Notes under the pieces: generated by a model | What the model was told of the DNA's origin: nothing | Databases searched by the model: none | Seen by the model: only the letters and a program-made list of their open reading frames with translations | Shown here: positions 1 through 33,540 of the stretch, piece after piece | How the letters are laid out: each line of letters starts with the position of its first letter | Position numbering within the stretch: position 1 is the first letter of the stretch | Virus record (IMG/VR): IMGVR_UViG_3300017772_001542 | Span: 1-33,540 of that record | Reading direction: 5' to 3' (one strand) | DNA: 33,540 bases | Source: a virus | Position numbers and translations under genes: made by a program

Positions 1-1
1 A

Positions 2-1402
2 ATGCAACCCAATGGTGTAGAGAAGATGAGAATACCACAGTTTGGTATTATCCCTACAGACAGTGAAGGTCGTGTATGGATTGATTGGAGTCAAAAGAGT
101 AAGAGAGTATCCTTAACAGATCTTCCTAAAGACTTTGGTGGTGCAGTTGTTATCGTGGACGTGACAGCCGCAGGTATAACCAACCCAGCGCCTACAGCCA
201 TAGGATCTGTATATTCTGGTGAAGTACAAGCGGCAGTTCTAGGAACAATGTTTAACGGAACTAACATTCAACGTCCTGATTGGGCTTCTATGGCAGAACT
301 ACTTGGTCTTGTGGTTGGTGGACTTCTATTAATCGCATTAAGCAAATGGATGATAGTAGGGCTGATAGCAACAGTAGGTCTTATTGGATCAGTTATACCA
401 TATTCAATGCACATGTATGCTACAGAAAAGATGTTAATAGATGTAACAGCCCCTACCATTGTCTTTGTAATCATAGCACTACAAGTATATGGTATTAAGT
501 TTGTTAGAGAATTCTTAGAGAAACAAGCTATTAAGAAACAATTTGGTGGATATGCTTCACCAGAAGTTGTGGAGATCCTACAGAAGAACCCACAACTAAT
601 TAAAGAAGGTCAGAAGAAAGAAGTAAGTATTGTATTCTCTGATCTTAGAGGTTTCACCCCATTGGGTGAATCGTTCGGAAATGATGTTAAAGGTTTGACA
701 ACAGTGATGAACAATTATATGGATGCAATTACACAACCTGTGTTAGATGCAAGTGGAATGATCATCAAATACATTGGTGACGCAACTATGCACATACACA
801 ACGCTCCTGTTAATGATCCTAGCCATCCGAAAACGGCAGTTCAGACAGGACTAAACATGCTTAAAGCAGTGGAGAAATTTAATGAAAAACTTATGGAACA
901 AGGTAAACCGCAAGTGGGTATGGGTGCCGGCATTAATACTGGCCTTGGTTATATTGGAGAGATGGGTTCTACATCCAGACACTCCTATGATATCCTCGGA
1001 GACAGTGTCAGTACAGCCGCAAGACTAGAAAGCGCATGCAAAGGGTATGGGGTTCTTTTAATTGTAGGACCCCATACCTACAACCTAACAGAAGATGATT
1101 TCTTCTATCTCAAACTAGACGATCTTGCAGTTAAAGGTAAGAGTGTGGGTTTAGAGATATATACGGTATTAGATATTGACCGTAACAAACATGGTGCGGA
1201 TATGCTCAATCACAACACCATGCATAACTTCTATGGAACACAACATTTTGATTCGGCTATTGAGATTTGTAAAGATCTGAAAGGCAAGTTTGAAGGTCAT
1301 ATGGATGACTATTATGACATCTGGATTGAACGTTGTAAGTATATGAAGACACAAGATCTCCCAAAGGATTGGGATGGGATCTTTAGAGCAACATCAAAAT
1401 AA
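2..1402 (+). CDS. CHASE2-type membrane adenylate cyclase, 5'-partial
   Basis: Class III nucleotidyl cyclase predicted to make cAMP from ATP at the inner membrane. Residues 1-95 match only the C-terminal end of a CHASE2 extracytoplasmic sensor, so the gene should begin upstream of the window. Three hydrophobic helices lie at about 97-115, 117-137 and 146-164, followed by a cyclase homology domain at about 205-390. The two metal aspartates are present (FSDLRGFT D214; YIGDATM D260), as are the adenine-selecting pair Lys256 and Asp330 (SYDILGD) and the transition-state Arg341. The usual Asn of the GDxVNxAxRL motif is Ser337 (GDSVSTAARL). The C-terminal 75 residues are outside the domain and not recognised. 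The gene is followed by a phage early promoter and shares base usage with its neighbours, so host contamination is unlikely. Family assignment is strong; activity is inferred. Confidence 0.88.
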   Translation: MQPNGVEKMRIPQFGIIPTDSEGRVWIDWSQKSKRVSLTDLPKDFGGAVVIVDVTAAGITNPAPTAIGSVYSGEVQAAVLGTMFNGTNIQRPDWASMAELLGLVVGGLLLIALSKWMIVGLIATVGLIGSVIPYSMHMYATEKMLIDVTAPTIVFVIIALQVYGIKFVREFLEKQAIKKQFGGYASPEVVEILQKNPQLIKEGQKKEVSIVFSDLRGFTPLGESFGNDVKGLTTVMNNYMDAITQPVLDASGMIIKYIGDATMHIHNAPVNDPSHPKTAVQTGLNMLKAVEKFNEKLMEQGKPQVGMGAGINTGLGYIGEMGSTSRHSYDILGDSVSTAARLESACKGYGVLLIVGPHTYNLTEDDFFYLKLDDLAVKGKSVGLEIYTVLDIDRNKHGADMLNHNTMHNFYGTQHFDSAIEICKDLKGKFEGHMDDYYDIWIERCKYMKTQDLPKDWDGIFRATSK

Positions 1403-1426
1403 ATCGTTATTAAAACAAATTAGTTC

Positions 1427-1455
1427 TTGACAACTGCGAATCTATACGCTATAAA
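1427..1455 (+). promoter_or_regulatory. sigma70-like early promoter
   Basis: TTGACA at 1427-1432, a 17-bp spacer and TATAAA at 1450-1455. The spacer carries CGAATC at 1437-1442. It drives the two small genes at 1488 and 1729. Confidence 0.85.
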
Positions 1456-1490
1456 GTAGGTATAGAAACAAAGAAAGCGAGAATCACATG
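1448..1490 (+). repeat. promoter/leader cassette, copy A
   Basis: The 43 bp from just before the -10 box to the ATG of the 1488 gene match 30659-30701 at 42 of 43 positions. A third, diverged relative ends at the ATG at 30112. The repeat contains the -10, the A-rich untranslated leader and the ribosome site (AAGCGAGAATCACATG). Confidence 0.9.
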
Positions 1491-1718
1491 TTTAGAATTC
1501 CTAATTTTTACCAAGACGAAGTTTCCTTCCAAGAGGGTTGGAATGCTATGAAAGCCCACGGATGTGGTGATACTCTTGAAGGCATGAATGCTATGCAACG
1601 TTGTTGGGAAGAGCACTGTGCATCAGGTGAAGAAGATGACGAATTCTTTGAGAACTATGAATACGAAGTAAATGCATACAATGCAGTGTTCTCAAACATG
1701 CAACCAATGTTCGCTTAG
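1488..1718 (+). CDS. small acidic early protein, unknown
   Basis: A 76-residue acidic protein with Cys at three places (HGCGD, QRCWEEHCA) and no recognised family. It starts at the ATG that ends the conserved promoter/leader cassette, with AAGCGAGAA as ribosome site. Its position directly behind a strong sigma70-like promoter suggests early expression, as for many small T4-type host-takeover proteins; that role is inferred from position only. Confidence 0.75.
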   Translation: MFRIPNFYQDEVSFQEGWNAMKAHGCGDTLEGMNAMQRCWEEHCASGEEDDEFFENYEYEVNAYNAVFSNMQPMFA

Positions 1719-1728
1719 GAGATATATT

Positions 1729-1950
1729 ATGGAAGTCTATACATTCAACGCATATGGCGTAACTTGGAGTGAAGAGCACGGAACTTATACACGTGCTATA
1801 CAAGCCGCCACCAAAGAACTTCTGTGGAAATTCGCAGGGTCTAGGGATGGTGCGTGGTTCCAGAAGGGGATCACTAATGAGTTAGATTGGGTTGAAGGAG
1901 ACTTCTGGCAAAGTACACATAAGTGCACGGAACCCTTATTCAAAGATTAG
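1729..1950 (+). CDS. small protein, unknown
   Basis: A 73-residue protein rich in aromatic residues (VTWSEEHG, DWVEGDFWQS). The ATG at 1729 is chosen because TAGGAGA at 1716-1722 sits 6-7 nt upstream; this ribosome site overlaps the stop of the preceding gene, so the two are cotranscribed. No family recognised. Confidence 0.72.
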   Translation: MEVYTFNAYGVTWSEEHGTYTRAIQAATKELLWKFAGSRDGAWFQKGITNELDWVEGDFWQSTHKCTEPLFKD

Positions 1951-1953
1951 GGG

Positions 1954-1982
1954 TTGACAAGACCGAATCAATATGATATATT
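1954..1982 (+). promoter_or_regulatory. sigma70-like promoter with extended -10
   Basis: TTGACA 1954-1959, 17-bp spacer, TATATT 1977-1982 preceded by TGA (extended -10). CGAATC occurs in the spacer at 1964-1969, at the same offset as in the promoter at 1427. Confidence 0.82.
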
Positions 1983-2011
1983 AGTTATGAAAACAAATAA
2001 TGGAGAATACA

Positions 2012-2986
2012 ATGTCACATGAAGTAGAAATTATCGACGGTGTTGCTCAAATGGCTTATGCGGGTGATACACCTTGGCATGGTTTGGGTACAAAGGTATC
2101 TAACGAATTGACACCAGTACAGATGATGCGCAAAGCGGGTCTGGATTGGGAAGTTGAAAAGCATGATTCATATGTAAACGTCAATGGTAAACAGATCAAG
2201 ACTGGTCAACAGTCTCTTATCCGTACCTCTGATAACTCAGTTTTGACCAATGTTGGTGAGAACTGGAACCCTGTGCAAAACGAAACTGCATTTGAATTCT
2301 TTGCAGAGTACATTGCCGCAGGGGATATGGAGATGCATACCGCAGGATCGCTTAAGGGTGGTCAACAGGTATGGGCTTTGGCTAAGGTCAAAGAAAGCTT
2401 CGATGTGTTTGGTGATGATACAGTAGAATCATTCTTACTGTTCTCTAATCCACACATGTACGGCAAATCAATTGATGTACGTTTCACACCTGTACGTGTG
2501 GTTTGTAATAACACATTGACTATGTCACTTAACGCTAACGATAAGCGTGTTGAGAAAGTGTCACACCGTAAAGCTTTTGACCCACAACAGGCTAAAGAGC
2601 ACTTGGGTATCGCACACCAGAAGTTTGAGAAGTATAAAGAGATGGCTCAGTTCATTGGATCACGCCGTTATGGTGCCGAAGAACTCATCAACTTCTACAA
2701 CGAAGTGTACCCACACACAGATAGCAAACGTAAGGTTGCATCAGTTAATTCAATTGATGATCTATCACGTCAGGCACGTAACTGCTACGATGTGTTGGAA
2801 AGTCAACCGGGTGCTAACTATGCTGAAGGATCTTGGTGGCAAGCATTCAATTCAGTAACATATGTTACAGACCACCTTCAAGGTCGTAACGCAGAAAACC
2901 GATTACACAGTCAGTGGTTCGGTGCAAACCAAAACCGCAAGATCAAAGCGGCAGAGAAGGCAGTGCAATACGCACTGGCTTCATAG
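2012..2986 (+). CDS. DUF932 phage/plasmid-type protein
   Basis: A 324-residue protein recognised as DUF932 (phage/plasmid-like TIGR03299 type) by the N-terminal TPWHGLGTKV motif, the central FTPVRVVCNNTL block and the C-terminal WWQAFNSVTYVTDH stretch. The biochemical role of this family is not established. The ATG at 2012 is preferred over the in-frame ATG at 2000 because GGAG at 2002-2005 is then correctly placed. It is the first gene behind its own sigma70-like promoter, so probably early and abundant. Length is typical for the family. Confidence 0.88.
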   Translation: MSHEVEIIDGVAQMAYAGDTPWHGLGTKVSNELTPVQMMRKAGLDWEVEKHDSYVNVNGKQIKTGQQSLIRTSDNSVLTNVGENWNPVQNETAFEFFAEYIAAGDMEMHTAGSLKGGQQVWALAKVKESFDVFGDDTVESFLLFSNPHMYGKSIDVRFTPVRVVCNNTLTMSLNANDKRVEKVSHRKAFDPQQAKEHLGIAHQKFEKYKEMAQFIGSRRYGAEELINFYNEVYPHTDSKRKVASVNSIDDLSRQARNCYDVLESQPGANYAEGSWWQAFNSVTYVTDHLQGRNAENRLHSQWFGANQNRKIKAAEKAVQYALAS

Positions 2987-2995
2987 GAGATGAGT

Positions 2996-3178
2996 ATGAA
3001 ATTAGTTATGGACAAACGTGATCCAGACCTATATGCCGAAGATGTTAGCGAAGCAGAGTTTATTTCTCTGCAAGCTACCATTCGTACATTGAATATAGAT
3101 TTGATGGATGACAACTTTGAGCAATATCAATTCTTTGTAGAACGAGTTGGTGATAAAGCCTACATTCGTAGGAAATAA
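2996..3178 (+). CDS. small protein, unknown
   Basis: A 60-residue protein that follows the DUF932 gene after 9 nt and is probably cotranscribed. TAGGAG at 2984-2989 favours the ATG at 2996 over the one at 2990. It is charged, with the C-terminal stretch FFVERVGDKAYIRRK and no recognised domain. Confidence 0.65.
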   Translation: MKLVMDKRDPDLYAEDVSEAEFISLQATIRTLNIDLMDDNFEQYQFFVERVGDKAYIRRK

Positions 3179-3182
3179 ATGT

Positions 3183-3190
3183 TATAAATA
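3183..3190 (+). promoter_or_regulatory. T4-type late promoter octamer
   Basis: An exact TATAAATA lies 21 bp before the TTG start at 3212, in the gap after the early genes. This is the late promoter consensus of T4-type phages. It opens the block of structural- and lysis-type genes. Confidence 0.7.
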
Positions 3191-3211
3191 GAAGCAACAA
3201 GGAGAATTACT

Positions 3212-3973
3212 TTGAAAACGATTTTAGATATCAGGGATGAGGGTGACGTATTACTAGAAACTCGTCAATCCGATAGGTACGAAAAAGAAGTTGCTGACTA
3301 TGTCAATGCAATGAAAGACTGGTCGGCAGAACGTCCGAAGGTCAGTACTAAGTATTCTGATGTTCTTATAAAATCAGAAGGTGGAGAACAGTCTTGGCTT
3401 GAGGTCAAGATGAATCACACCGACAACTTGGCAAATCCACGTATCTACTTTGATGGTAGAAAGTGGGCAACTACTTATAGTATGAAGTCTGCTCATAAAG
3501 CAGTTGAGATTATGAACAAGTCGGACTCTGCCAAGCAGTTTATCAAAGCTATCTCTGAATTCAGTGGTATCAAGAACCCCAAGATCCCTACAACCAAAAC
3601 AGGTTTGAAGGATAAGGATGCAGTTCCTTTAAATGTAATGAAGGAATACTTTTCTCAACCGGGGATTAATAGGTATCTTACATCGTTGCCTAATGTAAAT
3701 CTTGGTGAGGTTATCACAGATCACTACTTGAATAATAAAGCAGAACCTGCATTCTATATGCAAGCGGGTGATGACTTCTATATGGTTGGTAGAACCAACC
3801 CTCTTAAATTAAAAGGAAACATACCTCTACTATCTGGAATAGGTGCATTTAAAGTGCGTGTATCGACTAGATCTCAGTACTATGAAGTGCAAGCTGAGTT
3901 GAAAATCATGAAGATGCCAGACAGTAAGTATTCCCTTAAGCCTAAAACACGTAAAAAGAATCCACTAAAGTAA
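3212..3973 (+). CDS. candidate PD-(D/E)XK nuclease-like protein
   Basis: A 253-residue protein. The segment SDVLIKSEGGEQSWLEVKM (D50 ... E64-x-K66) has the spacing of a PD-(D/E)XK nuclease core: an aspartate ending one strand and E-x-K on the next. Glu24 could be the helical acidic residue. The C-terminus is strongly basic (KPKTRKKNPLK). The start is a TTG at 3212 with AAGGAG at 3199-3204. It is the first gene after a late-type promoter and lies next to virion-type genes, so a role in DNA processing or packaging is possible. The fold is inferred from one motif; the family is not recognised. Confidence 0.6.
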   Translation: MKTILDIRDEGDVLLETRQSDRYEKEVADYVNAMKDWSAERPKVSTKYSDVLIKSEGGEQSWLEVKMNHTDNLANPRIYFDGRKWATTYSMKSAHKAVEIMNKSDSAKQFIKAISEFSGIKNPKIPTTKTGLKDKDAVPLNVMKEYFSQPGINRYLTSLPNVNLGEVITDHYLNNKAEPAFYMQAGDDFYMVGRTNPLKLKGNIPLLSGIGAFKVRVSTRSQYYEVQAELKIMKMPDSKYSLKPKTRKKNPLK

Positions 3974-3982
3974 GGACAGAAC

Positions 3983-4213
3983 ATGGCATGGGTAGCAGTA
4001 CCAAATAACCCTCAATGGGAATACAACAACTCACCTTCGGATCCGGGGGTGGGTTCTCCTCATCGTGCACTATGGTTAAAACAAACCAATGGTGTTAGAA
4101 CATTTGGTTCTGGATCAGGTGCTCATCAGGTGTACACTGAAGTTCGTAAAGTTGGTGACACAACTAGAACTAGAGGTGAACTAAGCAAAACATTCTGGGA
4201 TAGTCGTGCCTAA
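3983..4213 (+). CDS. conserved small phage protein
   Basis: A 76-residue protein of a type I recognise from marine phages (N-terminal MAWVAVP, RALWLKQTNG, C-terminal RGELSKTFWDSRA). The function is not established; its place in the late block suggests a virion or assembly component. AAGGAC at 3972 serves as ribosome site, and its stop overlaps the next ATG by one base. Confidence 0.78.
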   Translation: MAWVAVPNNPQWEYNNSPSDPGVGSPHRALWLKQTNGVRTFGSGSGAHQVYTEVRKVGDTTRTRGELSKTFWDSRA

Positions 4214-5442
4214 TGTTATCCTTTAATGAATCAATGCTTACTGAGCAAAAGAATACTCATATGACACACATTGAGGATAAGGTTCTCTATGGTGGTGTTG
4301 ATGGTACTCGACAAGCTATCAACGCATTGCGTGAGTTACGTGATATGTTAGGTGGTGCTCACAAAGGTAACGTCTCTATCAAATGGGATGGTGCTCCTGC
4401 GATCTTCTGTGGGACTGACCCTAATGATGGTGAATTCTTTGTTGCCAAGAAAGGCATATTTAATAAGAACCCCAAGGTATATAAGACTGCCGCCGAAGTT
4501 GATGCTGACACTAAAGGTGATCTAGCTGATAAACTTAAGGCGGCATTGAGGTATCTACCATCTTTGGGGATTAAAGGTATAATCCAAGGCGACTTTCTGT
4601 TTGGCCCTGGAGACACAAAAAAGGAGAAGATAAACGGTGAAGATCTCATCACTTTTCATCCTAACACTATTGTCTATGCTGTTCCTGCTAATAGTACTGC
4701 CGCAAGAGAAATCAAAAGCGCACAAATTGGAATCGTTTGGCACACATCCTATAGCGGTAACGACTTTGAAAGCCTTAGAGCTTCCTATGGAGTAGATGTA
4801 TCCAACTTCAAGAAATCCCGAAACGTATGGTCACAAGATGCTATGTTAAGAGATATGACATCTATGACAATGACTGCAAAGGAAACTGAGAATGTTACTA
4901 AGATCCTTAGCGAGTGTGGTAAACTATTCAATACCATCTCAGGAACAACTCTACGGAGTCTCGAATCGAACAAAGTCCTCGCACAACATATTGAACAGTA
5001 CAACAACACGTTTGTCAGAAGTGGGACGATCATCAAAAACACAACCACTCATACCGCAGGTCTCATCCGTTGGATCAAAGGCAAATACCAAAAGGAAATA
5101 GACAAGCTAAAGACCGAAAAGGGTAAGAACAGACGTAGAGATGCTTTAAACGAGTTATTGTCGTTCTTCTCACCTGCTAACAAACAATCTTTAATTCGTA
5201 TGTTTGAAATGCAAAAACTTATTGTATTAGCCAAATTAAAACTTATAAATAGTCTTAATAAACTAAGTAAAACTAAAACCTTCGTTAAGACCAAAACTGG
5301 TTACAAAGTAACTGGTGAAGAGGGTTATGTAGCAATTGATAAACTTGGCGGTGATGCAGTGAAAATCGTTGATCGTATGGAGTTCTCCTACAACAACTTT
5401 TCACCCGATACATTAAAAGGATGGGACAAACCAGGAAGATGA
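4213..5442 (+). CDS. DUF6267-like protein with nucleotidyltransferase-type KxDG motif
   Basis: A 409-residue protein resembling the DUF6267 proteins of marine T4-type phages. VSIKWDGAPAIF (K57, D59, G60) matches motif I of the ATP-dependent DNA/RNA ligase and capping superfamily, where the Lys is the nucleotidyl acceptor. Further candidate motifs are VAKKGIF (77-83, Ia-like), IIQGDFLFG (123-131, III-like), ITFHPNTIVYAVP (146-158, IV-like) and IGIVWHT (172-178). The C-terminal half is helical and basic and matches no ligase domain I know. Start and end are well placed between tight neighbours. The ligase-like fold is my inference. Confidence 0.75.
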   Translation: MLSFNESMLTEQKNTHMTHIEDKVLYGGVDGTRQAINALRELRDMLGGAHKGNVSIKWDGAPAIFCGTDPNDGEFFVAKKGIFNKNPKVYKTAAEVDADTKGDLADKLKAALRYLPSLGIKGIIQGDFLFGPGDTKKEKINGEDLITFHPNTIVYAVPANSTAAREIKSAQIGIVWHTSYSGNDFESLRASYGVDVSNFKKSRNVWSQDAMLRDMTSMTMTAKETENVTKILSECGKLFNTISGTTLRSLESNKVLAQHIEQYNNTFVRSGTIIKNTTTHTAGLIRWIKGKYQKEIDKLKTEKGKNRRRDALNELLSFFSPANKQSLIRMFEMQKLIVLAKLKLINSLNKLSKTKTFVKTKTGYKVTGEEGYVAIDKLGGDAVKIVDRMEFSYNNFSPDTLKGWDKPGR

Positions 5443-5445
5443 CAA

Positions 5446-5898
5446 ATGACATTCAGAGATAAAATTCTAGAAAACTTAGAATTCAGAGACTTATCTGAGG
5501 ATCCATGTTGGGATACTCATAAACAAGTAGGAACTAAAATGAAGGGGGGCAAAGAAGTCCCTAATTGTGTTCCTAAAGAAGAAGTAGTGCAAGAACTCAC
5601 TTCTGCTGAAAAGAAGCTTATTAATCAAATGTATGACAAAAAGGGTAACCTTACACCTATGGGTAAGAAGGTTATGGCTCATGGTAAAGCAAACAGCAAA
5701 CTTACTCCTAAAGCAAGAGATGCTGATAATGCGAGACGTAAAGAATACAAAGCATTTCAAAAGAGCAAAGCTAACGAAGCTAAAAAGCCCGGTCTGTGGG
5801 ATAATATGCATGCTCGTAGGAAAGCTGGTAAACCAAAACTTAAGCCCGGTGATAAGAATTATCCTAAAACTCTTGACATTGAAAAGAGTAAAAAATAA
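5446..5898 (+). CDS. basic conserved phage protein
   Basis: A 150-residue, Lys-rich protein. Two short blocks recur in marine phage proteins: CWDTHKQVG...VPNCVPKEE (22-46) and KPGLWDNMHARRKAG (113-127). The C-terminus is basic and low in hydrophobic residues. It begins 3 nt after the preceding stop and its last base is the first base of the next ATG. A nucleic-acid-binding or virion-internal role fits the composition but is not shown. Confidence 0.72.
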   Translation: MTFRDKILENLEFRDLSEDPCWDTHKQVGTKMKGGKEVPNCVPKEEVVQELTSAEKKLINQMYDKKGNLTPMGKKVMAHGKANSKLTPKARDADNARRKEYKAFQKSKANEAKKPGLWDNMHARRKAGKPKLKPGDKNYPKTLDIEKSKK

Positions 5899-6497
5899 TG
5901 AAAACCTTTAAGTTGTTCTTAGAACGAAACTACGCCAAAGAGTACGAAAACTACCAAGGCAAGCCTGAGCAAATCGAGAAGCGTTCTTCTCGTAACAAGG
6001 CACGTAGACTAATGGCTAAAAAGATGAATGTCAAGGGTAAAGATGTTGGACATAAGGATAATGATCCACTGAACAACGATCCTAAGAACTTGCGTCTTGA
6101 AGATCCGTCAGTCAATCGTAGAGAGCCACGTCTTCGTGACAATCCTGTTGAGGAGTCTGTACAAGAGTTTAACGGTCCTCGTAGCAGAGGTCTATTACAT
6201 CGTAAAGGTGTAAAGGGTACATCTTTTGCAAATAAGATGAATAAAACTCATTCTCAAAACAAAACAGACCAACAGAAAGCCGCCGCTCGTCAGAAAGCCG
6301 CCGCCGCAGATCATGCCGCCTTCCGTAAGAAGTATCCTAACATCAAATTCGATGAGGATAATGTTGATGAATTGGCAATGACACTCAAGTCATTACGTAA
6401 ATCGGGTATTAACAGAAAAGATCTTGACAAACAGACTAAAAGTGTTAAAACAGATCTTAAAGCTCTTCGTAGTAGGTTAAATAAGGTAAAGAAATGA
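5898..6497 (+). CDS. HNH-like basic protein
   Basis: A 199-residue basic protein. Its N-terminal third, with SSRNKARRLMAKK followed by KDVGHKDNDPLNNDPKNLRL, has the layout of phage HNH nucleases (VDHKDGNPLNN...NLR). The first His of the usual DHKDG is preceded by Gly here and Gly of DG is Asn, so catalysis is uncertain. The C-terminal part has an Ala/Lys-rich helix (QQKAAARQKAAAADHAAF) and a Leu/Lys-rich tail. It is tightly coupled to both neighbours by 1-4 nt overlaps. Confidence 0.68.
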   Translation: MKTFKLFLERNYAKEYENYQGKPEQIEKRSSRNKARRLMAKKMNVKGKDVGHKDNDPLNNDPKNLRLEDPSVNRREPRLRDNPVEESVQEFNGPRSRGLLHRKGVKGTSFANKMNKTHSQNKTDQQKAAARQKAAAADHAAFRKKYPNIKFDEDNVDELAMTLKSLRKSGINRKDLDKQTKSVKTDLKALRSRLNKVKK

Positions 6498-6937
6498 AAT
6501 CATTCCTAAAATTCCAAGAAGATTGTTACGATCCTAATAAACACCAAGAAGGTACGCCCCAAGCTACTGCACGTGCAAAAGCTATAATGCAACCTAACGA
6601 AGAAGTTGAAGATGTGGATGAAGTTCTATCCATTAAACAACGTAGGGATCGTGGCATAGCGGCACGTAAGAATAAGACTAAAATGAAGATGGGTCGCAGA
6701 AGAGCGGCAAATAAGATAGCTTCTACTGATAAACTGAAGAAACGTGCACAAAGACAGGCTCGTAACCAAATGGCTCTTAAGATTGCCAAGGACGGTCCTA
6801 AAAAAGACATGACTCCTGCACGTAAAGCAGAGATTGAGAAGCGTTTAAATAAGATGAAACCACGTATAAATAATATTGCAAAACGTATGATGAAAGATGT
6901 ACGTAAGGCAGAGATAGCAAGAAAACGTGGAAAGTAG
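6494..6937 (+). CDS. very basic conserved phage protein
   Basis: A 147-residue protein with an acidic patch (EEVEDVDEVLS, 36-46) followed by more than 90 residues dominated by Lys and Arg (KMKMGRRRAANKIA, RLNKMKPRINNIAKRM). Similar acidic-then-basic proteins are common in marine T4-type phages; the role is unknown. Strong charge suggests DNA binding or packing. It overlaps the preceding gene by 4 nt (ATGA). Confidence 0.72.
   Translation: MKSFLKFQEDCYDPNKHQEGTPQATARAKAIMQPNEEVEDVDEVLSIKQRRDRGIAARKNKTKMKMGRRRAANKIASTDKLKKRAQRQARNQMALKIAKDGPKKDMTPARKAEIEKRLNKMKPRINNIAKRMMKDVRKAEIARKRGK
6865..6872 (+). promoter_or_regulatory. possible late promoter octamer inside a gene
   Basis: An exact TATAAATA lies 74 bp before the ATG at 6946, within the end of the preceding coding region. 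Phage late promoters can lie inside genes, but chance is possible in A/T-rich coding sequence. Confidence 0.35.
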
Positions 6938-6945
6938 TATTACTT

Positions 6946-7881
6946 ATGGCAATCGCATCATTTAGCCAGTTCTTAGTTGAAGAGGAACAAGCTGTTTATT
7001 TTACCTTTGGTAGAATGAATCCTCCGACTATTGGTCATGAGAAATTATTGAAGAAACTGGCATCAACTGCGGGTAGAAATCCTTATAGGGTGTATCTATC
7101 ACAAAGCCAAGATAAGAATAAGAATCCTTTGTCATACAAAGACAAGGTAAAGTATGCTCGTAAGATGTTCCCAAAGCATGCTCGTCAAATTATGATTAAT
7201 AATAAAGTTAAGACGGTATTTGATATTGCAACAACATTATATAACGATGGTTTCAAAACTATCGTAATGGTTGTAGGATCTGATCGTGTAAACGAATTTG
7301 ATATACTATTGAATAAGTATAATGGAACCAAGTCTAGACACGGTTTCTATAACTTTAAGAAGATAACAGTCGTATCGGCTGGTGAAAGAGATCCAGATGC
7401 AGACGGTGCTGAAGGCGCATCTGCTAGTAAGCAAAGAGCAAGTGCAAAAGCAAACGACTTTACAACTTTCTCCCAAGGTCTCCCTAAACCATTAAGCAAT
7501 TCTGATGCAAAGAAACTGTTCAGTGATATCCGTAACGCTATGGGTATTAGAGAGCAAGCATCATTTAGGCACCACGTAGAACTCGAATCAGTTTCTGAGG
7601 AACGTGAAGCCTTTGTTAACGGAGACCTATTCACGGTAGGAGAGTCCGTCATAATAAAAGACACCAATGAGGTAGGTAATATCTCAGTACTTGGTGCCAA
7701 CTATGTTATTGTCGAGACAGCCACAGGACGTACACGTCAATGGTTGAAATCGGTAGAAAAGATAGAATCGGTTGTTGAACCTGTTAAAGAGGAAATAACT
7801 AAATCTGAGACCCTTGCAAAATATTCATTTGCAAGTTACGTTAAAATATATCCAGATGGGGGAACAAGTGATAAGTTTTAA
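6946..7881 (+). CDS. cytidylyltransferase/NMNAT-like nucleotidyltransferase
   Basis: A 311-residue protein. The N-terminal 170 residues form a nucleotidylyltransferase Rossmann domain: FGRMNPPTIGH (21-31) is the T/HxGH ATP-binding signature, VVGSDRV (109-115) follows, and SASKQR (159-164) sits where ISSTxxR ends the active site. The nearest described activity is nicotinate/nicotinamide mononucleotide adenylyltransferase, which would support NAD synthesis. The family is common in T4-type marine phages but its substrate is unproven. A C-terminal ~110-residue extension contains an SH3-like block (VGESVIIKDTNEVGNISVLG). It overlaps the next gene by 14 nt. Confidence 0.85.
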   Translation: MAIASFSQFLVEEEQAVYFTFGRMNPPTIGHEKLLKKLASTAGRNPYRVYLSQSQDKNKNPLSYKDKVKYARKMFPKHARQIMINNKVKTVFDIATTLYNDGFKTIVMVVGSDRVNEFDILLNKYNGTKSRHGFYNFKKITVVSAGERDPDADGAEGASASKQRASAKANDFTTFSQGLPKPLSNSDAKKLFSDIRNAMGIREQASFRHHVELESVSEEREAFVNGDLFTVGESVIIKDTNEVGNISVLGANYVIVETATGRTRQWLKSVEKIESVVEPVKEEITKSETLAKYSFASYVKIYPDGGTSDKF

Positions 7882-8161
7882 AAAGTATATGGCTGAAGCA
7901 AGGGGCGAAGATGCCAAAGGCCATAAAATAGCAACCAAAGATGGTGCTGGAATGACTAAGAAGGGTGTTGCGGCATATAGACGTAAGAACCCCGGAAGTA
8001 AACTCCAGACCGCAGTTACTGGTAAAGTCAAACCCGGCAGTAAAGATGCTGGTCGTAGAAAATCATTCTGTGCTCGTATGAGTGGAGTTAAGGGTCCTAT
8101 GAAAGACGAAAAAGGCAGACCTACTCGTAAAGCCATGTCTCTCAGAAGATGGAAGTGTTAA
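7868..8161 (+). CDS. DUF6321-like basic Cys-containing protein
   Basis: A 97-residue basic protein with a conserved phage pattern, TPGSKLQTAVTGKVKPGS-like followed by RRKSFCARMSG and a C-terminal RRWKC, which I associate with DUF6321 proteins of unknown function. A GTG start at 7868 is preferred because GGGGGAA at 7858-7863 is then 4-5 nt upstream and the protein begins ISFKKYMAEA, like relatives; an in-frame ATG at 7856 has no good ribosome site. The two Cys could bind metal, but too few residues are visible to say. Confidence 0.72.
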   Translation: MISFKKYMAEARGEDAKGHKIATKDGAGMTKKGVAAYRRKNPGSKLQTAVTGKVKPGSKDAGRRKSFCARMSGVKGPMKDEKGRPTRKAMSLRRWKC

Positions 8162-8164
8162 ATC

Positions 8165-8446
8165 ATGTCAGATATAGATTGGAAGAAACGCTTAGATCGG
8201 ATCGAAACAAAGATGGATAAGATGAGCGATGTCTTAGTGTCATTGGCTCGTTTTGAAGAGAAAATGGACGCTTACAACGAATATAGAGAACGTTCATGGG
8301 ATCGTATGAACAAGTTCTCAGAGAAGCTTGATGTAATTGAAAAGATGTGCGATGATAATGCTCGTACTGTACAAACTATTAATAAACTATTCTGGATAGC
8401 AATTGTTGCTATTTCGGGATCAATCGCCGCCCAATTGTGGATGTAA
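8165..8446 (+). CDS. XhlA-like coiled-coil protein with C-terminal membrane helix
   Basis: A 93-residue protein with heptad-like residues from 5 to 70 and a single C-terminal hydrophobic helix (LFWIAIVAISGSIAAQLWM, 75-93). This is the layout of XhlA-type phage membrane proteins, which act with holins in lysis. The spanin genes lie 2 kb downstream in the same block, which fits. Sequence similarity is not strong enough to be sure of the family. Confidence 0.72.
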   Translation: MSDIDWKKRLDRIETKMDKMSDVLVSLARFEEKMDAYNEYRERSWDRMNKFSEKLDVIEKMCDDNARTVQTINKLFWIAIVAISGSIAAQLWM

Positions 8447-8457
8447 AGGAAAATCAC

Positions 8458-9243
8458 ATGGATAAAGATGTAATGACAAAGTTGGGCGATGCATACGCAG
8501 AAGTCCAAGAAGCAAATGCAAAACAAAGAGCATTGGCGAAAGCCGCTAAAGATGCTAAATCAAAGGACAAAGTGTCTCTTAAGAAGGCACCTTGGGACAA
8601 GAAGGAAGAAGTAGAAGAAGATGCTTCTAACGACAAGTCTGATGATGGTGAAGGTCTGGATAAAGCAGATCCTAAAGCCGCTAAGAAGAAGTTCAAAGAT
8701 CGTAAAGATAAAGATATCGATAACGATGGTGACACTGACTCGTCTGATGAGTACCTTCATAAACGCCGTAAAGCTATTAGTAAAGATATGGCTAAGGAAG
8801 AAAAAGACGAAACTACTCCTTGTTCTGAGTGCGATGGATCAACAGAGAACCACGCAAAGGATTGTCCAAAGAACCCTGATGTTAAAAAGGGTGGATCGGA
8901 GAAAGCAGTTATGAATCCTAAAGCTGATACTAAAGTCGAAACTAAAGAAAATAAGAAATGGGTTGTTTACAACCGTATCATGGAAAAGGCACGTGCTGAC
9001 CAGACTAAGAATGCTGTCAAAGCTATGGATCCAGAAGATAATCAATCTGGTGAAGAGAAGAAGTTTGTTGATGACCACGAAAAGATGGGAGTTGCAGACA
9101 AACAGTCAGATGTAGCTGATATCGCAGTAGCAATCAAAAAGAATAAACAAGCTATCGATAACCCAACTAAACCAGCCGCACTTCGCCCTGGAGACAATAA
9201 GCAAGGTGACTTGAAGGCTGATAAGCCAGAAGGAAAAATGTAA
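8458..9243 (+). CDS. acidic/basic low-complexity protein with EF-hand-like and Cys/His motifs
   Basis: A 261-residue, highly charged protein starting at ATG 8458 with AAAGGAAAA upstream. It contains a Ca-binding-like loop DIDNDGDTDSSDE (86-98), seen in many marine phage proteins, and a zinc-knuckle-like CX2CX6HX3C (C122, C125, H132, C136). Most of the rest is Lys/Asp/Glu-rich and probably disordered. Such proteins often sit in heads or scaffolds of T4-type phages; here that is inference. No membrane segment. Confidence 0.72.
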   Translation: MDKDVMTKLGDAYAEVQEANAKQRALAKAAKDAKSKDKVSLKKAPWDKKEEVEEDASNDKSDDGEGLDKADPKAAKKKFKDRKDKDIDNDGDTDSSDEYLHKRRKAISKDMAKEEKDETTPCSECDGSTENHAKDCPKNPDVKKGGSEKAVMNPKADTKVETKENKKWVVYNRIMEKARADQTKNAVKAMDPEDNQSGEEKKFVDDHEKMGVADKQSDVADIAVAIKKNKQAIDNPTKPAALRPGDNKQGDLKADKPEGKM

Positions 9244-9576
9244 ATGATTAAACCCCCACAGTGGTGCTCAAAGGCTATTCCAACTGTTCGTGGATGGAAA
9301 CATCACGCACGTAGAGAGATCTTGAAGCCTATGCGCTTCACTCAAGAACAGGTAGATGAATATATGAATCATATTAATGGTGAACCAGAAGTAATCGTGG
9401 AAGTTCCTACAATCGAAGAACCAGCTATGTTAAACGAAGCACCTGTTCCGGGTAATTTGGAAGACATGACTAAGGTACAACTTGAGGCATTAGGTCGTCA
9501 AAATGGTATCGAACTTGACCGTAGGAAGGGTAAAAAAACTTTGATAGATACAGTTAAGAAAGTACTGAAATCATAA
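9244..9576 (+). CDS. conserved phage protein with HeH/SAP-like C-terminus
   Basis: A 110-residue protein that starts directly after the previous stop. The N-terminus (PPQWCSKAIPTVRGWKH) is a phage-typical block. Residues 72-108 (MTKVQLEALGRQNGIELDRR and the following Lys-rich helix) have the pattern of helix-extension-helix, Rho-N-like nucleic-acid-binding modules. A short acidic, Pro-rich linker connects the two. Function unknown. Confidence 0.75.
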   Translation: MIKPPQWCSKAIPTVRGWKHHARREILKPMRFTQEQVDEYMNHINGEPEVIVEVPTIEEPAMLNEAPVPGNLEDMTKVQLEALGRQNGIELDRRKGKKTLIDTVKKVLKS

Positions 9577-9593
9577 TCAAAGTGAAGTAGTCT

Positions 9594-9956
9594 ATGGAAA
9601 TACAATTAACTGAGGATAACATCCCACTATATGCCGCCAAGCATTATTACAATCCACTTGGATCGGATCATGAAGAGTTTATAGAAGACTTAAAGAGACT
9701 GAAATACGTTAAGCGGTTGGTGAACAGATTTACTGAAACAGGATATCTGGCTGACCGCCTAATACTCAATCATCTGATTGTTATTCATAATGTGTTCGGT
9801 GTACAGCCAGGTGTGGCTATGTTGAGGATCAAATTGACAGATGACCAAATGTGTGTCATTAAACCCTTCTTGGTTTTTCTACGGTACATTACGAATGAAG
9901 AAATCACTAATGTGCCTATGGATCCTATAGTGGTCGAAAGGTTAAGGAATATATAA
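9594..9956 (+). CDS. conserved phage protein (DUF7207-like)
   Basis: A 120-residue protein with the pattern EFIEDLKRLKYVKRLVNRF, LILNHLIVIHNVFG and IKPFLVFLRYI, recurrent in T4-type marine phages and which I tentatively link to DUF7207. No catalytic motif is visible. It is immediately followed by another conserved protein, a pairing I recall from related genomes. Confidence 0.75.
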   Translation: MEIQLTEDNIPLYAAKHYYNPLGSDHEEFIEDLKRLKYVKRLVNRFTETGYLADRLILNHLIVIHNVFGVQPGVAMLRIKLTDDQMCVIKPFLVFLRYITNEEITNVPMDPIVVERLRNI

Positions 9957-10517
9957 ATGGGCATACTATCAAGAGCAGGAGACCTAGTCTATACATTGCG
10001 TTTTCTCAGGCTTTTAACAACGCCTTTTGAGAACACGACTGCGTATGAGATGGGTCTTATTGATGATAAAGGTAAGGTTCTAAAGAAAGCTTCTACACCA
10101 GAAGAAAAGAGTGCACACAATGCATTCCATAAGCTCGTATTTAATATTAAGAAACTAATACCAGGAAAACGATTTGGTTCGTATGCCGCCGCACTATATC
10201 TTCTTAAAGAGAAGTATGGAGTATCTAACTTCGAAAAGATCTTAAAGGAGAGTGGTATAGATACACTAGACTTTATGGCAGAAGATAGTGAGTGGTTTGT
10301 ATTAGAGAATAAACAATTATCCCCTGGCGTGTACAGGGTAAATGGTGACAAAGTAATTAATGATACATGTGAAGAAGTTGTTACCAAAAGAGATCAGGTA
10401 AGAATTAAAGAAGACTCTTTCCCTATCGGAGATGTCCTAGGATTGGACATTTATGAGGTAACTCATATGAGAACAGGTAAAGAGATCTACATCACGGCAG
10501 GAGAATTAATCAGATGA
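9957..10517 (+). CDS. conserved phage protein, unknown
   Basis: A 186-residue protein beginning MGILSRAGDLVYTLRFLRLL, with a C-terminal domain rich in beta-type segments (VLGLDIYEVTHMRTGKEIYI). This N-terminus is widespread in T4-type marine phages, but the function is unknown to me. It starts immediately after the preceding stop and overlaps the next gene by 4 nt. Confidence 0.75.
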   Translation: MGILSRAGDLVYTLRFLRLLTTPFENTTAYEMGLIDDKGKVLKKASTPEEKSAHNAFHKLVFNIKKLIPGKRFGSYAAALYLLKEKYGVSNFEKILKESGIDTLDFMAEDSEWFVLENKQLSPGVYRVNGDKVINDTCEEVVTKRDQVRIKEDSFPIGDVLGLDIYEVTHMRTGKEIYITAGELIR

Positions 10518-10690
10518 TTAAAGAAGATGCACCTACTAACTCAGTGGCACATGGCGGTGTTGATATGGCACCCAATGCAGTACCTAAACCTAAAGAGATT
10601 AGTGTAACAGATAAAAGACATTCTAAAAAGAAACAACCAGTGTTGTTAAAGAGATTTAGAAAGTTTCAAGAGGGTTGGAAGAATGGCTAA
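10514..10690 (+). CDS. small phage protein
   Basis: A 58-residue protein with the N-terminal block EDAPTNSVAHGGVDMAPNA and a basic C-terminus (KRFRKFQEGWKNG). The 'EDAPTN' type block recurs at the ends of other phage proteins. ATGA overlap with the gene before; its end overlaps the i-spanin start by 8 nt. Function unknown. Confidence 0.68.
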   Translation: MIKEDAPTNSVAHGGVDMAPNAVPKPKEISVTDKRHSKKKQPVLLKRFRKFQEGWKNG

Positions 10691-11099
10691 AGTATACCTA
10701 TTCATAATCCTAGTATCTATCTTAGGATCCAGTGGATATGGTGGATACAGATATTACTTATGGTCTCAAGAGACTATGAACACACTTCGTGAGAACAATG
10801 TGAAGTTAGAAGCTGTTACAGTTACACAGGCTAACACCATCAAAGAGATGACAGAGAATGCAGAACGTAATGAAGCATTAAATGCAAACCTAACTAAAGC
10901 ACTACAGAACTCACAAGTACACTTGGATGCTTTGAGAAGTAAATTCTCGAAGATTGATTTAACTATGGAAGCTATAACAAACCCACAAGGTTTGGAAGAA
11001 AGGGTTGACAATGCAGTCGCTAGACTTATTAAAAGAATTGAAGATGAAACATCTCCTCCTACTGACACCGATGATGCTGATGGGGTGTCTGGGCAGTAA
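10683..11099 (+). CDS. i-spanin (Rz-like)
   Basis: A 138-residue protein with one N-terminal membrane anchor (VYLFIILVSILGSSGYGGY, 4-22) and a long Asn/Glu/Leu periplasmic coiled coil. This is the type II layout of an inner-membrane spanin. The gene encoding a lipoprotein begins inside it in another frame, as in Rz/Rz1 pairs. With its partner it would fuse inner and outer membrane in the last step of lysis, which implies a Gram-negative host. Assignment rests on architecture and context. Confidence 0.8.
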   Translation: MAKVYLFIILVSILGSSGYGGYRYYLWSQETMNTLRENNVKLEAVTVTQANTIKEMTENAERNEALNANLTKALQNSQVHLDALRSKFSKIDLTMEAITNPQGLEERVDNAVARLIKRIEDETSPPTDTDDADGVSGQ

Positions 11100-11406
11100 C
11101 GTAGAACCGAAGGTAATTACGCAAACAGAATTTGTGCAACAATCTGTGCCTATCCAAGCCAGACCTAAAGGTGTGGCTATGCCACCTGTAGATTGGTATG
11201 TGGTTAATGGAGATAACGTTGACGAATTCCTACAGAGAGTTCAAGACGATACTGGACAACCAGTCTTCTTTGCTATTACACCTAAAGGATATGAGAACCT
11301 AGCACTAGGCATTGGTGACCTACGCCGATACATCAAAGACACTCAGGCTATTGTTGGATACTATGAGGAAGCTCTAGATCCAAAGGAAGAGCCAACTGAG
11401 GAATAG
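11044..11406 (+). CDS. o-spanin lipoprotein (Rz1-like)
   Basis: A 120-residue lipoprotein. MKHLLLLTPMMLMGC gives a basic start, a hydrophobic core and an LMGC lipobox with lipidated Cys15. The mature part begins with the Pro-containing stretch RPKGVAMPPVDW and ends acidic. It starts within the i-spanin gene in a different frame (56-nt overlap) and continues beyond it. It is expected in the outer membrane inner leaflet, contacting the i-spanin coiled coil. Confidence 0.82.
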   Translation: MKHLLLLTPMMLMGCLGSNVEPKVITQTEFVQQSVPIQARPKGVAMPPVDWYVVNGDNVDEFLQRVQDDTGQPVFFAITPKGYENLALGIGDLRRYIKDTQAIVGYYEEALDPKEEPTEE

Positions 11407-11412
11407 TGTCAC

Positions 11413-11444
11413 ATGTAGTGAATTAATTTGATTATTTACTACAT
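11413..11444 (+). terminator. A/T-rich hairpin between lysis genes and nrd promoter
   Basis: ATGTAGTGAAT (11413-11423) and ATTTACTACAT (11434-11444) pair over 11 bp with one G-T wobble around a 10-nt loop. No T-run of real length follows, so termination would be weak. It lies just upstream of the promoter at 11452, the stem-loop-plus-early-promoter arrangement known from T4-type phages. Confidence 0.5.
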
Positions 11445-11451
11445 TTAGCTA

Positions 11452-11480
11452 TTTACAAAGACTCAATAATGCTATATAAT
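11452..11480 (+). promoter_or_regulatory. sigma70-like promoter of the nrd genes
   Basis: TTTACA 11452-11457, 17-bp spacer, perfect TATAAT 11475-11480. An alternative -10 two bases earlier would have a TGC extension. The spacer contains GACTC. Confidence 0.8.
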
Positions 11481-11490
11481 ACTACCAATT

Positions 11491-11512
11491 GGGATGAGTA
11501 TCCTCTCATCCC
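11491..11512 (+). promoter_or_regulatory. 5' leader hairpin of nrdB
   Basis: GGGATGAG (11491-11498) pairs perfectly with CTCATCCC (11505-11512) around a 6-nt loop. It begins within a few bases of the expected transcript start, and ATTTTCT follows. It could protect the mRNA 5' end or act as an attenuator. Confidence 0.65.
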
Positions 11513-11535
11513 ATTTTCTATGGAGAATCCCCTAC

Positions 11536-12507
11536 ATGCTGTTCGAAGAACAAATTTCAAGAAAGCCAGATCTCTATCCATGGACTAAACAGTTCATTGA
11601 GGCGATATGGAAAGGCTTTTGGACACCCGAAGAATTCAATTTCCGCTCAGACTATTCACAATTTAAAAATGATTTAACTCCCGCAGAACAGCAAGTTGTT
11701 GTTAAAACAATGTCTGCAATTGGTCAGATCGAAATCGCAGTTAAATCCTTTTGGGCAGATGTAGGCAATAACTTACCACACCCATCAATCAAAGATCTTG
11801 GTTACGCTATGGCTAACTCAGAAGTCATTCACAATATGGCATATGAAAAGATCCTAGACGTATTGCATCTTACTCATGTATTTGAGGAGAACCTAAACGT
11901 TGACGTTATTAAAGGTCGTGTGGATTATCTTCGTAAGTACAATAAGAAAGTTTACAAAGATGCACGTAAACAATACATTTATTCAATTGCCCTCTTTACA
12001 TTGTTTGTAGAAAATGTTAGTCTGTTCTCGCAGTTCTATATCATTATGCACATGAATCGTAATAAGGCAGTGATGAAGGACTGTGCACAACAAGTACAAT
12101 ATACACGTAATGAGGAGATGCTACATGCTCAAGTGGGTATCAAGCTGATTCAAACATTGCGTGAAGAGTATCCAGAATTGTTTGATGATGAAATGGAACA
12201 GCGTATCAAAGAAGAGTGTGTAGAATCTCTACGTGCAGAAAGCAAAGTAATTGATTGGATTATGGACGGACACTCTGCACCCGGACTAAGTGCTGATATC
12301 CTAAAGTCTTTCATTGCAAAACGCATGGCAGACAGCATGGATTCTATTGGCATAGATAGTTCTGAAATCGTATATGATGAAGGACACATTGAAGAGACTT
12401 TTTGGTTTGATGAAGAACTGTATGGTGCAAACATGACAGACTTCTTCCAGAAACGTCCTGTTGAGTATGCAAAAGGTAAAGGCATTTCCGCCGATGACTT
12501 ATTTTGA
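11536..12507 (+). CDS. nrdB: ribonucleotide reductase small subunit (class Ia)
   Basis: A 323-residue radical-generating subunit that makes deoxyribonucleotides with NrdA. The diiron ligands can be placed at Glu66 (QIEIAVK), Glu96 and His99 (SEVIH), Glu159, Glu194 and His197 (EEMLH). Tyr103 sits four residues after His99, where the radical tyrosine belongs. The first ligand appears to be Glu rather than the usual Asp. The C-terminus ADDLF is the kind of tail that docks into NrdA. Start ATG 11536 is chosen because GGAGAA at 11522-11527 fits; an upstream in-frame ATG at 11494 lies in the leader hairpin. Gene order nrdB-nrdA is the reverse of T4. Confidence 0.93.
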   Translation: MLFEEQISRKPDLYPWTKQFIEAIWKGFWTPEEFNFRSDYSQFKNDLTPAEQQVVVKTMSAIGQIEIAVKSFWADVGNNLPHPSIKDLGYAMANSEVIHNMAYEKILDVLHLTHVFEENLNVDVIKGRVDYLRKYNKKVYKDARKQYIYSIALFTLFVENVSLFSQFYIIMHMNRNKAVMKDCAQQVQYTRNEEMLHAQVGIKLIQTLREEYPELFDDEMEQRIKEECVESLRAESKVIDWIMDGHSAPGLSADILKSFIAKRMADSMDSIGIDSSEIVYDEGHIEETFWFDEELYGANMTDFFQKRPVEYAKGKGISADDLF

Positions 12508-12517
12508 GGAGTAGATA

Positions 12518-14167
12518 ATGGGCTTTGAATGGGCTAACGAAGATTCACGGACATTCCTGTCTCGTGGATACATTGACGGTAACATGACCGTTGAAGAAAG
12601 AGTACGTAACATTGCACAAGCGGCAGAGAAGTCTCTTGGCATTGAAGATACAGGTTGGAGTGATAAGTTCTATGACTATATGAGTCGTGGTTTCTATTCA
12701 CTATCAAGTCCTGTATGGGCTAACTACGGAACACAAAAGGGATTACCTATCTCATGTAATGGTGTGTTCATTGATGATGACATGGAAAGCATCTTAGGTA
12801 AGGTTGCTGAAGTTGGAATGCAAACAAAGATGGGTGCAGGAACTTCGGGTTACTTTGGTGCATTACGTTCACGTGGCACACCTATCAAATCAGGTGGTAC
12901 GGCAGATGGTCCTGTACACTTTATGAACTTAACTGAAACTACTGTAGATGTGGTTGCACAGGGTAATGTTCGTAGAGGATCCTTTGCGGCATATCTTGAC
13001 ATTGAAAGTCCAGACATCATGGAGTTCCTTGAGTGTCGTGAAGAGGGTTCTTCTATTATCAATCTAAGCCTTGGTGTTACGATTGGTGATGAGTGGATGC
13101 AGTCTATGATTGATGGAGATGCTGACAAACGTACCATTTGGGCAAGGATCTTACGTAAACGCCGTGAAAGTGGATACCCTTACTTGTTCTTTAAAGACAC
13201 AGTAAACAATGCACGTCCTAAAGCACTACGTGATCAGAATATCCCTATTTGGGCATCTAACCTATGTTCAGAGATTGCACTACCATCATCAGAAGATGAA
13301 TCATTTGTATGTAACCTAGCTTCTATGAATTTGCTCAAGTATGACGAGTGGAAAGAAACAGATGCTGTTGAAGTTATGATCTGGTTCCTTGATGCAGTTA
13401 TGGAAGAGTACATCGAAAAGACTGATGGTATCAAGTTTATGGAAGCATCAAACAATTTTGCTAGACGTTGGAGAGCATTAGGTCTTGGTCAACTTGGTTG
13501 GCATTCATATCTACAATCTAGAATGATCCCATTTGAGTCATTTGAAGCACATATGCTCACCGTAGAGATTTCTAAGTTTATTGAAGATCGTTCCCATGCC
13601 GCATCTAAAGAGTTGGCTATCGAATATGGCGAACCAGAAGGTATGCTTGGTTATGGTATGCGCAATCTCACAACTTGTGCAATTGCTCCGACAACAAGTT
13701 CTTCTTTCATCTTAGGTCAAGTATCGCCATCTATTGAACCGTTAGCATCTAACTACTTCACTAAAGATCTTGCCAAAGGTAAGTTTACATATCGTAATCC
13801 GTATCTTGATGCAGTGATTAACGAATACCCTGTAGATCATAAAGAAGTATGGATGTCTATCCTAAAGCATGGCGTATCTGTTCAGCACCTAGACTTTCTT
13901 TCTGATAACGAAAAGAGTGTATTTAAGACGTTCAGTGAAATCACACCACTAGTAATTGTCCAACAGGCAGGTGCAAGGCAGAAATATATAGATCAAGCAC
14001 AAAGTTTAAACATTATGATTCACCCCGATGTATCCGCTAAAGATGTAAATGCATTGATTATTGAGGGTTGGAAATTAGGTGTTAAGACGTTTTATTATCA
14101 GAGGTCTGCTAATCCAGCACAAGAACTGGTAAGAGACATCATGAACTGTGCGGCATGTGAGGCATAA
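12518..14167 (+). CDS. nrdA: ribonucleotide reductase large subunit, short form without ATP cone
   Basis: A 549-residue catalytic subunit, against about 760 for E. coli NrdA. It begins close to the catalytic core, so the N-terminal ATP-cone that shuts down the cellular enzyme with dATP is missing. Essential residues are present: the redox pair Cys80 (PISC) and Cys265 (FVCNLASM), the active-site trio Asn248/Cys250/Glu252 (SNLCSEI), the tyrosine pair Tyr526-Tyr527 (KTFYYQ), and a C-terminal Cys pair (C544, C547). It follows nrdB after 10 nt with GAGGAG as ribosome site. Loss of dATP inhibition would suit a phage that needs high dNTP levels. Confidence 0.93.
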   Translation: MGFEWANEDSRTFLSRGYIDGNMTVEERVRNIAQAAEKSLGIEDTGWSDKFYDYMSRGFYSLSSPVWANYGTQKGLPISCNGVFIDDDMESILGKVAEVGMQTKMGAGTSGYFGALRSRGTPIKSGGTADGPVHFMNLTETTVDVVAQGNVRRGSFAAYLDIESPDIMEFLECREEGSSIINLSLGVTIGDEWMQSMIDGDADKRTIWARILRKRRESGYPYLFFKDTVNNARPKALRDQNIPIWASNLCSEIALPSSEDESFVCNLASMNLLKYDEWKETDAVEVMIWFLDAVMEEYIEKTDGIKFMEASNNFARRWRALGLGQLGWHSYLQSRMIPFESFEAHMLTVEISKFIEDRSHAASKELAIEYGEPEGMLGYGMRNLTTCAIAPTTSSSFILGQVSPSIEPLASNYFTKDLAKGKFTYRNPYLDAVINEYPVDHKEVWMSILKHGVSVQHLDFLSDNEKSVFKTFSEITPLVIVQQAGARQKYIDQAQSLNIMIHPDVSAKDVNALIIEGWKLGVKTFYYQRSANPAQELVRDIMNCAACEA

Positions 14168-14178
14168 GAAGGAACACA

Positions 14179-14328
14179 ATGGCAAGAGCAACTAAGATTG
14201 AATGTCCGATATGTGGCGAAGAGACACTAGTGGAAGTAATATCAGGCGAAGACCCCAACCACTGTCCCATGTGTGGACATCCAGTTATTATTGAAGAAGA
14301 CGGATATGACGAGGAAGATGACTACTAA
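14179..14328 (+). CDS. small zinc-ribbon protein
   Basis: A 49-residue protein (ATG 14179, AAGGAA upstream) with two CPxCG knuckles (CPICG at 9-13, CPMCG at 29-33) and a very acidic tail (EEDGYDEEDDY). This is a two-knuckle zinc ribbon. It sits directly behind nrdA, where other phages carry a glutaredoxin or thioredoxin. A redox role is possible but the CPxCG spacing points to zinc binding instead. Confidence 0.82.
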   Translation: MARATKIECPICGEETLVEVISGEDPNHCPMCGHPVIIEEDGYDEEDDY

Positions 14329-14353
14329 ATAGCACTGTAATATGAGGTGATCT

Positions 14354-14794
14354 ATGTGGTTATATGAAAATAAAGAATTTAAGCCCACCCACGAGGAGTT
14401 ATCCCAATGGGTGGGTTTTGTGTATGAAATTACTGATACCGCTAACGGTATGAAGTATATCGGTAAGAAGACCTTTTGGTCTAAACGCCGACTAGCCCCA
14501 CTCAAGGGAAAGACTAGAAAACGTATCGTAGTAAAAGAATCCGATTGGATGGAATACTACGGATCCAACGAAGCAATCAAACAAATACTGACAGAAGACG
14601 TTGCAGAACGTTTTAGCCGTTCTATCGTGCGTTTATGTACAAGTAAGGGGGAAATGTCTTATATGGAAGCTAAAGAACAATTTGATAAAAACGTCCTTTT
14701 TGACCCGAATTATTATAATGAATTCATAGGGTTAAAGTGCCACTCAAAGCACGTTTCCCATTTAGCCCCGGAAATGATCAATGGTAGACGTTAA
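14354..14794 (+). CDS. GIY-YIG nuclease-like protein (SegE-like)
   Basis: A 146-residue protein. GFVYEITDTANGMKYIGKK (21-39) is the GIY...YIG core in the form seen in T4 SegE-type proteins, followed by a basic stretch (WSKRRLAPLKGKTRKR). These are homing-type or structure-specific nucleases, and T4-type nrd regions are common homes for such genes. No separate DNA-binding domain is seen in the 100 residues that follow. A 10-11 bp hairpin with a following T4 (14381-14419) lies inside its 5' end. Confidence 0.78.
   Translation: MWLYENKEFKPTHEELSQWVGFVYEITDTANGMKYIGKKTFWSKRRLAPLKGKTRKRIVVKESDWMEYYGSNEAIKQILTEDVAERFSRSIVRLCTSKGEMSYMEAKEQFDKNVLFDPNYYNEFIGLKCHSKHVSHLAPEMINGRR
14381..14419 (+). other. 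terminator-like hairpin inside the GIY-YIG gene
   Basis: AAGCCCACCCA (14381-14391) pairs with TGGGTGGGTTT (14408-14418) with one G-T wobble, 16-nt loop, ending in TTTT. It looks like an intrinsic terminator or translation block but lies within codons 10-22. Confidence 0.5.
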
Positions 14795-14993
14795 AAGAGC
14801 TAACGAACTGCATTGGGCAGTCAAAGGTCATCTGATACCAGAGGTATATGACTTAGACGAAATCCAAAGGATCTATGATAGCTACCTGTTACGTATGTGG
14901 GGAAACCACGAATACTGTTATAGATTAGAAGGTTTCGAAGAAGCTTGGGAAGAACGTCAAATGCGAAAGGTTGTAATGAAAGGTTACGATTAA
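14781..14993 (+). CDS. small protein, unknown
   Basis: A 70-residue protein overlapping the GIY-YIG gene by 14 nt. It is rich in Trp, Tyr and Glu (FEEAWEERQMRK) with no recognised domain. Probably cotranscribed with its neighbour. Confidence 0.65.
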   Translation: MVDVKRANELHWAVKGHLIPEVYDLDEIQRIYDSYLLRMWGNHEYCYRLEGFEEAWEERQMRKVVMKGYD

Positions 14994-14996
14994 CAC

Positions 14997-15025
14997 TTGA
15001 CACGCTATTTGTCATATGCTATATT
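14997..15025 (+). promoter_or_regulatory. sigma70-like promoter with extended -10
   Basis: TTGACA 14997-15002, 17-bp spacer, TATATT 15020-15025 preceded by TGC. GTTATGATAACAAA of its leader resembles the leader of the promoter at 1954. It drives the genes from 15055 to 16724. Confidence 0.82.
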
Positions 15026-15054
15026 AGTTATGATAACAAATAGGAGTGATTCGA

Positions 15055-15291
15055 ATGGATGATATCATAACATATAAAGGTCAAGAGTTTGACGGTATTC
15101 ATGGAGGACCTTTTGACAGGGGCATTATGGATTCTTATTATCGTAGGGGTTATAGTCCTCACAAGTATCCTAACGGAACTCACAACCTACCACGTATCGA
15201 TAAAGATAATGGGCTGACTGCCGATGAGACTCATGCATACTGTATGGGATTTGAATATAATGAAGAATGTGGAGATTATAAAGAATGGTAA
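15055..15291 (+). CDS. small protein, unknown
   Basis: A 78-residue protein rich in Gly, Tyr and His (GIHGGPFDRG, YYRRGYSPHKYPNG). The ATG at 15055 is preferred over GTG 15046, because TAGGAG at 15041-15046 is then spaced by 8 nt. First gene of its transcription unit; no family recognised. Confidence 0.68.
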   Translation: MDDIITYKGQEFDGIHGGPFDRGIMDSYYRRGYSPHKYPNGTHNLPRIDKDNGLTADETHAYCMGFEYNEECGDYKEW

Positions 15292-15461
15292 AACAGAAAA
15301 TGTTTGTTGCAAAATACATGCTATTTAATGGTGTATCCAAAGAAGCTTACTTTACATCGAATAAAGAAGCAATGAAATGGGTTACTGAAGCAAATAGTAG
15401 TAATCTACTAGAAAGCTTTATCATCGATAATCGTGATGTTGGAATGGAAGAGTTCATATGA
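15285..15461 (+). CDS. small protein, unknown
   Basis: A 58-residue protein overlapping the preceding gene by 7 nt and the 5' nuclease gene by 4 nt (ATGA). N-terminal QKMFVAKYMLFNG then an amphipathic stretch (TSNKEAMKWVTEANSS), a layout common in small phage orphan proteins. Ribosome site GGAG at 15271-15274. Confidence 0.62.
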   Translation: MVKQKMFVAKYMLFNGVSKEAYFTSNKEAMKWVTEANSSNLLESFIIDNRDVGMEEFI

Positions 15462-16300
15462 TATTAATTGATTACAATGCTATTGCGGTAAGTACGTTTC
15501 TATCGTCAAAGGTAGATCCAACTGAAGATGCTTTACGGCATATGATTCTTAACCAGATCCGTATGTATCGTGCCAAATACTTTAAAGAGTTTGGTGAGGT
15601 ATGTATTGTTGCTGATGGTACAGGAAACTTCCGCAAAGATATCTTTCCACAATACAAACATAAGCGTAGGAAGTCACGTGACGAAGGTAGTATTGATTGG
15701 AATGAAGTGTTTCGTTGTATCAATCTTATTCGTGATGAGATCCGTGATAACTTTCCATATCGAGTCGTACATCAAGAAGGTTGTGAGGCCGATGATTCTA
15801 TTGCGCAAATTTGTTACAACACACAAGAGTTTGGTTGCTATGAGCCAGTGATGATTATATCTGGTGATAAAGACTTTGCTCAACTACAAACACTGAAGAA
15901 TGTGCAACAGTATTCTCCTGTCACAAAAAAGATGATAGTAGAGCCAAACCCACGTTTCTTTTTAGAAGATCATATCCTTAAAGGTGATGCTTCTGATGGT
16001 GTTCCTAATGTACTGAGTGACGATAATGTGTTTGTTGATGAACGTAGACAGAATACCTTAACTGCTAAAAAGAAAGCAATGCTTATGGAAGATCCATCTG
16101 CACTAGGAGACGAAGTCCTACGTAACATACATCGTAATCGTAAGCTGATAGACCTCAAAGAGTGTCCAGAAAGTGTAAAACAAGATATTATAAATAACTA
16201 CGATAGTCAAGACCCTTCAGCTAATAATACTAAGGTTCTTAATTATCTCTTGACTAATCGATGTAGATTATTAATTGAAAGTGTAGGAGAGTTTATTTAA
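15458..16300 (+). CDS. rnh: T4 RNase H-like 5'-3' exonuclease
   Basis: A 280-residue FEN/RNase H family nuclease that removes RNA primers and 5' flaps during lagging-strand synthesis. Acidic metal-site residues are visible at Asp5 (LIDYN), Asp53 (VADG), Glu110-Ala-Asp112-Asp113 (CEADDSIA), Asp137/Asp139 (GDKDFAQLQ) and Asp177/Asp180 (GDASDGVPN). The helical arch region is basic (YKHKRRKSRDE). T4 RNase H has about 305 residues. It is followed after 1 nt by a DUF6433-like gene. Confidence 0.9.
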   Translation: MILIDYNAIAVSTFLSSKVDPTEDALRHMILNQIRMYRAKYFKEFGEVCIVADGTGNFRKDIFPQYKHKRRKSRDEGSIDWNEVFRCINLIRDEIRDNFPYRVVHQEGCEADDSIAQICYNTQEFGCYEPVMIISGDKDFAQLQTLKNVQQYSPVTKKMIVEPNPRFFLEDHILKGDASDGVPNVLSDDNVFVDERRQNTLTAKKKAMLMEDPSALGDEVLRNIHRNRKLIDLKECPESVKQDIINNYDSQDPSANNTKVLNYLLTNRCRLLIESVGEFI

Positions 16301-16301
16301 C

Positions 16302-16724
16302 ATGACACTAGTTTATGAAGTTCTGCAAGACGTTCTAAATGCAGAGACAAAAGAGGATCGAATTAAGATTCTTAAAAAGAATGAATCATGGCCTTTAAAG
16401 GACATTATTCGTGGAACCATGGACGAGACAGTAAAGTGGAATTTACCAAAAGGTGCTCCACCATATACGCCTAACGTAGAAGGTTCCGCACCATCATCCC
16501 TAGCAAAACAACATAAGAAGTTTGTCAACTTTGTAAAAGGTGGACCCGGTGACAACTTGCCGCCTATTCGAAGAGAGAACTTGTTTGTTGAAATCTTAGA
16601 AGCCATACATCCCAAAGATGCGCTCTTGGTGATTGATATGATCAATAAGAAACGGATGAAGGGTTTGACCCGAAAAGTTGTTTATGAATCCTTCCCAGGA
16701 TTACTCAAGGATGCCTCTGGCTAA
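16302..16724 (+). CDS. DUF6433-like conserved T4-type phage protein
   Basis: A 140-residue protein with the recurrent blocks VKWNLPKGAPPYTP, FVKGGPGDNLPPIRRE and KGLTRKVVYESFPGLL, which I recognise from T4-type cyanophages as DUF6433. Function unknown; the tight link to the 5' nuclease suggests a replication-related role. It ends the unit before an intrinsic terminator. Confidence 0.82.
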   Translation: MTLVYEVLQDVLNAETKEDRIKILKKNESWPLKDIIRGTMDETVKWNLPKGAPPYTPNVEGSAPSSLAKQHKKFVNFVKGGPGDNLPPIRRENLFVEILEAIHPKDALLVIDMINKKRMKGLTRKVVYESFPGLLKDASG

Positions 16725-16756
16725 TGAATAACCAAAAACTGTAACCAACTAACCGA

Positions 16757-16786
16757 GGTCATCCCATTAATGGGTTGGCCTTTTTT
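16757..16786 (+). terminator. intrinsic terminator
   Basis: GGTCATCCCA / TGGGTTGGCC form a 10-bp stem with one T-T mismatch and one T-G pair around a TTAA loop, followed by six T. It closes the unit ending with the DUF6433-like gene. It is the clearest terminator in the window. Confidence 0.88.
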
Positions 16787-16808
16787 ACTTTAAGGAAAAC
16801 TAACTAAT

Positions 16809-16982
16809 ATGATATCAGCACAAATTGAGCGTCTCAAAAGAGACTCACGTGAACTAACAACATATTCAAAGAAACTGGCTAAAAAGGGTAGAAGCGACTT
16901 AGTCCATAAGATTATGTTAAAGAAAGAGTTCATTGATCAGCACATAGCGGATGTAGTGTCGGAGCAAAATAAGTTAAATTAA
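16809..16982 (+). CDS. small basic helical protein
   Basis: A 57-residue protein (ATG 16809, AAGGAAAA at about 16792) with predicted continuous helix and many Lys (YSKKLAKKGRSDLVHKIMLKK). No family recognised. It lies between the terminator and the next promoter, so it depends on read-through or on an undetected promoter. Confidence 0.6.
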   Translation: MISAQIERLKRDSRELTTYSKKLAKKGRSDLVHKIMLKKEFIDQHIADVVSEQNKLN

Positions 16983-16996
16983 TCTAAAGGAATCAC

Positions 16997-17025
16997 TTGA
17001 CACCTTTGCTGATTGTGTGTATAAT
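16997..17025 (+). promoter_or_regulatory. sigma70-like promoter, consensus
   Basis: TTGACA 16997-17002, 17-bp spacer, TATAAT 17020-17025: both boxes match consensus exactly. GAATC lies just upstream of the -35. It precedes the gene at 17059. Confidence 0.9.
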
Positions 17026-17058
17026 AAGATAACATTGTTAGCAAAGGTGGAGAGTATT

Positions 17059-17628
17059 ATGAATATCTTTATATTAGATAAGTGTCCTGTCAAATCAGCA
17101 CAGATGCAGTGCGATAAACATGTAGTTAAAATGATCCTAGAAAGTGGTCAAATGCTATCTACTGCACACCGTATGTTAGACGGTAAACTAACAAAACGTC
17201 CATCACAATCAGGCAAGACTATGTCTAAGTATTGGGAGCTATCAGATCCTATTATGGAAAAAGCACTATACAAAGCTGTGCATACTGGTCACCCATGTAC
17301 TGTATGGACTATGGAAACTAATTCTAATTACAATTGGCATTACAAACACTTCATTGCTCTATGCGATGAGTATACCAAACGTTATGGTAAGGTGCACATG
17401 ACAGATACTAAACTGCGTGATATACTACGCCGCCCACCTGTAATGACTAACTACAGTAATGAGCGCACACCTTTTAGACTTGCTATGGGTGCATCACCAG
17501 AATGTATTGACCATTCAGATCCTATCGGTTCATACCGTAAGTTCTATCAAACCAAGCAAGAGCGTTTCTCTATGACTTGGACTAACTCTATCGTTCCAGA
17601 TTGGTTTAGATATAACGTAGCTATATAA
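17059..17628 (+). CDS. conserved phage protein, unknown
   Basis: A 189-residue protein beginning MNIFILDKCPVKSAQMQCDKHVVKMILESG, with conserved-looking His, Cys and Asp residues (DKHVVKM, HPCTVW, YNWHYKHFIALCDEY). I have seen this type in T4-like marine phages, but no function is known to me. Abundant conserved polar residues suggest an enzyme. The ATG at 17059 fits GGTGGAG at 17046-17052 and lies 34 bp behind the -10 box. Confidence 0.78.
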   Translation: MNIFILDKCPVKSAQMQCDKHVVKMILESGQMLSTAHRMLDGKLTKRPSQSGKTMSKYWELSDPIMEKALYKAVHTGHPCTVWTMETNSNYNWHYKHFIALCDEYTKRYGKVHMTDTKLRDILRRPPVMTNYSNERTPFRLAMGASPECIDHSDPIGSYRKFYQTKQERFSMTWTNSIVPDWFRYNVAI

Positions 17629-17653
17629 GAGCATAACAGATAATGGATGGATC

Positions 17654-17887
17654 ACGCCAGTATATACAATAAGAGACAAGCATAGCGGTGAAGAGTGGGA
17701 TACCGTAATGTCATTTGGTGCTCTACAAGACTATCTCGAAGAAAACCCCAACTTAGTTCAAGCTTTATCAACACCCAAGATTGTTGCACAAACAGGTGGT
17801 ACGTTGTCTAGAACATCAGATGGTTGGAAAGATCATCTAAACAATATGCATAAACATGCGGGACGAGAAAGTAAAATTAAAACATGA
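17654..17887 (+). CDS. FmdB/zinc-ribbon-type small phage protein with apparent ACG start
   Basis: The frame is open from 17621 to the stop at 17885-17887, just inside the PhoH start, but contains no suitable ATG, GTG or TTG near its beginning. Read from ACG 17654 it gives (M)PVYTIRDKHSGEEWD, matching the MPTYTFRD/K...G.EW start of a common T4-type phage family, with GGATGG at 17645-17650 as ribosome site. The rest also fits (DYLEENPNL near 37, SDGWKDHL near 60), 77 residues in all. Either ACG is the true start, ATG was misread, or the gene has lost its start. The first in-frame ATG (at 17708) would remove the conserved N-terminus. Confidence 0.72.
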   Translation, partial: TPVYTIRDKHSGEEWDTVMSFGALQDYLEENPNLVQALSTPKIVAQTGGTLSRTSDGWKDHLNNMHKHAGRESKIKT

Positions 17888-18579
17888 GTCGGAAGCAGAC
17901 TACCAAGAGCATGATCCTACGTTTGGATAACATGTCAGAATTTGAACATATTACCGACAATCAAGCACTAGCATGTGAAGCATGGGAAGAAGGAGACAAT
18001 CTTGTTTTATCAGGATCAGCAGGAACAGGTAAGACTTTTCTTGCTATCTCTTTAGGACTTGAAGAAGTTCTTGACAAAGAGACAGAATATGATAAACTAA
18101 CAGTTATAAGATCTATTGTTCCAACAAGGGACATTGGGTTTTTGCCAGGAAATGAAGACGAAAAGAAACAAGCGTATGCATCACCCTATATGGGTATCCT
18201 AACTGAGTTGTTCCAAGACAATCAGGCATGGATGAAGCTACAGGCTTCTAACAGCATAGCGTTTGAAAGTACGTCATTCATTCGTGGTATTACATTAAAT
18301 GACACGATTATTGTCGTTGACGAAATGCAGAACTTGACCTTTCACGAGTTGGATTCGGTTATCACTCGTATTGGCAACAACTGTAAGATTATCTTCTGCG
18401 GAGATTTCCATCAGTCGGATTTCCGCTTTGAAGACGAGAAGAATGGACTGCCACCTTTTTTGAATATTCTTGAGCAGATGAGAGACTTCACGACTGTAAA
18501 TTTTGATTGGAAAGACATTGTACGATCAGGTATTGTACGAGACTATATAATGACTAAGGAAATGAATGGAATAAGGTAA
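17884..18579 (+). CDS. phoH: PhoH-like P-loop ATPase
   Basis: A 231-residue ATPase of the PhoH family, related to the N-terminal domain of superfamily 1 helicases and widespread in marine phages; its role in infection is not established. Walker A GSAGTGKT (44-51), Walker B IIVVDEMQN (142-150), and FCGDFHQSDF (171-180) as the sensor region. It overlaps the gene before by 4 nt and the one after by 1 nt. Confidence 0.9.
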   Translation: MSRKQTTKSMILRLDNMSEFEHITDNQALACEAWEEGDNLVLSGSAGTGKTFLAISLGLEEVLDKETEYDKLTVIRSIVPTRDIGFLPGNEDEKKQAYASPYMGILTELFQDNQAWMKLQASNSIAFESTSFIRGITLNDTIIVVDEMQNLTFHELDSVITRIGNNCKIIFCGDFHQSDFRFEDEKNGLPPFLNILEQMRDFTTVNFDWKDIVRSGIVRDYIMTKEMNGIR

Positions 18580-18737
18580 TGGCTAAATTTGCTAGGTACG
18601 ATCCAAGAAACAAGAAGATGAATAGGAATAAGACGAAAGCAATCAATAAAGATTTCCGTATTAAACCTATTGAGAAGAAAGTGAAAGATATAAAGAATGA
18701 GGAAGTTCAATCACACTCCACTGGACTTAGGGTATGA
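18579..18737 (+). CDS. small basic protein
   Basis: A 52-residue protein beginning MAKFARYDPRNKKMNRNKTK, a basic N-terminus seen after phoH in related phages, then KPIEKKVKDIKNEE. Its last 41 nt overlap the exonuclease gene in another frame. Function unknown. Confidence 0.65.
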   Translation: MAKFARYDPRNKKMNRNKTKAINKDFRIKPIEKKVKDIKNEEVQSHSTGLRV

Positions 18738-19383
18738 AGATTTACTTGCTGAAACCGCATCAACTGGTAGAACGTATGTATGTCCAGAAGGTAATAGATA
18801 TCCTAGTATCACCACTGTGCTATCAATACTCAGTCGGGACTCAATCGCAAAATGGCGAAAAAAAGTAGGTGAAGAGGAAGCTAATAGGGTTTCGCATCGT
18901 GCTTCTACAAGAGGTACGGCAGTTCACGACATTGTTGAAAAGTATTTAGATAATGAAAACATAGATCCAACTAAATATACATTAGATGTAATACAAAGTT
19001 GGATGAACCTTATGCCCATCTTAGATGAGCGTATTGGCGACATCTTTATTCAAGAAGCTCCACTCTACTCCAAACATCTTGGTGTGGCAGGTAGAGTTGA
19101 CTGCGTTGGATACTTTGATGGTGTGCCTAGTATAATTGATTTTAAAACGAGTAAAAGACCGAAGAAACGTGAATGGGTAACAAGTTATTTTGCACAAGAA
19201 GCCGCATATGCAATTATGTGGGAAGAAAGAACTGGAATGCCTATCACAAACCTTGTAACAATAATGGATGTAGATGGACATGAACCTGTCGTATATAAAG
19301 AACACCGTGATACTTGGGTCCCCAAGTTACTTGAGACAATTGATCTCTACTGGAATGACAAAAAGAAAAACACTCTCAATTAA
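18697..19383 (+). CDS. RecB-like PD-(D/E)XK exonuclease
   Basis: A 228-residue nuclease of the RecB/Cas4/MGME1 type. His77 (RGTAVH), Glu120 (QEAPLYS), Asp135 (AGRVDCVG), Asp148-x-Lys150 (IIDFKTS) and Gln167 with a following Tyr (FAQEAAYA) give the complete RecB-like motif set. Found in many T4-type marine phages as an ssDNA/dsDNA exonuclease in replication or recombination. No Cys cluster for an Fe-S site is seen. Start ATG 18697 lies inside the previous small gene. Confidence 0.87.
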   Translation: MRKFNHTPLDLGYEDLLAETASTGRTYVCPEGNRYPSITTVLSILSRDSIAKWRKKVGEEEANRVSHRASTRGTAVHDIVEKYLDNENIDPTKYTLDVIQSWMNLMPILDERIGDIFIQEAPLYSKHLGVAGRVDCVGYFDGVPSIIDFKTSKRPKKREWVTSYFAQEAAYAIMWEERTGMPITNLVTIMDVDGHEPVVYKEHRDTWVPKLLETIDLYWNDKKKNTLN

Positions 19384-19483
19384 ACAATGGGAACGTAAAC
19401 GGAATGGGAAGATGAACCTTGTATGGATGCTTGGTTCATTCTACTGTTTAAACAACTGGACTGATTGGAAACTAGGAAAATGA
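19355..19483 (+). CDS. small basic protein, possible
   Basis: A 42-residue frame that begins inside the exonuclease gene and ends by ATGA overlap with the next gene: basic N-terminus (MTKRKTLSIKQWERKRNGKM) then a hydrophobic Trp-rich stretch. The otherwise empty gap and the tight overlap favour translation. Confidence 0.5.
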   Translation: MTKRKTLSIKQWERKRNGKMNLVWMLGSFYCLNNWTDWKLGK

Positions 19484-19704
19484 ATATCTTCTCCATCTTA
19501 AACCTACGTACTGAATTTGATGAAGTTATGCGTAAGTCTAATAAGTCATGTAAAAGTGATATAGATAGTTTAAGAGCTTTTGTAAAGCAATGTACTAGAC
19601 CGTCTAAGGCATGTGTATTGGCTAAAGCTATTATAGGAGAAATCAATGGAACAGAAACCAAATTCGTTCGGGGTGACACCAAAGGTACTATGCGCAGACT
19701 CTGA
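19480..19704 (+). CDS. small protein, unknown
   Basis: A 74-residue protein (ATG 19480, with GGA at 19467-19469; a TTG at 19465 is the alternative). It contains four Cys-free helices broken by KSCKSD and KQCTRP. Its 3' end overlaps the EF-hand gene by 59 nt in another frame. No family recognised. Confidence 0.55.
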   Translation: MNIFSILNLRTEFDEVMRKSNKSCKSDIDSLRAFVKQCTRPSKACVLAKAIIGEINGTETKFVRGDTKGTMRRL

Positions 19705-20011
19705 CCTTAATAAGGCAGACAGTAATAACGATGGTGTTATCACAGACGCAGAAATAGCTCGTCAAGAGAGAATGATTCGTCTCGAAAACGAAGATAAAAA
19801 AGAAGATGCCCAACGACAAATGGCTTGGTTTTGTCTTGTGGGAATGCTTGGATATCCGTTTGCAGTTATCCTAGCCGTTGTGTTTGGAGTAGACAGTGCC
19901 GCTAAAATCCTAGGAGATATGGCGGGCGTATATTTCATTGCGGTTGCAGGAATAATTGCGGCATTCTTTGGTGCCGCCGCTATCAAGTCTAACGCCGCCG
20001 CCAAGAAGTAA
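19646..20011 (+). CDS. EF-hand membrane protein
   Basis: A 121-residue protein with a canonical EF-hand loop DSNNDGVITDAE (25-36), a charged helix (RLENEDKKEDAQRQMAW) and two hydrophobic helices (about 62-80 and 88-112) ending in a short Lys tail. This family recurs in T4-type marine phages. Two-helix topology would allow a holin-like role, but calcium binding and membrane location are all that can be read. Good ribosome site AGGAGAA at 19636. Confidence 0.8.
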   Translation: MEQKPNSFGVTPKVLCADSDLNKADSNNDGVITDAEIARQERMIRLENEDKKEDAQRQMAWFCLVGMLGYPFAVILAVVFGVDSAAKILGDMAGVYFIAVAGIIAAFFGAAAIKSNAAAKK

Positions 20012-20026
20012 TTATGAAAGTTTGTT

Positions 20027-20812
20027 ATGAAAAGATTAATCTATCAAGTGTATGTTGGGGCAAGATCTAACTTATACGATTGGTGTACTGAAAGTGTAAA
20101 GGCATATGCAGAAAGCATTAATGCCGATTATATCTTACAGACAATGCCCAAACTGTTTATCAAACCAGATCCCTTTACTACTAATCGTAGTGAGGGTGCT
20201 TCTCGTTTAGGATACCTTCCTATCTTTGAGAAAGAGAATGCCTTTGAGTATTTCCCTGAGTATGATCAGATAGCTATCATTGACAGTGACATCTACATTC
20301 GTGAGAACTCTCCCAATGTATTTGATGAGATAGGTGATAACGACTTCGCAGGTGTCTATGAACGTGAGATGCCAGTCACTCCCGAATACGCTAATAAGAT
20401 CCGTAACTATTCTAGAATGCAGTATAGTTCTCTTGACGGTCAGTCAGGTATGGACTTCGACTTCGATCATCCTAATGGTGGTGCGTTTATGAATATGGGC
20501 ATGATGGTCATGAATAAATCGTTCTCAAAACAATTAAATGGTATGTCACCCAAAGAGTGGATCACCCAACCTATGTTTAAAGCATTCGTTGATGGTAAGG
20601 GTACGTGGAAGTGGTCAACAGATCAGACACTGCTTAACACATTTATTAACATGAATAAGATCAGTGTAAAACATCTTGACTATAAGTTCAATGCATTGTA
20701 TACTGCAATTCCTAATGACTATTTGAAAGAAGCACATTTTATCCACTTCTTCCTTAAGGATAAGCTTCCTAACAGAGGTGAGAATGTAGAGGAGCTAAAG
20801 CAAATTGTCTAA
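20027..20812 (+). CDS. glycosyltransferase, GT8-like
   Basis: A 261-residue putative nucleotide-sugar glycosyltransferase. IAIIDSDIYIREN has the DxD metal/sugar-nucleotide motif (D86, D88) at the end of a hydrophobic strand, and HPNGGAFMNMGMMVMN resembles the acceptor-side motif of GT-A enzymes. First gene of an eight-gene sugar cassette with overlapping ends. The acceptor (virion protein, host surface sugar or modified base) cannot be read from sequence. Confidence 0.78.
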   Translation: MKRLIYQVYVGARSNLYDWCTESVKAYAESINADYILQTMPKLFIKPDPFTTNRSEGASRLGYLPIFEKENAFEYFPEYDQIAIIDSDIYIRENSPNVFDEIGDNDFAGVYEREMPVTPEYANKIRNYSRMQYSSLDGQSGMDFDFDHPNGGAFMNMGMMVMNKSFSKQLNGMSPKEWITQPMFKAFVDGKGTWKWSTDQTLLNTFINMNKISVKHLDYKFNALYTAIPNDYLKEAHFIHFFLKDKLPNRGENVEELKQIV

Positions 20813-21599
20813 TCTAATATATCAATACTATCAAGGGAATGTAACTACTGGCATATGGGCAGGGGTTAAACTCATGAAAGCCTATGCTGAAAGAATTGGT
20901 GCTGAGTACATTTTTGATAACAATCCAAATTGGATACACACCACACTATCTCCATACTATGGCGCATTTCGTCCAGTGATTGATCCTGAGTTTAATAAGT
21001 ATGACAATATCCTATTTGCAGATTGTGATATCATTCCTATTGATGGCCTTACTGATAACATCTTTGATGAGATGGATGATCACGATCTATTGCTTGCCGA
21101 AGAATGGAACCAACCAGAAGCAAGAGCCAAATATAATGTTGGTGGTATTACTGGTGCTAGAGATGATGAGTGGGCAGAATGGGCTAAACAGACATATGGG
21201 GTGACTGTGCCAAGAACTGAAAGTGGTAGGGTAAGAGTATTTAATTCTGGCGTTGTCTTGTACTCCAAAGAGGGACGAAAGAAGTTTCGTGACCTTGTTG
21301 GTGACTTTCCTCTGTCTGTTGCACTTTACATAAGTGGAGCCAATAGATTTCCTAAATTCTATACACTTGATCAGAACTACTTAAATATAATGATGTGTGG
21401 TGTCAATTGGGGATTGTTAGACTATAAGTGGAATAGTTCAGTAAGCTATGTGCCACAAACACAAGATCCAAGACCTGTACTTGATTTAAGAACAAAAGAT
21501 ACTAAGTTTGTTCACGTACAAATAAGAGGTAAAGGAGACTTTCCTATATGGAAGATGCAGAAGATTGCTGATAAACCTGTGGAAGAATGGAAGCTATGA
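20805..21599 (+). CDS. glycosyltransferase, GT8-like
   Basis: A 264-residue protein sharing the general plan of its neighbour: N-terminal LIYQYYQGN against LIYQVYVGA, then ILFADCDIIP (D73, D75) as DxD, RVFNSGVVLY as the NSG motif, and a C-terminal VHVQIRGKGDFP. The start is TTG 20805, overlapping the preceding stop, with GGAG at 20790-20793. Likely arisen by duplication of the gene before. Confidence 0.78.
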   Translation: MSNLIYQYYQGNVTTGIWAGVKLMKAYAERIGAEYIFDNNPNWIHTTLSPYYGAFRPVIDPEFNKYDNILFADCDIIPIDGLTDNIFDEMDDHDLLLAEEWNQPEARAKYNVGGITGARDDEWAEWAKQTYGVTVPRTESGRVRVFNSGVVLYSKEGRKKFRDLVGDFPLSVALYISGANRFPKFYTLDQNYLNIMMCGVNWGLLDYKWNSSVSYVPQTQDPRPVLDLRTKDTKFVHVQIRGKGDFPIWKMQKIADKPVEEWKL

Positions 21600-21615
21600 C
21601 GAAAAAGGAACTAAT

Positions 21616-22185
21616 ATGATTAATGTTGAACTAGGCCATGTAAAGAATTTGGTAGAATTTTATGATGAGATCCGTAGTGGTCAAGAGGGAGAACATGGAG
21701 ATGATTACTGTGGTCAACATGATGCTATCAAGTTCTATGCTAAAGATTGTGACAGTTATAGAGAACTAGGAACACACCAAGGTGGCACATTAGCCAATGC
21801 ACTTCTCAGTGGTTTTGATTATGTAGAAGGTGTTGATATTGATATGCATCGTTATCGCAAATTCTGTCAACCCCATGCAGAACACTATGCACGAGAGAAT
21901 GGCATTCAGTTAGTTATTAAAGAAGTTGATAGTGCAGGTTTGGGTGCTGTGGGTAGACAAGTAGATATGCTGTTGATCGATAGTATTCACAAAGCCTACC
22001 ATATGACAAAAGAATTAGACCTACATGCTCCTCTTGCTAGGAAGTATATTGTAGCACACGACACAAACACAGTTCCAGAACTACAAGCTTGTCTTGAGAG
22101 GTTCTGCCAAAAGAACTCCGAGTGGAGCATCATTGAACGTGGAGTTGTTAATGTTGGCTTTACGGTGTTACAGAAGAATGCCTAA
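21616..22185 (+). CDS. class I SAM methyltransferase-like (CmcI-like)
   Basis: A 189-residue protein with ELGTHQGGTLA (50-60) as SAM-binding motif I and GVDID (72-76) as the acidic strand-2 motif, then DMLLIDSIHKAYH and YIVAHDTNTV as later core strands. The pattern resembles CmcI-like small-molecule methyltransferases. In a sugar cassette it probably methylates a sugar. ATG 21616 has AAGGAA at 21605-21610. Confidence 0.75.
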   Translation: MINVELGHVKNLVEFYDEIRSGQEGEHGDDYCGQHDAIKFYAKDCDSYRELGTHQGGTLANALLSGFDYVEGVDIDMHRYRKFCQPHAEHYARENGIQLVIKEVDSAGLGAVGRQVDMLLIDSIHKAYHMTKELDLHAPLARKYIVAHDTNTVPELQACLERFCQKNSEWSIIERGVVNVGFTVLQKNA

Positions 22186-22852
22186 TATAATATTACAACA
22201 CTTCGATGGAGAGCTACGTGAACTAGATCTTCTATCTATGACAAACATTCAAAATTATGCAAAAGATGTTGGTGCAGACTATCAACTTGTCAAAGGCATG
22301 CCATTCCGTGATCATCTAACAGCACCTTGTCAGAAGGTGTTCATGATCGACGAACAGTATGATGATTATGATGATGTTCTAATGTTAGACATTGACATGT
22401 TTGTACCAAAGAATATGAATAAGAACATATTTGATGAAGTGGGTGTTGGTTTATACAATCCTATTCAACAGAATTTACATGCCAAGTTGGTGAGACAACA
22501 CTCTTTCCAAGGATCCATGGAAGCTCCTTATTGGGGTGGTGCTATCTACAAGATGGATAGAGCATTACGTCAAAAGCTGAGATCTGGATTAGGTGGTAAT
22601 GAGAATTGGATGAATGCGTACAATCAACCATATCAGTGGGAAGACGAAGGCATCTTTCATACACTTGCTTTTAGAACAGGTGTTAAGATATCCGATGATC
22701 AGTTCTTACATCCAAAGTGGTGCTATGACAACTATCTAGAATATCCACAATACGCTGGAATGATCCATGTGCGTACAAAGATTACACCCACAGGACCTAA
22801 GCAAGAGAAGATCAAAAACTATAGAGCATTAGTGGAAAGGGGTATTTTATAA
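22178..22852 (+). CDS. glycosyltransferase-like protein
   Basis: A 224-residue GT-A-type protein: VLMLDIDMFVP supplies the DxD (D71, D73), preceded by the same KAYAE/QNYAKDVGADYQL helix-strand as the two GT8-like neighbours. PYWGGAIYKMD takes the place of the NSG motif. ATG 22178 overlaps the methyltransferase end by 8 nt. Confidence 0.75.
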   Translation: MPNIILQHFDGELRELDLLSMTNIQNYAKDVGADYQLVKGMPFRDHLTAPCQKVFMIDEQYDDYDDVLMLDIDMFVPKNMNKNIFDEVGVGLYNPIQQNLHAKLVRQHSFQGSMEAPYWGGAIYKMDRALRQKLRSGLGGNENWMNAYNQPYQWEDEGIFHTLAFRTGVKISDDQFLHPKWCYDNYLEYPQYAGMIHVRTKITPTGPKQEKIKNYRALVERGIL

Positions 22853-23547
22853 TGGAAGCCCTTGTTATTACCATAAAGGGTAATGAATTAAGTGAAACTG
22901 CCGCCGCTAACTGTATTGCATCTTCAGCTAAGTTGGATAATAAATTTAGAGTAAAGACCTTTGAAGCTACCACACCAGAAGATGTTGAAGAGTGGGTTAA
23001 GGCATACAAGCTTACATGGAATTGGCCTTGGGATGGTGAGATCCATGACATGGCCTCTGGACTTAGGAAGGTGGCATATCAAACGGCTAACCGACATGCT
23101 CGTGTGGCATGTTCAATGAGTCATTTTAGATTATGGGATAGATGTTCTAGAAACAAATCGCCTATGCTTATACTAGAGCATGATGCAATATTTACAGACA
23201 AGATTAACGTTAAGACCTACCTAAACAAGGGATTTAATATCATAGGTATTAATTCTCCACTAGGAGCAACACGTAAGTCACAACAATTCCATGATATAAT
23301 ACAGAACAGAAAAGAAGTTATACAACCAGTTCCCCATATAGATGGTTGGGGTGTGCCTCAAGGTATCGCTGGAAACAGTGCATATATACTAACACCAGAT
23401 GGGGCTGATGATTTGCTGAGAGCATCCTATCAGTATGGTCTGTGGCCTAATGATGCTATAATGTGTAGACAGATGATAAAGCATATAGGTGTGACTAAGA
23501 AGTATTACACTACAATTCAACGTACTAGGAGTACGACTACGTTATGA
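22852..23547 (+). CDS. GT25-like glycosyltransferase, paralogue 1
   Basis: A 231-residue protein of the LPS-biosynthesis GT25 type. N-terminal ALVITIKGN, CSMSHFRLW (87-95, the conserved SHxxLW) and LILEHDAIF (106-114, in place of ILEDDA) are diagnostic. GIAGNSAYILTPDGA matches the later GxxAYxLT motif. It is a clear paralogue of the next gene. Last and first bases overlap both neighbours. Confidence 0.8.
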   Translation: MEALVITIKGNELSETAAANCIASSAKLDNKFRVKTFEATTPEDVEEWVKAYKLTWNWPWDGEIHDMASGLRKVAYQTANRHARVACSMSHFRLWDRCSRNKSPMLILEHDAIFTDKINVKTYLNKGFNIIGINSPLGATRKSQQFHDIIQNRKEVIQPVPHIDGWGVPQGIAGNSAYILTPDGADDLLRASYQYGLWPNDAIMCRQMIKHIGVTKKYYTTIQRTRSTTTL

Positions 23548-24194
23548 GAGCATTTGTTATCACAATAAAAGATAATCCACAGAGTGTGGAGATGTCTGAT
23601 CGTTGCATCAAATCATTTAAAAAGCATAATGATGATAGTATAGAAGCATTTGATGCTATAACACCAGAAACAACTGAAGTGTTTTCTTTGGCACATTACC
23701 ACGGAGTTCCTGTAAAGAACTTCTTAGAGAAATACTCTAGATATGATAGATGTGTATCCGCATTCCTATCACATTTTCTTTTATGGAAGAAGTGTATTGA
23801 GCTAGACGAATCTATTATCATATTCGAACACGATGCTGTTGTTAAAGCACCCATTCCTAAGATGCCATTCAACGGACTTGTGAACATTGGAAAACCAAGC
23901 TATGGTAAATACCTCATACCTAACCTAGGTCTTGGTAAATTGGTTTCAAAACAATACTTACCCGGAGCACATGCGTATGCTATTACACCCAAGGGTGCTG
24001 AAGCTATCATTGCCGAGACAGTATTCAATGCACAACCAACAGACGTTTATCTTAACAATAGATTATTTCCATGGATTGAAGAGTACTACCCATGGCCTGT
24101 AGATTGTGAAGATAGTTTTACAACTATTCAGAATGAGACAGGTTGTTTAGCCAAACATAATTATGGAAACGGAGAAGACTATGGGATTATCTAG
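23544..24194 (+). CDS. GT25-like glycosyltransferase, paralogue 2
   Basis: A 216-residue paralogue of the gene before: AFVITIKDN, LSHFLLW (75-81), IIFEHDAVV (92-100), GAHAYAITPKGAE. Sequence has diverged well beyond recent duplication, so different acceptors are likely. ATGA overlap at its start. Confidence 0.8.
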   Translation: MRAFVITIKDNPQSVEMSDRCIKSFKKHNDDSIEAFDAITPETTEVFSLAHYHGVPVKNFLEKYSRYDRCVSAFLSHFLLWKKCIELDESIIIFEHDAVVKAPIPKMPFNGLVNIGKPSYGKYLIPNLGLGKLVSKQYLPGAHAYAITPKGAEAIIAETVFNAQPTDVYLNNRLFPWIEEYYPWPVDCEDSFTTIQNETGCLAKHNYGNGEDYGII

Positions 24195-24813
24195 TAAACA
24201 ATTCAATAAACTTTATATAACAGGTTGTGATAAGAATACAGACTGGATGCTACCTTGGTTTGAAGAGAACTTTACTCTACACAATCAAGATGCACAATTG
24301 GCTGTATATGAGTTCGATACATTCAGAGAGGATTTGGAAGGTTGGTTTAAGAAACCTGCAGCGATGATAGATGCGTCTCAGATTGCAGATCAGGTTGTTT
24401 GGATTGATACCGACTGCCACATCAAGGGCAATCTAGATGGGATCTTTAATCACATCACACCCAATAAACTTACTATGGCTATTGATCGTCCTTGGACTAC
24501 ACGCCGTTCTAATCGTGGAACTTGGTATAATAGTGGTGTTGTGGGCTTTGAAGGTGTTCCACCAGTACTATCCGAATGGGCTAGATACATTCAAGATGGC
24601 TTGACAAAAGAAGTTGGGGATCAGGAAGTATTGAACTGGATGTTAGGTGGGGATCCTATTAGAGAGATTACTCACATGAATACATTGCCACCTATGTACA
24701 ATTTTCTACGCCTAGATATACAAGATGAGTACCCAGGATATGAGAGTGCTAAGGTTGTGCACTGGACAGGTGGTAAGGGTAAAGAAGTAATTAAAGAGAT
24801 GATGAATGTCTGA
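24181..24813 (+). CDS. glycosyltransferase-like protein
   Basis: A 210-residue GT-A-type protein: VVWIDTDCHIKGN (D76, D78), then TWYNSGVVGFEG with the NSG motif and VVHWTGGKGKE near the end, as in GT8-type enzymes. ATG 24181 is chosen for GGAGAAG at 24171-24177; the frame is open from 24163. The single GCAGC of the window lies in this gene at 24358-24362. Confidence 0.76.
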   Translation: MGLSSKQFNKLYITGCDKNTDWMLPWFEENFTLHNQDAQLAVYEFDTFREDLEGWFKKPAAMIDASQIADQVVWIDTDCHIKGNLDGIFNHITPNKLTMAIDRPWTTRRSNRGTWYNSGVVGFEGVPPVLSEWARYIQDGLTKEVGDQEVLNWMLGGDPIREITHMNTLPPMYNFLRLDIQDEYPGYESAKVVHWTGGKGKEVIKEMMNV

Positions 24814-25405
24814 AGATATTGTTAATGTTATTGGTAATGGTCAGTCCGCTGGATATTTCAAGGAAGATCAAAAGGGCATTCGCCTAACGTGTAATCTACC
24901 ACCATTTGAAGTGAAGAATGTATTTGCAACTATTATGGTTGACTTCAAGATGATGAGAGCAATCCAAGAAGGAAGTGTAACAGTTCCTGGTCATTGGATA
25001 CTTGGTAACAGACCTAAGATCCACATGGAACAAAACTCTAGCTTTTACATGAAGCATGCCTCACAGATACGAGGCTTCTATCTAGAAGTACCACCATATG
25101 CACGTAATGCCACAGATTTTAATTGTGGACATGTAGCAACTCACTATGGTGTGAGTAGATGGAAACCAAAAGTATGTAACATGTTTGGATTTAACTCTAT
25201 CTTTGACTTTGACATGACAAGTGCTACAGACTTCTATCTCGAATCAGATCGTGGTGATATAAACAATAATAGATTAGCAAACAATTGGAGAGGTATTTGG
25301 CCTCAGTTGTTTAATGAATTTCCAGATACAGAATTTAGGCTACACCACAAGCATGCTAATGCTAAAATGCAGTGTCCCAAAAATGTCACTATTATTACTC
25401 CTTGA
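24806..25405 (+). CDS. sugar-cassette protein, Rossmann-like start
   Basis: A 199-residue protein starting VNVIGNGQSAGYFKE, a short strand plus GNG/GxS turn like that of DUF115-type and sialyltransferase-like proteins. Further blocks are VFATIMVDFKMM and NMFGFNSIFDFD. It closes the sugar cassette and its stop overlaps the -35 box of the next promoter. Function unknown; a transferase role is likely from context. Confidence 0.6.
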   Translation: MSEDIVNVIGNGQSAGYFKEDQKGIRLTCNLPPFEVKNVFATIMVDFKMMRAIQEGSVTVPGHWILGNRPKIHMEQNSSFYMKHASQIRGFYLEVPPYARNATDFNCGHVATHYGVSRWKPKVCNMFGFNSIFDFDMTSATDFYLESDRGDINNNRLANNWRGIWPQLFNEFPDTEFRLHHKHANAKMQCPKNVTIITP

Positions 25406-25430
25406 CATCAATTAGAACGTTTGTTATTAT
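25402..25430 (+). promoter_or_regulatory. sigma70-like promoter, overlapping a late-type octamer
   Basis: TTGACA 25402-25407, 17-bp spacer, TATTAT 25425-25430. TATAAATA at 25430-25437 overlaps the last base of the -10 box, so the site could serve both host and late phage polymerase. Confidence 0.8.
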
Positions 25431-25451
25431 ATAAATAATAAAGCGACTAAA

Positions 25452-25505
25452 GAAGGATCATTAACTATGACCGATTCAGACCAATCCTTCGATAACAAGA
25501 AGGAT
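25452..25505 (+). promoter_or_regulatory. mutually exclusive stem-loops over two ribosome sites
   Basis: ATCCTTC at 25484-25490 is perfectly complementary to two copies of GAAGGAT: one upstream at 25452-25458 (ribosome site of the 28-codon frame) and one downstream at 25499-25505 (ribosome site of the next gene, 8-nt loop). Only one pairing can exist at a time. Confidence 0.55.
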
Positions 25506-25553
25506 GACCCTCACGATGACTGGTCAAAACACCCAATCCCCCAACCTAGATAG
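25467..25553 (+). CDS. 28-codon leader-like frame
   Basis: A short acidic peptide (DSDQSFDNKKDDPHDDWSK) with AAGGAT 9 nt before its ATG. It is the first frame behind the promoter at 25402, and its 3' half overlaps the start of the next gene in another frame. Translation through it would melt the hairpin that covers the next ribosome site, so it may act as a coupling leader peptide. Confidence 0.55.
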   Translation: MTDSDQSFDNKKDDPHDDWSKHPIPQPR

Positions 25554-25827
25554 CATATACAAAAAGTACTCAGATGTAACCGACAGGAACGACAACATGT
25601 TAATCCCTTGGTATCTGATGGCATGTTATGCATACTACGTTGACGATGAGCCAATACTTGAAGATGTTATCTTTGATAGGCTAACTAAGAAACTACTTAA
25701 AGTGTTCGATGACGTTGAGCACATGCATAAACATTATATAACAAAGGATATGCTAGAAGCAGGAACATACCTAGGAGAATATCCGTCTAGAATAAAGTAT
25801 GTTGTAGAAGATATTAAAACAACATAA
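25516..25827 (+). CDS. small protein resembling the Ia region of NAD-dependent DNA ligase
   Basis: A 103-residue helical protein. ACYAYYVDDEPILEDVIFDRL resembles the YY..DxPxxxDxxYDxL signature of LigA domain Ia, which binds NMN, but no adenylation domain follows. Stand-alone proteins of this type occur in phages; the function is unknown. Start ATG 25516 is chosen for AAGGA at 25500-25504; ATG 25504 is the alternative. Confidence 0.62.
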   Translation: MTGQNTQSPNLDSIYKKYSDVTDRNDNMLIPWYLMACYAYYVDDEPILEDVIFDRLTKKLLKVFDDVEHMHKHYITKDMLEAGTYLGEYPSRIKYVVEDIKTT

Positions 25828-25831
25828 ACAC

Positions 25832-25860
25832 TTGACAACCCCTCAGACAAATGCTAATAT
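25832..25860 (+). promoter_or_regulatory. sigma70-like promoter with extended -10
   Basis: TTGACA 25832-25837, 17-bp spacer, TAATAT 25855-25860 preceded by TGC. The -35 begins 4 bp after the previous stop. Confidence 0.83.
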
Positions 25861-25867
25861 GAGGGGT
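25838..25867. promoter_or_regulatory. operator-like inverted repeat over the promoter
   Basis: ACCCCTCA (25838-25845) and TGAGGGGT (25860-25867) are perfect inverted repeats separated by 14 bp. The left arm adjoins the -35 and the right arm starts at the last base of the -10. Most of it lies upstream of the expected transcript start, so it is more likely a dimer-binding operator than an RNA hairpin. Confidence 0.6.
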
Positions 25868-25882
25868 AAATTGGAGAATCAA

Positions 25883-26041
25883 ATGGCATACCCGAATCAC
25901 TTAATCGACTACGAAGCAGATCCAGAGCAATTACTAAAACTTAAAAAAGCTCTTTCTGAAGCGAAACTTGATTATATGATTACAAACCGTGATGGAGCCT
26001 TGGTGCAACTGAACGTATGGGTAGGCAAGATTAATGATTAA
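25883..26041 (+). CDS. small protein, unknown
   Basis: A 52-residue protein (ATG 25883, TGGAGAA at 25872-25878) behind a strong promoter. Sequence is DPEQLLKLKKALSEAKLDYMI then a beta-type end (ALVQLNVWVGK). It resembles small early phage proteins in size only. Confidence 0.65.
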   Translation: MAYPNHLIDYEADPEQLLKLKKALSEAKLDYMITNRDGALVQLNVWVGKIND

Positions 26042-26051
26042 GGAGAATAAT

Positions 26052-26546
26052 ATGAATGATGATAAATTAGGCTACTTGGCTATTGGTGCCGCCGCTATAC
26101 TAATTGCTTTTACTGCGACAAGTGCAAAGGCAAACAATGCAACGCCAATTAACGGTACTATTCAAGATTATTATAAAGTTGTACAAGACAGTGAACCATA
26201 CACAAAGAAAGAGTGTGTGAATGTAAACGTTCCAGTATATGGTAATGTTACACAAGAAGGAGATGCCGCAGGTGGAGCCTTGCTTGGTATGATCCTTGGT
26301 GGTCTTGTTGGTAAAGGTGTTACAGGTGACGATAAAGGTGCCGCCGCAGGAGCTATCTTTGGTGGTCTTGTTGGTGCCGATAAAGGTGCTAAACCAAAAT
26401 CTGGACAGGTTGTCACAGGATACCGAACTGAGAACCGTTGCGATTACGTAACTTATTATCGTACCATTGAGCGTACTGAGTATGATTACTCAATCATTAA
26501 TTGGAAAATTGACGGTGTTACTTACACAACTGAATTTGTAAAATAA
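26052..26546 (+). CDS. glycine-zipper envelope protein with signal peptide
   Basis: A 164-residue secreted protein. Residues 8-27 are hydrophobic and end in AKA, a signal-peptidase-I type site. Residues 74-111 (GGALLGMILGGLVGKG and AAAGAIFGGLVGADKG) form a two-helix glycine zipper, as in Rick_17kDa_Anti/2TM proteins of outer membranes. The rest is Tyr/Thr-rich with Cys55 and Cys130 that could pair. There is no lipobox. AAGGAGAA at 26039-26046 sets the start. A role in envelope alteration, superinfection exclusion or lysis is possible. Confidence 0.8.
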   Translation: MNDDKLGYLAIGAAAILIAFTATSAKANNATPINGTIQDYYKVVQDSEPYTKKECVNVNVPVYGNVTQEGDAAGGALLGMILGGLVGKGVTGDDKGAAAGAIFGGLVGADKGAKPKSGQVVTGYRTENRCDYVTYYRTIERTEYDYSIINWKIDGVTYTTEFVK

Positions 26547-27178
26547 TGAGCGTCACGGAGTATACAGTAGCTCCGATAACCATACAGGAAGCCACACCAT
26601 TTGTAGAGAATTGGCACTACTCCAAGAATACAAATGGTTTGGCTACACGATATTGTTTTGGACTGTTTAGAGGATCCGAAATGATTGGTTGTATGATTTA
26701 CGCCTACTTAGGTATGGCGAGTGTTTGGAAGAAGTATGGTGAAGTAGAGACAGACGTAGTAGAACTAAGGAGACTATGCTGTATTGACGATACTCCCAAG
26801 AACACTGAAAGCTACTTTATAGCGAAAACTATTAAGTGGTTGAAGGCAGAGACTGATTGTAAAGTAGTAGTGAGTTATGCAGATACCATGCAAGGTCACG
26901 TTGGAACTATATACCATGCATCTAACTTCTATCATCTAGGCATGACAGCCAAGGGTAGATCGATAAAGATTAAAGGTAATAATCGTCTCTATCATGAGAA
27001 GACTATTAGGACATACTATCAACCTGTGAACGGAGAAAGACGTTTGAAACCATATGCTCAGAAGATCAAAGAGCAGTTGGAGAATGGTGAAGCAGAGTAT
27101 GTCCATAGTGAAGGTAAACACATATTCGTCTATCCTTTGAATAAAAAAGAGAGACGAAAGTATAGGAAGTTAATATGA
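26546..27178 (+). CDS. Mom-like GNAT family DNA-modification protein
   Basis: A 210-residue protein that I assign to the Mom-like branch of GNAT folds: ENWHYSK (21-27), GCMIYAYLG (48-56), VVELRRLCCIDDTPKNTESY (71-90), and VVVSYADTMQGHVGTIY then HASNF (107-128) match the core of phage Mu Mom and its relatives. Mu Mom adds a carbamoylmethyl group to adenine N6 and blocks restriction. A basic 50-residue tail follows. It overlaps neighbours by 1 and 4 nt. Chemistry in this phage is inferred, not shown. Confidence 0.78.
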   Translation: MSVTEYTVAPITIQEATPFVENWHYSKNTNGLATRYCFGLFRGSEMIGCMIYAYLGMASVWKKYGEVETDVVELRRLCCIDDTPKNTESYFIAKTIKWLKAETDCKVVVSYADTMQGHVGTIYHASNFYHLGMTAKGRSIKIKGNNRLYHEKTIRTYYQPVNGERRLKPYAQKIKEQLENGEAEYVHSEGKHIFVYPLNKKERRKYRKLI

Positions 27179-27465
27179 CAAGTTTTATTATGGATTGGTG
27201 GAATTTAGTGATGGATCATGAAAGAAATCCATTGTCTAACATCAAAGATTTGAGAGTACGTCATCTCGTTATGCAAATACTTGCATGGATGTGGTGTATC
27301 GTATTCACGGCAATGACAGGTACATGGATGTACTTGGGTATCAATATTCTGTTTCACGCATTGCTATTGTGTGGGATCTTTATAACAGTATCGGTGTTCG
27401 AAGCCGCTAAACGTAAACCGCAGATCTTTTATACACTGCGTGGTGAAGGTGGAGAACACGACTAG
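27175..27465 (+). CDS. small membrane protein with two helices
   Basis: A 96-residue protein with hydrophobic helices at about 31-52 and 54-76, a charged N-terminus and a basic then acidic C-terminus. Translationally coupled to the Mom-like gene by a 4-nt overlap. No family recognised. Confidence 0.7.
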   Translation: MTSFIMDWWNLVMDHERNPLSNIKDLRVRHLVMQILAWMWCIVFTAMTGTWMYLGINILFHALLLCGIFITVSVFEAAKRKPQIFYTLRGEGGEHD

Positions 27466-27469
27466 GACG

Positions 27470-27662
27470 TTCTGGGTAGCACCAGATAATATGGGTTAGC
27501 AAATCCCATATGATGAGAAGTGATGTTGCAGTCACAACAAAAGGCTCGATGGAAGTATCTCGGCACGAGTTTGCCGTTAGCGAGATAGAGCGGAGTTATA
27601 CCAAAGGATATTAAACGTACTACAATATCTGACGTTGAGAACTCTTCTCGCATACCACAGAT
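27470..27662 (+). ncRNA. hairpin-rich untranslated stretch upstream of the tRNA
   Basis: About 190 nt without a convincing gene, holding a series of hairpins. ATATGGG/CCCATAT (27489-27511) has 7 bp. TATCTCG/CGAGATA (27559-27590) encloses CGGCA/TGCCG as an inner stem. GATATT/AATATC (27607-27629) has 6 bp, and GAGA/TCTC follows near 27640. It may be a structured RNA cotranscribed with the tRNA. A 34-codon frame (27510-27614) overlaps it but has no ribosome site. Confidence 0.45.
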
Positions 27663-27665
27663 TTA

Positions 27666-27742
27666 GTTTCCTTAGCTCAGTTGGATAGAGCAAGTGCCTT
27701 CTAAGCACTAGGTCATAGGTTCGAATCCTATAGGGAACACCA
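27666..27742 (+). tRNA. tRNA-Arg (anticodon TCT)
   Basis: Complete cloverleaf. Acceptor GTTTCCT/AGGGAAC has one T-G pair. D arm is GCTC...GAGC. Anticodon stem is AGTGC/GCACT with loop CTTCTAA. T arm is ATAGG-TTCGAAT-CCTAT. Discriminator A and encoded CCA end the gene. It reads AGA/AGG codons, and AGA is frequent in these genes. Confidence 0.96.
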
Positions 27743-27753
27743 AACTAGAAGGA

Positions 27754-28287
27754 ATGGTTCATTTGACAAGCCTAGATATGCTAAAGAGGACAGGAACGAA
27801 TGCTGAGAGTGATGAATGTTATACTCCATCAGATCAGATCATTCCTCTTCTTAAATATTTAGATAAGGATAAGACTTACTATGAAGCAACTTCTGGAATC
27901 TCTTCTAACATACTTGACGGAATGGTTAAATTCGGTTATAATGTGGTTGGAAGTGGGGGAAGAGACTTTTTTGAATGCAATTCTGATGACGTGTTTGATG
28001 GGATTATTACTAACCCACCTTATAGTCTAAAGGATAAGTTCATTGAACACTGCTATTCGTTAGGGAAACCATTTGCGTTATTCCTACCTGTAGCATCTTT
28101 CCAAGGTGGTAAACGTGGACAGATGTTCATGGACTACGGTATGTCATGTTTAGTCTACAATAATAGAGTAGACTTCACAGGTGGTGGTGCACCACATTTT
28201 GGTAACGCTTGGTTTATGCATGGGATCCTACCACCCAACACGATATATTGGGCTAATAACCCAAAGATGAGAGGAAAGCGAAAATGA
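27754..28287 (+). CDS. NPPY-type adenine methyltransferase-like protein
   Basis: A 177-residue protein of the amino-methyltransferase type. TNPPYSLKDKFIEH (86-99) is catalytic motif IV with NPPY, as in N6-adenine methyltransferases, and DECYTP (20-25) matches the N-terminal block of phage Dam-like enzymes. Motif I is weak (EATSGISSNI, 44-53). Much shorter than full DNA methyltransferases, with no target-recognition domain. ATG 27754 lies almost on its AAGGA, so TTG 27763 may be the real start. It sits beside Mom-like and ABC/GNAT genes. Confidence 0.75.
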   Translation: MVHLTSLDMLKRTGTNAESDECYTPSDQIIPLLKYLDKDKTYYEATSGISSNILDGMVKFGYNVVGSGGRDFFECNSDDVFDGIITNPPYSLKDKFIEHCYSLGKPFALFLPVASFQGGKRGQMFMDYGMSCLVYNNRVDFTGGGAPHFGNAWFMHGILPPNTIYWANNPKMRGKRK

Positions 28288-29345
28288 AGGTAACAGTAGA
28301 ACGTGATAAGATCACAGATGAGATCAGCGAGATCTTCGACTATGAGTTTGACGGAACATCTACGTTCCATCCTCATGAGATTAATTCATTAGATCGTGAA
28401 ACCGTTCTATCTGATTTTGGTATTGGTTTAATTGTGGGACCTTCGGGATCTGGCAAGACTACTTTACTGAAAGAGTTTGGTGAAGAGTATGAACCTTATT
28501 GGTTTGATAACAAATCTATTGCTTCTCATTTCGATGACATCGATGACGTACAGGACAGACTAGGTGCTGTTGGATTTAACTCTGTACCGTCTTGGATGCG
28601 TCCCTATCATGTACTATCTAATGGTGAACAGTTTAGAGCTAGGTTAGCTCGACAGTTAGACAGCAACATTGTTGTTGATGAGTTCACATCTGTTATCGAC
28701 AGAGATGTTGCCAAGAGTTGTTCTAATGCTATCTCACGATATGTTAAGAGACACAACTTAAAGAACATTGTATTTTCATCTTGTCATTATGACATTATTG
28801 AGTGGTTGCAACCAGATTGGGTATTTGATACTCAGACTGGTAAGCTGACCACAAGGGGGTATCAAAGGCCAGATATCGTTCTGGAAATTTTACCTTGTAC
28901 CAGAGACATCTGGACGCACTTCAGCGACCACCACTATCTCGACCACAACATCCACAAAGGTGCATCTTGTTGGATCGCAACATGGAACGGCAGACTTGTC
29001 GGATTTCTTTCTAGCCTAAGCATGCCTTCGGGCAGTCTTAAGAATGCATGGAGAGCACATAGAGTTGTGATACTTCCAGAGTTCCAAGGGCTAGGTATTG
29101 GTGCCAGACTTATGGATGCCCTAGGTGATATGCACGTTGCAGAAGGTAAAAGATTCTTTCTCAAAACAAGTCACCCTAGACTAGGCGAATACTGTAATAG
29201 AAATGATGCTTGGAAAGGCACATCAAAGAACGGTATTGCCAGACCTGACTATAAAACTAATTCTAGTACCTATGGCGGATTTGCTGAAGGACTACAAAAG
29301 CATATGAATAGAATATGCTATTCCCATGAATATATCGGAAAATAG
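28284..29345 (+). CDS. ABC-type ATPase fused to a GNAT acetyltransferase domain
   Basis: A 353-residue fusion resembling COG2401. The N-terminal ATPase has Walker A GPSGSGKT (52-59), signature LSNGEQ (111-116), Walker B NIVVDEFTS (128-136, D132/E133) and switch His168. It has no membrane partner, so it is not a transporter. From about 200 a GNAT domain follows with VVILPEFQGLGIGARLMDAL (261-280), including the acetyl-CoA loop QGLGIG. Family function is unknown; the setting with Mom-like and methyltransferase-like genes suggests nucleic-acid modification. ATGA overlap with the gene before. Confidence 0.86.
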   Translation: MKVTVERDKITDEISEIFDYEFDGTSTFHPHEINSLDRETVLSDFGIGLIVGPSGSGKTTLLKEFGEEYEPYWFDNKSIASHFDDIDDVQDRLGAVGFNSVPSWMRPYHVLSNGEQFRARLARQLDSNIVVDEFTSVIDRDVAKSCSNAISRYVKRHNLKNIVFSSCHYDIIEWLQPDWVFDTQTGKLTTRGYQRPDIVLEILPCTRDIWTHFSDHHYLDHNIHKGASCWIATWNGRLVGFLSSLSMPSGSLKNAWRAHRVVILPEFQGLGIGARLMDALGDMHVAEGKRFFLKTSHPRLGEYCNRNDAWKGTSKNGIARPDYKTNSSTYGGFAEGLQKHMNRICYSHEYIGK

Positions 29346-29348
29346 TAC

Positions 29349-29377
29349 TTGACATTAGACGAATCACATGCTATTAA
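29349..29377 (+). promoter_or_regulatory. sigma70-like promoter with extended -10
   Basis: TTGACA 29349-29354, 17-bp spacer, TATTAA 29372-29377 preceded by TGC. CGAATC at 29360-29365 is in the spacer. Confidence 0.8.
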
Positions 29378-29406
29378 TAGTATGTAATCTCAGAAAGGAT
29401 TCGTTA

Positions 29407-29697
29407 ATGTCTTACTTAGAAATCATCAAAGAAACAATGGATGACCTGATCGTCTGCTCCACTAACTTTAAAGAGTGTAAGCGTGATGCTGAACGTGCTC
29501 TATCTAATGCCCTGAGTGGTGATTATGATTGGGATAACGACAAAATCATTGAGACACTTACTGGTGCTTGTAATGATGCGGCATTTGACATGGATAAGTG
29601 TCATGACGAAATCATAGAGATCAAAGATCGTTTGGATCTTTTGATTGCCAATGCTGAGTTTAATGAAGTAGCGCAAGCCGCTATAAAAGGAGTTTAA
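29407..29697 (+). CDS. small acidic helical protein
   Basis: A 96-residue acidic protein (ATG 29407, AAAGGA at 29394-29399), largely helical, with Cys in MDDLIVCSTNFKECKRD, TGACND and DKCHDE. No family recognised. First gene of an early-type unit of three small genes. Confidence 0.7.
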   Translation: MSYLEIIKETMDDLIVCSTNFKECKRDAERALSNALSGDYDWDNDKIIETLTGACNDAAFDMDKCHDEIIEIKDRLDLLIANAEFNEVAQAAIKGV

Positions 29698-29698
29698 T

Positions 29699-29881
29699 AT
29701 GAATACTAATTACCAAAATGCCTATGATCAGGCTTGTGAATTAATCGATATGTGTCCTGACCTAGAGATTACTTCTGCGTTTAAAGAATGTGCTTTTAAC
29801 GTTGGTATCCAAGAGGGTGACGAGTTAGGTAACTTTGTTACTTGGGCTTGGAATAAAATAACTACTTCTTACGAAGGGTAA
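29699..29881 (+). CDS. small acidic protein
   Basis: A 60-residue protein beginning MNTNYQNAYDQACELIDMCP, with ribosome site AAAGGAG at 29686-29692. No family recognised. It shares small size, acidity and Cys content with the gene before. Confidence 0.66.
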   Translation: MNTNYQNAYDQACELIDMCPDLEITSAFKECAFNVGIQEGDELGNFVTWAWNKITTSYEG

Positions 29882-29886
29882 ATCGA

Positions 29887-30048
29887 ATGATAGAACAGTA
29901 TGAAAATGAAATCAAAAAGTTAGAAAAGTTACTAACTAAGTTTTACGGTAACACTTCATCAGTAAAAATGAAGAAGTATGCAATTGAGAAAAAGATTGCC
30001 AAATACCAAGAGATTGTTGATGAAATGAATCTAATACTTGCGATTTAG
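29887..30048 (+). CDS. small coiled-coil protein
   Basis: A 53-residue Lys/Glu/Leu-rich helical protein with heptad repeats (EIKKLEKLLTK and KKIAKYQEIVDEM), too short for detection by most gene finders. It fills the gap before the promoter at 30052. The ribosome site is weak (AAGGGTAAATCGA). Confidence 0.58.
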   Translation: MIEQYENEIKKLEKLLTKFYGNTSSVKMKKYAIEKKIAKYQEIVDEMNLILAI

Positions 30049-30051
30049 TAC

Positions 30052-30080
30052 TTGACAACCCCGAATCGATATGCTATAAA
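30052..30080 (+). promoter_or_regulatory. sigma70-like promoter with extended -10
   Basis: TTGACA 30052-30057, 17-bp spacer, TATAAA 30075-30080 preceded by TGC. CGAATC at 30062-30067 has the same offset as at 1437. The leader to ATG 30112 is a diverged form of the 43-bp cassette. Confidence 0.85.
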
Positions 30081-30111
30081 ATTAGTATAGACAAAAGAAA
30101 GTGAGAATCAC

Positions 30112-30501
30112 ATGACATATGACCAACAAGATGAATACTTCGGTTTCCACCAAAACGAAATGAACTACAACTCAATCTGGTCTTGTGACCTAGAGTTCAC
30201 TAGCCTTGATCAAGAGATGTATGAAGGTGAGTGGGAAGGTTCACATTGTAAAGGTGACGGTCAACAGAAAATCACTTACGAAGTTATTTCTAAAGATGCC
30301 ACTATTGATGAGATCTTGAATAACACTGCCGAAAAGATTGTCTACAAAGCCTATGTTATCGGTAACACTGTCAAAGACTTCTGGAGAGCCGCCGAATACT
30401 TGATCACAGAGTCTGCTATTGAGCAAGACAACCACCACAGATATGTGGAAGGTTTTGATAAGCAAGCAGACGGTTCATATGAATTGGTAACAGGATCTTA
30501 A
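30112..30501 (+). CDS. early protein, unknown
   Basis: A 129-residue acidic protein (NSIWSCDLEFTS, YEGEWEGSHCKGDGQQ, DFWRAAEYLI). No family recognised. The start is fixed by the leader that ends GTGAGAATCACATG. Expected to be made early. Confidence 0.72.
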   Translation: MTYDQQDEYFGFHQNEMNYNSIWSCDLEFTSLDQEMYEGEWEGSHCKGDGQQKITYEVISKDATIDEILNNTAEKIVYKAYVIGNTVKDFWRAAEYLITESAIEQDNHHRYVEGFDKQADGSYELVTGS

Positions 30502-30502
30502 T

Positions 30503-30670
30503 ATGTTAGAATTTTTCCCTTCTGCCTACGAACTCCCATCAGTCAATGAGTGTAAAGATTACGCTCATTACTGCCAGACCAGAACTGCTGTTGGTCTTGG
30601 CTCAATGCCAGAAGACTTATTTATTGAAATAAAAGGGTTGACAAAGCAATCCGAATCAGCTATAAAGTAA
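30503..30670 (+). CDS. small protein with promoter inside its 3' end
   Basis: A 55-residue frame 1 nt after the preceding stop (MLEFFPSAYELPSVNECKDY at the N-terminus). Its last ten codons contain the whole promoter at 30638, and its TAA lies just after the -10 box. Coding potential is plausible but not proven. Confidence 0.55.
   Translation: MLEFFPSAYELPSVNECKDYAHYCQTRTAVGLGSMPEDLFIEIKGLTKQSESAIK
30638..30666 (+). promoter_or_regulatory. sigma70-like promoter
   Basis: TTGACA 30638-30643, 17-bp spacer, TATAAA 30661-30666, with CGAATC at 30652-30657. It lies within the end of the preceding frame. Confidence 0.84.
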
Positions 30671-30701
30671 GTATAGAAACAAAGAAAGCGAGAATCACAT
30701 G
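30659..30701 (+). repeat. promoter/leader cassette, copy B
   Basis: Matches 1448-1490 at 42 of 43 positions, the single difference being AAGTA[A/G]GTATAG. It ends at the ATG of the 30699 gene. Confidence 0.9.
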
Positions 30702-31106
30702 GCTTATATTTCACAAGAAGACAAAAAAGCATTAGCTCCTAAGATCAAAAGTATCCTTAAACAGTACGGTCTTAAAGGTAGCTTGTCTATTCGTCACCAT
30801 TCTACTCTAGTTCTTAATATCGCTAAGGGCGGTATCGACTTCATTGCTGAAGCTAACAAGAAGAACAAAGAGATTGCTGATCGTCGTGGCACTCCTATGT
30901 ATGAGTGTGATGGCTATATCCAAGTGAACACTCACTACCCTGAGACATACGGCAAAGGTTCAAAAGTATTGACTGAGCTTGTTGATGCCATGAAAGGTCC
31001 CAATTGGTTTGATGAGAGTGATATAATGACTGACTATTTCCACGTTGCTCACTATGTTGATATCAATATCGGTAAATGGAACAAGCCTTACGTGTGTGAG
31101 GCTTAA
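30699..31106 (+). CDS. conserved phage protein, unknown
   Basis: A 135-residue protein beginning MAYISQEDKKALAPKIKSIL then KGSLSIRHHSTLVLNI, with a C-terminal block DYFHVAHYVDINIGKWNKPY. I recognise this as a recurrent phage and plasmid protein without known function. It is the direct target of promoter cassette B. Confidence 0.78.
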   Translation: MAYISQEDKKALAPKIKSILKQYGLKGSLSIRHHSTLVLNIAKGGIDFIAEANKKNKEIADRRGTPMYECDGYIQVNTHYPETYGKGSKVLTELVDAMKGPNWFDESDIMTDYFHVAHYVDINIGKWNKPYVCEA

Positions 31107-31108
31107 TC

Positions 31109-31315
31109 ATGAGCAATCAAAGAAATGGAAAAATGCACCGTGCCAAGTTGGATGACGGTGCATCTGATATGAAACTACGAAACTTCTTTAGAGATTGTGC
31201 TGAACTTCTACCCGAAGACGAAGCATTTTATTTTGAGCAGATCGTAGATCATTTGAATGATGGTAAAGCATTACCAACCACAAAAGGTGAAGTGGGCAGA
31301 CTATTGGGTTTGTAA
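31109..31315 (+). CDS. small protein, unknown
   Basis: A 68-residue protein 2 nt after its neighbour, helical and acidic in the middle (LLPEDEAFYFEQIVDHLNDG) with a C-terminal KGEVGRLLGL resembling a short winged-helix end. No family recognised. Confidence 0.66.
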   Translation: MSNQRNGKMHRAKLDDGASDMKLRNFFRDCAELLPEDEAFYFEQIVDHLNDGKALPTTKGEVGRLLGL

Positions 31316-31318
31316 TCG

Positions 31319-31326
31319 TATAAATA
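31319..31326 (+). promoter_or_regulatory. T4-type late promoter octamer
   Basis: An exact TATAAATA between genes, 27 bp before the TTG start at 31354. It marks a return to late-type expression for the next two genes. Confidence 0.68.
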
Positions 31327-31353
31327 GATGTAAATCATCTGTGGAGAATAACG

Positions 31354-32277
31354 TTGAGAGAGTTTTTAAATTATATGGCGGAAGCCGAAGTAATAGACGA
31401 GGAGTATATCGAAGCACACTTTGATATTCTTCTTGAAAAGCTTATTACATTTGGTGGTAAGGCATATCCAAAGTTTGGCAACGTTGTAATCATGGCGGGC
31501 GGAGCGGGATCTGGTAAAGGTTTTGTTAAGGATAATCTAGTTGGACTTGAAGGTAAAGTCTTTGACGTGGATGCTCTTAAGACTGCCGCCGCCAAAGCAC
31601 CTAAGATTATTGCTAAGGTTAAGGCTGAGACAGGCCAAGACTTGGCTAAGATCGGTGGTAACCTCAAGAAGGCAAGTAATGTAAGTGCCATGCACGATAT
31701 CATCTCAAACCTTCTAAACCTACCAGATAAGAAACAGGCGGCATTCTTTGCTTCTGTATTTTCATCTGCCCCTGATCGTAAGCCTAATATTATTTTTGAT
31801 GTTACGCTAAAGGATCTACAGAAATTAAATAACATTACACGTCAAGTATCTGCCCTAGGGTATGATAAGAAAAGCATTCACATTGTGTGGGTAGTTAATG
31901 ATATTGAGGTTGCTAAGGCACAGAACAAGAAGAGGGATCGTGTGGTTCCTACTGACATTCTTGTCAACACTCATAGAGGTGCTTCTGCCACCATGAATGA
32001 TATTGTGAACATGGGTAACGGTCTTAAGAAGTATATGGACGGAGATATCGTGTTTGCATTCAATAAGGTTGGTGTAGACAGTGAACTCGTTAAGTCTGGC
32101 AAGAGCGGTAAAAAGATTGGCATGAAGGGTAAGACCGAGGGTGGTCAATATCTAAAGGATGCTGAATACTTCTATGTTAAGCGTAAGGGTGCACGAGCTA
32201 TTCCTGTAGCCAAGTTGGATAAACAGATACGTATGAAGATCTCCAAATATGTACCAAAGGGAGTGGAGTGGAACTGA
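31354..32277 (+). CDS. P-loop kinase, zeta-toxin-like
   Basis: A 307-residue P-loop protein. VVIMAGGAGSGKGFVKDNL gives Walker A (49-56), FDVDALK (70-76) the acidic residues after strand 2, and NIIFDVTLKD a further core strand. VWVVNDIEVAKAQNKKR then VNTHRGA resemble the arginine-rich lid of zeta-type kinases. Start is TTG 31354 with GTGGAGAA upstream. T4-type marine phages often carry such kinases; the substrate is unknown. Confidence 0.75.
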   Translation: MREFLNYMAEAEVIDEEYIEAHFDILLEKLITFGGKAYPKFGNVVIMAGGAGSGKGFVKDNLVGLEGKVFDVDALKTAAAKAPKIIAKVKAETGQDLAKIGGNLKKASNVSAMHDIISNLLNLPDKKQAAFFASVFSSAPDRKPNIIFDVTLKDLQKLNNITRQVSALGYDKKSIHIVWVVNDIEVAKAQNKKRDRVVPTDILVNTHRGASATMNDIVNMGNGLKKYMDGDIVFAFNKVGVDSELVKSGKSGKKIGMKGKTEGGQYLKDAEYFYVKRKGARAIPVAKLDKQIRMKISKYVPKGVEWN

Positions 32278-32675
32278 TGCTAACATTTGCTGAACACCTA
32301 CAAGAAGCCAAAGAACCCACAGTAACAGCCAAGGTCATGAAAGACTTTGAGAAGGTTGTGGATAAGTTATTTAAGAAGTTTGACATGGACTTTAACTTCA
32401 CCAGACATTTTGCGGATCGTATGACAGACAAACGCAATGACCCTAGTATTACTCTCAAAGAGTTAGCTGACTTCATTAAGAAGATCTATGCTAAACAAGG
32501 TAAGAGTATTAAGGATATGAAGGGTGCCGAAGCTGTTATTAAAGACATGCAGAAGGATCTAAACATCCCTATTGCAATCAAGTATGATCAACGCAATGAT
32601 GAGTTTGATGTTGTTATGAAAACAATTATGAGAAAGAAGAACTTCTCAACCCCAAATAAAGTGATAAAATATTAA
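32277..32675 (+). CDS. conserved protein paired with the P-loop kinase
   Basis: A 132-residue basic protein with FTRHFADRMTDKRNDPSITL near 43-62 and IAIKYDQRNDEFDVVMKTIMRKK near the end. The HFxDR...R pattern followed by a small beta sheet is reminiscent of RelE/BrnT-like folds, but no catalytic set can be named. The ATG overlaps the kinase stop, so they are coupled. It could be a toxin-like partner or a virion protein. Confidence 0.62.
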   Translation: MLTFAEHLQEAKEPTVTAKVMKDFEKVVDKLFKKFDMDFNFTRHFADRMTDKRNDPSITLKELADFIKKIYAKQGKSIKDMKGAEAVIKDMQKDLNIPIAIKYDQRNDEFDVVMKTIMRKKNFSTPNKVIKY

Positions 32676-32683
32676 TTTAGCCC

Positions 32684-32712
32684 TTGACAATACGGTCAAC
32701 AAAGGTTAATAT
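32684..32712 (+). promoter_or_regulatory. sigma70-like promoter
   Basis: TTGACA 32684-32689, 17-bp spacer, TAATAT 32707-32712. It precedes the HAD-type gene. Confidence 0.8.
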
Positions 32713-32734
32713 AAGATGAATTAAGAAAGAATAT

Positions 32735-33316
32735 ATGATGAATAATAAAGTGATTCTAACCGACTGTGATGGCGTTTTGTGCGATTGGGTTAGTAAATAT
32801 GTCCAGTGGATGTTACGTCAAGGTTATGTCATGAAGATGTATCCCGAAGGTACATATGACATGGAGAAAGTCTTTGGTATTGACAAAGATGAATGTAAGA
32901 AGCTTGTACGAATGTTTAACGAAAGTGCTGACATTCAATACATGGCTCCTTTACGAGATGCCATTAAGTATGTTAAGAAGTTACACGAAGAGCATGGGTA
33001 TGTGTTCCGTTGCATTACTAGTTTGAGCCTTAGTCGTTCTGCTTATAAGGCACGTGAGGCCAACCTAAAAGCTTTGTTTGGTGAGACTGCCTTTGAAGAT
33101 CTTGTGTGTCTAGATACTGGTGCTGACAAGGATGATGCTCTTGAGCAATATCGTGACAGTGGTATGGTTTGGATTGAAGACAAGCCTGAGAACGTTGAGC
33201 TTGGTAAAAAGCTTGGTCTTGATTGTATTATGATTGACCATGACTTTAACCGTGGTACTGTTGAGGATGTCTTCGTTGCTAAAAATTGGAAAGACGTGTA
33301 TGGATACCTCACTTAA
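32735..33316 (+). CDS. HAD-family 5'(3')-deoxyribonucleotidase-like protein
   Basis: A 193-residue HAD phosphatase. VILTDCDGVLCDW carries the nucleophile and acid/base pair (D10, D12), CITSL supplies the motif II Thr/Ser, a Lys follows in the SAYKAREANL region, and MVWIEDKPENV is motif IV. The small cap fits nucleotidases of the NT5C type, which act on deoxynucleoside monophosphates. It may tune dNTP pools together with NrdAB. ATG 32735 or 32738 starts the gene. Confidence 0.84.
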   Translation: MMNNKVILTDCDGVLCDWVSKYVQWMLRQGYVMKMYPEGTYDMEKVFGIDKDECKKLVRMFNESADIQYMAPLRDAIKYVKKLHEEHGYVFRCITSLSLSRSAYKAREANLKALFGETAFEDLVCLDTGADKDDALEQYRDSGMVWIEDKPENVELGKKLGLDCIMIDHDFNRGTVEDVFVAKNWKDVYGYLT

Positions 33317-33540
33317 GTACGTTAAACTATATTACACATATCTAAAGGAACTAGGTGTCTCGCAAGAGGTGCCTATTTCTGCATTTCCAGAGAGCGAATT
33401 TGAAACGTTTGATGTTAATCATGGTAACGTTGGGGCAACCTTTGAAAAATTTATTACAGTGTATGAGAATAAAGATCAATACCTGTATATGTCTATGTAC
33501 GATAATGTAATCAATAATGAAGAGCCTGAGTACGTCAAGC
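33300..33540 (+). CDS. hypothetical protein, 3'-partial
   Basis: A frame open from ATG 33300 to the window edge (80 codons), overlapping the nucleotidase by 17 nt. It is rich in Tyr, Glu and Val (KYVKLYYTYLKELG, FEKFITVYENKDQYLYM). No family recognised from this fragment. Confidence 0.62.
   Translation, partial: MDTSLKYVKLYYTYLKELGVSQEVPISAFPESEFETFDVNHGNVGATFEKFITVYENKDQYLYMSMYDNVINNEEPEYVK

Follow-up and report, generated by a model that had tools for sequence, protein, structure and literature searches.

Whether a phage truly encodes a CHASE2-type class III nucleotidyl cyclase and, if so, what such an enzyme would do in the infected cell, is the question raised by the first frame of the IMG/VR virus record IMGVR_UViG_3300017772_001542, whose positions 1 to 33,540 (33,540 nucleotides, the whole stretch analysed) are here called the window. 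The original prediction had read this frame as a sensor-linked cyclase which probably makes cAMP and possibly redirects Crp-type control of carbon use, and had named no established case of such a cyclase in a T4-type phage. An uninterrupted frame of 466 codons indeed occupies positions 2-1402 (+) and corresponds to the C-terminal 466 residues of a 678-residue protein in which CHASE2 is joined to a class III cyclase domain. A gene start at position 2 was rejected, since the Met found there is internal, being residue 213 of the full protein, where the window opens; the full gene has 678 codons in near-identical contigs, as at 9365-11401 of the IMG/VR contig L002. The cyclase protein encoded by contigs L001, L002 and L003 is identical to that of the window; their DNA is not, and the DUF932 neighbour in L002 differs by one residue. 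The parts of the gene present in the window are the following:

2..1402, + strand: C-terminal part of the CHASE2-cyclase gene (open frame; full protein 678 aa)
47..325, + strand: C-terminal part of CHASE2 (Pfam PF05226), presumably extracytoplasmic; the remainder falls before the window
284..544, + strand: three helices predicted by AlphaFold2, presumed to be membrane helices 2-4 and to run into the linker
608..1144, + strand: class III nucleotidyl cyclase catalytic domain (Pfam PF00211), with solved-structure relatives such as CyaB (3r5g)
1193..1348, + strand: helical C-terminal tail; the AlphaFold2 model places three helices between residues 610 and 661

Profile searches bore out the predicted architecture. 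In the window part, residues 16-108 matched positions 152-253 of the 257 in PF05226 (E 2.1e-08) and residues 203-381 matched PF00211, Guanylate_cyc (E 1.2e-18, 67.8 bits, cut-off 21.9), and in the full protein CHASE2 covered residues 16-320 (E 6.4e-32, 111.5 bits, cut-off 26.3) and Guanylate_cyc residues 415-593 (E 2.6e-18). The nearest solved structures, by sequence and by fold, are class III cyclases, with CyaB of Pseudomonas aeruginosa among the best, and a protein of an uncultured phage matches the fold over nearly the whole length (TM 0.84). The predicted model comprises, in this order, an N-terminal helix, a confident CHASE2, three helices (residues 307-325, 329-354 and 361-393 of the full protein), the cyclase domain and the helical tail. 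The three helices before the cyclase would cross the membrane, thus anchoring the enzyme. The model is poor at the catalytic loops, with pLDDT under 50 at residues 469-473 and 531-544. The active site was read at the following positions of the sequence:

641..643 (GAT), + strand: first metal-binding Asp, D426; Asp in 154/154 phage and 43/43 bacterial frames
767..769 (AAA), + strand: purine-site Lys, K468; Lys in 154/154 phage and 43/43 bacterial frames
779..781 (GAC), + strand: second metal-binding Asp, D472; Asp in 154/154 phage and 43/43 bacterial frames
989..991 (GAT), + strand: purine-site Asp, D542; Ser or Thr in the bacterial relatives read
1010..1012 (AGT), + strand: Ser at the transition-state position, S549; Asn in the bacterial relatives read
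1022..1024 (AGA), + strand: transition-state Arg, R553; Arg in 152/152 phage frames reaching that site

Both metal-binding Asp, the purine-site Lys and Asp (ATP type) and the catalytic Arg had been described as intact, and all are present, but the partner of the transition-state Arg, normally Asn, is Ser here and had been overlooked, so that the usual class III Asn-Arg pair is incomplete. According to the available part of PMC4215837, most ACs and GCs carry this pair. The same source describes Ma1120, in which a Lys/Asp pair specifies ATP, the transition-state Asn is naturally Ala and an Ala to Asn change cut the activity drastically. Because Ma1120 is active without it, the lack of Asn neither excludes class III membership nor means a dead enzyme. 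On these residues the window protein is most likely an ATP cyclase that may well be active with Ser in place of Asn, and the earlier statement that it probably makes cAMP can be kept as a reading of the residues.

The substitution is not peculiar to the window. Counting distinct frames (stop-to-stop frames differing in sequence, near-copies included), 65 of the 66 phage proteins of a first set combine a purine-site Asp with a transition-state Ser (Asp/Ser), the exception being Pelagibacter phage HTVC008M, and all 43 bacterial frames have Ser or Thr followed by Asn. A second phage set, seeded with HTVC008M and with a CsgG query, added 82 Ser/Asn and 4 Asp/Ser frames, with 2 more ending before the motif, and a sample from the wider phylum added 27 bacterial frames, all with Ser/Thr and Asn. 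The totals, for phage frames drawn from the best 80 of 158 relatives of the window protein and the best 80 of at least 585 of the HTVC008M one, are 69 Asp/Ser and 83 Ser/Asn, next to 70 bacterial frames which are all Ser/Thr plus Asn; collapsing at 95% identity leaves 52 and 62 phage frames, respectively, and at 90% 50 and 50. No mixed combination occurs among the 152 readable phage and 70 bacterial frames. No description of the Asp/Ser variant was found in the literature searched, consisting mostly of open papers and with little of the search aimed at the active site; the consistently altered site of one large phage lineage, which includes the window phage, looks new.

Such a linked replacement of Ser/Thr by Asp and of Asn by Ser could have turned the product into another cyclic nucleotide, or shifted the balance of substrates, keeping the phage signal apart from the cAMP circuit of the host. 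That two positions of the substrate pocket always differ together speaks for this explanation, as does the weak match of the cyclase part to the Pycsar PycC models of PADLOC (best E 1.1e-15), though the HTVC008M type matches them better (9.8e-25). A match of this kind is, however, expected of any class III domain, as it covers only the shared cyclase fold. The PycC models also carry no score cut-off. Pycsar membership goes with an effector gene beside the cyclase, and PF00027, the effector domain looked for, gave no match in 23 phage records. Since Lys with Asp is the ATP-specifying pair in Ma1120 (PMC4215837, in the part available), we regard a changed product as quite unlikely, and an ATP cyclase remains the preferred reading of the active site.

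In a quickly built tree of 68 rows, most of them sampled at random from 185, the Asp/Ser forms make a single clade (support 100) and the Ser/Asn phage forms require two changes, with L307 standing apart. Phage and bacterial forms are separated in two quick trees (SH-aLRT 97 and, for the 68-row tree, 100), both midpoint-rooted, built with long-branch warnings and with bacteria taken from one class. The single Asp/Ser clade and the split between phages and bacteria suggest that the Asp/Ser state results from one change after entry into phages, the long branches calling for care. The altered cyclases are under purifying selection: comparison with seven relatives gave dN/dS values of 0.06-0.14 in the cyclase part and 0.06-0.10 in CHASE2 (six pairs for each, with saturation in the remaining one) and of 0.14-0.17 in the C-terminal tail (3 of the 7 pairs). 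These values bear on a further alternative, namely that proteins of the Asp/Ser clade make little cAMP and act as nucleotide-binding regulators, or as very weak cyclases, relaying the CHASE2 signal. The transition-state Asn, part of the pair found in most ACs and GCs, is missing from all 69 distinct frames of the clade, in keeping with such a role; yet both metal-binding Asp, the Lys and the Arg are kept, the cyclase part is constrained and Ma1120 works without the Asn. We consider this alternative unlikely.

The original prediction placed the gene in phage DNA, a chimeric join being one doubt. Extension through near-identical contigs showed phage genes upstream. In L002 the cyclase is the last gene of a row reading CsgF-CsgG-curlin-FecR-curlin-cyclase, in which CsgF (E 2e-13), CsgG (3.2e-50), FecR (8.5e-10) and a Curlin_rpt protein (1.9e-11) were recognised. 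Neither Pfam nor NCBIfam gave a curlin match for the first curlin-like protein, which was named after its counterparts annotated as curlin-associated in the phages Melnitz and HTVC008M. One-base stop/start overlaps join CsgF to CsgG, the first curlin to FecR and the second curlin to the cyclase, and the FecR protein has, by eye only, a signal-peptide-like start. Further upstream L002 carries, among other frames, a DnaB-like helicase, ThyX, an endolysin-like protein and two small proteins, and downstream, in the window, DUF932, ribonucleotide reductase subunits and PhoH follow; the cyclase thus has phage genes on either side. The window itself is cut before CsgF, CsgG and FecR, and its phage probably carries the same upstream genes as L001 and L002. 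A chimeric contig was judged unlikely, given that L001-L003 share an identical cyclase protein and that ThyX and the curli row lie upstream of it in L001 and L002; L003 begins inside CsgG.

Early promoters had also been predicted downstream. Two promoter-like motifs can be pointed out, TTGACA-17-TATATT at 1954-1982, which a scan lists, and the one below, but the number found by scanning positions 1300-2100 (3) is no more than that in shuffled sequences (mean 2.4). The scan accepts a second hexamer only if it ends in T, and the site below is hence unlisted by it:

1427..1455, + strand: promoter-like TTGACA-17-TATAAA, located by eye after the cyclase and before the next frame at 1488

Many ocean phages carry a cyclase of this kind, and its association with curli genes is general in the sample. 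Both CsgG and FecR lie within 10 kb of the cyclase (midpoint to midpoint, either strand) in all 60 phage loci with at least 7 kb upstream, out of 160 fetched, a count made with profile models built from phage loci and not collapsed for near-copies. It comprises 42/42 eligible loci among the best 80 of 158 relatives for the window query and 18/18 among the best 80 of at least 585 for the HTVC008M query; for the two queries, respectively, CsgF is near the cyclase in 42/42 and 17/18 loci, and at least one of the two small proteins in 42/42 and 16/18. The latter (L002:4949-5227 and 5594-5941) accompany the curli module, at times in the other orientation; both match phrog_18771, with no Pfam match, and are probable paralogues. 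Many loci have the two small genes beyond the cyclase on the opposite strand; in L072 and L077 it is curli genes and cyclase that point in opposite directions. CsgE (PF10627), part of the complete curli system of E. coli, was detected in the E. coli control but in none of 23 phage records, and the absence of CsgE from the phage curli module is likewise reported in the available part of PMC9599517. No sigma factor family, such as the FecI that accompanies FecR in anti-sigma systems, was found among 10 module proteins scanned. This fixed neighbourhood points to the curli/FecR module as the context of the enzyme, whereas the proposed redirection of Crp-type carbon control is not supported.

Seen from CsgG, the dependence is looser. 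Among 39 CsgG loci, 24 have 6 kb downstream; FecR is present in 24/24 and the cyclase in 19/24, and the remaining five, with FecR and no cyclase match, imply that the curli row can do without the cyclase. These five (L300, L301, L302, L305 and L309) have FecR and the second curlin, and no cyclase match despite at least 6 kb past CsgG. The cyclase could then be a passenger travelling with curli genes, of little effect in present hosts, an idea to which the lack of any cNMP receptor among 23 phage records also lends itself. A passenger would hardly be under purifying selection, however, nor be present in the other 19 of the 24 CsgG loci, and we find this explanation improbable compared with a cyclase working within the module.

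If the enzyme makes cAMP, something has to read it. The cNMP-binding domain PF00027 was found in none of the 23 phage records, which include the whole Melnitz-3 and HTVC008M and were chosen among the longer ones (21 are IMG/VR contigs, possibly fragments), while PF00211 was found in 23/23; the signal would therefore need a host receptor. In the class of bin G001 (taken as Alphaproteobacteria), 284 of 385 genomes have PF00027 and in 101 it was not found, so that the receptor may be absent from the host; 18 of the 20 genomes listed among these 101 are under 2 Mb.

Bin G001, titled Rhodobacteraceae bacterium and the genome of L084, is itself peculiar. It holds the one relative retrieved by searching genome contigs with the full cyclase, and phage-type curli genes on C129, C173, C200 and C240; these four CsgF contigs resemble the phage module. 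It is also one of the five among the 385 genomes in which CsgF was found. No cNMP-binding domain match was found in it, which is odd for Rhodobacteraceae, and part of the bin may be viral, or the bin incomplete.

Bacterial CHASE2 class III cyclases from the class and phylum of G001 have the same two domains as the phage protein, with at most 38% identity to it among the matches listed outside that bin, and differ from the window clade in having Ser/Thr and Asn (70/70 frames) where the latter has Asp/Ser. A FecR-like protein was detected near them in 11 of 33 regions versus 0 of 20 control regions, for which 13 of these genomes were used (Fisher p 0.004), the 33 regions being a non-random choice that favoured longer contigs (20 from about the first 33 listed matches, 13 from lower ones). 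Eight of the 11 FecR proteins lie at most 420 bases upstream of the cyclase, 4 of them co-oriented with it and 4 divergent, and three are 1.5-2.6 kb downstream. In the other 22 regions, several short-flanked, FecR gave no match with a model derived from phage proteins, which bacterial FecR may escape. No CsgG or CsgF match was obtained in the 33 regions. A cluster of CHASE2 cyclase and FecR-domain protein is in print for Campylobacterota (PMC9239204, in the part available). Bacterial curli operons were rejected as the source of the whole module: in the small sample of four curli regions from the other CsgF-bearing genomes there was no FecR or cyclase match in 20 kb, in agreement with PMC9599517, according to whose accessible text bacterial curli operons contain neither FecR nor the cyclase. 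Most simply, a phage ancestor would have combined curli genes with a FecR-CHASE2-cyclase sensing pair of bacterial origin.

Taken together, we favour, with a confidence somewhat above even, a membrane-anchored phage cyclase that senses the curli/FecR state through CHASE2 and alters host cAMP. CHASE2, on the outer side of the inner membrane, would receive an envelope signal, which would most probably reach it by way of the FecR-domain protein encoded in the same row, a partnership suggested by gene order. What FecR conveys would be the condition of the curli (type VIII) export machinery that the phage itself encodes, or of the amyloid subunits of that machinery; in response, the cyclase on the cytoplasmic side would alter cAMP in the infected cell, and a host cNMP-binding protein would read the change, possibly to the benefit of the phage. 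The domains, the residues, the conserved row of genes, the grouping of the phage forms on the tree and the purifying selection are established by computation; the membrane topology, the ATP substrate, activity with Ser, the FecR partnership, the host receptor and the gain to the phage are inferred. The gene is a real and conserved phage signalling gene within a known module, and the mechanism is plausible. A bolder version, which we consider quite unlikely, is that a clade of marine phages made a private second-messenger enzyme out of a bacterial CHASE2 cyclase, the linked two-residue change re-tuning its activity or product, and that curli export, through FecR and CHASE2, controls the cell. 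Should the enzyme prove active, infection by these phages would bring a cyclic-nucleotide signal into the cell, and the close link with curli export would offer a testable answer to two questions: what it is that the cyclase senses, and for what purpose curli genes are carried by phages. The sharp division into two active-site types also offers a natural experiment on class III cyclases lacking the transition-state Asn.

Other frames of the window deserve mention. A Mom-family protein (PF25680, E 2.8e-41) at 26546-27178 suggests Mom-type DNA modification in this T4-like phage. A P-loop/ABC-type ATPase region fused to a GNAT acetyltransferase is found at 28284-29345, preceded at 27754-28287 by a frame that has no Pfam match but in which an NPPY motif was spotted by eye. 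A Zeta-toxin-like protein (PF06414, E 2.4e-07) lies at 31354-32277, and a run of glycosyltransferase-like frames, recognised by eye, at 20027-25405; the two frames of that run which were scanned gave GT25 (E 4.4e-11) and GT8, just under its cut-off.

The supposed lack of precedent in T4-type phages, the main novelty claim, fails: the Melnitz and HTVC008M records already name the cyclase, and its pairing with curli is in print. A 2022 paper (PMC9599517) describes, in the part available, FecR and adenylate cyclase with curli (type VIII secretion) genes in pelagiphages, both podo- and myoviruses, and viral curli proteins with FecR at all 65 ocean stations examined. The terms CHASE2, catalytic, active site and asparagine are absent from its main text, and the word cyclase from those of the Melnitz (PMC9004378) and pelagimyophage (PMC7029224) papers. 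As far as the accessible text goes, the pelagiphage module of PMC9599517 shares with the present one CsgF, CsgG, curlin, FecR and often a second curlin and cyclase. In its podoviruses the curli genes are preceded by one or two histidine kinases, whereas most loci here have the two small paralogous proteins at or near that place; no annotated curli gene was seen in bases 1-45000 of podovirus MW574966 (59769). Among named relatives, the cyclase of the Methylophilales phage Melnitz is 48% identical over the full length (54% over residues 2-466 of the window part) and shares Asp/Ser, whereas that of HTVC008M is 33% identical (35% over residues 4-349) and has Ser/Asn like the bacteria; both have the same neighbour genes as the window type. 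Ma1120 of Mycobacterium avium resembles the window cyclase in its Lys/Asp substrate pair and in lacking the transition-state Asn, and differs in having Ala rather than Ser at that site, with no CHASE2 link noted in the available part of PMC4215837. For the sensing side, the closest parallel is a biofilm-control operon of Burkholderia (PMC5192318, as far as available), in which a FecR-LysM protein is paired with a CHASE2 sensor, as in the phage row; that system is bacterial, and its output is a histidine kinase instead of a cyclase.
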